From Alphaproteobacteria bacterium (GTDB taxonomy: Bacteria > Pseudomonadota > Alphaproteobacteria > Micropepsales > Micropepsaceae), in NCBI GenBank assembly GCA_028865545.1, contig JAGWJY010000021.1:1-52675 (forward strand): a DNA stretch of 52,675 nucleotides. Reading direction: 5' to 3'. The notes beneath the pieces were generated by a model. That model was not told the DNA's origin and ran no database searches. It worked only from the letters and a program-made list of their open reading frames with translations. Position numbers and translations under genes: made by a program. This document shows, in pieces, positions 1 through 52,675 of this stretch (positions are counted from its first letter, which is position 1; each line of letters begins with the position of its first letter).

Positions 1-494
1 ATGATGAAGTTGACGACGCCGGCGACGGCGTCCGAACCGTAGACGGCCGATGCGCCGCCGGTGAGCACTTCCACGCGGTCGACCAGCTGTGTCGGAACCT
101 GGTTCAAGTCCGCGCAGCTGTCGAGCGCCGAACCATAGGGCAGGCGCTTGCCGTCGATCAGCACCAGGGTGCGATCGCAACCCAGGCCGCGCAAATCGAC
201 TTCGGCCGTACCGGTTGCACCGTTCGAAACCGTCGCGTTCTGACCGGCGAACACCTGCGGCATCTGGTTGAGAAGGTCTTCGACCTTCGTCACGCCCTGG
301 ATCTGGATGTCGGCAGCAGTTGCCTCGATGACCGGGCTGGTCGACTGGAGATTGGGTGAGGCGATGTGCGAGCCGGTCACGACGACCGTTTCGACCGCGC
401 CTTGCGCGAGAGCGGTGCTCGAGAGGCTGACGGCGGCGGCAGTCGCTGCGCCGAGCAGCAACGTTGAGCGTAGGCTATTTTGGATTTTGAACAC
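1..494 (-). CDS. TonB-dependent receptor, N-terminal part (cut by window edge)
   Basis: About 164 codons are visible, reading leftward off the window. Translation from a GTG at 494 gives a signal peptide (hydrophobic core, then an ALAQ-type cleavage region near residue 30), a TonB-box-like VETVVVTGSHI, then a plug domain with the VDLRGLG..RTLVLIDGKR and VEVLTGGASAVYGSDAVAGVVNF blocks typical of outer-membrane TonB receptors. The start is chosen for an AGGGGG ribosome site 7 bases upstream and because the signal peptide begins there. The VVVTGSHI type with the ASAVYGSDAVAG block is common in large carbohydrate or xenobiotic receptor families of alphaproteobacteria. The substrate cannot be told because the barrel is missing. 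The gene is divergent from xseB. Confidence 0.9.
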   Translation of the reverse strand, partial: MFKIQNSLRSTLLLGAATAAAVSLSSTALAQGAVETVVVTGSHIASPNLQSTSPVIEATAADIQIQGVTKVEDLLNQMPQVFAGQNATVSNGATGTAEVDLRGLGCDRTLVLIDGKRLPYGSALDSCADLNQVPTQLVDRVEVLTGGASAVYGSDAVAGVVNFI

Positions 495-1049
495 TGTGGA
501 ACCCCCTTGGTTCTGTCGCAACGACGTTCGTTCGCAGGCATTGGCCGGTTTTTTGAAAACCGGTATCGCGCACGTACGTCATGTGCGGTCACTGCCCGTT
601 GGAGTTTCACGCTAGGTATACATGACGGAAGCGTCATCTAAAGAATTGCCGCAACGGCGTTTTCTCTAAGGAGATGTTGCAATAAGGCGTCAAAAAATGC
701 GTGTTTTGAAATATTATTTGTAATTATACGATTTAGTAGATATTTAAGTACAAATTTTTGCACAAAGAAGATGGAAAATTACTCTATCTCGGACATCAGA
801 AAAACCTTTTGTTTACAATGTATTACGCAAATTTCGTGAGTGTTGGCGAGAAATTATGCAGCAATTTTCTTTCCTTAGGCGCACGAGCGTGCATTCTCAA
901 GCCCCGCTTCAGGCAATTCTATTATATCAACGTCAAGTTTGAGAACGTTTTAGCATCTACAGATCGTGCCTGCTGTCCTTATTGTATGAGCGCGTGCCTG
1001 CGATTATGCCTCGCTGCTGTCAGCGCGCCTGCCAACGGAGAGCCACCCG
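495..1049. other. AT-rich intergenic region between TonB receptor and xseB
   Basis: A 555-base stretch with no convincing gene. The core (about 650–960) is much richer in A and T than the rest of the window. It should hold the divergent promoters of the TonB receptor and of xseB. A plus-strand open frame at 758–1102 has cysteine-rich, non-conserved sequence and runs into xseB in another frame, so I do not call it. The palindrome at 622–637 is listed separately. Confidence 0.5.
622..637. promoter_or_regulatory. Palindromic operator-like site upstream of TonB receptor
   Basis: Perfect inverted repeat ATGACG-GAAG-CGTCAT about 130 bases before the receptor start codon, next to a GTATAC that could be part of a minus-strand -10 element. 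The arrangement suits a dimeric repressor site. No regulator gene is adjacent, so the binding protein is unknown. Confidence 0.3.
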
Positions 1050-1307
1050 ATGTCCGCCAAAGCAAAGCCGGAAGCTATTGCCGTCGATACCCTCAGTTTT
1101 GAGACCGCGTTGAAGGAACTCGAAGGCATTGTGTCCCGACTGGAGCAGGGCCAGGTAGACCTTGAGGATTCCATCGCGCTCTATGAACGCGGCCAGGCGC
1201 TCAAGGCGCGTTGCGAGAGCAAGCTCAAGGCTGCGGAAAGCCGTCTTGAGAAGATCGTCCAGGGTGCCGCTGGCCCGGCAGGCTCGGAGCCGGTGTCGCT
1301 CGATTAA
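1050..1307 (+). CDS. xseB: Exodeoxyribonuclease VII small subunit
   Basis: An 85-residue protein with the XseB core: SFETALKELEGIVSRLEQG, then L.DSIALYERGQALKARCESKLKAAESRLEKI. It is a helical-hairpin subunit that assembles in several copies on the large subunit XseA to form the exonuclease that degrades single-stranded DNA. The length matches the family (about 80 residues). A GGAG site precedes the ATG. The large-subunit gene xseA is also in this window, 32 kb away (32881–34287), so the two subunits are encoded at separate loci. In many alphaproteobacteria xseB is followed by ispA and dxs; here dxs follows but ispA is absent. Confidence 0.95.
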   Translation: MSAKAKPEAIAVDTLSFETALKELEGIVSRLEQGQVDLEDSIALYERGQALKARCESKLKAAESRLEKIVQGAAGPAGSEPVSLD

Positions 1308-1625
1308 GGCGCAGGCCCAGCCGTGCAAACGGGTCGTCCCGCTTGGTGTATCGCGATGGGGATGTCGTCAAATGCGGCAAAAAATCTTTAGACGTTGCTC
1401 AAACGCCTCGGTGGATAGGAACTCGCGGGGGCGACCTCTATAACAGACGCCAAAGTCCGCGGCATTCCTGGAAGATTGGAAAAGTTTATAGCGCCCCGAC
1501 ACTGCGCGGTTAACGCAAAGTCAGATCGCCGCCTTGATTTTGTTGTCCAAAAGGCTGACCTTTTGGGTGCGGCCGCGAAGGGTGGGGCAGAGCGCGCCTC
1601 TAGAAGCGCGGCGACCGGAGTTTTC
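1308..1625 (+). promoter_or_regulatory. dxs upstream region, no gene
   Basis: These 318 bases occupy the position where a farnesyl diphosphate synthase gene (ispA) often lies in related genomes. No coding sequence of that type is present. An in-frame extension of dxs back to a TTG at 1476 is open but low-complexity and not like Dxs. A palindrome near the dxs start (1547–1566) is described on its own. Confidence 0.5.
1547..1566 (+). promoter_or_regulatory. Perfect hairpin in dxs leader
   Basis: Arms CCAAAAGG and CCTTTTGG with a CTGA loop, ending 59 bases before the dxs ATG. No T-run follows, so it is not a classical terminator. It could be an operator or a leader RNA hairpin; the sequence alone does not decide. 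Confidence 0.4.
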
Positions 1626-3551
1626 ATGGGTGTTCCTAGCAAAACGTCCCTGTTGGACGGTGTTAGCCTGCCGAGCGATCTGCGGGCATTGCCAAAATCT
1701 GACCTTCGCCAGCTGGCCGATGAGCTGCGCAAGGAGTTGATCGACGTTGTCTCGGTGACCGGCGGGCATCTGGGGTCCAGTCTTGGCGTCGTCGAGCTGA
1801 CGGTTGCCTTGCACTATGTCTTCAATACGCCGACGGACAGGCTGATCTGGGACGTCGGCCATCAGGCCTATCCGCACAAGATTCTCACCGGCCGGCGCCC
1901 GCGCATGCGCACACTGCGTCAGGGTGGCGGGATTTCCGGCTTCACCAAGCGTTCGGAGAGTGAGTACGATCCCTTCGGCGCGGCGCATTCGTCGACGTCG
2001 ATTTCCGCAGGTCTTGGCTTTGCCGTTGCGCGCGATCTGCAGGGCAAGTCGCACAACGTCGTCGCCGTGATCGGCGACGGGTCGATGAGTGCGGGTATGG
2101 CCTATGAGGCGATGAACAATGCCGGCGGCCAGGACGCGCGTCTGATCGTCATCCTCAACGACAACGATATGTCGATCGCCCCGCCGGTCGGCGCCATGAG
2201 CGCCTATCTGGCGCGTCTGGTGTCGAGCAAGCCCTATCGTGGCATGCGCAAGCTCGGCAAGCGCTTGGCCCATCTGCTACCGAAGCCTTTGGAGATCGGC
2301 GCTCGCCGCGTGGAAGAATATGCCCGCGGCATGGTCACCGGCGGCACGATGTTCGAGGAGCTCGGCTTCTATTACGTCGGCCCGATCGACGGTCACAATC
2401 TCGATCACCTCATCCCTGTGCTCGAAAACGTCCGCGATACGAAGAATGGTCCGATCCTCGTTCACGTCGTGACGAAAAAGGGCAAAGGCTACGCGCCGGC
2501 CGAAGCCAGTGCCGACAAATATCACGGTGTCAGCAAGTTCAACGTGCTAACCGGCGAGCAGAAGAAATCGAATTCCAAGGCACCGTCCTACACGCAAGTC
2601 TTTGCCGACGCGCTGATTGCCGAAGCAAAGAAAGACAAACGCGTCGTGGCGATTACTGCTGCGATGCCGGCGGGCACCGGACTTGATCATTTTGCCAAGG
2701 CGTTTCCGGATCGTTGTTTCGACGTCGGCATTGCCGAGCAGCATGCGGTGACTTTTGCCGCGGGACTTGCAGCTGACGGCCTGAAACCGTTCTGCGCCAT
2801 ATATTCGACCTTCTTGCAGCGCGCCTATGACCAGGTCGTCCACGATGTGGCGATCCAGTCGCTTCCCGTGCGCTTCGCCATGGACCGGGCTGGTTTGGTC
2901 GGCGCCGACGGTGCGACGCATGCCGGATCGTTCGACATAACCTACCTGGCGACGCTGCCGGGCTTTACGGTGATGGCGGCTGCCGACGAGGTCGAACTCA
3001 CCCATATGGTGGCGACCGCCGCGCAGATCGACGACGGGCCGAGCGCAGTGCGCTATCCGCGTGGCGAGGGGCTTGGGCTCGAACGTCCGCGCGAAGGGAC
3101 ACCTTTGGAAATTGGCAAGGGTCGCATCGTGCGCGAGGGAAATTCCATCGCCATTCTCAGCCTGGGTACGCGCCTGAGCGAAGCGCTGATGGCCGCCGAG
3201 AAACTGTCCTCCTACGGGCTTTCGGCGACAGTGGCCGATGCTCGTTTCGTCAAGCCGCTGGATCGTGATCTGATCCGCCGCCTGGCGCGCGAGCACGAGG
3301 TGCTGCTGACGGTGGAAGAAGGAGCCGTGGGCGGCTTCGGCAGCCACGTGATGCAGTTCCTGGCGTGGGAAGGCTGTCTCGACCGTGGGCTGAAGATCCG
3401 CCCCATGGTGCTGCCGGATCGCTTCCAGAACCAGGACACGCCGGAACGCATGTACGCGGCCGCCGGTCTTGATGCGAATTCGATCGCGGCTGCGGCGCTC
3501 AGTGCGCTCGGCCGTGCACAGGACGCCGCGGCGCTCAGCCAGATCGCATGA
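1626..3551 (+). CDS. dxs: 1-deoxy-D-xylulose-5-phosphate synthase
   Basis: A 641-residue thiamine-diphosphate enzyme that condenses pyruvate and glyceraldehyde-3-phosphate, the first step of the MEP isoprenoid pathway. Visible motifs: GGHLGSSLG (47–54), [13 protein letters not shown] (78–90), FGAAHSSTS, the ThDP-binding [26 protein letters not shown] (150–180), the transketolase-like [18 protein letters not shown] and the catalytic-glutamate block [15 protein letters not shown]. The ATG at 1626 gives the usual family length and the usual start of the first helix; an upstream TTG adds 50 unrelated residues. The stop overlaps the tlyA start by ATGA, so the two are translationally coupled. Its product feeds quinone, carotenoid and undecaprenyl synthesis. 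Confidence 0.97.
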
Positions 3552-4285
3552 CGTCAGGCGCTCGCGCCGACCTTTTTCTGGTCGAACATGGCTACGCCGC
3601 CAGCCGCGCGGAAGCGCAGGCTGCTATTCGTGCGGGCCGGGTTGCGGTCGATGGCAAGCCCGTGCTGAAGCCTTCGCAGATCGTCGCCAAGAGTGCGACC
3701 ATCGCCTATGAGAAGCCGCACCCCTATGTCTCGCGCGGCGCTCTGAAACTCGTCGCGGCGCTGGATTATTTCGAGCTGTCGCCGGCCGGACTGGTTTGCG
3801 TGGATATCGGTGCATCCACAGGCGGCTTCACGGAAGTGCTGCTTGAGCGCGGCGCAGGCAAAGTTTACGCGGTCGATGTCGGTCACGGCCAATTGCGTGA
3901 GAAGCTTGCCGCCGATCGTCGCGTCGTCTCGCTCGAAGGCGTGAATGCGCGGGAACTCACACAAATGCAGATTCCGGAGGCAATGGATGCCATCGTCGCC
4001 GACGTCAGCTTCATCGGTCTGAAACTGGTGCTGCCGCCTGTGCTGAAGTTTGCGCGGGAAGGCGCCTGGCTGGTTGCGCTGATCAAGCCGCAATTCGAAG
4101 TTGGACGCGAGTGGATTGGCAAAGGTGGGCTCGTCAAGGACATGGCGGCGCAGGATGAGGCGGTGAAGGAAATCGTTGCCTGGCTTAGCGGACAACCCGG
4201 CTGGAGTGTCGTTGGCACGATGGACAGCCCGATTGCAGGTGGCGACGGCAATCGCGAATTCCTGATTGCAGCAAAGAAATCATGA
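3548..4285 (+). CDS. tlyA: TlyA family rRNA 2'-O-methyltransferase (hemolysin-like)
   Basis: 245 residues: an N-terminal S4 RNA-binding domain ([34 protein letters not shown], about 6–40) followed by an FtsJ-like methyltransferase domain with the SAM loop [18 protein letters not shown] and the KPQFEVGR block. TlyA proteins methylate ribosomal RNA cytidines in mycobacteria; older annotations call them hemolysins. It overlaps dxs by ATGA and the next methyltransferase gene by 4 bases, so dxs–tlyA–rumA-like form one unit, an arrangement usual in alphaproteobacteria. The exact rRNA target here is inferred from the family. Confidence 0.93.
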
Positions 4286-5340
4286 CCGCACTGTGCCGTC
4301 ATTTCGGTGTTTGCGGAGGCTGTGCCTACCAGGATATGGCGGATGCGGAATACCGCGCGCTTAAGCGCGCATTGGTCGTTGATGCCCTTTCGCGCCATGG
4401 TGTCGAGGCTCCGATTGGCGACGTCGTCGAAGTTCCCCCAGCGACGCGGCGGCGCGCTTCGTTGAAGGCCAGGAAAGGCGAGGGCGGCGTGCACCTCGGC
4501 TTTCATGCCGCGCGGTCGCACGACATTGTCGATATGCAGGAATGCCTTGTTCTGTCGCCGACACTGTTCAAGGCGGTTTGTGGAATACGCGAAATGCTGA
4601 CGGTGCTGCTGCGGCCACAGGAGACGGCGGAGTTGCATCTCACCGAGACGGACATCGGCGTCGACCTTGCGTTCCGCTGGAAGCGGCCGAACGACACCGC
4701 CACGCTCGCTGAATTGGCGCGCTGGGCGTCGAAGTTGAAGCTGGCGCGGATTTCGGCGCACAACGAAACCGTGATCGAGTTGGCGAAGCCCTCCGTTCGC
4801 CTCGGCAAGGCGGACGTGTTGGTTCCGTCAGATGCCTTCCTCCAGCCGACGCGCGAAGGCGAAGCCGTGTTGCAGGCCTTTGTCCGCGATGCGCTGTCCG
4901 GCGCCAAACGCGTCGCCGATCTTTTCGCCGGCTGCGGGACGTTTGCGTTGCCGCTGGCAGAAACAGCCCGCGTCCATGCGGTGGAACTCGATGGACCCAT
5001 GCTGGAGGCTTTGGCTGCCGCAGCTCGGGCGATGTCGGGCTTGAAGCCCATCACCGTCGAGAGGCGCAACCTGTTCCAGCGACCGCTCGGCGAATCCGAA
5101 CTCGTCCAATTCGATGCTGTCGTGCTCGACCCACCGCGCGCCGGCGCTCTGGCGCAAACACAGGCTCTGGCGCGCTCCAAGGTGAAGCGCATCGCCTATG
5201 TCTCCTGCGATGCCGACAGCTTCGCACGCGACGCCCGCGTCATGATTGATGGCGGCTTACGCCTGGTAAGCGTTGTTCCCGTGGACCAGTTTCTCTGGTC
5301 GTCGCATATTGAGCTCGTAGCTTCGTTCGAGCGGGCTTGA
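4282..5340 (+). CDS. RumA/RlmD-type RNA (uracil-5-)methyltransferase
   Basis: 352 residues. The N-terminus carries the iron-sulfur ligands C5, C11, C14 (HFGVCGGC) and C88, the CX5CGGCXnC pattern of the RumA family. The SAM-binding motif is DLFAGCGTFALPLA (213–226), followed by DPPRAG (283–288) and YVSCD with the catalytic cysteine C309. It should make 5-methyluridine in rRNA or tRNA by a covalent Cys adduct. There is no N-terminal TRAM domain, and the protein is shorter than E. coli RlmD (433). It overlaps tlyA by 4 bases and is followed 4 bases later by the C13 peptidase gene. The target position cannot be assigned from sequence. Confidence 0.9.
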   Translation: MTALCRHFGVCGGCAYQDMADAEYRALKRALVVDALSRHGVEAPIGDVVEVPPATRRRASLKARKGEGGVHLGFHAARSHDIVDMQECLVLSPTLFKAVCGIREMLTVLLRPQETAELHLTETDIGVDLAFRWKRPNDTATLAELARWASKLKLARISAHNETVIELAKPSVRLGKADVLVPSDAFLQPTREGEAVLQAFVRDALSGAKRVADLFAGCGTFALPLAETARVHAVELDGPMLEALAAAARAMSGLKPITVERRNLFQRPLGESELVQFDAVVLDPPRAGALAQTQALARSKVKRIAYVSCDADSFARDARVMIDGGLRLVSVVPVDQFLWSSHIELVASFERA

Positions 5341-5344
5341 AGGG

Positions 5345-6082
5345 ATGCGTCTGGCGTTGGTGTGCGTGGCCGTGTTGGCTGCGTTATGCGAGCCCGCTTT
5401 TGCCGCGGGCAATTTCTCCGACTGGGCGGCGATCGTCGTGGCGGGCGACTGGCATGCGCATGACGGTGCGCCGAGCGAAGTGTTCGACAACGCACGGCGC
5501 GACATCACCAACGAGTTGGTCCAGATCGGCTTCTCGCCCGCCAACATCCTGCAGTTTTCGGTGCGACCCAACCGCTATCCCGCCGCGGATCTTCAGGCCT
5601 CGACGGCGCAAAACATCTCCGACGGCATGTGGGACCTGTCGAACCAGGCCGATGGCGGCTGTCTTGCCTATTTCACCTCGCATGGTTCGGGTAGCGGTAT
5701 CGTTCTGGGGCAGAGCGATCTTTCGCCCCAGCAAATGAGCGACATTGTCGACAACGCCTGCGGCACGCGGCCGACCGTGGTGATCGTGTCGGCGTGCTAT
5801 TCGGGCATTTTCGTCCCCGCACTGCAGGCGCCGAACCGGATTGTGCTCACCGCGGCGGCGGCCGACCGCGCCTCGTTCGGCTGCGGCCAGTCGGACAAAT
5901 ACACCTACTTCGATGCCTGTGCCGTGCAGTGGCTGGCGCGGGCCGGCGATTTCCGCGATTTCGGCAAGGATGTGATCGCTTGCGTCGATGCGCGCGAAAA
6001 GAAGGACAAGGTAGGGCCGCCGTCGGACCCGCAGTTTTACATCGGGGCACACAACCACGGCACGTTCCCAAGCTGGAAATAG
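5345..6082 (+). CDS. Secreted C13 family (legumain/caspase-like) cysteine peptidase
   Basis: 245 residues with a cleavable signal peptide (about 1–21, ending AFAA). The catalytic dyad of clan CD peptidases is visible: His in YFTSHGSGSG (H113) and Cys in VVIVSACYSGIF (C151), each after a hydrophobic strand. The pattern fits the bacterial C13 family, which share the fold of legumain and GPI transamidase subunit Gpi8. The mature protein should be periplasmic or anchored by its own partners. It lies 4 bases after the RNA methyltransferase stop, so it is probably expressed with the dxs operon. Its substrate is unknown. It ends 7 bases before the convergent SPFH gene. Confidence 0.85.
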   Translation: MRLALVCVAVLAALCEPAFAAGNFSDWAAIVVAGDWHAHDGAPSEVFDNARRDITNELVQIGFSPANILQFSVRPNRYPAADLQASTAQNISDGMWDLSNQADGGCLAYFTSHGSGSGIVLGQSDLSPQQMSDIVDNACGTRPTVVIVSACYSGIFVPALQAPNRIVLTAAAADRASFGCGQSDKYTYFDACAVQWLARAGDFRDFGKDVIACVDAREKKDKVGPPSDPQFYIGAHNHGTFPSWK

Positions 6083-6089
6083 GGTCGCG

Positions 6090-7007
6090 CTACTTCTTCG
6101 CCTCCACCGCCTCGTTGCTGGAGATGATCGCGGTGCGCAACTGGCTGGAGATATCGGTCATACCGCCGGGCGCGTGCGGAGTCAGGATCACCTTGCTGCC
6201 CGCTGACACACCGATTTCCTTCAACGTGTCGAAATACTGCGTCAGCAGCACGAGGTTCAGGACTTCATGCTCGTTGACGCTGCTGACCTTGTCGGTAAAC
6301 GCCGCGATGGATTCGCGCAATCCGTCGACGATGGCGCGGCGCTGCTTGGCGATGCCTTCGCCCTGAAGCCGTTTGGATTCCGCCTCGGCCTCGGCGTTCT
6401 TCACCACCAGGATTTTGTTGGCTTCGCCCTTGGCCGCGGCGGCCACCTGCAGGCGTTGCTGGGTCTGGATCTCGTTCATCGCCGCCTTGACGTTGTCGGC
6501 GGGATTGACGTCGGTCACCAGCGCGTTGGGAATCTCGAAGCCGTAGATCTTCATCGAGACATCGAGTTCGCTTTTCACGGCGCTGCCGATGTCGTCCTTC
6601 TTCTCGAACACTTCGTCGAGCACCATCTTCGGAACCTTGGCGCGCACCACGTCAAGCACGTAAGAGCTGATTTGGTCGACGTGGTCCTGCAGCTTGTAAT
6701 AGGAATCCGCCTCGCTGCCTTCCACGACGCGGTACTGCACGGCGATCGACACTTTCACAAAGACGTTGTCCTGTGTCTTGGTCTCGACCTCAACCATCAA
6801 CTGCTGGACGCGCAGCGAAACGCGCTGCACGACGTGGTCGATGAAGGGAACTTTGATGTTCAATCCCGGGTTCGCGGTCCGCACATAGCGCCCGAAGCGC
6901 TCGACAATGGCCCGGCTCTGTTGTTTGACCGTGAAGAAGCTGCCGAGCAGCGTCGCGATGATAAGAAAACCAACCAATGCGACCAGGACGGCGACAATCA
7001 TATCCAT
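6090..7007 (-). CDS. SPFH/band-7 membrane protein, HIR-like
   Basis: 305 residues: one N-terminal membrane helix (about 3–25), then an SPFH domain (VERFGRY...NPGLNIKVPFIDHVV..VSLRVQQL) and a coiled-coil flotillin tail rich in A, E and K (AAMNEIQTQQRLQVAAAAKGEANKI...). The blocks SLRVQQL.VE.ETKTQDNVFVKV, SYVLDVVRAKVPK, RRAIVDGLRESI and LLTQYFDTLKEIG match, by memory, plant hypersensitive-induced-reaction (HIR) proteins more closely than HflK/HflC or QmcA. Such proteins form oligomeric scaffolds in membrane microdomains. The start is the ATG at 7007, which has AAAGGA upstream. It follows the small membrane protein gene by 22 bases and is last in the fabI–aroC run. Confidence 0.88.
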   Translation of the reverse strand: MDMIVAVLVALVGFLIIATLLGSFFTVKQQSRAIVERFGRYVRTANPGLNIKVPFIDHVVQRVSLRVQQLMVEVETKTQDNVFVKVSIAVQYRVVEGSEADSYYKLQDHVDQISSYVLDVVRAKVPKMVLDEVFEKKDDIGSAVKSELDVSMKIYGFEIPNALVTDVNPADNVKAAMNEIQTQQRLQVAAAAKGEANKILVVKNAEAEAESKRLQGEGIAKQRRAIVDGLRESIAAFTDKVSSVNEHEVLNLVLLTQYFDTLKEIGVSAGSKVILTPHAPGGMTDISSQLRTAIISSNEAVEAKK

Positions 7008-7029
7008 GATATGTCCTTTCTTGAAATGA

Positions 7030-7590
7030 CTACAAACGGGCGGAAAGCAGCGCGGTATAGACGGCGACGGTGGCGGCGCTGAACGGCGCCAGTGCGGCAT
7101 GATACCAGCGCGATTTGGTGAGGGCGGCGATGATCGCAAGCACGAAAAACGAATCCAGGTAGAAGGCGTTCCACGACAGGTTCAGGTGCCCCGTGGTTAC
7201 GGCGTCTTTCAGCGCCGTGGCGGCCACTGTGAGCGCCATCAGGCTGAAAAACCAGCTTGCGTGATCGAAATAATTTTTCCGCATGTCGATGGGGCCATGG
7301 GCGGGAACATCGGGCATCACGAGGCCGGCAGCCAGATAGATCAGGACGACCTGCAGCAGCACCACGGCATACATCGCGAAGTTCCATGCGCTGAACGTGC
7401 GCATCGCGAACATCGCCCACCACGCCTGGGCCACGAGGAGAATCATCAACGCTGCCCAGATCAGGGCCGGCCAGTAGATCGTGACGCGCGCCCGCTCGAG
7501 CATCAGCACGCGCAAGCCCTGCAGAATTTGGGTCAACGCCAGACCCATGATGACTGAGAACAGAACCGACAGGTAATTGAAGGTATCCAT
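7030..7590 (-). CDS. Small multi-pass membrane protein, unknown function
   Basis: 186 residues, strongly hydrophobic, with about five predicted membrane helices: near 5–25, 40–65, 72–93, 112–130 and 145–183. No enzymatic motif is visible and I do not recognise the family beyond a general resemblance to uncharacterised alphaproteobacterial membrane proteins. A GGGGGGCG ribosome site precedes the ATG. It starts 21 bases after aroC and ends 22 bases before the SPFH gene, so it is probably co-transcribed with both. It could be a membrane partner of the SPFH scaffold, as small membrane proteins often pair with band-7 proteins, but that is inference. Confidence 0.8.
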   Translation of the reverse strand: MDTFNYLSVLFSVIMGLALTQILQGLRVLMLERARVTIYWPALIWAALMILLVAQAWWAMFAMRTFSAWNFAMYAVVLLQVVLIYLAAGLVMPDVPAHGPIDMRKNYFDHASWFFSLMALTVAATALKDAVTTGHLNLSWNAFYLDSFFVLAIIAALTKSRWYHAALAPFSAATVAVYTALLSARL

Positions 7591-7611
7591 CGCGCACGCC
7601 CCCCGGGCGGT

Positions 7612-8712
7612 TCAGCCGATCTGACCTCTGTGCCGCAGGGCGTGATCGGCCAGCACCAGCGCCATCATGGCTTCGCCGACCGGCACGGCTCTGATTCCGA
7701 CGCAAGGATCGTGGCGGCCTTTGGTGGTGACCTCGGTTTCATTGCCGTCGACGTCGACCGTCCGGCGCGGCGTCAGGATGGACGAGGTCGGCTTGACCGC
7801 GAACCGCGCCACGATGGGCTGGCCGCTGGAAATTCCGCCGAGGATGCCGCCGGCATGATTCGACAGGAATTTCGGCTTGCCGCGGCGCCCTTTGCGCATC
7901 TCGTCGGCATTGTCTTCGCCCGACAGCGCCGCCGTCGCGAAGCCGTCGCCGATCTCCACGCCCTTTACCGCATTGATGCTCATCAGCGCCGACGCCAGTT
8001 CGGCGTCCAGCTTGCCGTAGACCGGCGCGCCAAGGCCGGCCGGAATACCTTCCGCCACCACTTCGACGACGGCGCCGCAGGAAGAGCCCTTCTTGCGCAC
8101 GCCTTCCAGATACTCCGTCCACGGACCGACTGCCTTGGCGTCCGGGCAGAAGAAGGGGTTGTTCGCCACTTCGTCCCAGTCCCAGCGCTTGCGCTCGATG
8201 GTCTGCGTGCCCATCTGGATCAACGCGCCGCGCACGCGGACGCTCTTGTAAAGCGACGCCAGAACCTTGCGCGCCACCGCGCCGGCCGCCACCCGCGCGG
8301 CGGTCTCGCGCGCGCTTGCTCTGCCGCTGCCCTTGTAGTCGCGCACGCCATATTTGGCCCAATAGGTGTAATCGGCGTGGCCGGGGCGGAATTTGTCGCG
8401 GATCTCGCCATAATCCTTCGAGCGCGCGTCAACATTCTCGATCAGCAGCGCGATCGGCGTGCCCGTCGTCACCTGCTGCTTCATCCGCTCGTCCTGAAAG
8501 ACGCCGGAGAGGATGCGCACGCGGTCCGGTTCCTTGCGCTGGGTGACGAATTTCGATTGTCCGGGTCGCCTACGATCGAGATCGGTCTGGATATCGGCTT
8601 CGGTCAAGGGAATTCCCGGCGGACAACCGTCCACCACGCATCCCAGCGCCGGGCCATGGCTTTCGCCGAAGGTCGTCACCCGGAACATATGGCCGAAGCT
8701 GTTGTAGGACAT
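7612..8712 (-). CDS. aroC: Chorismate synthase
   Basis: 366 residues. It converts 5-enolpyruvylshikimate-3-phosphate to chorismate, the branch-point precursor of aromatic amino acids, using reduced FMN. Signatures: [20 protein letters not shown] at the N-terminus, [52 protein letters not shown], and near the C-terminus GGISSGQPI and [18 protein letters not shown]. The ATG at 8712 is the family start; its A is the last base of the fabI stop (TGATG), so fabI and aroC are coupled. Length is normal. Confidence 0.97.
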
Positions 8713-9533
8713 CAGTCCCCGTTCTTCCCCACAACGATGTCGGGAGCGTCTGGCGCTTTCATGCCGATGATATGATAGCCGCCGTCGACATGCATGCACT
8801 CGCCGGTAACGGCTTTGCCCAGATCTGACAACAGGAACAGTGCCGCACTGCCCACTTCGCCGATCGTCACCGTGCGGCGCAGCGGCGAATTGTATTCGTT
8901 CCATTTCAGGATGTAGCGGAAATCGCCGACGCCCGATGCCGCCAGCGTCTTGATCGGCCCGGCCGAGATTGCATTGACGCGGATCGCGCGCTTGCCAAGG
9001 TCTTCGGCGAGATAACGCACGCTGGCTTCCAGCGCCGCCTTGGCCACGCCCATCACATTGTAGTGCGGCATCACTTTTTCCGCGCCGTAATAGGTGAGGG
9101 TGACCATGCTGCCGCCGTTGTTCATCAGCTTCTCGGCGCGCTGCGCCACGGCCGTGAACGAATAGCAGGAGACGTTCATCGTGGTGGCGAAATTCTCCGG
9201 CGTGGTGTCGACATAACGGCCCTTCAACTGTTCCTTGTCGGAGAAGGCAACGGCATGCACCAAGAAATCGAGTCCGCCCCAAACCTTTTCGATCTCCGCG
9301 AAGGTCGCATCGATCGATGCTGCGTTGGTCACGTCGCAGTCGAGCACAGCCGCCGGCTTGAGCGGCTCCACCAGTGGCACCACCCGTTTCTTGAAGGTTT
9401 CGCCCTGATAGGTGAACGCCAGTTCGGCGCCGGCCGCGTGCAGGCTCTGGGCGATGCCCCAGGCGATCGACCTGTCATTGGCGACGCCCATGATGAGGCC
9501 GCGCTTGCCTGCCATCAGGCCATCGAACGCCAT
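8712..9533 (-). CDS. fabI: Enoyl-[acyl-carrier-protein] reductase (NADH)
   Basis: 273 residues, last reductive step of each type-II fatty acid elongation cycle. It is a divergent SDR: nucleotide-binding [18 protein letters not shown] (about 12–29), the conserved HAVAF after the fourth strand, and the FabI active-site Tyr-x6-Lys in YNVMGVAK, preceded by [16 protein letters not shown] site lies before the ATG. It is the first gene of a minus-strand run with aroC, and diverges from the CHASE3 genes. FabI is the target of triclosan-type inhibitors; nothing in the sequence marks resistance. Confidence 0.96.
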
Positions 9534-9775
9534 TTGGAGACTCTCCGTTGGTTGCCAGCTTTTAATGGCTCGAAAATACGAGGGAAATCAAGGAACCGCC
9601 TGCCAAGTTGCTGCTTCTGTGTTGCCAGATCGACGCAACCTATACGAGAAATTATATTTATTGATGCTCGTTAAGCTTGGACAACGGATACTTAAGCCTT
9701 CCTGGGTGTAATGGCCATGTTACCGGTAGCAGGGTTTGTCCGATGGCAGGGCCGGGAGAGCCTTTGGAAGGCTTT

Positions 9776-10423
9776 ATGACGCTGGTCCGGCGGGGCCATC
9801 TGCGCCATGCGGCCACGCCCCTGTTGGTGGGAGCGGTCACGCTTCTCATCTCGGCCGTCATTCTGCTCGGTGTCAACGTCACCACCATGCGCAAGAATTT
9901 CGCCTGGGTGCAACAGGCCGATGACGTGTTGCTGCAAATATCGGCCGTGGAGTCGGGCGTGGTGGGCAACGAATTGACGGTTCGTGGCTACGCCTTGACC
10001 GACGATCCGAGATTTCTGGCTTATCAGAAGAGCAACCGGGAACGGGTCATCGGCTCGATGAACACGCTCGCCACGCTGGTATCGCACGACGCCTCGCAAA
10101 CGGCGCGTTTTGGCAGCCTGCGCAAAATCGTCAACAGGCATTCGGCCATTTTTGGAGCGCTGATTGCTCTTGGCCCCGGTCATGCCAAGCAGGTGGCCGC
10201 GGCCATCGTCGATCCGGCGAACCGCGCCGTCATGGACGAGATGCGGCGGCAGCTGAGCGCTTTCCAGACCGCGGAGCTGCGACTGCTTGCCGAGCGGCAG
10301 GCCACTGCGGCGCGCCAGGCCTCGCATACCTACGACACGGCCGTTGTGATCGTCGTCGCCGCCTTTCTGCTCGGTGGGCTGGGTATGCTGGTTGCGCAAC
10401 ACGAGCGCGGCCGAAACGCCTAG
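9776..10423 (+). CDS. CHASE3-domain membrane protein without output domain (copy 1)
   Basis: About 215 residues: a membrane helix near 16–38 (LLVGAVTLLISAVILLGVNV), a helical extracytoplasmic region with the CHASE3 hallmark [17 protein letters not shown], and a second helix close to the C-terminus ([17 protein letters not shown]), leaving only about ten cytoplasmic residues. CHASE3 domains normally sit before HAMP, histidine kinase or GGDEF modules; none is present. The next gene (10533–11240) is an ungapped paralogue. Start is uncertain: ATG 9776 has GGAAGG just upstream; ATG 9743 would add 11 residues. Function unknown; it may be a sensor subunit that partners another protein. Confidence 0.8.
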   Translation: MTLVRRGHLRHAATPLLVGAVTLLISAVILLGVNVTTMRKNFAWVQQADDVLLQISAVESGVVGNELTVRGYALTDDPRFLAYQKSNRERVIGSMNTLATLVSHDASQTARFGSLRKIVNRHSAIFGALIALGPGHAKQVAAAIVDPANRAVMDEMRRQLSAFQTAELRLLAERQATAARQASHTYDTAVVIVVAAFLLGGLGMLVAQHERGRNA

Positions 10424-10532
10424 ACCAAACATCTGGACGCAGGTCGCACGCAGATATGGTTGCTGCCGCGTTAACCCGCCATTGGCTCGCTCACCAAGTC
10501 TCCTAGCGATGTCTTAAGCGGTAAAGGCCAGG

Positions 10533-11240
10533 ATGTTCGCCCAGTTCATCCCGGCCGTCGGCATCGATATGCGACAAGTGTTCGGTAGGTTTCGACATCT
10601 GACGTTGCTGTTGCAGCGCGGCCATTTGCGCCAGCTGGGCGTTCCGACGCTCGTCGCCGCCGTCGCCTTGCTGCTGTCTGCGATCATGCTCCTCAGCGTC
10701 AACGTCTCTGCGCTGCGTGACAGCCTGAGCTGGGTTCAGCGCTCGGACGACGTGCTGATGCATCTGTATGACGTCAACAACGATGTGATCGGAAATGAAA
10801 TGTCCAGTCGCGGCTATGCGCTGACGGACGATCCCTCGTTCTTGAGGTTTCAACGTGAGGAGCAAAGAGATCTTGCCGTCGTGATGGCCGAACTTCGTCC
10901 GCTCGTCGCCCGTGATCCGTCGCAATCGAAGCGTTTCGAGGACATGCGCAAGGCCATTGCGGAACGCATGCACTTCTTCAAGCGGCTCACGGCTCTTGGT
11001 CCCAATCACGCCAAGGAGGTCGGAGAGGCCATCAGTGAACCCGCCAACCGGGAGAGCATGAGAAGGGCAAGGCTGGCCGTCGATGCGTTTCGCGCCGGGG
11101 AGGTGCAACTGCTTGCAGAACGTCAGGCCGTCGCCGCGCGGCAGGCGACACGGACTTTTATGCTCGCCGTCGGCATCGTCTCGCTTGCGTTCCTCTTGGG
11201 CGGATTGGGCTTCGCGATGTCCGTTCACGGGCGCGCTTAG
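10533..11240 (+). CDS. CHASE3-domain membrane protein without output domain (copy 2)
   Basis: 235 residues with the same plan as the upstream gene: RGHLRQ before helix 1 ([20 protein letters not shown]), WVQRSDDVL, the CHASE3 motif [17 protein letters not shown], a conserved [20 protein letters not shown] segment and [17 protein letters not shown] before helix 2. It aligns with copy 1 without gaps over about 200 residues and by eye about half the positions are identical, so the pair is a diverged tandem duplication. It ends a few residues after helix 2 with no kinase or cyclase. The start has AAAGG upstream. Its last bases overlap the convergent dnaJ-like gene by 4. Confidence 0.8.
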
Positions 11241-12190
11241 CGCAGCTTCGTCCGCGGATCGTAACTCGCGCGCCAGCCTTCGGCGAATTTTTGCAGGTCT
11301 GCGTCGGGGTTCTCCGGCAGCGTCACGATCACGCGCGCATAAAGATCGCCGGTCGGTTCGTTGCCGTGGCTGGGAAGCCCTTTGCCCTTGAGCCTCAGCA
11401 CCGTGCCGGAATTGGAATTCGCCGGCACGCTCAGCGACACGGTTCCTGTCAACGTCCGGACCGGCACTTTGGCGCCGAGCACTGCCTCTTTCAGTGTGAC
11501 GGGCAGGTCGACCTTCAGATCGCGCCCGTCGCGCGTGAAATAGGGATGCGGCGCCACCGATACCTGGATCATCACGTCGCCCGATGGGCCGCCGCTTTTG
11601 CCGGCGCCACCACGTCCCTTCAGCCGGATTTGCTGACCGTCCTTGAGACCCGGCGGAATTTTGACGTCGATCTGTTCGCCGTTTGGCAACACGACGCGGC
11701 GCGTACCGCCATGCGCCGCTTCTTCAAAACTGACCATGGTCGAGACGGTGAAATCCTGGCCGGCGCGCGGCTGCGCGCGCCCTCGGCCGCGGCCGCCAAG
11801 GCCGCCAAGCAGATCTGCGAACAGATCCTCAGGCCGGAAACCTTCGGCCGTTTCGCCGGGGTGCTGCGGGCCCTGATCGGTCCAGGTGAAATGGAAATCG
11901 CCGGGGCCGCCGCCTTGGGCGAACGGTCCGCCCTGAAAGCCGTGGGCGCGAGGATCGAAACCCTTCGCGTTACCGCCGGCATCGATCTGGCCGGCGTCGA
12001 ATTTCGCGCGCTTTTCCTTGTCGCCCAGGATGTCATAGGCGGCACTGATTTCCTGAAAGCGCTTCTTCGCTCCGGTATCGCCGCCCTTCGTATCGGGGTG
12101 GTGTTTCTTGGCGAGCGACCGAAACGCCTTCTTGATTTCTGCCTCGCTGGCGCCCTTTTGGACGCCCAGCACTTCGTAGGGATCTCGCAT
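11237..12190 (-). CDS. DnaJ/CbpA-type co-chaperone (J-domain protein)
   Basis: 317 residues. J domain at 3–67 with the Hsp70-stimulating HPD at 31–33 and [13 protein letters not shown]; a G/F-rich linker (about 70–150, [14 protein letters not shown]); then the two beta-barrel substrate-binding domains of DnaJ C-terminal type ([74 protein letters not shown]). The zinc-finger region of classical DnaJ is missing, so it is class B, like CbpA. It acts with DnaK in the cytoplasm. It follows the Sel1 lipoprotein gene by 48 bases on the same strand. Confidence 0.93.
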
Positions 12191-12238
12191 ACGTTCTCCT
12201 GCCGCCCGAGTCGGGTGACGGCAGACACTATATAGGTG

Positions 12239-12826
12239 CTAACTTCCGCTCCCGTTAAGCCTCAATACGGGTGGTTCCGGGGGGAGGGCGTCAAGGCGCG
12301 CGCCGGCCTCCGTGACGCCGCCGGCCAGGGCGGCTTTGTAGAGCTTCCGCGCGATTTCGATGTCCTTTTTGACTGCGATTCCCTGTTCGTAGAGCTGGCC
12401 GAGCTCGAATTCCGCCATTGGGTGCCCGGCTTGTGCCGCCAGCATCAGCCAGGGCGCGGCGGCGCTGGGATTGGGTGGTCCGGCTTCGCCTTTGAGCAGC
12501 ATGTCGCCCAGATCGGCCTGCGCGGTGAACAACCCCGCTTCGGCGGCGCGCTGCATCATGGCTTCTGCGGCTTTGGGGTCCTTCGCCACGCCCTTGCCCT
12601 CGCGCAGCATGATGGCGACGTTGCGCATCGCTGCCAGATCGTACTCATCGATGGATTTCCAGGTCTTGTAGGCGTCCGGGTAATTGCCGGCGTCGTAGAA
12701 TTTCAGTCCCTTGGCGAACGCCGCCTTCAGCGCAGGCCCGTTGTCCTCCGGGTCGCTGGCGCATGCAGTTGCAACTGCGGCGCAAATGCACAGAACGATC
12801 AGACGTTGCAGGGTCTTACGTTGCAT
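12239..12826 (-). CDS. Sel1/TPR-like repeat lipoprotein
   Basis: 195 residues. The N-terminus is a lipoprotein signal with lipobox AVATAC (cysteine at residue 22). The mature part has Sel1-type helical repeats of about 36 residues, such as [37 protein letters not shown] and [33 protein letters not shown]. Such repeats mediate protein contacts in the periplasm; no enzymatic role is evident. It lies upstream of the dnaJ-like gene and is divergent from pdxH, with 48 bases between start codons. Confidence 0.85.
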
Positions 12827-12874
12827 TTTGGCAAGTTAGCAGAGCAATGCTTCCGCGCGCAAAATGAAGATGGT

Positions 12875-13513
12875 ATGCGACAAGGCATGAGCGAGATCGG
12901 CGGACCAATCGACGACGGGGGTATCGAGGCCGCCCGCGATCCCTTTGAACTTTTTGCCGAGTGGATGGCGGCGGCCGACAAGACCGAGCCGAACGAGGCC
13001 AATGCCATGGGCGTGGCCACCGTGGATGCCGAGGGGCGGCCGAATCTGCGTATGGTGCTGCTGAAGGGCGTCGATGACCGCGGCTTCGTTTTCTACACCA
13101 ACACCGAGAGCGCTAAGGGCCGTGAAATTTCCGCCCATCCGCATGTGGCGCTCAATTTCCATTGGAAGACTCAGCGCCGGCAGGTGCGGGTGCGCGGCTC
13201 GGTCACGCCGGTCAGCGCGGAAGAGGCCGACGCGTATTTCACCAGTCGCGCCAAGGACAGCCAGATCGGCGCCTGGGCCTCGGCGCAATCGCGGCCCATG
13301 GTCGGCCGCTGGGTGTTTGAAAAAGAGATCGCGAAGTTCGCAATGAAATTCGCTCTCACCAAAGTGCCGCGTCCGGCGCATTGGTCCGGCTATCGTGTCG
13401 CACCGCTGGAGATCGAGTTCTGGCGCGATCGACCGTTCCGCCTGCACGACCGGCTGGTGTATCGTCGCGATGCGTTGAACGAACCCTGGCGCACGGAGCG
13501 GCTCTTCCCATGA
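12875..13513 (+). CDS. pdxH: Pyridoxamine 5'-phosphate oxidase
   Basis: 212 residues. This FMN enzyme oxidises pyridoxine- or pyridoxamine-5'-phosphate to pyridoxal-5'-phosphate. Motifs: [93 protein letters not shown], and the C-terminal signature [17 protein letters not shown]. The ATG at 12875 is preferred; 12887 would shorten it by four residues. A much longer open frame upstream is the shadow of the Sel1 gene. The stop overlaps the next gene's start (ATGA). Confidence 0.95.
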
Positions 13514-14430
13514 GCGTTGCCATGCCGACGACCGAACATATGGATGCGGACGGCGCGCTGATGCGTCGCGTCGCGCTCGCGGCCGTGGGTACTGCGACGT
13601 TCTTGGTCCTGCTGAAGACGGTGGCCTTCGTCCTCACCGGCTCGATCGCCATGATGGCCTCGCTCGCCGACAGTGCGCTCGACGTCATCGCATCCTTTGT
13701 GAATCTGCTGGCGATCCGCCACGCGCTGACACCGGCCGACGCCGAACACCGCTTCGGACATGGCAAGGCGGAGCCGCTGGCCGGTTTGGCGCAGAGCGCC
13801 TTCATCGGCGGCTCGTCGGTGTTTCTGGTGATCGAATCCGTCCGCCGTATCATCGAGCCGCATATCATCCACCATGGCGACGCGGGCCTTGTCGTCATGG
13901 GCATTTCGATCTGCGTCACCGTAGTGCTGGTCATAGCCCAGCAGATCACCGTGCATCGTACCGGCTCCATCGCCATCGGCGCCGACCGCATGCACTATAT
14001 CAGCGACATCCTGGTCAATGCCGGCGTGGCGGTTGGCATCGTGCTGGCGTCGAAGTTCGGCATCACCATCGCCGATCCGGCCGTCGGCCTCTTGGTCGCC
14101 GGCGTGCTGGCGCTCGGCGTCTGGCATGTCTTCCGCCAGAGCTACGACCAGCTGATGGACCGCGAATTGCCCGACAGCGAGCGCGCCCGCATCGAGAGCA
14201 TCGTCATGCGTCATCCGGAGGTACGCAACGTCCACGACCTGCGCACCCGCGCTGCCGGCACCACGGCATTCATCCAATTCCACATCGAGCTCGATCCGGC
14301 GATCAGCCTGATGCGCTCGCACGCCGTGAGTGACGAGGTCGAGCAGTCGCTGCAGCAGACATTCCCCAAGGCGGAGGTGATTATTCACCAGGATCCGCAG
14401 GGCTATGCGCCGCAGGAAGGCTTGCCGTAG
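13510..14430 (+). CDS. Cation diffusion facilitator (FieF-like Fe/Zn efflux transporter)
   Basis: 306 residues with six membrane helices and a C-terminal cytoplasmic dimerisation domain. The transport-site residues of the FieF/YiiP group are visible: ASLADSALD in helix 2 and HYISDI (HxxxD) in helix 5, with the helix 2–3 loop [16 protein letters not shown]. It exports Zn(II), Fe(II) or similar cations with proton antiport; the exact metal cannot be read from sequence. It is coupled to pdxH through ATGA, an order common in alphaproteobacteria. Confidence 0.92.
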
Positions 14431-14480
14431 GCGCGACGATCCTGCCAGACTCCGCCGCGCCGTCCTGCTAGACTTCCGCC

Positions 14481-15272
14481 ATGAGCGCCCACAGACATCC
14501 GTCCAAACCGCAGACCGCAGCCAAGCCCAAATCCGAAGGCGAGGAGCGCCGTACGCTGATCCTCACCGGCGCCAGCCGCGGCATCGGCCACGCCACCGTC
14601 AAGCGCTTCTCCAGCGCCGGCTGGCGGGTCATCACTTGTTCGCGCCATCCCTTTCCCGAAGATTGCCCTTGGTTCGCCGGCCCCGAGGATCACATCCAGG
14701 TCGATCTCGCCAACCCCGAGGACACGGCGCGCGCCATCGCCGAGATGCGCTCGCGGCTGAGCCACGGCAAGCTGCACGCGCTGGTCAACAACGCCGGCAT
14801 CTCGCCCAAGGGCAAGCTGGGCGCGCGGATGACCACGCTGACCACGCCGATGGAAGTCTGGCAGCAGGTTTTCGAGGTGAATTTCTTCGCCGCCTTCCGC
14901 CTGGCCGTCGGCCTGCGCGAGGAACTCGAGGCGGCCAAGGGCGCCATCGTCAACGTCACCTCCATCGCCGGCAGTCGCGTGCATCCTTTCGCCGGTTCGG
15001 CTTACGCCTCGTCGAAGGCGGCGCTGGCGGCGCTCACCCGCGAGATGGCGGCGGATTTCGGCCCGCTCGGCGTGCGCGTCAACGCCATCGCGCCGGGCGA
15101 GATCGACACCGCCATCCTGTCGCCCGGCACCGACAAGATCGTGCAGCAGATTCCCATGCGCCGCCTCGGCCTGCCGGAAGAGGTCGCCAAGGCGATCTAT
15201 TATCTGTGCACGGAGCAGTCCTCCTACGTCACCGGCGCCGAACTGCACGTCAACGGCGGCCAGCACGTGTAG
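14481..15272 (+). CDS. SDR family NAD(P)-dependent oxidoreductase
   Basis: 263 residues of classical short-chain dehydrogenase type: TGASRGIG cofactor loop, NNAGIS, serine in NVTSIAGS and the YASSK catalytic Tyr-x3-Lys, then NAIAPGEIDTAI and the C-terminal VTGAELHVNGGQHV. A polar, basic N-terminal tail of about 22 residues precedes the Rossmann fold. It lies 50 bases after the cation transporter gene and 96 before uxuA, so a role in sugar-acid metabolism (for example mannonate/fructuronate oxidoreduction) is possible, but SDR substrates cannot be predicted from these motifs. Confidence 0.88.
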   Translation: MSAHRHPSKPQTAAKPKSEGEERRTLILTGASRGIGHATVKRFSSAGWRVITCSRHPFPEDCPWFAGPEDHIQVDLANPEDTARAIAEMRSRLSHGKLHALVNNAGISPKGKLGARMTTLTTPMEVWQQVFEVNFFAAFRLAVGLREELEAAKGAIVNVTSIAGSRVHPFAGSAYASSKAALAALTREMAADFGPLGVRVNAIAPGEIDTAILSPGTDKIVQQIPMRRLGLPEEVAKAIYYLCTEQSSYVTGAELHVNGGQHV

Positions 15273-15274
15273 TT

Positions 15275-15299
15275 TTCTCTCCGGCGAAGCGGGAGAGAA
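15275..15299. repeat. Palindromic intergenic element after SDR gene
   Basis: Inverted arms TTCTCTCC and GGAGAGAA around a 9-base loop, starting 3 bases after the SDR stop. A T-run precedes rather than follows the hairpin on the plus strand. It resembles the other hairpins near 16.4, 17.3, 19.8, 20.4 and 50.7 kb and may be a REP-like element or a weak terminator. Confidence 0.45.
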
Positions 15300-15368
15300 C
15301 GGCGTTGTCCGCCGCGCTGAACCGGCTAATATGGGACCGTTACCAACACCCGTCCGGAGACTCGCCCC

Positions 15369-16424
15369 ATGAAAATGACCTTCCGCTGGTATGGCGACGG
15401 CGATCCGGTGCCGCTGGATTACATCCGCCAGATTCCCGGCATGTACGGCATCGTCTCCGCCGTCTACGACGTGCCGGTGGGCGAGGTGTGGCCGGTCGAA
15501 AAAATTCGGACGCTCAAAACCAAAATCGAATCCCACGGCCTGAAGTTCGAGGTCATTGAATCCGTGCCGGTGCACGAGGACATCAAGCTGGGACGGCCGA
15601 CGCGCGACCGGCTGATCGCCAATTACGCGCAGACCGTGCGCAACCTGGCGCAGTGCGGCCTCAAGGTGGTCTGCTACAATTTCATGCCGGTGTTCGACTG
15701 GACCCGCACCATCCTGGCGATGAAGCTCGACGACGGCTCCTCGACGCTCGCCTTCGACGCCGACGAGGTGGCGCGCATCGATCCGGAACAGGGCATCAAC
15801 CTGCCGGGCTGGGACACCAGCTACAAGCCCGCAGAGTTGAAGGCGCTGCTCGCCGAATACCGCGGCATCGGCGAGGCGCAGCTCTGGGCGAACCTGGAAT
15901 ATTTTCTGAAGGGCGTCATCCCCGCCGCGCAAGAATCCGGCATCAAGATGGCGATCCACCCCGACGATCCGCCGCGTCCGATCTTCGGCCTGCCGCGCAT
16001 AGTCAAGAACGTCGCCGATCTGCGCCGCCTGCTCGCCATCGTCGACGTGCCGGAGAACGGGCTAACGCTGTGCGCCGGTTCACTGGGTGCCGACATCGGC
16101 AACAACATCGTCACCATGGTGCAGGAGTTCGCGGGGCAGGGGCGCATCCACTTCGCCCATATCCGCAATGTGAAGGTGGACGAGAAGGGCAATTTTCACG
16201 AGACGGCGCACAAATCCGATTGCGGCTCGCTCGACATCGCCGGCATCGTCAAGGCCTATTACGACGCGGGCTATGAAGGTTATGTGCGCCCCGACCATGG
16301 CCGCATGATCTGGGGCGAGACCGGCAAACCTGGCTACGGCCTCTACGACCGCGCGCTGGGCGCCGTCTACATCAACGGACTGTGGGAAGGCGTGGCGAAG
16401 GGCGAGGAGAAGTCAGCACACTGA
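15369..16424 (+). CDS. uxuA: Mannonate dehydratase
   Basis: 351 residues. It dehydrates D-mannonate to 2-keto-3-deoxygluconate in the glucuronate branch of hexuronate breakdown. The UxuA family is recognised by the N-terminal [43 protein letters not shown], the [15 protein letters not shown] block, the metal-site regions [18 protein letters not shown] and FAHIRNVK, and the C-terminal [14 protein letters not shown]. Length is close to the roughly 350–400 of the family. No kdgK, kdgA or uxaC lies near, so the rest of the pathway must be elsewhere. It suggests use of plant-derived uronates. Confidence 0.94.
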
Positions 16425-16432
16425 CTTTTCTG

Positions 16433-16493
16433 CCCCCGTTCACGGGGGAAGTGTCCACCGAAGCTGCGTAGCGGCGTAGGTGGACGAAGGGGG
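16433..16493 (+). repeat. 61-nt direct repeat, copy 1 (left of CPBP gene)
   Basis: Begins with the hairpin CCCCCG-TTCA-CGGGGG and continues through GTGTCCACCGAAGCTGCG to GGACGAAGGGGG. A second copy in the same orientation lies at 17344–17404 with 5 mismatches in 61 positions. The copies bracket the CPBP protease gene. The element looks like a REP/MITE-like intergenic repeat; it also follows uxuA by 8 bases and may aid termination. Confidence 0.8.
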
Positions 16494-16622
16494 CAGGGCG
16501 GCAAACGCCGGCCGCTTGCCGGCCCTGGCGCCGGCGGCTACGGTTTCGCGGCAGAGGGGGCGTGCCGGCCGCGCCGGACGCGGTTTCGGCTCCGCGCGTT
16601 TCCCGTCTGGCCGGAGGGCTGC

Positions 16623-17318
16623 TTGACGGACGAACACGCCACGGCGCTGCGCCGGACGCCCATTCTGATTTCTCTCGGGCTGATCCTCGTCTATCCGCTG
16701 TTTTCCGTGCCGGTGCAGGCCGCCGTGCACGGCCTGATCCCCAAGCTCGGCGCGGCGGAAGCGCGCGTCGTCACCGAAGGCGCCATCTGGCTCTATGCCG
16801 CGATCGTCCTCGCCATCGCCCTGTTCTGGGAGCGGCGGACGCTGGCCAGCATCGGTCTGCGCCGGCCGACCCGCGCCAGTCTGGGCTTCGGCGTCGTCGG
16901 CGCGATCGCCATCGCCGGCGCCGGGGCTCTCGGCTCCTATGTGGTCTATACGCTGCTGCACCTGCCGGAACATGCGGACGCGCAGGCCGCGGCGATGGTG
17001 GGCGGCTCGGTGGTCTACGCGCTGTGCCTGGCGGTGCGGGCCGGCGTGGTCGAGGAGATTTTCTATCGCGGCCTTGCCATCGAGCAGCTGACGGCGCTCA
17101 CCGGCAGGCGCTGGTTCGCGGCCGTCGTCGCGACCGCGGTGTTCGTGCTGATCCACAGGCTGCATTTCGACTGGGCGCAACTTGTTCCCATCGCGGCGGT
17201 GGCGATCGTTCTGGCGGCGCTCTATCTGCGGCGGCACGATCTGTGGGCCAACATCATCGCCCATATCGCGGTCGACGCCGTCGGCCTCGTCACGCTGGCG
17301 CTCCAGGCGCATCACTGA
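16623..17318 (+). CDS. CPBP family intramembrane metalloprotease
   Basis: 231 residues with several membrane helices and the three CPBP (CAAX protease and bacteriocin-processing, Rce1-like) motifs: EEIFYRG (E144, E145, R149), FVLIHRL (F174, H178) and HIAVD (H214, D218). Such proteins cleave or modify membrane peptides; in bacteria they are linked to bacteriocin maturation or immunity. A strong GGAGG site 6 bases upstream supports the TTG start. The gene is bracketed by the 61-nt direct repeats, so it may have entered or may move as a unit. No bacteriocin gene is visible nearby. Confidence 0.85.
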   Translation: MTDEHATALRRTPILISLGLILVYPLFSVPVQAAVHGLIPKLGAAEARVVTEGAIWLYAAIVLAIALFWERRTLASIGLRRPTRASLGFGVVGAIAIAGAGALGSYVVYTLLHLPEHADAQAAAMVGGSVVYALCLAVRAGVVEEIFYRGLAIEQLTALTGRRWFAAVVATAVFVLIHRLHFDWAQLVPIAAVAIVLAALYLRRHDLWANIIAHIAVDAVGLVTLALQAHH

Positions 17319-17343
17319 GGCGCGGCGACGGGCTTTTTTTCTT

Positions 17344-17404
17344 CCCCCGTTTACGGGGGAAGTGTCCACCGAAGCTACGAAGCAGCGTAGATGGACGAAG
17401 GGGG
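17344..17404 (+). repeat. 61-nt direct repeat, copy 2 (right of CPBP gene)
   Basis: Same element as at 16433–16493: hairpin CCCCCG-TTTA-CGGGGG, then GTGTCCACCGAAGCTACG and GGACGAAGGGGG. The inner substitutions partly preserve the GCTNCG..CGTAG symmetry. It lies 26 bases after the CPBP stop. Confidence 0.8.
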
Positions 17405-17418
17405 TGGCGAGGGGACGT

Positions 17419-17444
17419 GACGAAAGCGCGTCAGCGCTTTCGTC
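17419..17444. repeat. Perfect 11-bp hairpin beside repeat copy 2
   Basis: Arms GACGAAAGCGC and GCGCTTTCGTC with a GTCA loop. It marks the edge between the GC-rich repeat and the lower-GC FRG region. No T-run follows, so transcription termination is possible but not supported. Confidence 0.45.
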
Positions 17445-17563
17445 GAAGGGGACGAATATTACCATGCTTTTCGAATTAGGGCCGTTCTTCCCGTCATACC
17501 TGCTGAGATATGCAATCGCTTGGGTGCCCAGTGCTCTCTACCCGTGCCGCGCGTGCGAGCTTG

Positions 17564-18292
17564 TCACTCGTCAGGCAACAAAGTCTCCGCAAATTCAATC
17601 TGCCGACATACCCCGTCCAAATCAGGAATAAGCGACGCTGCGTTGACGCCGCAACGGTCAAGTTCGAATCTAATATTTGAAAAATCATCCGGTGCTATGA
17701 CGAATTTTGTGAGCCGCTTCCGAACCGCAGCATCTGCCCGCAATGATCGCAACTCTTTCAATTTAGTGGCAGGATGTACCGTAAACCAACCCGCTTGCGC
17801 GATGATGCGTGGATTGATGTGCTTCGGTCGAAACGTTCGGACGCCAGTTTGATCAAACGGCCCTAGTCTCTCATCAACGTTGAAGTCGGCCTTGCACTCA
17901 AATGCCCATACGACTGCGGGTTGCCGCCTTCCGTTCACCTCGATGCACGGATCCTTCACCGCGAACCAAAGCGCCGCGAGAGAATTGCTGCTCCAGTCTA
18001 GAAGGCGCGTAGGCATACCATGATGGCGAGCCACAGATAACCAGTCCCAGTCCGACTCTGGTCTTATATTTAGGAATGGAATTGCTTGTCGTTGAAATTC
18101 ACGAAACATATTGGCTTCGGTGTCTGTCAACGTTCGTTTCTCTCTCGGTCTAATCCTCGCTAATCTAGGCGTCAGGTCCCAATTATACGCTTGCCCCCGG
18201 AACAAGGTGTCGTCGATGTCATACTTGTTTTCGATCGCTCGTACGAATTCCGACACCCTGGCAATTCTTATTGTGGGGATACGCCTTGACAT
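17564..18292 (-). CDS. FRG-domain protein
   Basis: 242 residues. The FRG signature is clear: TLFRGQAYNWDLTPRL (FRGQ at 31–34) and LSVARHHGMPTRLLDWSSNSLAALWFAV (about 85–111). FRG proteins are widespread, strongly associated with mobile and variable regions and have no established chemistry that I can assign; some occur in phage-defence neighbourhoods. The gene and flanks (about 17.46–18.38 kb) are visibly poorer in G and C than the surroundings, which points to horizontal transfer. It stands alone, with no clear partner gene. AAGG lies 9 bases before the ATG. Confidence 0.82.
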   Translation of the reverse strand: MSRRIPTIRIARVSEFVRAIENKYDIDDTLFRGQAYNWDLTPRLARIRPREKRTLTDTEANMFREFQRQAIPFLNIRPESDWDWLSVARHHGMPTRLLDWSSNSLAALWFAVKDPCIEVNGRRQPAVVWAFECKADFNVDERLGPFDQTGVRTFRPKHINPRIIAQAGWFTVHPATKLKELRSLRADAAVRKRLTKFVIAPDDFSNIRFELDRCGVNAASLIPDLDGVCRQIEFAETLLPDE

Positions 18293-18386
18293 GATTCGGT
18301 GCCTTAACAGCTCGGCATAGTATATGCCGGATCAGCGAGGCTCATTATTCAATTTGATGTCGCGAATTCGAATCGTGGCTGTGCCG

Positions 18387-19058
18387 TCACCCCCCAAACG
18401 CCTCCCTCTCCACCTTCGTCAGCTCCCCAATCCTCTCGATCGTGATATCCGCCTTCGGATACGCCGCCACGATCTCCTTGTCGTTCGCATAGTGGCCCTG
18501 GCGCGGGAACACCGTCGTCACCTTGGCGCCCCATTGCCGCTTCACCATGTCGAGGATGCGCAGCTTGTCGTCGATCAGCACATAATGCTTCGCCGGAAAA
18601 ATCTTCTCGATGTATTCCAGCTCCTGTTCCTTGTGGATGTAGATCAGCACGCGATAGTCGAACTCTTCCGACAGGCCCGAGCGTTGCACCTTGCGCGGCT
18701 GGAACACCGCGTCGCCGTCGGAAAGGATGGCGGTGGTTCCCCATTTCGCCACATGGCGCACCGCGTCGAGCGCGCCGGGGAACAGGCGGTTGGCGAAAGG
18801 ATAATCGATCAGCCAGTTGGCCATGCGCAGGATGCGCGGGTCGTGCAGATATTTGACGCGATAGCGCTCCAGCGCGCCGAGGTAATCGGCATAGCCGAGT
18901 TCCCGGCGCAGCTCTTCGAAGATCGCCCAATAGCAGTCGTGCGGAAAATCGCCATAGGTCTTGGTGAGATACTCGCTGAGGTCCTGCGTGATGCGGTCGT
19001 TGTCGATCAGCGTGTTGTCCACGTCGAACAAAAAACAAAGGTCGGGCATCTCGGCCAT
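18387..19058 (-). CDS. HAD-superfamily hydrolase
   Basis: 223 residues. Motif I is FLFDVDNTLID (nucleophile Asp near residue 11); motif II region is TAILSDGDAV; motif III/IV are in RKVQRSGL and HYVLIDDKLRILDMVKRQWG. A four-helix cap lies between motifs I and II. The fold suits a small-molecule phosphatase, and the substrate is unknown. Start chosen at ATG 19058, which has GGAGAG 7–9 bases upstream; a longer frame to 19100 adds proline-rich residues not typical of the family. It is the first gene right of the low-GC FRG segment. Confidence 0.82.
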   Translation of the reverse strand: MAEMPDLCFLFDVDNTLIDNDRITQDLSEYLTKTYGDFPHDCYWAIFEELRRELGYADYLGALERYRVKYLHDPRILRMANWLIDYPFANRLFPGALDAVRHVAKWGTTAILSDGDAVFQPRKVQRSGLSEEFDYRVLIYIHKEQELEYIEKIFPAKHYVLIDDKLRILDMVKRQWGAKVTTVFPRQGHYANDKEIVAAYPKADITIERIGELTKVEREAFGG

Positions 19059-19268
19059 GCGGGCGCTCTCCATCGGGGCAGGCGGGCGCATAGTGCCCAC
19101 GAATTCTCCCCCCGGGGCAAGTACCGTCCTGACACGCCTCGGGAGGCGGGCGAATTAGGACAGGACCGCCGCCGCATTTCCCGTTATTCTCCGCGCGGGG
19201 GCCTTCAAAACACGTATTCCGTCCTTTCGTCACCCGGTGTCCCCAACGCCGCTGTAGGGAGCTGTCGG

Positions 19269-19766
19269 ATGAAACGTTTCACGCTTTGCCTATCGCTGCT
19301 GGTCGCCGGTCTTGCCGCCGTCGCGCCCGCCTGGGCTGCCGACAGCGCCTTCTGTGCCGATCTGAAAGCCGTCGTGAGTGACAGCGCCAATCATTTCGAC
19401 ACGTTCCGCGGCGCCCAGTTCGGCAATGTCGAACGCGACAGCGTCAACGACGTGACGACCAAATACACGACGTCGAAAACGCTGACCGGCGCTGCGGATT
19501 GCTGGATCGAGGATTTCATGGGGCCGCAGGACGACAAGCCCCTGCGGTCCTACAATTGTGAATGGACGCCCGCGGGCAGCAAGGCCGACACCGTCAAGAC
19601 CGTCGGCCAGGCGGTGGAGGACTGCATCGGCGGCGACCCGATGGACAGTCTGGATGTGAATGACGACGGGTCGGCGGAAGCCTATGTCTACGGCAACGGT
19701 TACAAGGTAAATGTCGGTTCCGGCGACGCGCCGAACATCCGGTTCACGATCTACGACGAGCACTGA
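19269..19766 (+). CDS. Secreted hypothetical protein with EF-hand-like loop
   Basis: 165 residues with a signal peptide (1–24, ending AWAA) and an AGGGAG site before the ATG. The mature part has several cysteines (SAFCADL, DCWIEDF, YNCEWT, DCIGG) that could form disulfides. Near the C-terminus DVNDDGSAEAYVYGNG looks like a DxNxDG calcium loop. No family is recognised. It is probably periplasmic. Confidence 0.7.
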   Translation: MKRFTLCLSLLVAGLAAVAPAWAADSAFCADLKAVVSDSANHFDTFRGAQFGNVERDSVNDVTTKYTTSKTLTGAADCWIEDFMGPQDDKPLRSYNCEWTPAGSKADTVKTVGQAVEDCIGGDPMDSLDVNDDGSAEAYVYGNGYKVNVGSGDAPNIRFTIYDEH

Positions 19767-19772
19767 ACATTA

Positions 19773-19802
19773 TTTTCTCCTGCCGTTTACGAGGGGAGAA
19801 AA
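19773..19802. repeat. Palindromic intergenic element
   Basis: Arms TTTTCTCC and GGAGAAAA around a GC-rich 14-base centre containing CCGTTTACG, 6 bases after the secreted protein gene. The centre resembles the hairpin loop of the 61-nt repeats (CCGTTTACG). It may act as a terminator for the gene on its left. Confidence 0.45.
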
Positions 19803-19866
19803 GTGATGCCGATCTTGCCAGAACGAAACGAGCGACGATAGCCTCGCTGGAAATTCGGGAGGTCCC

Positions 19867-20340
19867 ATGCCCACCTATTCCGGTTCATGTTTTTGCGGCG
19901 CCGTGACATACCGGCTCGAATGCGCGCCGATGTTTGTGCATTGCTGTCACTGCAAGGATTGCCAGTGCCAGACCGGCACGGCTTTCGCGCTGAACGCCAT
20001 CATGGAAGCCGACCGCATCACGCTGCTTTCCGGCAAACCCGAAGTCGTCACCATGCGCACCGACAGCGGCCGCCCGCACGACATCTACCGCTGCCCGGCT
20101 TGCAAGACGGCGGTGTGGAGCGATTACGGCCGCCGCAAGGTGATGCTGTTCGTGCGCGTCGGCACGCTGGAGGATCCGGGCGCACTGCCGCCCGACGTGC
20201 ACATCTTCACGCGCTCGAAATTACCCTGGGTGGTGCTGCCCGAAGGCGCGAAGGCCTTCGACATCTATTACGACATGAAAAAGGAATGGCCCGCCGAAAG
20301 CCTGGCGCGCCGCGAAGCGGTGCTGGGGAAGGGGAAGTAG
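19867..20340 (+). CDS. GFA family zinc-binding protein
   Basis: 157 residues with the GFA (glutathione-dependent formaldehyde-activating enzyme/centromere protein V) layout: GSCFCGAVTY (CxC zinc site), FVHCCHCKDCQCQTGTAFA, and YRCPACKTAVWSDYG (CxxC). These cysteines bind zinc in a beta-rich fold. Some members act on S-hydroxymethyl glutathione, but most, including this one, have no proven reaction. It is monocistronic, with palindromes on both sides. Confidence 0.85.
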   Translation: MPTYSGSCFCGAVTYRLECAPMFVHCCHCKDCQCQTGTAFALNAIMEADRITLLSGKPEVVTMRTDSGRPHDIYRCPACKTAVWSDYGRRKVMLFVRVGTLEDPGALPPDVHIFTRSKLPWVVLPEGAKAFDIYYDMKKEWPAESLARREAVLGKGK

Positions 20341-20349
20341 TTTCTTTTT

Positions 20350-20369
20350 CCTCCCCCTTTGTGGGGAGG
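20350..20369. repeat. Palindromic intergenic element
   Basis: Arms CCTCCCC and GGGGAGG, with a C-rich TTTG-containing loop, 9 bases after the GFA gene, followed by a GGCGAACGAAGTGAGCCGGG segment that is itself partly symmetrical. This GC-rich hairpin type is scattered through many alphaproteobacterial genomes. A T-run lies before it on the plus strand. Confidence 0.5.
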
Positions 20370-20413
20370 TCGGCGAACGAAGTGAGCCGGGTGGGGGCGA
20401 GACGAAGGGGGCC

Positions 20414-20911
20414 TCAGCCCCACGTCTCCTTCGCCGCCTTCAGCAACTCTACCATATCCGCCGCGCCGATCTCCCAGCCATGGCCGAATGAGGCATGCCG
20501 TCCGGCGATGCCGCGGCCGATCTGGTGCCCGGTATAGCCTTCGACGAAGATGCAGCCCGGCGTGCGTGTGCGGCTCGACGGTGCGAAGACGACGAACTCG
20601 GCGATGTCGCGCCAGCGGTGGCGGCGCACATACCAATAGGCGCGATAGGTCAGGCCTTCGGGATCGAGCGTGATGTTGCTGGGATGAAGGAAACTCCAGC
20701 CGCTCGCCGCCGCGGCCACGGCGCAGGCCAGCGCCAGCGGCGCCAGGAAACTCAGTCCGAGATAGGCCCAGACAGCGCTCCGGAGAAAACTGCTGATCCA
20801 GGCGCCGAGCCCCAGCATCACCGTCAGGCCGGCGAAGAGCAGTATCAGCAGCGCCAGCTTCAGCCGGTCCTGGGTGACGATCACCGGCGGCTGTTCGAGC
20901 GATCCCTGCAT
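20414..20911 (-). CDS. Membrane protein with two helices and a PH-like soluble tail
   Basis: 165 residues. Two adjacent membrane helices (about 17–38 and 45–75) are followed by a soluble beta-type region: SNITLDPEGLTYRAYWYVRRHRWRDIAEFVV. The pattern of a W(R/S)DI strand after a hydrophobic hairpin is typical of small bacterial PH-like proteins. The C-terminus holds a helix (DMVELLKAAKETWG). The function is unknown. It is minus strand, convergent with the GFA gene. Confidence 0.65.
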   Translation of the reverse strand: MQGSLEQPPVIVTQDRLKLALLILLFAGLTVMLGLGAWISSFLRSAVWAYLGLSFLAPLALACAVAAAASGWSFLHPSNITLDPEGLTYRAYWYVRRHRWRDIAEFVVFAPSSRTRTPGCIFVEGYTGHQIGRGIAGRHASFGHGWEIGAADMVELLKAAKETWG

Positions 20912-21163
20912 GGGTGGTTCCTCATGTTTGCTGATCCCGGGTGCGGGGGGACGTGCGCGGCGCCGGAGGCTGTACCATCCTGTCGCAGGCCCTTGAAACG
21001 CCCGGCGGCAATACCCACATGTGTACTATGGACTATGCGAAAGGCCTGCGGAATTTCACTCCTCCCCACTCTCCCCCCTGGGGAAAATGCCGTGAAGCAA
21101 AAAACGACAATCTATCAGTAGGGTGACTGGCTAATCCGCCTACAAAATATAGTGGCCCGGGGT

Positions 21164-21415
21164 TTAGCGTTTTGCGGCTTTGCCGTTACCCGCCTTGGCC
21201 GGGGCCGGTTTGTGGGAGGCGAACAGCTCGGCGATGGCGTCCTGGCCTTCGTCGCTGTGCAGCCAGCCTTCCGCCGCCTGCATGGTGGGGAATTGCTGGG
21301 CGATGCGATGCGGCTTCACCCGGTCGGGCAGCGGCACCAGAACCTCGAAGGTCCCGGCATAGCGGTGGTCCTTGGTTTCCGCGGCATAGGCCTGTGGCTT
21401 GGCGTATTTCTTCAT
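21164..21415 (-). CDS. Small basic hypothetical protein
   Basis: 83 residues with a lysine/alanine-rich C-terminus and a central MQAAEGWLHSDEGQDAIAELF. A GAGGG site precedes the ATG. No family recognised; the sequence has no membrane helix or signal. It follows the 21478 lipoprotein gene by 62 bases on the same strand and could be co-transcribed. Confidence 0.6.
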   Translation of the reverse strand: MKKYAKPQAYAAETKDHRYAGTFEVLVPLPDRVKPHRIAQQFPTMQAAEGWLHSDEGQDAIAELFASHKPAPAKAGNGKAAKR

Positions 21416-21477
21416 GGCTCAGGCCCTCGCGTGCGACAGCGGGGGTGCATATCACCCCCAGCCGAAGGCGCAAGGGG

Positions 21478-21777
21478 TCAGAGGTCGTAGGCTTCCCAGA
21501 AATTGGTCAGCGAGGTGCGCGGCGCATAGCCCTTGGCCTTCATGCAGGCGGCATAGGCGCGGTTGAAAACACCGTGTTTTTCGACGTTGTCGGAGGCCAG
21601 GCCTCTGATGCTGTAGGAGCGTTCGTTCTCGGCCGCCTGTTTGCACGCGGCGGCGTCCAGGCTGAAGCGCTCCTGGCTGGCCTGGCCTTGGGCGAAGGCG
21701 TCGGAGTCGAGATCGGCCCAGCGGCCGCAGCCCGCCGCCGTCAGGACGCAGAGCAGGATGAGGGCCTGCCGTTTCAT
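21478..21777 (-). CDS. Small lipoprotein
   Basis: 99 residues. The N-terminus KRQALILLCVLTAAGC is a lipoprotein signal with lipobox TAAGC (cysteine at residue 17). The mature part contains cysteines in DAAACKQAA and AYAACMKAKGY, a pattern common in short alphaproteobacterial lipoproteins of unknown role. The ATG overlaps the rluB stop (ATGA), so it is translated with rluB. Confidence 0.72.
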   Translation of the reverse strand: MKRQALILLCVLTAAGCGRWADLDSDAFAQGQASQERFSLDAAACKQAAENERSYSIRGLASDNVEKHGVFNRAYAACMKAKGYAPRTSLTNFWEAYDL

Positions 21778-22565
21778 CGGCTGTCCTTGTGCTTTTTCCG
21801 GCCGATGCCCATGTGCTCGCGCCACAGCTTGGCGGGAATTTCTTCCACCGCGCCTTCGGGCAGCTGGCCCAGATGGAACGGTCCGAACTGGACGCGGATC
21901 AGCCGCGCCACCTTGAGGCCCAGGCTTTCCATGACGCGTTTGACCTCGCGGTTCTTGCCCTCTTTGAGGGTGACGCCGGCCCAGGAATAGACGCCTTTGG
22001 TACGTTCGATATCGGCGACGATCGGGCCGTATTTGACTCCCGCGATGGTAACGCCTTCGGCCAATCTGTCGAGCTCCGCCTGACTGACCTTGCCGAACAG
22101 GCGGACGCGGTATTTCCGCGTCCAGCCTGCGATCGGCAGTTCCAGGCGCCGGGCGATCTCGCCGTCATTGGTCAGCAGCAGCAGTCCCTCGGAGTTGAAG
22201 TCCAGCCGCCCGATCGAGACCACGCGCGGCAGGGTCTTGGGCAGGTTGGCGAACACCGTCGGCCGTCCTTGCGGGTCCTTGTGGGTCGTCACCAGTCCGG
22301 ACGGCTTGTGGTAGCGCCACAGTCGCGCCGCATCGGGCTCCAGGAGCGGCTTGCCGTCGACCGAGACCACTTGGTTCTCGCCCACCTTGACGCCTTGTGT
22401 CGTGACCGTCTTGCCGTCCAGCGCCACGCGGCCCTCGGCGATCAGCTTCTCGGCATCGCGTCGCGAGCAGATGCCCGCCCGTGCGATGACCTTGGCGATG
22501 CGCTCGCCTTTCTCCGTGCTATCGTCGGCCAATGAGGAACCCGCTGTGAATGACGAGGAAGCCAT
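21774..22565 (-). CDS. rluB: 23S rRNA pseudouridine synthase (RluB/RsuA family)
   Basis: About 263 residues from ATG 22565 (252 from TTG 22532; the start is uncertain because the gene diverges from tadA with overlapping 5' ends). An S4 RNA-binding domain (ERIAKVIARAGICSRRDAEKLIAEGRVALDG) is followed by the pseudouridine synthase domain with YHKPSGLVTTHKDPQGRPTVF, the catalytic-aspartate block VSIGRLDFNSEGLLLLTNDG, and the late motif KEGKNREVKRVMESLGLKVARLIRVQFGPF. It isomerises a uridine in 23S rRNA (U2605 in E. coli RluB). The downstream lipoprotein gene overlaps by 4 bases. Confidence 0.9.
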   Translation of the reverse strand: MASSSFTAGSSLADDSTEKGERIAKVIARAGICSRRDAEKLIAEGRVALDGKTVTTQGVKVGENQVVSVDGKPLLEPDAARLWRYHKPSGLVTTHKDPQGRPTVFANLPKTLPRVVSIGRLDFNSEGLLLLTNDGEIARRLELPIAGWTRKYRVRLFGKVSQAELDRLAEGVTIAGVKYGPIVADIERTKGVYSWAGVTLKEGKNREVKRVMESLGLKVARLIRVQFGPFHLGQLPEGAVEEIPAKLWREHMGIGRKKHKDSR

Positions 22566-22998
22566 AGCACTCGCGCTCGCCGAAGCCCAAGCGGCTGGTG
22601 CGCGCGGCGAGGTGCCGGTGGGCGCCGTCCTGCTGTCGGCGGAAGGCGAGGTGCTGGCCCGCGATGGCAACCGCATCCTCGAGCTGCGGGACCCCACCGC
22701 CCATGCCGAGATGCTGGTGATGCGCGCCGCCGCCCGTACTCTGGGCAATGAGCGGCTCACCGGCACGGTGCTCTACGTCTCCCTGGAGCCCTGTGCCATG
22801 TGCGCCGGTGCGATGAGCATGGGGCGCATCGCCCGTCTGGTATTTGCCGCGGAAGACCCCAAGGGTGGGGCGGTCTTGCACGGCCCGCGTTTCTTCGAGC
22901 AGCCCACCTGCCATCACCGCCCCGCGATCGCGCGGGCGGGTGACGCTAAGGAAGCAGGACAAGTGCTCAAGGCTTTCTTCCGCGCCCGTCGCACTTAG
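22546..22998 (+). CDS. tadA: tRNA-specific adenosine deaminase
   Basis: 150 residues with GTG start (GAGGAA 6 bases upstream). It makes inosine at the wobble position 34 of tRNA-Arg(ACG). Zinc site: HAE (H53, E55) in DPTAHAEMLVMR, and PCAMC (C83, C86) in SLEPCAMCAGAM, followed by RIARLVFAAEDPKGGAV. Length matches bacterial TadA. Divergent from rluB, an arrangement conserved in many alphaproteobacteria. Confidence 0.94.
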   Translation: MNDEEAIALALAEAQAAGARGEVPVGAVLLSAEGEVLARDGNRILELRDPTAHAEMLVMRAAARTLGNERLTGTVLYVSLEPCAMCAGAMSMGRIARLVFAAEDPKGGAVLHGPRFFEQPTCHHRPAIARAGDAKEAGQVLKAFFRARRT

Positions 22999-23058
22999 CG
23001 CTTGATCGTTCGCCTTCGCAGCCTACATCTATTCGGACAACCAGCTTGGGAGGCGGGC

Positions 23059-23727
23059 GTGGCGTTGATCGTTTATGGGAGCAACATCTCTCCTTTCGTA
23101 CGCAAGGTGCGCGTGGCGTTGATGGAAAAAGGCCTCGACTACACACTTGAACAGGTCAACCCGTTCAACCCTCCGCCGGATTATCTGGCGATCAGTCCAC
23201 TGAAGCGCATTCCTGCATTTCGCGACACCGACCTTCCTGAGCCGAACTCGTTGGCCGACTCCTCGGTGATCTGCGACTATCTCGAACACAAGTTCCCCGA
23301 CCCGGCGCTTTATCCGCGTGATCCCTATCTGCGCGCCCGGGCGCTGTGGTTCGAGGAGTATGCGGATTCCGCTGTCGCGCAATGCATCGGCCGCGGGCTA
23401 TTCTTTGAGCGCGTGGTCAAACGCATGCTGCGTCAGAAGCCGGATGAGGATGTCTGCCAGAAGACGCTGCAGGAGGTGCTGCCGCCGCTGTTCGACTACC
23501 TGGAGAAGGAGCTTGGCGGTAACGACTACTTTGTCGGTAACAAATTCTCGATCGCCGACATCTCCGTGGCCACGATGCTCGTCAACTTCGAACACGCTGG
23601 CGAGGCGGTCGATGCCGCCAAATGGCCCAAACTCACAGCCTACAGAGCCCGTCTGCTCGAGCGTACGTCGTTCAAGACGCTGATCGCGGAGGAGAGGGCT
23701 CTGGTTGAACGTTTCCGCGCAGCCTGA
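23059..23727 (+). CDS. Glutathione S-transferase family protein
   Basis: 222 residues. The N-terminal thioredoxin-like domain begins [26 protein letters not shown], with the cis-proline KRIPAF and the glutathione-contacting [12 protein letters not shown]. The C-terminal helical domain has [12 protein letters not shown]. The GTG at 23059 has GGAGG 5 bases upstream; the longer frame to 23002 is not GST-like. The substrate is unknown. The next GST gene follows 14 bases later, probably in one transcript. Confidence 0.88.
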
Positions 23728-23741
23728 CTGGAAAGGACGTC

Positions 23742-24419
23742 ATGATTGATCTCTACACGGCCGCAACGCCCAACGGCTACAAGGCCTCGGTCGCTCTCGA
23801 AGAACTGGCGCTGCCCTACGAGGTTCATTACGTGCAGCTCGGCAAGCTGGAGCAGAAGCAGGACTGGTTCCTGAAGATCAATCCCAACGGCCGCATTCCC
23901 GCCATCGTTGATCGCGATGAGGATAACTTCGCCGTTTTCGAGTCCGGCGCCATCCTGGTCTATCTGGCGGAGAAGACCGGCAAGCTGATGCCCAAAGACG
24001 TAAAGGGCCGCTCGCAGGTGATGCAATGGCTGATGTTTCAGATGGGTGGCATCGGCCCGATGATGGGCCAGGCAAACGTCTTCTTCCGTTACTGGCCGGA
24101 GAAATATCAGGCCGCTATCGATCGCTATCAGAACGAGTCGCGCCGCTTGTTCGAAGTGCTGAACGGCCATCTGAAGGATCATGAATATCTGGCCGGCGAC
24201 TATTCCATTGCCGACATCGCCAATTGGTGCTGGGCACGGACCTACGAATGGTCCGGCGTGTCGGTAGACGGCCTGGACGATCTGCAGCGCTGGCTGAAGC
24301 TGATCGGTGATCGGCCTGCAGTACAGCGCGGCATACAGGTACCGAAAAAGCCCGAGGTCACTGACAAAGACGACGCCAGCAAGCGCATTGCTCAGGTCCA
24401 GACGATACTGCAGCGCTAA
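23742..24419 (+). CDS. Nu-class-type glutathione S-transferase (YghU/YfcG-like)
   Basis: 225 residues. It starts [22 protein letters not shown]; the TPNGxK motif is the hallmark of Nu-class and Ure2p-like GSTs, which use a conserved Asn/Thr and often have disulfide reductase activity with two glutathiones. Later blocks [30 protein letters not shown] and [12 protein letters not shown] are typical. It is tandem with the previous GST but of a different class. Its stop codon abuts the relic PAP2 3' end on the opposite strand. Confidence 0.88.
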
Positions 24420-24477
24420 AACCAGGGCAGCATCAGCTTCGGAAACAGATAAATCAGCGCTTCGCGGGCGCCGATCA
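24416..24477 (-). pseudogene. Relic of a PAP2 phosphatase 3' end (direct repeat of 25772–25833)
   Basis: 62 bases matching the last 20 codons of the PAP2 gene at 25772–26392, with only two mismatches. On the minus strand it still reads [14 protein letters not shown] and a TAG stop, which overlaps the GST stop codon. Upstream, the similarity ends in unrelated sequence at 24478. It shows that a PAP2 gene once ended here and that the acyltransferase block now separates this tail from the intact gene. Confidence 0.9.
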
Positions 24478-24568
24478 AACCGCCGTGGAGCTACTGACAG
24501 GGAACGCCGCTCAATTCAATTAACCCTTCATAGACCGGCTCCAAATTAGACTCTGTTTTTTGAGGTCG

Positions 24569-25741
24569 ATGCGCGTGAGTCTTCTTCGCAGTCCCGGCGA
24601 AGTGACTGGAGGGCGCCGAATAGCCGTTCTTGACGGCTACAGGGCGCTGGCCATCCTTCTGGTGCTCGCGTTCCACTACACGGTCCGCTTTGCGCCGCCG
24701 CTTCAGCGGCACGCACATTTTCCCGCGGGATCGATTTTCAGCGGCGCCGCGCCTCTAGACTATGGCTGGGCGGGCGTGGAATTGTTTTTCGTCATCTCGG
24801 GATTCGTAATCCTGATGACGCTTGAACGCTGTCGCAGCGTAGGTGAATTCGCGCTGAGAAGGTTCGCGCGGCTGTGGCCGATGCTGGTGATCGCGGCCAG
24901 CATGACGTCGCTGGTGGTGTACCTGATCGGCCCGCCGGACTGGCGCGTGAGCTGGCCGGACTATCTCATGAGCATCCTGTTGATCGAGCCGTCGCTGCTT
25001 TCCCATTTTTGGGCGGGGGCATCGTTCAAATGGGTCGATGACGCCTATTGGAGTCTTTTTGTCGAAATACGCTTCTATGCTCTGGCGGCCGTTGTCTATC
25101 TGGCTGCCGGCAGGAACTTCGTCAGATACTGGCTGGTGCTGCAAGGCGTCGCCTTTGCGGCGTTTCTCGTGGTGGTCCTGACGGCCTTCCGTGCGTATCC
25201 GTATTTGTCGCTGGTGCTCTTCCCCGACTATATGCCCTATTTCACGGTCGGCATCTGCGTCTACGAGTGCTACAGCCGCGGTCCTCTCAACAAGATCGCC
25301 GCGGCGGGAGCGGTGATGGCCGCCGGCATGGCGCTTTTCAACGCCTATTACGGTCTTTTCTTCGCGATCGGGGGGACGCCGCACGGTAACGCCGTGGTGA
25401 ACCTGCTTATCTTCTCCTTGTTCCTGTTGTTCGTTATCGATCATCCGATCGTTCGTATATTTGCGTCGCGGCCGATGGTGAGGCTGGGGCAGGCCTCCTA
25501 CTCACTCTATCTGATCCACCAGGTGATTGGGGTTTGCATCATGCGTGTTTGCATCGGGCTCGGAGTGCCGTATCTGATCGTCCTGCCTGCCACGGTCTGC
25601 GCGATGATCGCCTCGGCATGCCTGTTGTTTTATCGCGTGGAAGTCCCGATCAAATCCTGGATTTTGTGCTGTTGCGAAAGCAAGGTTGCGCTGTTCGAAC
25701 GGCGGTTGCCGTGGTTGAGCTACACGACGAGTGGCGGCTGA
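24569..25741 (+). CDS. Acyltransferase 3 family membrane O-acyltransferase
   Basis: 390 residues with about ten membrane helices. The acyltransferase-3 (OafA/NodX-type) signature is clear: VLDGYRALAILLVLAFHY with the conserved His, then GWAGVELFFVISGFVI and the FALRRFARLWPML block (R-x10-H region of the family). SYSLYLIHQVIG marks the last helices. Such proteins transfer acetyl or other acyl groups to O-antigen, exopolysaccharide or Nod factors from the periplasmic side. Start chosen at ATG 24569; TTG 24560 or GTG 24575 are possible. It lies inside the segment between the two PAP2 3' ends and thus looks inserted. Confidence 0.87.
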   Translation: MRVSLLRSPGEVTGGRRIAVLDGYRALAILLVLAFHYTVRFAPPLQRHAHFPAGSIFSGAAPLDYGWAGVELFFVISGFVILMTLERCRSVGEFALRRFARLWPMLVIAASMTSLVVYLIGPPDWRVSWPDYLMSILLIEPSLLSHFWAGASFKWVDDAYWSLFVEIRFYALAAVVYLAAGRNFVRYWLVLQGVAFAAFLVVVLTAFRAYPYLSLVLFPDYMPYFTVGICVYECYSRGPLNKIAAAGAVMAAGMALFNAYYGLFFAIGGTPHGNAVVNLLIFSLFLLFVIDHPIVRIFASRPMVRLGQASYSLYLIHQVIGVCIMRVCIGLGVPYLIVLPATVCAMIASACLLFYRVEVPIKSWILCCCESKVALFERRLPWLSYTTSGG

Positions 25742-25771
25742 CGTCGCATCGCGCCACAGGCTGCAAATACT

Positions 25772-26392
25772 CTAGAACCAGGGCAGCATCAGCTTCGGAA
25801 ACAGATAAATCAGCGCTTCGCGGGCGCTGATCAGGCCGATGCCGGCACCGACAAAGACGTCGCTGAGAAAATGCGCCGTCAGCAAGGCGCGCGTCAGTCC
25901 GAGCCAGAGAGCGATGGCAAACCACAGGATCGCCAGCTGCGGCCACAGCGCCGTGGCGATCACCGCCACGCACATGATCGTCAGCGCATGGCCGGAGGGG
26001 AACGAGTTCCAGTCGAGATCGAAGCCGAACAGCTTGAAGCCGTGCAGATTCATCTCGAGGTCGTCGCGCGGCCGGCGCCGGCCGAGCACCAGCTTGATGC
26101 CGTGCAGGATCGCACTGCCCAGCGCCAGGCTGGCGATGAAGGCGAGGGCGCATTGCAGCGCCAGCCGGATGGTGGCGTTGTCGCCGATCCAGCGCAGCCA
26201 TGCCCAGCTGAGTGCCGTCACCAGGCAGGCAGCCAGCAGCCAATGCGCGGCTTTGGCCATGTGCGTGGTTCTGGCGAGGAAGCGGTGGAACCCCGCGCCA
26301 ATATTGTCGTAGAGGAAATGCGTCGCGGCCCGGTCAACGGTCACGCACGCTAGTCCACCGACGATGAGGAAAAGGCCAACCCAAAGCAGCAT
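25772..26392 (-). CDS. PAP2 superfamily membrane phosphatase
   Basis: 206 residues, about six membrane helices. All three phosphatidic-acid-phosphatase motifs are present: KLVLGRRRP (K100–P108), SFPSGH (131–135) and [13 protein letters not shown] (R168, H174, D178). It removes phosphate from lipid phosphates such as phosphatidate, undecaprenyl-PP or LPS-linked phosphates; the exact substrate is open. The start is ATG 26392; no better upstream start is in frame. The last 20 codons are duplicated at 24416–24477. Confidence 0.88.
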
Positions 26393-26503
26393 GACGACTG
26401 CTTGCCGCGACGGAAGTCCGCTGTCAAATCCTCCTGTCGTCGCTGGCGGGGTGGTCGTCGCGCCGCTAGAGTCGGGCCCGCGATCGCTGACGAGGGAAAT
26501 CTC

Positions 26504-27739
26504 ATGGATTTCGATTATTCGCCACGCCAGAAGGAATGGTTGAGGCGTGTCGGCGACTTCATGGCCGAGCATATCCACCCCGCTGAAGCCGCCTACGCCG
26601 CGCAGATGGACGAGGCGCGCGAGCGCGGCAATCCCTGGATTGTGGTGCCGGTGGTCGAGACGTTGAAGGCCGAGGCGAAGAAGCTCGGCTTGTGGAACCT
26701 CTTTTTGAACGAGAGCGAAAACGGCGCCGGGCTGACAAACCTGGAATATGCGCCGCTGGCCGAGCTGATGGGCCATGTCGGCTTTGCCTCGGAGGTCTTC
26801 AACTGTTCGGCGCCCGATACCGGCAACATGGAAGTCCTCGAGCGCTATGGCAGTCCCGAGCAGCAGCGGCTTTGGCTGGAGCCATTGCTCGCCGGCGAAA
26901 TCCGCTCGGCTTTCGTCATGACGGAACCGGGGGTGGCCTCATCCGACGCGACAAACATCTGCACACGCATTGAGCGCCACGGCGATCACTATGTGATCAA
27001 CGGACGGAAGTGGTGGTCGTCGGGGCTGGGAGATCCGCGCTGTAAGATCATGATCGTCATGGGTAAGACCGACCCGGAAGCCAACAAGCACAGTCAGCAA
27101 TCGCAGATACTGGTTCCGGTCGGCACGCCCGGCGTTTCGATCAAGCGCATGCTGCCCGTCTTCGGCTTCGACGACGCGCCGCATGGCCATGGCGAAGTCG
27201 TCTTCGAGAACGTGAAAGTGCCGGTGGAGAATGTTATTCTGGGCGAAGGCCGCGGATTTGAAATCGCGCAGGGCCGCCTGGGGCCGGGGCGTATTCATCA
27301 CTGCATGCGCACCATCGGCGCCGCCGAGCGCGCGCTCGAACTCATGGTCAGGCGCCTGCTGTCCCGCGAGGCATTCGGGAAGAAGATCGCCGAGCATTCG
27401 GTGTGGGAACAGCGCGTCGCCGAAGCGCGCATCAACATCGACATGTGCCGGCTTCTCACTCTCAAGGCCGCCGACATGATGGACAAGGTGGGCAACAAGG
27501 TGGCGCGCACCGAAATCGCCATGATCAAGGTCGCGGCGCCGCGCATGGCGCTCAAAGTGGTCGACGACGCGATACAGGCCTGGGGCGGCGCCGGCGTAAC
27601 CTCGGACTCCGGCCTGGCGAAGCTCTATGCCGGCCTCAGGACGCTGCGTCTGGCCGACGGACCGGACGAAGTCCACAACCGTACGATCGCGCGATTGGAA
27701 TATGGAAAATATATGGAGCGGCCGGGCCGTAAAGGCTAG
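26504..27739 (+). CDS. Acyl-CoA dehydrogenase (ACAD10/11-like)
   Basis: 411 residues. FAD flavoprotein that introduces a trans-2,3 double bond into acyl-CoA. Motifs: N-terminal helical domain with [27 protein letters not shown] (FAD/substrate block), [12 protein letters not shown], and the C-terminal [36 protein letters not shown]. The N-terminus ([16 protein letters not shown]) and the [14 protein letters not shown] loop resemble the ACAD10/11 group, which are fused to an APH-type kinase in animals; such a kinase lies at 29034–30119. GAGGGA precedes the ATG. It is convergent with the histidine kinase gene, overlapping by 4 bases. Confidence 0.92.
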
Positions 27740-28896
27740 GCCGCGACGCGTTTGCCGGCGATCAGCGGGAAGACGACGCGGACTTCCGTTCCGATGCCTT
27801 CTTCGCTCTCGATTGCGAACGTCCCGCCGTGTTTTTCCATCAGCGAGCGCACCAGCGCCAGACCGAGACCCGAGCCGCCCTTGGCCAGCATGGGGTCGCC
27901 GTTGACTTGCTCGAAGGGATTTCCCAGACGCGGGATATCTTCGGCCGGAATGCCGATGCCAGTGTCGCGCACGGTGATGGTCACGAAACCACCACCGTTG
28001 CGCACACTAACGCCGACGTGACCTCCGGCCGGCGTAAACTTTATGGCATTCGTCAGAAGGTTGAGCAGAACCTGCTTCACCGCGCGTTTGTCGGCGATGA
28101 GGAATAAGGGGTCGTCGGGAAGCGCAAGCGTGAGTTCCAGGCCGTTGTTCTCGGCGCGATCGCGCAGCATGCGAACGCTGTCGTCCACCGTTCCGCTGAT
28201 GTCGACGCGTTCGTAGTTGAGCTCGAGCTTGCCGGCCTCGATCTTCGCCATGTCCAGCATGTCCGAAATGAGATCGAGCAGAAGTTGTCCCGAATCGTAG
28301 ATCAGCGTCGCATATTCTTCATAGCGCTCGTTGCCGAGTGGGCCGAAGGTGCGCTGGCGCATCAGGTCGGTGAAGCCGATGACGGCGTTGAGCGGCGTGC
28401 GCAGCTCATGGCTCATGTTTGCCAGGAAGCGCGATTTTGCTTTGTTGGCTGACTCGGCGCGCTGTTGTGCGGCCTTCACGTCCAATTCGTGGTTCATGCG
28501 CTCGGTGATGTCGCGCGACACGCTGATCAGATTGAGCAGCGCGCTGGTCTTTGCATCGTAGACGCCGCGTGTCGTCGTCTCGATCCAGATATAATGGCCG
28601 TCGCTGTGGCGCGCGCGATAGGTGGCCGTCAAAGCCTGGTCCGGCAGCGGATACGCGTGTATCTTGCCGAACGCCTCGAGATCGTCTGGATGAATCAGGT
28701 CGATATACTTGCCGTGGTCTATGTCTGCGACCGTCAAGCCGAGAGTGCGTTCGAGTGCCGGCGTGGCGAAGAAGATGCTGCCGTCGGGCTCATGCACGAT
28801 CACGATATCAGACGTGCCTTCGGCCATCAGGCGGAACGCCCGATTCGCTTTCTGGCAATCTTTGTCTGCCATGCCGTGGTGGTCTGCGACCGCCAT
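27736..28896 (-). CDS. PAS-domain sensor histidine kinase
   Basis: 386 residues, no membrane helix: a PAS domain (about 18–132, with [23 protein letters not shown] and DITER at its end), a HisKA dimerisation helix with phospho-acceptor H163 in [15 protein letters not shown], and a HATPase domain with N-box [15 protein letters not shown] and [10 protein letters not shown]. The [39 protein letters not shown] segment resembles PleC/DivJ-type kinases of alphaproteobacteria. No response regulator is adjacent. A CtrA-type box lies about 100 bases upstream (28993–29007), so cell-cycle control is possible. Confidence 0.92.
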
Positions 28897-28992
28897 GATC
28901 CCCTCGTCTGAGCAAGCATTGCTCGTTTGGGCATCACACTAACCGCATCGTGTTAATCAACGCTTTCACAACGGATGGCTGTATTGCAGGCG

Positions 28993-29007
28993 TTAAGCGG
29001 CGGTTAA
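28993..29007. promoter_or_regulatory. CtrA-type binding site upstream of histidine kinase
   Basis: TTAA-GCGGCGG-TTAA, a perfect match to the CtrA full-site pattern TTAA-N7-TTAA of alphaproteobacteria. It lies 97–111 bases before the ATG of the minus-strand histidine kinase gene and after the end of the phosphotransferase gene. An extra TTAA half-site occurs at 28953–28956. A chance match cannot be excluded, since TTAA is rare but not absent at this GC content. Confidence 0.5.
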
Positions 29008-29033
29008 TCGCAGCCGCGGCGCGTAACCTCTAG

Positions 29034-30119
29034 TTAGCGTCCCGCGCCTGCGAGCTTGGCGAAGTGCCACGCGCGTTCGGCAAGCGGGCGCACGGCGGCT
29101 GCGTTTTGTGCCGCGTTGGCATTTGCCGCCGTACCATCGCGGACCCGGCCGACAATGCCCTGGAGGATTCCCGCCAGCCGGAAGAAATTGTAGGCGGCGT
29201 AATAATTCATGTCCGGTATGGTCGTACGGCCGGTGCGCCGGCAATAGCTCGCGACATAGTCTTCCACCGTCGGAATCCCCAGAGCGTGCAGGTCCTGGCC
29301 CAGCAACGAGCCGCTGCTCAGGGCATCCAGGGTCGGCATCTGCCACTGCATCAGATGATAAGTGAAGTCGGCCAGCGGATCGCCGATGGTCGACAGCTCC
29401 CAGTCCAGCACCGCCAGCACGCGCGGCTCGGAGGGGTGCATCACCATATTGTCGATGCGGAAGTCGCCATGCACGATGGAGGCGCGTTCGTCCTGCGGCA
29501 GATGGGCCGGAAGCCACGCGATCAACTTGTCCATCTCCGTGATCGTTTCCGTCTCGGACGCCTGGTATTGTTTGCTCCAGCGTGCGATCTGCCGCGCGAT
29601 GTAATTGCCGGGCTTGCCGTAATCGCCCAGGCCGATGTTCAGGAAGTCGATGTCGTGCAATTGCGCCAAGGTCTGGTTCATGGCGTCGTAGATCGCCCGG
29701 CGTTCGGCGGGGTCCAGGCCTGGCAGCGTGCCGTCCCAGAAAATGCGACCCTCCACGCAATCCATGACATAGAACATTGTGCCGATGACGGCGTCGTCTT
29801 CACAAAGCAGATAGGGGCGGGCGACGGGAAACCCCGTGGGATGCAACGCCGAGATGATGCGGAATTCGCGGTCCACCGCATGCGCGCTGGGCAGCAATTT
29901 TCCCGGCGGCTTGCGCCTGAGAACATATTTCCGGTCGGGCGTGATCAGCTGATAGGTCGGATTCGATTGGCCGCCTTTGAACTGGCGCACTTCGAGCGGC
30001 CCCGCAAACCCGTCGATGTGTTCGGCGAGATAGGTTTCCAGTCGCGCGGTATCGAAAGACAGCGCGTCCGCAACGTCCTTGGTTCCGGAGTAACGGTCTT
30101 GGCGCGTGGCTTCCGGCAC
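29034..30119 (-). CDS. APH-type phosphotransferase of the ACAD10/11 group
   Basis: 361 residues from a GTG at 30119 with AGGGAA upstream. Kinase-fold motifs: YVLRRKPPGKLLPSAHAVDREFRII (nucleotide binding), SIVHGDFRIDNMVMH (catalytic Asp219, Asn224) and AVLDWELSTIGDPLADF (Asp239 of the DxD/DW motif). This is the aminoglycoside-phosphotransferase-like domain found fused to acyl-CoA dehydrogenase in ACAD10/11, where it phosphorylates 4-hydroxyacyl-CoA. With the dehydrogenase at 26504–27739 it probably serves catabolism of hydroxy fatty acids. It is not likely an antibiotic resistance gene. Confidence 0.87.
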   Translation of the reverse strand: MPEATRQDRYSGTKDVADALSFDTARLETYLAEHIDGFAGPLEVRQFKGGQSNPTYQLITPDRKYVLRRKPPGKLLPSAHAVDREFRIISALHPTGFPVARPYLLCEDDAVIGTMFYVMDCVEGRIFWDGTLPGLDPAERRAIYDAMNQTLAQLHDIDFLNIGLGDYGKPGNYIARQIARWSKQYQASETETITEMDKLIAWLPAHLPQDERASIVHGDFRIDNMVMHPSEPRVLAVLDWELSTIGDPLADFTYHLMQWQMPTLDALSSGSLLGQDLHALGIPTVEDYVASYCRRTGRTTIPDMNYYAAYNFFRLAGILQGIVGRVRDGTAANANAAQNAAAVRPLAERAWHFAKLAGAGR

Positions 30120-30255
30120 GAGCTGTGATTCCCTTCCTGGCCGCCCGCATTCTTGGCCGCTGTTATGCGGGCGCACAAGTTCTGCCCTAGCGTAACCTAG
30201 CAACGTCGCTATAAAGGGCGCACGTGACCGCGAATTTTGAACAGGGGAGTTTTCG

Positions 30256-30735
30256 ATGCGTTACACCGCAATCGCCGTGCTTGCCGCCGCCTTATTGACC
30301 TCGCAAGCCTTCGCCGCAGGCGATCCGCTGAGCGCCGAGGCGAACGCCGCTTTTCTTGCCGCCAACGCGAAGAAGTCCGGCGTCGTCGCCGTGCCTGGCA
30401 TTCAATACGAAGTTCTCAAGCACGGCAAAGGCGCGCAGCCTGGTCGTCACGATTGCGTGACGGTCAACTACAAGGGTTCGCTGATCGACGGAAAAGTCTT
30501 TGACGAGACGAAACCCGGCAAGCCGGCGACCTTTCCCGCCGGCCTTTTGATCCCCGGCTGGGTCGAAGCGCTGCAGATGATGCACGTCGGCGACGAGTGG
30601 CGGCTCGTCATCCCCGCAGGCCTGGCTTATGGCAAAGACGGCGCAGGCGACGGCCTGATCCCGGCCAACCAGACGCTCGTCTTCGAACTGGAACTTTTGA
30701 AGGTTGCTCCCGCGACGGAAGCGGGTTGCGGCTGA
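30256..30735 (+). CDS. Periplasmic FKBP-type peptidyl-prolyl isomerase
   Basis: 159 residues: signal peptide (1–20, AFA-AGDP), a short linker and one FKBP domain with VTVNYKGSLIDGKVFDET, the active-site aromatic/aliphatic residues FPAGLLIPGWVEALQMMHVGDEWRLVIPAGLAYG and the C-terminal NQTLVFELELLKV. It assists folding of exported proteins. GGGGAG lies 7 bases before the ATG. The usual N-terminal dimer domain of FkpA is absent. Confidence 0.9.
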   Translation: MRYTAIAVLAAALLTSQAFAAGDPLSAEANAAFLAANAKKSGVVAVPGIQYEVLKHGKGAQPGRHDCVTVNYKGSLIDGKVFDETKPGKPATFPAGLLIPGWVEALQMMHVGDEWRLVIPAGLAYGKDGAGDGLIPANQTLVFELELLKVAPATEAGCG

Positions 30736-30738
30736 CGA

Positions 30739-31461
30739 TTACGGCTTGCGTGATCGAACACCGGCGTTGCGGCGGGCGAGGCAGACCCAGTCCCACGGGC
30801 CCTTGCCGCCGCCCGACCGGGGTTTGCGCATTCCCTCTTTGCTCCACGGATAGTAGATGCGCGCGATGCGCATGGGCGCAAAGCCGGCGCGTGACAGCGT
30901 GGACATGAGTTCGGCGCGTTCGAAATGTTTTTGAACGGCATCGTCTCTTTGCACGAGCCCGCCCGGCAAGGTGGGCGGCGCATTGCGACTGACCCGCTGC
31001 ACCATGCGTTCCGACTCGAGCGAAGGGACGACGATCAACGCGTGGCTTCTCGGCTTGGTGACTCTGGCTATCGCGCTCCAGATCGAATTTCGTTTTGCCC
31101 GGCTCGGCGAGGTGATGACGTTCATGCAGACGGTCAGGTCGGCCACCGTGCCGATCGACTTGGCCGATCGCGGGATGTCCATCGTCAGCCACCGTACTCT
31201 CGGGACCTTGGTGCAGTTCTTCTTGGCGCGGGCGATGATCCGCGGCGCGAACTCGACGGCGGTCACTTCATGGAAACGATGATGGAATCTTTGGATGAAG
31301 GTTCCCACGCCGCAGCCGAGATCGACGAGAACGGAATCTTTCGGCGACAAGTCGACGGCCCGGACAAGACGGCTTAGCTGATCGCGCGTTTCCTCGCGCG
31401 CGATATCGCACACTTCGGTCTCGAAGGTGTCTGCAAGTTGGTTCCACTGCGTGCGATTCAT
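30739..31461 (-). CDS. Class I SAM-dependent methyltransferase
   Basis: 240 residues. The SAM-binding loop is VLVDLGCGVGTFIQRF, followed by the acidic VTAVEFAPRII and LTMDIPRSAKSIGTVADLTVCMNVITSP. The C-terminus is basic and holds SKEGMRKP and GPWDWVCLARR. The substrate cannot be inferred. ATG 31461 is used; the frame stays open to a GTG at 31491 with no better ribosome site. It ends 3 bases from the convergent FKBP gene and is downstream of purD on the same strand? No: it precedes purD in position but is a separate unit, its start lying 66 bases before the purD stop. Confidence 0.75.
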   Translation of the reverse strand: MNRTQWNQLADTFETEVCDIAREETRDQLSRLVRAVDLSPKDSVLVDLGCGVGTFIQRFHHRFHEVTAVEFAPRIIARAKKNCTKVPRVRWLTMDIPRSAKSIGTVADLTVCMNVITSPSRAKRNSIWSAIARVTKPRSHALIVVPSLESERMVQRVSRNAPPTLPGGLVQRDDAVQKHFERAELMSTLSRAGFAPMRIARIYYPWSKEGMRKPRSGGGKGPWDWVCLARRNAGVRSRKP

Positions 31462-31527
31462 GGCGGCCGACTCGCGAATCATTGGCGACACAAAAGTGTA
31501 ACAACAATTCTCGCGTCTGATCGCGAT

Positions 31528-32796
31528 TTATCGCTGTGCGATGGCACGCCAGCCGATATCGCGGCGGCAGAATCCTTGCGGCCAGTCGATCATATCTACC
31601 GCCGCATAGGCGCGCCGCTGCGCGTCAGCGACGTTCTTGCCCGTCGCGGTGATGTTCAACACGCGACCGCCGGCTGCGAGAATCTTTCCATCCCGCCGCG
31701 TCGTACCGGCGTGAAAGACCTGCACGCCGCTTTGTTTCGCGGCGTCTTCCAACCCGCGTATCTCGGAGCCTTTTTCGTATTCGCCGGGATATCCCTTCGC
31801 CGCCATCACCACGGTCAGCGCCGGGTCGTCGTGCCAGCGCAGGTCGATGGCGTCCAGCACGCCGTCGCGCGCCGCCAGCAGCGCCGTCGCCAGGTCGGAC
31901 TTCAGGCGCATCATTAACACTTGGCATTCTGGATCGCCGAAGCGGCAATTGTATTCGATCAGCTTCGGTTCGCCGTTCTTGATCATCAGCCCGGCGTAGA
32001 GGACTCCCATATAAGGTGTGCCGCGCTCGGCCATCGCCGCGACAGTCGGCAGGACGATGCGCGACATCGTCTTCTCGGCGACGGCGTCGGTCAGCACCGG
32101 CGCAGGACTATAGGCGCCCATGCCGCCGGTGTTCGGTCCTTGGTCTCCGTCAAAGGCGCGCTTGTGATCCTGCGCGCCGATCAGCGGCAGAACATGCGTG
32201 CCGTCCGTCAGCGCGAAGAAACTCGCTTCTTCGCCGTCGAGAAATTCCTCCACGACGATTTCCGCGCCGGCCACGCCGAACGCGCCGTCGAACATGAAGT
32301 CTATGGCTTTGTGCGCGTCCTCGCGCGTCTCCGCGATGATCACGCCTTTGCCGGCAGCCAGCCCGTCGGCTTTGATGACCACCGGAAGCGGCAGCGTGTC
32401 GGAAAAGAATTTCGCCCGGGCGGAGTCGCGAAAGCGGCGATAGGCGGCGGTCGGGATGTTATGTTCTGCGCAAAGATCCTTCACGAAGCCTTTGGAGGCC
32501 TCCAGCATGGCGCCTTTCGCGCTGGGTCCGAGGGCCTTGATGCCGGCAGCCTCGAAACGGTCCGCCAGCCCGGCCACGAGAGGAGCCTCTGGTCCGATCA
32601 CCACGAAGGCGATTTTCTTTTCCTTGGCGAAGGCCACCAAGCCATCGAGATCGTTGGCCGCGATGGCCACACATTCCGCCACGGCCGCGATGCCGGGATT
32701 GCCGGGGGCGCAATAGAGCTTGGAAATGATGGGGCTCGCGGACAGGGACCACGCCAGGGCGTGCTCTCGGCCGCCTGAACCGATAAGAAGGACGTT
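31528..32796 (-). CDS. purD: Phosphoribosylamine–glycine ligase
   Basis: 422 residues. ATP-grasp enzyme that joins glycine to phosphoribosylamine, the second step of purine synthesis. Motifs: [16 protein letters not shown] at the N-terminus, [66 protein letters not shown] and [12 protein letters not shown]. The TTG at 32796 has AAGGAG 7 bases upstream and gives the normal first residues; a longer frame adds unrelated sequence. It diverges from xseA with 84 bases between starts. Confidence 0.96.
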
Positions 32797-32880
32797 CAAA
32801 GCTGGGCTCCTTTCAGCCGGCCGAACCCTTCCCCAACGGAGGGGTGGATTCAAGCGCAGTTCCTATATCATCTGTGAATC

Positions 32881-34287
32881 ATGTCCGACCGAGCCAATTT
32901 GCCTGAATTTAGTGTCACGGAGCTCTCCGCGGCCTTGAAACGCACCGTCGAGGATGCGTTCCCCTACGTACGCGTCAGAGGCGAGATCAGCGGGCTGAAG
33001 TTCCACTCCTCCGGCCATGTCTATTTCGACTTGAAGGACGACAAGGCCGTCCTCAACGCCGTGATCTGGAAAGGCACGGCCAGGAGCTTGAAGGTCCGCC
33101 CGGAATCCGGGCTCGAAGTCGTTTGCATCGGGCGCATCTCCACCTATGCCGGTTCGTCGCGCTACCAGCTCATCGTCGAGCAGGTGGAACTCGCAGGCCT
33201 CGGCGCGCTGATGGCGATGCTGGAGGAGCGCAAGAAAAAGCTCGCCGCCGAAGGACTGTTCGCGCCCGACCGCAAGAAGCCGCTGCCGTTCCTGCCCGAG
33301 GTGATCGGCGTCGTCACCTCGCCGACGGGGGCGGTGATCCGCGATATCATGCACCGGCTCGAGGCGCGTTTTCCGCGCCGCGTCCTGCTCTGGCCGGTGG
33401 CCGTGCAAGGCGAACGCGCGGCCGGTGAAATCGCCGCCGCCATCCGCGGCTTCGGGCAGTTTCCGCAAGCCGGATTGCCGCGCCCAGACGTGCTGATCGT
33501 GGCGCGCGGCGGCGGTTCGATCGAAGACCTGATGGCCTTCAACGAGGAAGTTGTCGTGCGGGCGGTCGCCGATTGCGACATCCCGCTCATCTCCGCCGTG
33601 GGCCACGAGACCGATACCACGCTGATCGATTTTGCCGCCGATGTGCGGGCGCCGACGCCGACGGCTGCGGCCGAATTGGCCGTCCCGGTCCGCACCGACC
33701 TTCTCGCCCAGACGATGGACTTCACGCGCCGCATGTTGCGCGCCTTCACCCGGGGCATGGACGATCGCCGCCGTGCACTTCAGCAGATGGCGCGGGTGTT
33801 GCCGCGCGCCGATCAGCTTTTCGCCCAGCCGCGCCAGCGCTTCGACGTGGCGGCCGAGCGCTTGGGGCATGCGCTGCGGCGGAATCTCGACGGACATCGC
33901 AGCAGCTATATTGAGGCGGCTTCGCTGCTGCGGCCGGCTGGCCTCAAAAATCGTTTGTCGCTGGGCTCCGAGCGGACGCGGACGCTCGCCCAAAGATTGG
34001 AGCGCAGCCATCGCGCGCGCTTGACCGAACTGAAGGCGAAATTGGACGGGTTTTCGCGCCTGCTGGACGGTGTCAGCCATTATGCCGTCCTGGCCCGCGG
34101 CTTCGCCCTTGTGCGCGGCGCCGACGGCAGCTTGCGTTCCAGCGCCGCCGCCGTGACGTCCGGCGAACACCTGTCCTTGACCTTTGGCGATGGGGCGGTA
34201 TCGGCGGTGGCCGCCGGACACGCCGCCGTATCAAAGCCGAAAACGCCGGGCAGAAAACCCGGCGGCGGGCAGGGTGATTTGTTTTGA
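32881..34287 (+). CDS. xseA: Exodeoxyribonuclease VII large subunit
   Basis: 468 residues. An N-terminal OB-fold (LPEFSVTELSAALKRTVEDAFPYVRVRGEISGLKFHSSGHVYFDLKD) precedes the catalytic core with VGVVTSPTGAVIRDI-type sequence, RPDVLIVARGGGSIEDLMAFNEE and SAVGHETDTTLIDFAADVRAPTPTAAAE, then a helical coiled-coil that binds XseB. The enzyme degrades single-stranded DNA. Its small subunit is encoded at 1050–1307. It is followed by the DUF2093 and M23 genes on the same strand, an arrangement common in alphaproteobacteria. Confidence 0.95.
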   Translation: MSDRANLPEFSVTELSAALKRTVEDAFPYVRVRGEISGLKFHSSGHVYFDLKDDKAVLNAVIWKGTARSLKVRPESGLEVVCIGRISTYAGSSRYQLIVEQVELAGLGALMAMLEERKKKLAAEGLFAPDRKKPLPFLPEVIGVVTSPTGAVIRDIMHRLEARFPRRVLLWPVAVQGERAAGEIAAAIRGFGQFPQAGLPRPDVLIVARGGGSIEDLMAFNEEVVVRAVADCDIPLISAVGHETDTTLIDFAADVRAPTPTAAAELAVPVRTDLLAQTMDFTRRMLRAFTRGMDDRRRALQQMARVLPRADQLFAQPRQRFDVAAERLGHALRRNLDGHRSSYIEAASLLRPAGLKNRLSLGSERTRTLAQRLERSHRARLTELKAKLDGFSRLLDGVSHYAVLARGFALVRGADGSLRSSAAAVTSGEHLSLTFGDGAVSAVAAGHAAVSKPKTPGRKPGGGQGDLF

Positions 34288-34349
34288 TGGAATTGAGTGC
34301 GCGGGTCGCGTAGAACCTGCGTCAGGTGGAAGGCCCCAGGCGAACTGAA

Positions 34350-34574
34350 ATGAACAAGATGGAACGTGATCTTAGGCCCGAAGGGATGGCGGAGCTGGAA
34401 TATCTCGACGGCGAATACCGCGTCGTGAAGGCGGGTTCCTTCGTTGTCTGCGCCGTCACCAGTGTGAACATTCCGCTCGAGGCCCTCCGCTATTGGAGTG
34501 TCGATCTGCAGGAGGCCTATGCGACTCCGGCTGCGGCCCTGCAGCGGCTGCAGGACGCGGGAAAGACGCCTTGA
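34350..34574 (+). CDS. DUF2093 family protein
   Basis: 74 residues. The core LEYLDGEYRVVKAGSFVVCAVTSVNIPLEALRYWSVDLQEAYATPAAALQRL is the DUF2093 signature, a small alphaproteobacterial protein usually encoded next to xseA. Function unknown. Start is ATG 34350 or 34359. Its stop overlaps the next ATG by one base (TGATG), so it is coupled to the M23 gene. Confidence 0.88.
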   Translation: MNKMERDLRPEGMAELEYLDGEYRVVKAGSFVVCAVTSVNIPLEALRYWSVDLQEAYATPAAALQRLQDAGKTP

Positions 34575-35413
34575 TGATCGCACGACGCGGATTTCTTGCG
34601 GCAAGCGTGGTGACGCTTTTGGCGCCGAACCTGGCGCGCGCCGACAACACCGGCCGTCTGTCGTTTCGCGGTTCCACCGAACAGGGCGGATTGGTGATCG
34701 GACGTGCGGCCTCCGGCGCCAAGGTCACAGTCGACGATACGTCCCTTCTGGTTTCGCCGCAGGGCGATTTTGCCTTCGGGTTCTCATATGACCGTACGAA
34801 ACCGGCCCATGTCGTGGCGCAGTTTGCCGACGGCACGAGCGAGGTGCGCGACGTCTCGCCGATCGTCCGGCAGTACGAAACGCAGAGCATCACCGGGCTG
34901 CCGCAGGGCCTGGTGACGCCGTCCGCCGCAGATCTGGCGCGCATTGAACGCGAGAACGCGCTGATCGTCGAAGCGCGAAAACGCGACACCGACGGCGTCG
35001 GCTTTGCCGAACCGTTTGACTGGCCCTGTGCCGGGATCATCACCAGCGTCTATGGCAGCCGCCGTATCGAAAACGGCACGTTGATGGCGCCGCATCTCGG
35101 CGTCGACGTTGCGGCGCCGGCGGGAACGCCGATCCATGCGGCGGCGGACGCGGTGGTGACGATCGCCGACGACTATCTGCTGGATGGCGGTTTCACGCTG
35201 CTCGATCACGGCCATGGCGTGTCGACCTGCTATCTGCATCAGAGCAAACGCATGGTGAAGGTCGGCGACAAGGTGGCGCGCGGCGACGTCATCGGCCTGA
35301 TGGGACAGACCGGGCGCGCCACCGGCCCCAACACGCATTGGGGGCTGTGCTGGTTTCAGGTCAAGCTCGATCCTTCGCGCTCGACGCTGACGCCCGAGCC
35401 GCCCAAGTCCTGA
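34574..35413 (+). CDS. M23 (LytM) domain protein, Tat-exported, degenerate HxH
   Basis: 279 residues. The N-terminus IARRGFLAASVVTLLAPNLARAD is a twin-arginine signal. The C-terminal LytM domain keeps HLGVDVAAPAGTPIHAAADAVV (Zn ligands H and D) and DHGHGVSTCYLHQ, but where the family has GPHLHWG or GPHLHFE this protein reads GPNTHWG: the first His of HxH, needed for catalysis, is Asn while the metal-binding His remains. It may bind peptidoglycan or activate an amidase rather than cleave. Its 3' end overlaps the convergent lpxL-like gene by 58 bases. Confidence 0.87.
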   Translation: MIARRGFLAASVVTLLAPNLARADNTGRLSFRGSTEQGGLVIGRAASGAKVTVDDTSLLVSPQGDFAFGFSYDRTKPAHVVAQFADGTSEVRDVSPIVRQYETQSITGLPQGLVTPSAADLARIERENALIVEARKRDTDGVGFAEPFDWPCAGIITSVYGSRRIENGTLMAPHLGVDVAAPAGTPIHAAADAVVTIADDYLLDGGFTLLDHGHGVSTCYLHQSKRMVKVGDKVARGDVIGLMGQTGRATGPNTHWGLCWFQVKLDPSRSTLTPEPPKS

Positions 35414-36357
35414 CCGTTTCTTTTCTTGGCTTTTTTGACGACGTCGCGGGCGCGCGGCCAGCGGTGGTGGATCCACAACCACTGCGACGGACGTTCGCGG
35501 ACGATGGCTTCGATTGTCTCCGTGATTTTGGCCGTCAGCGCCGGCACGTCCTGATCGTAGTCGCCGCTCGGCGCGAATTCGATCGGCGGATGTATCTTCA
35601 CGCGGAAATGCGCGCCGCCGACGCGTTCGGCTGAAGCCGGCAGCAGAATGGAGCCGAGCTTGAGCGCGAGCATCGCGGGCGCCGCCGTGGTCATCGCGCC
35701 GCGTCCGAAGAAGGGCACGGAGATGCCTTCGCCGGTCTTCTGATCGACCAGCAGGAAGATCGCCTTGCCGCGCCGGAGCAGCGTGAAGATTCTTCGTGTA
35801 CCCTGCACGCCCTTGCTGATCTGCTCCTTGGGGCCGAGCTTTGCGCGCTGGCGCGAAATCCAGCGGTCGACATAGGGATTGTTGGGCGGGCGGTAGACGA
35901 GGCCGCCGTCATATCCGAGCAGACTGGCCGCCACCGGCATGGTTTCCCAATTGGCGAAATGGCCGGAGATGAACATCACGCCTTTGGCGCTGGCAACGGC
36001 GGCGTTGCCGTTTTCCACGCCGTCCATTTCGATGCGCGCTCCGGGTCCGCCGAGCGCGAGCTTGTCGAGATGCGGATATTCCGCGACGACGCGTCCGAGA
36101 TTGTCGCAGACTTCGCGCACCGTCTTTTCGATTTCAGGCGCGCTCATGTCGGGATAGGCGGCGCGAAGGTTTGTTCGTGCCGTACGGGCAGGGGGCAGCC
36201 GGTAAAACACATGCCGGCCGATGAAGCTTCCGACCGCGGACGCCGCGTCGATGCCGAGTATCTTGAACAGCCCCATGAAGAGGAAGAACGGAACGGATTC
36301 CGCGCTGTAGCGCAGGCGTTGCGCGAAAGGCAGGGGGCGGATGGGGAGTTCGCTCAT
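35356..36357 (-). CDS. Lipid A (late) acyltransferase, LpxL/HtrB family
   Basis: 333 residues. A membrane-anchored acyltransferase that adds a secondary acyl chain to lipid A. One N-terminal hydrophobic segment, then the HxxxxE/D motif in ISGHFANWE, VYRPPNNPYVDRWI, GISVPFFGRGA and the C-terminal WLWIHHRWPR typical of LpxL/LpxM. It starts 12 bases after lpxK and is the last gene of the lipid A run. The C-terminal tail (KKAKKRNGQDLGG...) extends over the end of the M23 gene on the other strand. Which acyl position it modifies is unknown. Confidence 0.9.
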   Translation of the reverse strand: MSELPIRPLPFAQRLRYSAESVPFFLFMGLFKILGIDAASAVGSFIGRHVFYRLPPARTARTNLRAAYPDMSAPEIEKTVREVCDNLGRVVAEYPHLDKLALGGPGARIEMDGVENGNAAVASAKGVMFISGHFANWETMPVAASLLGYDGGLVYRPPNNPYVDRWISRQRAKLGPKEQISKGVQGTRRIFTLLRRGKAIFLLVDQKTGEGISVPFFGRGAMTTAAPAMLALKLGSILLPASAERVGGAHFRVKIHPPIEFAPSGDYDQDVPALTAKITETIEAIVRERPSQWLWIHHRWPRARDVVKKAKKRNGQDLGGSGVSVEREGSSLT

Positions 36358-36369
36358 TCGGCGTTGGCG

Positions 36370-37341
36370 CTATCGTGGCGCGCTCAGCCTGTCAAGCAGC
36401 AGGTCCAGCGTGTCGGCATTGTCGATGGCCGCACGCACCGGTAGTACCGCGATGCCCTCGCGTTCGACGTCGGGCATGCGGACATAATCCTTTTCGGTTG
36501 TGATGAGCAGGGCATCGGCGGTCCGCGCCCTCGCTTTGAGACGCGCGATTTCCGACAGCTTATAGACGTGATGGTCTGCGAAGCGTTTCGTCGCGACGAT
36601 TTCGGCGCCGAAGGCGCGCAGCGATTTGAAGAATTTCTCCGGCCGTCCGATCCCCGCGAAGCCGACGACCCGCCGGCCTTTCAGATCGGGCACGTCGACA
36701 TGAGTCATGCGCGCCCGCAGGACCGGTCCGGGATATCCGGCCAGCGGCGGATTGCCGTCACCGACGACGACGACGCCGTCGGCGCGCGCCAGTCCCTGGC
36801 CGACAAATTCCCGCAACGGGCCGGCCGGCAATACGAAGCCGTTGCCGAATTGCTGCTGGGCGTCGACGACGATCAACGACAAATCCTTTGCGAGCGTGAA
36901 ATTCTGATGTCCGTCGTCCATGACGATGACGTCGGCGCCGAGTGCATCGGCGAGTTCCGCGCCCTCGCCGCGGTTGCGTGAGACGACGACGGGAGCGGCG
37001 GCGGCCAGCAGCAACGGCTCGTCGCCGACATCGACCGCGCGATGCTCGGGCATCACCATGAGCGGACCGTGCAGCTTGCCGCCATAGCCGCGCGACAGAA
37101 AGAAGGGGCGGCGGCCTCGTGCGATCAGCGCGCGCGCGATGGCGATTGCGACGGGCGTCTTGCCGGTGCCGCCGACCGTCAGATTGCCGACGCACACCAC
37201 GGCGGCCTTGGGACGATAGGGCGCCGTATTGTTGGCTTTCCAGGCGACGCTGGCGCTGTAGAGCCATCCGAGCGGCGCCAGAGCCGCAACCGCAAGGCGC
37301 GACCAGCCGTCCTGTCGGTCCCAGAACTCAGGCGCGCGCAT
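36370..37341 (-). CDS. lpxK: Tetraacyldisaccharide 4'-kinase
   Basis: 323 residues. Phosphorylates the 4' position of the tetraacyldisaccharide to give lipid IVA. Motifs: APEFWDRQDG at the N-terminus, the P-loop GNLTVGGTGKTPVAI, FFLSRGYGGKLHGP, VGDEPLLLAAAAPV and VMDDGHQNFTLAKDLSLIVVD. ATG 37341 lies inside the 3' end of waaA (14-base overlap). Membrane-associated by its N-terminal helix. Confidence 0.95.
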   Translation of the reverse strand: MRAPEFWDRQDGWSRLAVAALAPLGWLYSASVAWKANNTAPYRPKAAVVCVGNLTVGGTGKTPVAIAIARALIARGRRPFFLSRGYGGKLHGPLMVMPEHRAVDVGDEPLLLAAAAPVVVSRNRGEGAELADALGADVIVMDDGHQNFTLAKDLSLIVVDAQQQFGNGFVLPAGPLREFVGQGLARADGVVVVGDGNPPLAGYPGPVLRARMTHVDVPDLKGRRVVGFAGIGRPEKFFKSLRAFGAEIVATKRFADHHVYKLSEIARLKARARTADALLITTEKDYVRMPDVEREGIAVLPVRAAIDNADTLDLLLDRLSAPR

Positions 37342-38605
37342 CGGCCAGCAGTTTCTCCACGATATCGATGGTCTTCTCGACCGCTCCGCCCAAGTTCCTC
37401 GCACCGGATGCGGCCGCCTTGCCCAACGCAATCGCGTCCGCTGGCGTCTTCAAAAGGCCTTCGGCCGTGGCCGTTATTTCGGCTGCGGTGTTCACGCGAC
37501 CGGCGCCTTGGGCGCTGAAGATCGCTTCATAGGCGCTCGTGAAATTGAAGGTGTGCGGGCCAGCGAGCACGGCACAATCCAGCTTGGCGGGTTCCAACGG
37601 GTTCTGGCCACCATGCCGGATCAGGCTGCCTCCGACAAACGCAAAGTGGACCAGGCGGTAAAATAGACCGAGTTCGCCCATCGTGTCGGCGATGTAAACG
37701 GCCGTATCCGCGCCGGGGTTCTTGCCCGACGAGCGCAGACAGCAATTGCGCGAGCCGCACAGGATCGCGATGTCCGGGCCGCGCGACGGATGGCGCGGCA
37801 CGATGATGGTCAGCAGATCGGGGAAGGTACGCCGCAGCGCATCGTGCGCCGGCAGGATTGTTTCCTCTTCGCCGGCATGCGTCTGCGCCGCCAGCAGCAG
37901 AGGGCGCGTGCTGACCGCTTCGCGCAACGCGGCCAGCTTGTCCGGGTCGACCGGCAGCGCTGGCGCATCCGCTTTCAAGCTGCCTAGGACGCGTACGTCG
38001 CGCGCACCCAGCGCCCGAAAGCGGCCGGCAATCTCCTCGTCCTGGGCCAGGCAGGCTTCGAAGGCCGACAACAATACGCTCGCCGTCGCGGGCGCCATGC
38101 GCCAGCTTTTGAAGGAGCGCTGCGACATCCGCGCGTTGATCAGCGCCAGGCGGATGCCGCGTTCCTTTGCGCCGAGAACCAGATTCGGCCAGATGTCGGA
38201 ATCGACGAACAGGCCGACCTGCGGCTTCCAGTGATCAAGGAAACGCGCCGTCGCCGCCGGTGTGTCGACGGGAACGAATTGGTGGATGGCGCGTGCGGGC
38301 AGCCGCTCGCTCATGATCTTGGCGGAGGTCACAGTGCCGCTTGTTACGAGTACGTTGCAGCAGTCACGCGCCAGCATGGCGTCGATCAAGGGTAGGGCGG
38401 CGACACATTCCCCGACGCTGGCACCGTGTACCCAGACGAGCGGGCCGTCCGGCCTCGGCCGCGAGGCGATGCCCAGGCGTTCGTCCGTGCGTTCGCTGTG
38501 TTCTTTGCCGCGGAGGATGCGGCGTCGCAATAAAAGCGGCGCCATTGGCGCCAATGCCGATGTGGCCAGGCGATACGCGGCAAGTCCGAACGGCGCATGG
38601 GTCAT
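37328..38605 (-). CDS. waaA: 3-deoxy-D-manno-octulosonic acid (Kdo) transferase
   Basis: 425 residues, GT30 family. It transfers Kdo from CMP-Kdo to lipid IVA. Motifs: N-terminal membrane anchor, PLVWVHGASVGECVAALPLI with the catalytic-base Glu, VDSDIWPNLV, LINARMSQRSFKSW, and the CMP-site blocks PRHPSRGP and FAFVGGSLIRHGGQNPLEPAKLDC. It begins 2 bases after the msbA-like stop and overlaps lpxK by 14 bases. Whether it adds one or two Kdo residues cannot be read. Confidence 0.95.
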   Translation of the reverse strand: MTHAPFGLAAYRLATSALAPMAPLLLRRRILRGKEHSERTDERLGIASRPRPDGPLVWVHGASVGECVAALPLIDAMLARDCCNVLVTSGTVTSAKIMSERLPARAIHQFVPVDTPAATARFLDHWKPQVGLFVDSDIWPNLVLGAKERGIRLALINARMSQRSFKSWRMAPATASVLLSAFEACLAQDEEIAGRFRALGARDVRVLGSLKADAPALPVDPDKLAALREAVSTRPLLLAAQTHAGEEETILPAHDALRRTFPDLLTIIVPRHPSRGPDIAILCGSRNCCLRSSGKNPGADTAVYIADTMGELGLFYRLVHFAFVGGSLIRHGGQNPLEPAKLDCAVLAGPHTFNFTSAYEAIFSAQGAGRVNTAAEITATAEGLLKTPADAIALGKAAASGARNLGGAVEKTIDIVEKLLADARA

Positions 38606-38607
38606 GC

Positions 38608-40446
38608 TTATACCCGCTCCGCGGCGGCACGTACCTTCGCGCCGTCATCGTCCAGGTCATGCTGCTGATAGAGCCGCGCGTAGAGACCGCCCATCGCCAT
38701 CAGCTTGGCATGCGTGCCGGACTCGACGACGCGTCCGCGGTCCAGCACATGAATGCAGTCGGCGTCGACAACCGTGCTCAAGCGGTGTGCGATGACGATC
38801 GTCGTGCGGTCTTTCATCAACCGCGTCAGGGCCTCTTGCACGTGCCGCTCGCTTTCCGTGTCGAGGGCGGAGGTCGCCTCGTCCAGCAGCAGTATCGGGG
38901 CATCGCGCAGCATGGCGCGCGCAATGGCGATGCGCTGGCGTTGTCCGCCGGAGAGCTTCAGACCGCCTTCGCCGACATGGCTGTCGTAACCTCTGGGCAG
39001 CTGCATTATGAAGTCGTGCGCCGCGGCGTCCTGCGCGGCGCGCTCGATTTCTGGCCGCGTGGCGCCGGCTCTGCCCAGCGCGATGTTGTCGGCGACGCTT
39101 TCGTCGAACAGGATCGGTTCCTGCGTCACCAAAGCGATATTCCGGCGAAGAGACTTCAGCGTCACCGACCGGATGTCATGCCCGTCGATTTCAATCCCCC
39201 CGGAATCGATGTCGTAGAAGCGAAGCAGCAGGTTGAAGATCGTTGTCTTCCCCGCACCCGAAGGGCCGACCAGCGCTACTTTTTTGCCGGGAGCGATGTC
39301 TATGGTGACGCGACTGATCGCGGCGGCGCTCGCATCGGCTTGATAGGAGAAGGAAACCTCTTTCAGCCGGACGGCGCCGCCCTTCGGGGCCGGCATGACG
39401 ACCAGCGGTTCGGCGTCTGGCGCGTCGACGATCTCCGGCTTGGCATCGATCATGGCGAAGACGCGGGTTGCCGCCGCGCTTCCCGTGGAAACGATCGGCA
39501 GAAGCTGGCTCAGATTTCGCACCGGCTGCAGGGCCAGCAGCATGGCTGTAATGAACGTTCCGAACAATTTCCCGTCGAGCGCGCCGTGTGCGGATTGATA
39601 CGAGGCGTAGAGCACGGTGGCGGAGACGACGATGCCCGCGAAGATGTCGGTCACCGGCACCGCCGCCGCGCGTGTTCGCGCCAGCTTGACCAGTTGCTTC
39701 AGGCGCGTCGCCAGTCTTTCGTCGGCGTGTTTTGAGGAATGCGCCTCCAACCCGTAGGCCTTGATGACGCGGCGACCGTCCAGCGCTTCGGAGATCACCG
39801 TCGACAGCGAGCCGGTTTCTTCCATGCTGTGCGTGGTGGTGCGGCGAATGGAATTGCCGATGCGTTCCATGGCCCATGCCACGCCGGGCACGGCAATGGC
39901 GATGAAGGCGGTGAGTTTCCAGTCGGCGTAGATCATCAGCCCCACCAGGGCGATGAGTGTCACCATTTCGAGCGCCACGCCGGAAATCCCCTTGGTAATC
40001 GCGTCGCGCATCAAGGTGGCGTCATAGAGGAAATTGGAAACGAAGGATCCGGAATGGACGGCGTTGAGCGCCGCCAGGTCGCGGCAGACGAGAGAATGAA
40101 ACATGTCGCGCTGGGCCGCCGTCACGACGCGTTCGCCGACCGTGTCGATCCGCGATTGCTGGAGATAGGATGCCAACGCGCGTAGCCACAAAATGGCCAG
40201 TGCCTCCAGAGGCAGAACCCAGAACGGATCGCTGTGGCTGGCGGGCACGGACGACAGATTTGACTGGCCCAGCAGGTTGAAGGCGCGGCCGACCAGGGGA
40301 GCGAGGGCGGCGGTGGTCGACGCCGTTACGATCATAAAGAAAACAGCGACCGCCAAGGTCGCTTTCTGGTCGCGCAGATAGCCGCGCACGATCCTTCGGG
40401 CGATGGCGAAATTGCCGATTCTGGCGTCAGGAACGGCTGCTGTCAT
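38608..40446 (-). CDS. Lipid A/phospholipid flippase-type ABC transporter (MsbA-like)
   Basis: 612 residues: six-helix transmembrane domain (about 30–330) fused to an ATPase. Walker A VGPSGAGKTT, Q-loop VTQEP, signature LSGGQRQRIA, Walker B ILLLDEATSALD and H-loop VIAHRLS are all present. Its place between cysQ/DUF4170 and waaA–lpxK makes lipid A flipping across the inner membrane the likely job, but the family also includes other lipid exporters. Start chosen at ATG 40446; the longer frame to 40587 is Arg/Pro-rich and overlaps DUF4170. Confidence 0.93.
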   Translation of the reverse strand: MTAAVPDARIGNFAIARRIVRGYLRDQKATLAVAVFFMIVTASTTAALAPLVGRAFNLLGQSNLSSVPASHSDPFWVLPLEALAILWLRALASYLQQSRIDTVGERVVTAAQRDMFHSLVCRDLAALNAVHSGSFVSNFLYDATLMRDAITKGISGVALEMVTLIALVGLMIYADWKLTAFIAIAVPGVAWAMERIGNSIRRTTTHSMEETGSLSTVISEALDGRRVIKAYGLEAHSSKHADERLATRLKQLVKLARTRAAAVPVTDIFAGIVVSATVLYASYQSAHGALDGKLFGTFITAMLLALQPVRNLSQLLPIVSTGSAAATRVFAMIDAKPEIVDAPDAEPLVVMPAPKGGAVRLKEVSFSYQADASAAAISRVTIDIAPGKKVALVGPSGAGKTTIFNLLLRFYDIDSGGIEIDGHDIRSVTLKSLRRNIALVTQEPILFDESVADNIALGRAGATRPEIERAAQDAAAHDFIMQLPRGYDSHVGEGGLKLSGGQRQRIAIARAMLRDAPILLLDEATSALDTESERHVQEALTRLMKDRTTIVIAHRLSTVVDADCIHVLDRGRVVESGTHAKLMAMGGLYARLYQQHDLDDDGAKVRAAAERV

Positions 40447-40493
40447 GGCGCCGGGGTTTAGCACGCGGCTGGACGCCGGGCGAGGGCGCCGGT

Positions 40494-40727
40494 TCACTCG
40501 CCTTCCGGGTCCATCAGGCGGTGGAGATGGACCACGAAATAGCGCATGTGCGCATTGTCCACGCTCGCATGCGCCTTGGCGCGCCACGCATCATGTGCGG
40601 CTTTGTAATTTGGATAAACCCCGACCAGGTCCAGTTTGGACAGATCCTTGAATTCGATTCGGTCCGTCGAGGTCAGTTCTCCGCCGAACACGAAGTGGAG
40701 AAGTTGTTTGGGGATGAGTTCGCTCAT
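40494..40727 (-). CDS. DUF4170 family protein
   Basis: 77 residues. LLHFVFGGELTSTDRIEFKDLSKLDLVGVYPNYKAAHDAWRAKAHASVDNAHMRYFVVHLHRLMDPE is recognisably the DUF4170 type, a small alphaproteobacterial protein found between cysQ and the lipid A export genes. Function unknown. It lies 15 bases after cysQ and 47 before msbA in the same direction. Confidence 0.87.
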   Translation of the reverse strand: MSELIPKQLLHFVFGGELTSTDRIEFKDLSKLDLVGVYPNYKAAHDAWRAKAHASVDNAHMRYFVVHLHRLMDPEGE

Positions 40728-40742
40728 GAATCGTCTTCCGGC

Positions 40743-41531
40743 TTACGTTTTTCCAGTTCGGCTGGCACGGGACAGAAGCACCGCATGCAGGGCGGGGCCG
40801 GCAGCCACGACCGCAGGCTGCACGGGGGCCGTCTGGTTGTAGCGCAGAGGTTTTCCGTCGAGTGATGAAATCATGCCGCCGGCCTCCGTCACGATCAAGT
40901 CGGCGGCAGCAAGATCCCAGTCATGGGTGGCGGACAAGGTGATGGCCGCATCGAAGGCGCCGCAGGCGACCAGCGCAATGCGATAGGCGATGGAGTTCGG
41001 CGTCTCGACCGTCATCGGCGGCCAGGGCTGTCCGCCCCAGCATGTGCTCTGCAGCGTCGCTTTGCTGGCGAGCATGCGACAGCCGTCCAACGTGTCGCGG
41101 TTGTTCACATGTGCCGGCGTGCCGTTCAGCCGCGTACCCGATCCCTTGGCGGCGACGAAGCATTCCTCCGTAAGTGGATTATAGACGGCGGCGGCGATCG
41201 GCAGTCCGTCCTCGACCACGGCGGCACAGATGGTGAAATGCGGTTTGCCTTTGACGAAGGCGAGGGTGCCGTCGATCGGGTCGACGACGAAGACGCGCTT
41301 AGCGGCAAGCCGCGCCGGATCGTCTTCGGTCTCTTCCGACAGCCAGCCGTAATCCGGTCGGGCGCCGCACAATCTTTCGTTCAGCAAGCGGTCGATGGCG
41401 AGGTCGGCTTCCGTCACGGGACTGCCGTCCGTCTTGCTCCAGCGCTTGGCCGACCCGGCCGCGAATTTTCGGGCAATGACACCCGCCTCGCGCACCGCGC
41501 CTTCGAGCAATGCGGCGTCACGCTCCGGCAA
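40743..41531 (-). CDS. cysQ: 3'(2'),5'-bisphosphate nucleotidase/inositol monophosphatase family (CysQ-like)
   Basis: 262 residues. Metal-binding motifs of the IMPase superfamily: WLSEETEDD, VFVVDPIDGTLAFVKGKPHF and HDWDLAAADLIVTEAGG. CysQ members clear adenosine 3',5'-bisphosphate from sulfate assimilation, while other members hydrolyse inositol phosphates; the neighbourhood (DUF4170, msbA) is the usual alphaproteobacterial cysQ one. It begins with TTG at 41531, with GAGGGA 7 bases upstream located inside the end of pmbA (14-base overlap). Confidence 0.88.
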   Translation of the reverse strand: MPERDAALLEGAVREAGVIARKFAAGSAKRWSKTDGSPVTEADLAIDRLLNERLCGARPDYGWLSEETEDDPARLAAKRVFVVDPIDGTLAFVKGKPHFTICAAVVEDGLPIAAAVYNPLTEECFVAAKGSGTRLNGTPAHVNNRDTLDGCRMLASKATLQSTCWGGQPWPPMTVETPNSIAYRIALVACGAFDAAITLSATHDWDLAAADLIVTEAGGMISSLDGKPLRYNQTAPVQPAVVAAGPALHAVLLSRASRTGKT

Positions 41532-42861
41532 CGGTCATTCCCTCGATGCGGCAGGTGGGGGCGTTGGTGCCATAGCGGAAGACGAGATCGCTGGCCGGCG
41601 TCAGGGCGCGATACATGTCCTTGAGATTCCCCGCGATGGTGACCTCCGAAACCGGATAGGCGATCTTGCCGTTCTCGATCCAGAAACCCGAAGCGCCGCG
41701 GCTGTAGTCGCCGGTGACACCATTGACGCCCATGCCCATCAATTCAGTGACATAGAAGCCGTCCTTGATGTCGGACATTAATTCTTCAGGCGTCAGTGCG
41801 CCTGGCTGCATGTAGAAATTCGTGGCGGAGGGCGACGGCGGGCCGCCGGTGCCGCGCGCCGCGTGGCCGGTCGTCTGCAGGCCGAGCTGCTTGGCACTGG
41901 CGCAATCGAGCAGCCAGGTTTTCAGCACGCCGTTTTCGACGATCGCCGAGCGGGCATTGGCCACGCCTTCGCCGTCGAACGGCTTGGAGCGCAGCCCGCG
42001 CAGCCGGTGCGGATCGTCGATGACCGTTATGGACGAGGCGAAGATCTGCTTGCCGAGCTGGTCCTTGAGGAAGCTGACGCCGCGCGCGATCGAAGCGCCG
42101 GAGATCGCGCCGGAGAGATGTCCCAGAAGCCCGGCCGACTCGCGCGGGTCGAAGATCACCGGAACCGATTGCGATTTCGCTTTCCGCGGTCCTAGGCGGG
42201 CGATGGTGCGTTCGCCGGCGCGCCGGCCGATCGCTTCCGGCGATTCCATGTCCGCTGCGTGGCGCGCGCTGACGCTTTCGTAGTCGCGTTCCATGCCGGT
42301 GCCTTCGCCGGCCAGCACGGCGACGCCGATGGAATGATGCGTGCCGGCATAACGCCCGACGAAACCTTCGCTGGTGGCCAGCGCAATCGCCGTGCGCCCG
42401 AAGCTGGCGCCGCCGCCTTCGGAATTGGTGATGCCTTTGACCGCCATCGCCGCGCCTTCCACGGCGCGGGCGCGTTCGACCAGCGTGTCGGCCGACGGCT
42501 CGGCGCGATCTTCGGTGTCCAGTTCGGGAAAGGATTTCGCCAATCGATCGCGCGGCGCGAGACAGGCGAATTTGTCTTCCGGCGCCAGCTTGGCCATGGC
42601 GACGGCGCGCTCGGGGAGGCCGGCCAGCGCGTCCTTGGAGAAATCGGTCGACGAGACGAAGGCGATGCGCTGTCCGACGAAGACCCGCAGGCCCAGATCG
42701 CTGGATTCGGAGCGTTCCACGTCCTCCAGCTTGCCCAGCCGGTAGGAGACGCTGGCCGAGACGTTTTCGACGAACAGGGCGTCGGCGGCATCGGCGCCGG
42801 CCGCTTTGGCGGCGCGGATGAGGTCCTGGAGCAGGTCCTGGGGAGCGGGTTTTGTTGCCAT
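41518..42861 (-). CDS. pmbA: Metalloprotease-like protein PmbA/TldE
   Basis: 447 residues. TldE subunit of the TldD/TldE heterodimeric protease that matures modified peptides such as microcin B17 and degrades CcdA. Signatures: RSESSDLGLRVFVGQRIAFVSSTD, the central GFVGRYAGTHHSIGVAVLAGEG, and the C-terminal VTELMGMGVNGVTGDYSRGASGFWIENGKIAYPVSEVTIAGNL. TldE lacks the HExxxH zinc motif found in TldD, which is consistent here. No tldD is in the window. It opens the lipid A run and its ATG is at 42861. Confidence 0.93.
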   Translation of the reverse strand: MATKPAPQDLLQDLIRAAKAAGADAADALFVENVSASVSYRLGKLEDVERSESSDLGLRVFVGQRIAFVSSTDFSKDALAGLPERAVAMAKLAPEDKFACLAPRDRLAKSFPELDTEDRAEPSADTLVERARAVEGAAMAVKGITNSEGGGASFGRTAIALATSEGFVGRYAGTHHSIGVAVLAGEGTGMERDYESVSARHAADMESPEAIGRRAGERTIARLGPRKAKSQSVPVIFDPRESAGLLGHLSGAISGASIARGVSFLKDQLGKQIFASSITVIDDPHRLRGLRSKPFDGEGVANARSAIVENGVLKTWLLDCASAKQLGLQTTGHAARGTGGPPSPSATNFYMQPGALTPEELMSDIKDGFYVTELMGMGVNGVTGDYSRGASGFWIENGKIAYPVSEVTIAGNLKDMYRALTPASDLVFRYGTNAPTCRIEGMTVAGA

Positions 42862-42925
42862 GCAGCAGTATTTGGCCTGCCGCCCGGCCGAAGGCAAGCA
42901 GCACCTTTGCCGATTTGACCGGCGT

Positions 42926-43948
42926 CTAAGGGGCGGTGGTGGCCGGAGCGCTGCTGCCCGCATCGGCCGGCGTGAGATAGATCGTCTGGTAGTGGTAGTC
43001 GATATAAACATGCAGGTGCCGCAGCTCAGCCATGCCCAGCACCAGATCGGGTTGCTGCTGGCCGGCCGGCGCCAGCAGCGGGCCTCGCCAGCCGTGTCGC
43101 ATATGCTGAATCGTTTGTTCGGCACGGTTAGGCATCAACACGATTTTTGGATTGCTGATGGCCAGACCCTCCGCGCTCAGCGTCTTGAAGACGTGCGAGT
43201 ACAGCACGGTGCCGTCGCCCAGCTTTCCCTCCACCTTGTTGCCGGGGGAGTCGTTGTCCACGTCGTACAGCGTCTTGGCCGTGCGCATGTTGATCGTCGA
43301 CATCGGCACGCCGGTGTTGAGGATCGTCTCGAGATCATGGCCGTCCAGATTCATGCTGAAGGCGATTTTGTCGTTGTCCATCACCAGCATCGGTAGTTTC
43401 GCCAGCCGCTCGGATTTCCAATAGACGACATTGCCCTCGCAATGGTCGCGCGAGATTAGGTTGAGCTTGTTGGCGCCGAAATCGAGATCGACGTCATAGG
43501 CCCGCAGGAAGTCCGCCCCCAGCGCGCCGCTCGGCACCAGTCCTCCGGCCTCGGCCATTGCCGCCTTGTTGCGGTGGCTGTCGGTCACCAGCAACTCGAC
43601 GGATTCGGCCTTTAACCGGCCGATGCCGAACGTTGGAACCGTAGCCAATGTGTCCGATACCTCGCCGGACAAGCCGACGAACTTGACCCGGCTGTGTTCG
43701 CGCGGAACGTTCAGCTGATCGACCAGGGCGGCGTCGATCGACGTCATCGGCACCGCCGTTGCGAGGACGAAATACACCTCTCGGCCGGCGACGTTCACGG
43801 GCACCATCACCCGTCCGTTCTTCAGCGGCACCATGTCGACGCTGGCCATGACCTTCAGCGGGGGACATGTGTCGGCGGCCGGTGCGGACCCGGCACACAG
43901 CGCCGAAATCGCGAGCACAGACAAAACGAGTCTGGACTTTGTCAGCAT
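42926..43948 (-). CDS. Retropepsin-fold protein with both catalytic aspartates replaced
   Basis: 340 residues, signal peptide (1–25). Two domains of the single-lobe retropepsin/aspartyl protease type are visible: lobe 1 around VYFVLATAVPMTSID (60–72) and lobe 2 around LETILNTGVPMSTIN (206–220), each followed by later GLSGE and GADFL/LGMAEL turns. The catalytic D-T/S-G should appear at these sites but reads A-T-A (63–65) and N-T-G (211–213). The protein is thus probably not an active aspartyl protease by this mechanism. It is periplasmic, minus strand, 64 bases upstream of pmbA. Confidence 0.75.
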   Translation of the reverse strand: MLTKSRLVLSVLAISALCAGSAPAADTCPPLKVMASVDMVPLKNGRVMVPVNVAGREVYFVLATAVPMTSIDAALVDQLNVPREHSRVKFVGLSGEVSDTLATVPTFGIGRLKAESVELLVTDSHRNKAAMAEAGGLVPSGALGADFLRAYDVDLDFGANKLNLISRDHCEGNVVYWKSERLAKLPMLVMDNDKIAFSMNLDGHDLETILNTGVPMSTINMRTAKTLYDVDNDSPGNKVEGKLGDGTVLYSHVFKTLSAEGLAISNPKIVLMPNRAEQTIQHMRHGWRGPLLAPAGQQQPDLVLGMAELRHLHVYIDYHYQTIYLTPADAGSSAPATTAP

Positions 43949-44068
43949 GGAATCCCCCCGGAGCTTGCGTCGTGTCGCGCGCCGAACTTGCCGAAGGCTA
44001 CCATAAAGCGATTGGTCGCGCTACCACGCGGCCCTGCGCCGCAATCTCGCAGAGGCGCAAATCCGGGT

Positions 44069-45592
44069 CTACCAGATCGGCTTGCCGTCGCCGGGCAGGC
44101 CGAGGCGCGGCCATTTCTCGCTCACCGTTTTCACGATCTCGTCGTCCATGCGGATCTTGCGGCCCCATTCGCGCTTGGTCTCGGGCGGCCATTTGTTGGT
44201 GGCGTCGAGCCCGATCTTCGAGCCCAGTCCGCTCTCGGGGGAGGCGAAGTCCAGATAGTCGATCGGGGTGTGTTCGATCACCGTGATGTCGCGCGCCGGG
44301 TCCATGCGGGTGGAGATCGCCCACATCACGTCTTTCCAGTTTCGCGCGTCGATGTCGTCGTCCACCACGATCACCCATTTGGTGTACATGAACTGGCGCA
44401 GATAGGACCACACCGCCATCATCACGCGCTTGGCGTGGCCGGGATACGCCTTCTTCATGCTGACGACCGCGATACGATAGGAGCAGCCTTCCGGCGGCAG
44501 CCAGAAATCGACGATCTCTGGGAACTGCTGGCGGATCAGCGGCACGAACACTTCGTTCAATGCTTCGCCCAGTACCGAGGGCTCGTCCGGCGGCCGTCCG
44601 GTATAGGTGGACAGATAAATCGGATCGCGCCGCATGGTGATGGCGGTCACCGTGAAGACGGGGAATTTTTCCACCGAGTTGTAATAGCCGGTGTGGTCGC
44701 CATAAGGGCCTTCGTCGCGGTAATCGGTCAGCGAGACTTCGCCTTCCAGAATGATCTCCGCTTCGGCCGGCACCTTCAGCGGCTGCGTCACGCAATCCGC
44801 CAGCTCGACGCGGTTGCCGCGCAGCAGTCCGGCGAACTGGTATTCCGACAGCGTGTCGGGGATCGGCGTCACCGCCGCCAGAATGGTTCCCGGATCGGCG
44901 CCGAGCACGATGGCCGCGGGCAGGGGCGCCGCCTTCTCCTTCGCCCAGCGCGCATGATGCTGTGCGCCGCCGCGATGGCGCAGCCAGCGCATGATGGTCT
45001 GGTGCCGGTTCAGCACCTGCATGCGGTAGATGCCGAGATTGTAATTGTCCTCGCGCACTTCGCCCGGCCCCTTGGTGACCACCAGCGGCCAGGTGATGAG
45101 CGGCGCCGGCTCGCCCGGCCAGCAGGTCTGGATCGGCAGGCGCGCGAGGTCGATGTCGGCGCCTTTCAGCACCACCTCCTGGCACGGCGCTTTCGACGTC
45201 GTCTTCGGGCGCATCGCCATCACTGTCTTGGCCAGCGGCAGAAGCTCGAAGGCGTCGCCGAAGCTGCGCGGCGGCTCGGGCTGGCGCAGCATGGCAAGCA
45301 TCTCGCCGACTTCGCGCAATTCGCCCGCCGTGGTGCGCCGCACGTCGCCCATGGTGACGCCCATGGCGACGCGCTTGACGGTGCCGAACAGGTTGACCAG
45401 CACCGGAATGTCGCTCGGCGTGCCGTCGGCCTTGACCGGCTTCTCGAACAGCACGGCGGGGCCGCCCCGGGCCATCAGCCGGGTCTGGATTTCGGTCATC
45501 TCGAGCACGGTGGAAACCGGCTCGCGCACGCGCACCAGTTCGCCCGAGTTTTCGAGTGTGGCGATGAATTCGCGAAGCGAGCGATAGCTCAT
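44069..45592 (-). CDS. ubiD: 4-hydroxy-3-polyprenylbenzoate decarboxylase
   Basis: 507 residues, nearly collinear with E. coli UbiD from memory: [24 protein letters not shown]-type helix, [144 protein letters not shown] and [14 protein letters not shown]. It uses prenylated FMN to remove the carboxylate in ubiquinone synthesis. No ubiX is in the window. It lies 13 bases after the first permease in the same direction. Confidence 0.93.
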
Positions 45593-45605
45593 GCGCTCTC
45601 TGTTC

Positions 45606-47075
45606 TTAACTTTCGTTCGTCACATTCCACTTCGACGGCGTGGTGTGCCAGTAGCCGTAGATTGCGAATATGACGACGCCGATTCCCGTCCAGATAATAA
45701 GCCGGCTGAGCGTATCGGGCGACGACAAGAAAAGGCTGACCATCATCCCGGTGCAGACCAGCACGCCGGCAGGGGCGACGAACCAGACATAGGCGATGCG
45801 GAATTGCCGCCTGGCGCGCGGCGCCGTGATGCGCAGGATCAGCACGCCGGCGCATACGGCGATGAAGGCCAGCAGCGTTCCGACGGATACGAGTTCGGCC
45901 AGAACGTCGAAGGGAAAGACGGCGGCCAGCAGGATCGCGAAGGCGCTGGTGATGTAAGTGCCGATATGCGGCGTATGGAAGCGCTTGTGGATGGCGGCGA
46001 AGGCCGGGGGCAGGAAGCCGTCGCGGGCCATCGAATAGAACACCCGGGACTGGCCGTAAAGCGAGACGAAGGTGACGGAAGCCAGGCCGACCATCGCGCC
46101 GACGTCGATCCATGTCACCAGCCATTTGAGGGTGGCGATCTTGCTGACCGCGAAGGACACCGGGTCCGGCACGTCGAGGGTGCGCCAGTTGGTGATGCCG
46201 GTCAGCACGATCGCCATCAGGATGTAGAGCACGGTGCAGATGAGCAGGGAGCCGAGGATGCCGATGGGAAGATCGCGCCGCGGATTCTTGGCTTCCTGGG
46301 CCGCGACCGAAACGGCCTCGAAGCCGATATAGGCGAAGAAGATCATGCCCGACGCGGCGAGGATGCCGGAGATGCCGAACTTGCCCCACTGGCCTTGGTT
46401 CGGCGGGATGAAGGGATGCAGGTTCGCGCTTTGCACGAAGGGCAGGCCGAACAGGATCACCAGCAGGACGATCCCGACCTTGATCAGCACCATGAAGCCG
46501 TTGAACTTCGCGGATTCGCGCACGCCCACGATCAGGAAGGCGCTCAATCCGGCGATCAGCACGACGGCGGGCAGGTTCATGATGTCGCCGGTGAGATGCA
46601 GATGCTCGAAGCCGGTCCCCTCCAGCGGCGCGTTGGCGAAGGTGGTCGGGAAGTTGATCCCGAAATCGTGCAACAGGCTGACGAAATAGCCCGACCAGCC
46701 GGCGGCGACGCCGGCGGCGGACACCAGATATTCGAGCACCATGTTCCAGCCGATGAACCACGCCATGTAGCGGCCCATGGTGGCGTAGGCGTAGGTGTAG
46801 GAGCTGCCGGATTCCGGAATCATCGAGGCGAATTCGGCATAGCAAAGGCCGGCGAAGAAGCAGCCGACGCCGGCGATGAGGAAGGAGATGAGCACCGCGG
46901 GCCCGGCATGCTCCGCCGCCGCCGTTCCGGCGATGACGAAAATGCCGGCGCCGATGATCGAGCCGATCCCGATCATGATCAGGCTGAAGGGCCCTAGCGT
47001 GCGGTGCAGATGGATTTCGCTGGCGACGATGGGATCGGGCTGTGCCAATTCGGCCGTTTCGTCGGCGTCTGCCAT
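45606..47075 (-). CDS. APC-superfamily amino acid permease (CAT-like), copy 1
   Basis: 489 residues, about 12–14 membrane helices. The N-terminal [70 protein letters not shown] block is the cationic amino acid transporter/YfnA type; [27 protein letters not shown] is the conserved loop. Likely imports amino acids with protons; substrate unknown. Tandem with a second such gene (47108–48607) 32 bases upstream; ubiD follows 13 bases later. Confidence 0.93.
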
Positions 47076-47107
47076 GCGTCAGCTCTTTCTGTCGTGCACC
47101 GGGTGCA

Positions 47108-48607
47108 TCACTTTGCGGGGTGTTCCTTGATTTTCCAACGCGGCGCTTTGGCGTGCTTGCGGCCGTAAACGAAGAAGATGGCCAGGCCGATGATCGTCCA
47201 CAGCACGAGGCGGAGCCAGGTGTCGATCGGCAGCCACGACATCATGCCGCCGCACATGATGATGCCGAGCGGCGCCACCAGCCAGACGAAGGGCGTGCGG
47301 AACGGGCGCACCGCTCTCGGCTTCGAGATGCGCAGCACCATGACGCCGAAACAAACGATGACGAAGGCCAGCAGCGTGCCGATCGAGACGAGTTCGCCGA
47401 GAATGTCCAGGGGCAGCGCGCCGGCAAGCAGGGCCGCGAAGATGCCGGTGACGATGGTGCTCTTCCAGGGCGTGCGGAAATGCGCGTGCACATCGCTGAA
47501 CAGCGGCGGGATCATGCCGTCCTTCGACATGGCGTAGAAGATGCGCGACTGGCCGAGCAGCAGCACCAGCACCACCGAAGCCAGGCCGACGATGGCGCCG
47601 ACATTGACGATGGGCGCGAGCCAGGCGGTCGAGGGCAGGGCTTCGACGGCCATCGACACCGGATGCGCTACGTTCAGCGTGGTGTACGAGGCCAGGCCCG
47701 TCAGCACATAGGACATCAGCATGTAGAGCACGGTGCAGATCGCCAGCGAGCCGAGAATGCCGATCGGCACGTCGCGCTTGGGATTTTTCGCCTCCTGCGC
47801 CGCCACCGACACCGCGTCGAATCCGATATAGGCGAAGAAGATCACGCCGGTGGCGCGCAGCACGCCGCTGAAGCCGAAATTGCCCCAGGTTCCGGTGTTG
47901 GGCGGGATGAAGGGCACGTGGTTGGCCGCAACCACATGCGGCAAGCCGACCACGATGACGAGCAGGACGATCAGCAGCTTGATGCCGACCATCGTGTTGT
48001 TGAAATTCGCGGACAGATGGACTCCGAAGATCAGCACGGCGGAGATCAGCGCGATCAGCGCCACGGCGGGCAGGTTCATGTAAGTGCCTGTCATGCCGAT
48101 ATGCATCATCGCGTTGAGCGCGCCCGCGCCGGCGCTGTATGTCGAGCAGTGAATGTCGGTCGCCACGCACAAGGGCGCCGAAGCCCATTCCGCCGGGATC
48201 GGGTGTCCGAGATATTTCATGAAGTCGTTGAAATAGCCGGACCAGCCGTTGGCGACCGTCGAGGCGGCCGCCAGATATTCCAGCACGAGATTCCAGCCGA
48301 TGAACCAGGCCATGAAGCGGCCCAGCGTCGCAAAAGTATAAGTGTAGGCGCTGCCCGCCACCGGGATCATCGCCGCGTATTCGGCGTAGCACAGTCCGGC
48401 GAACAGACAGCCCGCGCCGGCGATGGCGAAGGAGATCACCACGCCGGGGCCGGCATAGGTCGCCGCCGCGTGGCCGGTGATGACGAAGATGCCTGCGCCG
48501 ATGATGGCGCCGATGCCGAGCGCGATCAGATGGATCACCCCCAAGGTGGGGTTCAGGTCGTGGACCTCGTGTTGTTCGGCAATAGGATCTTCGGTGATAC
48601 CGGCCAT
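47108..48607 (-). CDS. APC-superfamily amino acid permease (CAT-like), copy 2
   Basis: 499 residues with the same layout as the neighbour: [98 protein letters not shown]. It differs by an inserted cysteine-containing loop after helix 3 (VATDIHCSTYSAGAGALNAM) and by a different C-terminal tail, so the two are diverged tandem copies. ATG 48607 gives the usual short cytoplasmic N-terminus. First gene of the permease–permease–ubiD run. Confidence 0.93.
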   Translation of the reverse strand: MAGITEDPIAEQHEVHDLNPTLGVIHLIALGIGAIIGAGIFVITGHAAATYAGPGVVISFAIAGAGCLFAGLCYAEYAAMIPVAGSAYTYTFATLGRFMAWFIGWNLVLEYLAAASTVANGWSGYFNDFMKYLGHPIPAEWASAPLCVATDIHCSTYSAGAGALNAMMHIGMTGTYMNLPAVALIALISAVLIFGVHLSANFNNTMVGIKLLIVLLVIVVGLPHVVAANHVPFIPPNTGTWGNFGFSGVLRATGVIFFAYIGFDAVSVAAQEAKNPKRDVPIGILGSLAICTVLYMLMSYVLTGLASYTTLNVAHPVSMAVEALPSTAWLAPIVNVGAIVGLASVVLVLLLGQSRIFYAMSKDGMIPPLFSDVHAHFRTPWKSTIVTGIFAALLAGALPLDILGELVSIGTLLAFVIVCFGVMVLRISKPRAVRPFRTPFVWLVAPLGIIMCGGMMSWLPIDTWLRLVLWTIIGLAIFFVYGRKHAKAPRWKIKEHPAK

Positions 48608-48705
48608 GCTTGTGCCCCCCGTGTGGCTGTTAGCCCGCAAAGCAGGCTGCAAGAGGGAAGCACTCTGCACGAGCTTGGCGCTCGCGCCAACCGGGGTTTG
48701 ACGCC

Positions 48706-49050
48706 TTAGGCCTTGGTCCAGATCGCGATTTCGTTACCGTTGGGGTCCCGGAAGTGGAAGCGGCGGCCGCCGGGAAATGCGACGTGCTCCATGATTTCCG
48801 CGCCGGCTGCCCGCACCTTCGCTTCCATCGCGTCAAGATCGGCGGCGTAGAGCACGACCAGCGCCCCGCCGCGCGACACGACTTTGCGCTCGGCGTTGAA
48901 GCCGCCCACGCGGTCGCCGCTGTGGAATTCCAGATAGTTCGGCCCGTAGTCGATGAAGGTCCATCCGAAGACGGCGCCGTAAAACGCCTTGGTCGCCGGG
49001 ATGTCCGATGCCGGCAGCTCTATATAGTCCAGATATCCATCCTGTGGCAT
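48706..49050 (-). CDS. VOC (glyoxalase/bleomycin-resistance) family protein
   Basis: 114 residues with two beta-alpha-beta modules of the vicinal-oxygen-chelate fold: YIELPASDIPATKAFYGAVFGWTF and AAGAEIMEHVAFPGGRRFHFRDPNGNEIAIWT. The latter carries the usual C-terminal metal-site Glu. AAGGGAA lies 8 bases before the ATG at 49050. Such proteins are metal-dependent isomerases, dioxygenases or binding proteins; no specific reaction can be assigned. Confidence 0.85.
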   Translation of the reverse strand: MPQDGYLDYIELPASDIPATKAFYGAVFGWTFIDYGPNYLEFHSGDRVGGFNAERKVVSRGGALVVLYAADLDAMEAKVRAAGAEIMEHVAFPGGRRFHFRDPNGNEIAIWTKA

Positions 49051-49169
49051 GGCAATGTTCCCTTTTTGTTCTTTATACCAACCGGCGCATCGGCGAGTCA
49101 AGCGGAGCCGGGCGGGATGCACACGGAACCGCGCAGAAGAGTAACGTCTCCGCCCGCGCTGATCCGCCC

Positions 49170-49817
49170 TTACGCCAGCCGGTAGACGCTGGTCTCCCGG
49201 ATCTCCCGGTCTTCCAGGTCGCGCGTCGTCTGCACATTATATGTAGCGAGCTTCTCGACGCCGGATTTCGGAAAATAGGTGCGGCCGGGATCGCCGAGCA
49301 GCACCGTCACGCCCGCCGATGCACGCACGCATTCGCCGAGCCAGAGCAGCAACCGTTCGGCGAGCGGCCGCTCGTAGCACATGTCGCCGACCAGGATGGT
49401 CTGCCAGCCGCCGCCGCGGCCGATCACGTCTTGGTGCGTGATGTCGAGCGGCACGCCGTTCGCGTCGGCGTTCAAGGCGATGGCCGCCGCCGCGAAGGCG
49501 TCGATGTCGGCGGCGAGCACCTGCGACGCGCCGGCCTTCGCCGCCGCGATGGCAACCAGCCCCGACCCCGATCCGAAATCCAGCACCGATTGTCCGCGCA
49601 CGGTTTCGGGATGATCGAGCACATAGCGCGCCAGCGCCTGGCCGCCGGCCCAGGCGAAGGCCCAATAAGGCGGCGGCACGCCTTCCGCCTCGAGTTCTTC
49701 CTCCGTCTTGCGCCACAGCGGCACCACCTCCGTTGCCAGATGCAGCCGCACCTCCGGCACCAGGGGCGGTGCGATCAGAGCGGTATTCTCGCGGATAAAC
49801 GGTTTGGGGGCTGTCAT
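49170..49817 (-). CDS. Protein methyltransferase, ETFB-lysine-methyltransferase (METTL20)-like
   Basis: 215 residues. Seven-beta-strand methyltransferase with EELEAEGVPPPYWAFAWAGGQALARYVLDHPE before the SAM loop VLDFGSGSGLVAIAAAKAGA (78–97) and the acidic AADIDAFA. The post-motif II sequence is D145-M-C-Y148, the DxxY motif of the METTL20/METTL21 protein-lysine methyltransferase family; bacterial homologues of METTL20 methylate the beta subunit of electron-transfer flavoprotein. Older annotation of such genes is nicotinamide N-methyltransferase-like. An acyl-CoA dehydrogenase that would use ETF is in this window. Confidence 0.82.
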   Translation of the reverse strand: MTAPKPFIRENTALIAPPLVPEVRLHLATEVVPLWRKTEEELEAEGVPPPYWAFAWAGGQALARYVLDHPETVRGQSVLDFGSGSGLVAIAAAKAGASQVLAADIDAFAAAAIALNADANGVPLDITHQDVIGRGGGWQTILVGDMCYERPLAERLLLWLGECVRASAGVTVLLGDPGRTYFPKSGVEKLATYNVQTTRDLEDREIRETSVYRLA

Positions 49818-49875
49818 GCGCCGGACGCTTGTTTGGTGTATCATGACACAAAGCACGGGCGTGGGGGGTGTGGAT

Positions 49876-50661
49876 ATGCCGATACGGTTCACGGGCATCA
49901 GGCTTCTGCTGGTTTTCGTCGGCATCAATCTGGTGATGTTCCTCATGCTGGTGACCAGCATGACCAGCGCCCATCCCTGGCTGGCGCGCGTGCTGCCGGG
50001 TCAGTTCGAGACCGGCGTGAACTCCTCCGGCTATTGGGTGTTCTTCGCGCTGGTGCTGCTGGTCGACGCCATCACCGTTCTGATCGCCGGAATGGCGCTG
50101 CTGGTGCCCGCGCTGCTCGACGGCGCGACCATCGAGGAACGCCGCCTGACGCGCCACCTCGTCGATCGCGGCGGCGTCTCGGAAGGCGCCAAGGAGGCGA
50201 TCTTCGTGGCGATGCGCGAGGAGGCGGTGTCCGTTTATCGTCAGGTCGTCGCCGGACGGACCATTCTCTTTGCCGGCGTGGTGTTCCTGGTCTTCGCTTT
50301 CTTCGCCGTCTCGCTCGCCTTCGCCCGCGCGCTGCCCGACGGTGCGATGTACGCCGATGCTTCCGGCCCGGTGCGCAACGCCGCGGTCTCCGCCGTCGAG
50401 ATGGAACGCTTCACCGCCGATCAGATCGCCGGCGCCGTGCTGCTCAACGCGCCCGACATCTATGGCTGGCATGCCAGCGCCTTGCGCAACGACACCGCCA
50501 ACGGCGCCTACACGGATTTCCTCTTCAGCTTCCGCGCCGTCTTCGGCTTCGTCGTGCTGCTGATGCTGCTCAGCCTGCTGCGCCGCAGCCGCAGCCCGAG
50601 CCGCGAGAAGAAGACGATCGAAAGCGTCGAAGCCGCCATCGAGGAAAAGAAAGCGGCGTGA
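49876..50661 (+). CDS. Multi-helix membrane protein, unknown function
   Basis: 261 residues with three clear membrane helices: near 8–28 (RLLLVFVGINLVMFLMLV), 52–75 (FFALVLLVDAITVLIAGMALLV) and 134–158 (ILFAGVVFLVFAFFAVSLAF), and a fourth near the C-terminus (FGFVVLLMLLSLL). Helical, charged extramembrane parts contain GGVSEGAKEAIFVAMREEAVSVYRQV. No family is recognised. ATG 49876 has GGGGGG upstream; ATG 49843 is possible. Divergent from the methyltransferase gene. Confidence 0.7.
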   Translation: MPIRFTGIRLLLVFVGINLVMFLMLVTSMTSAHPWLARVLPGQFETGVNSSGYWVFFALVLLVDAITVLIAGMALLVPALLDGATIEERRLTRHLVDRGGVSEGAKEAIFVAMREEAVSVYRQVVAGRTILFAGVVFLVFAFFAVSLAFARALPDGAMYADASGPVRNAAVSAVEMERFTADQIAGAVLLNAPDIYGWHASALRNDTANGAYTDFLFSFRAVFGFVVLLMLLSLLRRSRSPSREKKTIESVEAAIEEKKAA

Positions 50662-50691
50662 AGACGTCTCGCGGATTTATCGGATGCTTTT

Positions 50692-50714
50692 CACCCTCCC
50701 CTTGAGGGAGGGTG
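50692..50714. terminator. Strong hairpin after membrane protein gene
   Basis: Perfect 9-bp stem CACCCTCCC/GGGAGGGTG with a CTTGA loop, 31 bases after the stop codon, followed by AATTGATTTCTTGATT, a weakly T-rich tail. It resembles the GC-rich intergenic palindromes at 15–20 kb and is also a plausible rho-independent terminator. Confidence 0.5.
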
Positions 50715-50847
50715 GAATTGATTTCTTGATTGCGCTCGTTCCGAACCAATTCTGGCTTATTTTTTTCTCCGCATCCGTATCGCTTCGGAATCGCGCGTCT
50801 TCCCGCTAAATACGTGCCCGCACCCAGCCGATTCGGATTCCGCCGGC

Positions 50848-52671
50848 ATGAACGTTCCCGTCCAGCCCATTCCTTCGAGCCGGCAGATCCTGAAGGACGT
50901 CTTCGGCTTCGAAGCCTTCCGTCCCGGCCAGCAAGCGGCGATGGATGCGGCGCTGGAGGGGCGCAACGTGCTCTGCGTCATGCCCACCGGCTCGGGCAAG
51001 TCGCTGTGCTTCCAGGTACCCGCGCTGGTGATGGGCGGACTGACCATCGTCGTCTCGCCGCTGGTGGCGCTGATGCAGGACCAGGTGGAGTCGCTGCGGC
51101 TGGCGGGCGTCGCGGCGGACACCATCAACTCTTCGCGCGAGCGCGAGGACAACGTCGCGGCGTGGCGGCGCGCCGCTGCGGGCCAGACGCGCCTGCTGTA
51201 TCTGTCGCCCGAGCGGCTGATGACCGAGCAGATGCTGGCGGCGCTGGGCCGGCTTCCCATCCGCCTGATCGCCGTCGACGAAGCGCATTGCATCTCGCAA
51301 TGGGGTCCCGCCTTCCGGCCCGATTATGAATCCCTGTCGCGTCTGCGCGAGGTGTTTCCCAACGCCCCCGTCATGGCGCTGACCGCCACCGCCGACGCCA
51401 GCACGCGCGCCGACATCGCCGCGCGCCTGTTCGCCGATGACGTCGAGCAGATCGTGCTCGGTTTCGACCGTCCGAACATCAAGCTGACGGTCGCCGCCAA
51501 GGCGAACTGGAAACAGCAGCTTCTGTCTTTCGTCAAAGCGCACAAGGGGCAGAGCGGCATCGTCTATTGCCTGTCGCGCAAGAAGACGGAGGAGGCCGCC
51601 GCGCTGCTCGCCGCCGAAGGCATCAAGGCGCTGGCCTATCACGCCGGCATGAGCAAGGAGGCGCGCGAGGCCAACCAGAACGCCTTCATGACCGAGCCTT
51701 ACACCGTGATGGTGGCGACCATCGCCTTCGGCATGGGCATCGACAAGGCGGATGTGCGCTATGTCTTCCATGCCGATCTGCCGGGAAGTCTGGAAAGCTA
51801 TTACCAGGAGATCGGCCGGGCCGGGCGCGACGGCGAAGCGGCCGAGGCGCATATGCTGTTCGGCCTCGGCGACATCCGCATGCGTCGGATGTTCATCGAT
51901 CAGGAAGAATCGAGCGACGACCGCAAACGGCGCGAGCATCAGCGGCTGGCCGCGCTGATCGGCTATTGCGAGGCGTCGAGCTGCCGCCGCCGCACGCTGC
52001 TCTCTTATTTCGGCGAGGCGGCGGAGCCGTGCGGCAATTGCGATGTCTGTCTGCATCCCGCCGCGACGGTGGACGGCACCCAGGACGCCTGCCGCATTCT
52101 CGATGCCATATTGCAGACCGGCGAGCGCTACGGCGCGGCGCATATCGTCGATGTGCTGTGCGGCGCCGAAACCGAGAAGATCGTCGCCACCGGGCACAAC
52201 CGCTTGCCGGCCCACGGCTCCGGCGCGGCGCGCAAGAAAACGGAATGGCGTTCGCTGATCCGCCAGCTGGTGGCCGGCGGTTTTCTCGATCACGACATCG
52301 CCGGCTTCGGCGGCCTCAGCGTCGCGGAAGACGGCCGTGCGTTGCTGCGCGGCGAGAAGCCGTTTCTCTATCGTCCAGATGCGCCCGCCGCCCGCAAGGA
52401 CCGCGACGGTACGTCGTCCGGCGCGCCCAGCGATGCCGACGCCGCGCTTCTCGCCGCGCTCAAGCGCCTGCGCCTGAGCATCGCCGCCGGCCGCCGCGTG
52501 CCCGCCTATCTGATCTTTTCCGACAAGACGCTGCTGGAAATGGCCCGCCACGCGCCGCGCACGCTCGACGACTTCGCCGCCATCAGCGGCGTCGGCGCCT
52601 CCAAGCTGCGCGATTTCGGCAAGACCTTCCTCGACGCCATCGCCGCCCATGTCGCGGCGGCGGGCGGGTGA
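50848..52671 (+). CDS. recQ: ATP-dependent DNA helicase RecQ
   Basis: 607 residues, complete 4 bases before the window end. Superfamily-2 helicase motifs: FRPGQQAAMDAAL, Walker A MPTGSGKSLCFQ, DEAHCISQWG, TATADAST, and QEIGRAGRDGEAA (motif VI). The RecQ C-terminal zinc module is C..C..CGNCDVC in YCEASSCRRRTLLSYFGEAAEPCGNCDVC, followed by a winged helix and an HRDC domain (DADAALLAALKRLRLSIAAGRRVPAYLIFSDKTLLEMA). It unwinds recombination intermediates 3' to 5'. Length fits E. coli RecQ (609). Confidence 0.97.
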   Translation: MNVPVQPIPSSRQILKDVFGFEAFRPGQQAAMDAALEGRNVLCVMPTGSGKSLCFQVPALVMGGLTIVVSPLVALMQDQVESLRLAGVAADTINSSREREDNVAAWRRAAAGQTRLLYLSPERLMTEQMLAALGRLPIRLIAVDEAHCISQWGPAFRPDYESLSRLREVFPNAPVMALTATADASTRADIAARLFADDVEQIVLGFDRPNIKLTVAAKANWKQQLLSFVKAHKGQSGIVYCLSRKKTEEAAALLAAEGIKALAYHAGMSKEAREANQNAFMTEPYTVMVATIAFGMGIDKADVRYVFHADLPGSLESYYQEIGRAGRDGEAAEAHMLFGLGDIRMRRMFIDQEESSDDRKRREHQRLAALIGYCEASSCRRRTLLSYFGEAAEPCGNCDVCLHPAATVDGTQDACRILDAILQTGERYGAAHIVDVLCGAETEKIVATGHNRLPAHGSGAARKKTEWRSLIRQLVAGGFLDHDIAGFGGLSVAEDGRALLRGEKPFLYRPDAPAARKDRDGTSSGAPSDADAALLAALKRLRLSIAAGRRVPAYLIFSDKTLLEMARHAPRTLDDFAAISGVGASKLRDFGKTFLDAIAAHVAAAGG

Positions 52672-52675
52672 GGGG

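Follow-up and report, generated by a model that had tools for sequence, protein, structure and literature searches.

How did a membrane acyltransferase gene come to lie between two genes, GST2 and PAP2, that in the nearest relatives converge on overlapping stop codons, and how did both survive its arrival? The locus lies in a window of 52,675 nucleotides, the whole stretch of DNA that was analysed, from a Rhizomicrobium genome. It contains the following features:

23742..24419, plus strand: GST2, a glutathione S-transferase (Pfam GST_N), the left neighbour, native to the locus.
24416..24482, minus strand: left copy, a displaced relic of the PAP2 3′ terminus, 63/67 identical to 25772-25838.
24483..25771, no strand: unique inserted block of 1289 bases, missing from the empty sites of the relatives G031 and G021.
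24569..25741, plus strand: AT3-type membrane acyltransferase (OafA-like), 390 aa (PF01757, E 4e-26).
25772..25838, minus strand: right copy, which still forms the 3′ terminus of intact PAP2.
25772..26392, minus strand: PAP2-family membrane phosphatase, intact, 206 aa (PF01569, E 1e-18).
26504..27739, plus strand: acyl-CoA dehydrogenase, the right neighbour of PAP2.

The PAP2 3′ end is duplicated at this locus. A first-pass annotation of this DNA had reported that the last 62 bases of PAP2 (25772–25833) are repeated at 24416–24477 with two mismatches, and this description is exact (97% identity; self-BLAST E 6e-26). Taken to its full length, the direct repeat (24416-24482 / 25772-25838) measures 67 nt, is 94% identical and has a spacing of 1356. 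Its mismatches, at indices 3, 56, 62, and 63 of 67, all lie near the edges and leave 52 consecutive identical bases. The relic does end in its own TAG, as the annotation had read it (CTA at 24416-24418, minus strand), and this codon overlaps the GST2 stop, TAA, at 24417-24419. The annotation had also allowed for a third genomic source of the 62-base segment, but none emerged from a search of the genome itself in which 40 of 45 candidates were scored. Indeed, only two places in this genome (3.4 Mb, 101 contigs) match the PAP2 3′ end at E ≤0.001, and a 27-base part of the repeat core has zero exact matches in IMG/VR. Past the 67 bases, homology is not significant on either side when the ends of the insert are compared with the GST2 tail or the PAP2 interior (six tests, p 0.06-0.89), and an 18-base match between 24359-24376 and 25846-25863 was taken as chance (E 0.048). 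The right copy contains an 8-base dyad (25809-25831; expectation 0.018 per 67 bases) that was considered as a recombinase core; it is missing from the left copy and therefore carries no weight in that role. Terminator-like matches on the minus strand of both repeat copies were likewise set aside, as they fall inside the PAP2 coding sequence or its relic.

The simplest history suggested by such a repeat, and the one that the annotation had proposed, is that PAP2 once ended against the GST gene and that the acyltransferase arrived later, in which case an empty site in relatives should show the GST gene joined straight to a PAP2 3′ end. Two genomes of the genus Rhizomicrobium, G031 and G021, have this arrangement: their GST2 and PAP2 genes are convergent, with overlapping stop codons and nothing in between, and these empty sites support the proposed order of events. 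The PAP2 proteins of G031 and G021 are 88% and 78% identical to that of the window, and their GST2 orthologues, which occupy the same place, are 95% and 82% identical, respectively. In the PAP2 tree these two are the nearest rows, with support of 100/99 for the window plus G031 and of 96/94 when G021 is added. They are the nearest relatives in the sense of the nearest with the locus assembled; the genome closest by GST2, G430 (98% aa identity over 157 residues), has a contig that breaks off within GST2 and yielded no PAP2, so that it is uninformative on the empty site. The acyl-CoA dehydrogenase gene lies beside PAP2 also in G031; in G021 it was not found beside PAP2.

Across the genus, a PAP2 match at E 1e-30 or better is present in 62 of 69 genomes with the window included, leaving 61 other loci. 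The acyltransferase is beside PAP2 in none of these 61, two of which are cut by a contig end (within 46 bases), and a search of the surrounding sequence, in most cases 4.5 kb to either side, gave no match to it at E 1e-5. The next gene 3′ of PAP2, counted from the match listing and limited to the ten genes searched for, is TadA at 27 loci, TerC at 20, GST2 at nine, and GST1 at three; where it is GST2, the two genes lie within 18 bases in eight cases and 94 bases apart in one. The GST2–PAP2 junction is one that sees genes come and go, and compared with these 61 loci the acyltransferase is there only in this genome. At three loci further genes were recorded near PAP2: the GST2–PAP2 interval contains a DDE transposase, DUF1275, and TerC in G440 (L109, C1, 1423-4593) and a LuxR-type regulator with TerC in G432 (L114, C5, 2477-4407), and in G022 (L135, C10, 6890-7504) a phage-integrase-family gene (PF00589) lies ~1.8 kb 3′ of PAP2, past TerC.

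The insertion is carried by one MAG only, a single draft genome, and its 52-base identical core could mislead a short-word assembler. An assembly artefact of the metagenome bin is nevertheless extremely unlikely: four bases distinguish the copies, and even an artefact would have had to start from an acyltransferase that already had PAP2 ends on both sides.

The repeat also bears on the age of the gain. At fourfold sites the five flanking genes differ from those of G031 by 0.32-0.44, whereas the two repeat copies differ at 4/67 bases. Had the duplication predated the split from G031, the relic alone would be expected to have accumulated ~11-15 changes in its 67 bases, by arithmetic on uncorrected distances that assumes a relic free of selection since that split. 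Because the copies have diverged much less than neutral sites have, the acyltransferase was probably gained more recently than the G031 split, provided that gene conversion has not kept the two copies similar. The same comparison weighs against the opposite history, in which the acyltransferase and the repeat are ancestral and recombination between the repeats removed the gene from the relatives, restoring the empty site exactly. Loss by that means would be both easy and precise, but the copies are too similar for an age beyond the G031 split, again barring gene conversion, and junctions across the genus are empty or of other kinds (acyltransferase at 0/61), so that ancestral presence is very unlikely.

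The block itself (24483-25771) contains one ORF with a family match, for which the best start is the ATG at 24569 with GAGG upstream; four further ORFs of at least 80 aa, located in the block or extending into it from the right, match no Pfam family. Against PF01757 (Acyl_transf_3) the encoded protein scores 92.3 bits, with a cut-off of 31. It also matches the PHROG families 3333 (O-acetyltransferase, E 4e-37) and 6705 (O-antigen acetylase, E 5e-13); searches of NCBIfam (at E 0.001) and of PDB sequences (at E 0.01) gave no match. The AT3 motif set given in the available portions of PMC7448272 and PMC9833829 comprises R-X10-H, RXXR, FFXISG, and SXXXY. All four are present, as R25-H36, RFAR at 98, FFVISG at 73, and SYSLY at 310; the last of these motifs is loosely defined and has further matches at 114 and 128. 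In addition, the protein has 10 hydrophobic segments, as in a family with about 10 membrane segments. Judged by these features, the gene in the block encodes a full-length membrane acyltransferase of the AT3 type (OafA-like). It shares with Salmonella OafA and OafB, as the accessible text presents them, an AT3 membrane domain with the R-X10-H and RXXR motifs; unlike in those proteins, no SGNH domain was matched in its 390 residues, where PF01757 is the only domain. It likewise shares the AT3 family with the serotype-converting phage O-acetyltransferases (PHROG 3333 and 6705); phage genes were not seen in the block.

By membership of this family, the product would move acyl groups, probably acetyl, from cytoplasmic acyl-CoA across the inner membrane to an envelope sugar, and it may in this way alter the cell surface. 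The gene is on the same strand as GST1 and GST2 and begins 149 bases after the GST2 stop. A scan of 24300-26600 revealed neither a plus-strand terminator nor a sigma-70-like promoter, and the acyltransferase may be cotranscribed with GST1–GST2.

Where the gene came from was approached through composition and homologues. The annotation had proposed to compare GC content and codon use of the block with those of its flanks, but composition does not mark it as alien: its GC of 59.1% is at the 10th percentile of the genome (GST1 is at the 9th and GST2 at the 6th), its GC3 at the 53rd, and its codon adaptation at the 41st. These values are within the range of the genome, and the foreign origin therefore rests on absence in relatives. 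The closest homologue found, 51% identical, is in G440, another Rhizomicrobium genome, at a different place, between genes that we take to be NfuA-like and HtpX-like; the next closest are 35-36% identical. No direct repeat of at least 20 bases surrounds the G440 homologue (L108:3500-8000), which is flanked by one 21-base inverted pair, 86% identical (L108 4384-4404 / 6727-6747). With this genome counted in each case, the acyltransferase has matches in 11 of the 69 genus genomes at E 1e-8 and in 5 of 385 genomes drawn from the class at E 1e-20. Pattern scans of genome_contigs and IMG/VR, which reach close relatives only, gave zero relatives of the protein. A phage or plasmid donor was considered and rejected, as only distant protein homologues were found there (4 phage and 34 plasmid records, all <60% identical), those in phages being 29-34% identical over ~40% of the length. 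At the DNA level, a 57-base match occurs in two phage records and the block has no match in the plasmid collection; a wider query matched 122 plasmid records, and among the matches listed (8 of 122) all lie in GST2. Thus no donor genome was found, the best homologue being the one at 51%.

Collectively, the locus clearly records the gain of one gene, well bounded and of a known kind. We consider it very probable that a 1.29-kb block with one AT3 acyltransferase was added at the PAP2 3′ end. The last 62-67 PAP2 bases are present on both sides of the block, and as a result GST2 and PAP2 both stay whole. Most insertions at two overlapping stop codons would be expected to damage one gene or the other, and the duplication would have spared both. 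The gain is therefore a datable one, of a single gene, with an empty site in the nearest relatives and a footprint that shows how two overlapping genes survived.

Of the entry routes considered, the one that genomic islands take matches the anatomy best, and we put it at about an even chance. Under this proposal, the incoming DNA would have carried its own copy of the PAP2 3′ end, which would have recombined with the chromosomal 3′ end and restored PAP2, and the former PAP2 end would have become the displaced fragment beside GST2. A recombinase would have acted from elsewhere or been lost with the rest of a larger element. Like the tyrosine-integrase islands of the Islander study (PMC4383910, in the portion available), the locus has an intact gene, a displaced 3′ fragment, the same order and orientation of the two, and cargo in between. 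Indeed, the 3′ fragment is downstream of its intact target gene and in the same orientation, and the site is empty in G031 and G021. Unlike those islands, the block is 1.3 kb long, has one gene and no integrase that could be found, and uses the protein-coding PAP2 as its site. None of the five ORFs matches an integrase, the acyltransferase being the only one with a Pfam match, and the block is therefore not classed as an island but only as working like one. The Islander filters, as the available text of PMC4383910 gives them, reject candidates that are shorter than 2 kb or have no integrase. Among the other 61 PAP2 loci no PAP2 fragment is as good (their best self-matches are ≤43 bases, with E values of 0.001 or worse); PAP2 is therefore not used recurrently as a site. 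A transposon or IS element does not fit the data, as the five ORFs include no transposase match and the duplication is 62-67 bases long; moreover, no inverted repeat of at least 14 bases joins the two block ends.

The central position of the 52 identical bases bears on another possible route, in which a DNA circle from another genome or locus, with the acyltransferase and a PAP2 3′ stretch, was integrated by one homologous crossover and needed no site-specific recombinase. A donor copy that differed at the edges would give this distribution of mismatches; the run-length probability is 0.009 for four random mismatches in 67 bases and 0.07 for two in 62, the ends of the repeat having been chosen by extension. 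However, no acyltransferase was found next to a PAP2 end among the 69 genus genomes apart from this one, and 62 bases are short for efficient homologous recombination. We therefore regard the circle as possible but doubtful. A model of this kind was proposed for Arabidopsis transposed genes flanked by genic direct repeats (PMC2869330, available portion), which resemble the present case in that each is a single gene between direct repeats, and these repeats correspond to the target site as found in a sister species. They differ in coming from plant genomes, and in the same portion of PMC2869330 the mechanism is the authors' suggestion.

Similar footprints were found elsewhere in the genome. A scan of 1.41 of 3.41 Mb (41%, in 81 pieces) for direct-repeat pairs of at least 35 bases and 85% identity, 0.3-12 kb apart within one piece, gave ten local pairs, three of which consist of a gene 3′ end beside a short block. 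These are at PAP2, a tRNA-Val gene, and lepA, where the repeats start 0, 2, and 1 bases from the gene end, respectively. At tRNA-Val (L187, G000:C50), a 51-base identical 3′ fragment lies ~1.15 kb from the gene (15326-15376 / 16523-16573), and the block between them has one 283-aa ORF with no Pfam match, and no integrase. At lepA (L215, G000:C24), a 106-base, 93% identical copy of the 3′ end lies ~465 bp downstream (10220-10323 / 10788-10893), with no convincing gene inside the block; this copy adjoins a helix-turn-helix gene, presumably HigA-like.

The position of these repeats, within 0-2 bases of a gene end at three loci, is not predicted by a further explanation of the PAP2 locus, illegitimate insertion, in which a staggered break or template switch captured a fragment and fill-in duplicated ~62 target bases. 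Such an event would fit the finding of no recombinase and of no inverted repeat of at least 14 bases at the block ends, and selection could be expected to keep only those insertions that duplicate the PAP2 end, as others would damage an overlapping gene. However, no Ku match was found in this genome, which is 95.7% complete, by a search whose control was positive in 1 of 14 genomes, Bacillus subtilis, and classical bacterial end-joining is therefore unlikely. On balance, we judge illegitimate insertion to be improbable.

With respect to the island-like route, the relatives provide further cases at the same two genes. In G021 (L281, C3, 2300-9379), an island comes after the tRNA-Val; its genes include a Phage_Mu_F-like one and an integrase (PF00589, E 2e-21), the latter directly before a closing tRNA-Val 3′ fragment (6753-6803). 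Beyond this island is a 2.5-kb block with three listed ORFs (an AraC-type regulator, DUF4386, and one without a match) and no integrase, closed by a further tRNA-Val fragment (9331-9379). G423 has a lepA fragment of 35 bases at ~1.1 kb from lepA. Other relatives weigh against this route. The tRNA-Val stretches examined in G031 (4.0 kb) and G430 (3.5 kb) contain no second fragment, and in G031 the far flank of the tRNA-Val block falls on a different contig. The lepA junction has ~150 bases between matches in G419 and ~880 in G439, compared with ~840 here, and no lepA fragment was found in either of the two. The blocks at PAP2, tRNA-Val, and lepA in this genome and at tRNA-Val in G021 would make up a putative class of tiny, integrase-less Rhizomicrobium islands, some with one cargo gene, bounded by a duplicated gene 3′ end and dependent on recombinases in trans, a grouping that we offer only tentatively. 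If it is real, island finders that require an integrase and a length of at least 2 kb would miss such blocks. Moreover, if the PAP2, tRNA-Val, and lepA footprints share one cause, integrase-less single-gene islands would be an under-counted route for the spread of genes such as those for surface-modifying enzymes.

The seven other repeat pairs were not counted as 3′-end duplications. One of them (L178, G000:C5, 4597-6221) reflects the start of tandem paralogues: three small paralogous ORFs lie in tandem there, with the first 50-60 bases and the ribosome-binding site in common. Two, L211 and a pair in the window (16426-16493 / 17337-17404), were set aside as dispersed repeats. The window pair is 68 bases long and 91% identical, surrounds a CAAX-protease-like (Rce1-like) gene, and is probably a dispersed repeat because a third copy is present in the scanned part of the genome. 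The remaining four are L201, L219, L255, and L232 (G000:C46), where 52-base, 90% identical direct repeats (4800-4851 / 5814-5865), assigned to no gene, surround a single DUF4386 gene (E 1e-39), a family that is also part of the cargo beside tRNA-Val in G021.
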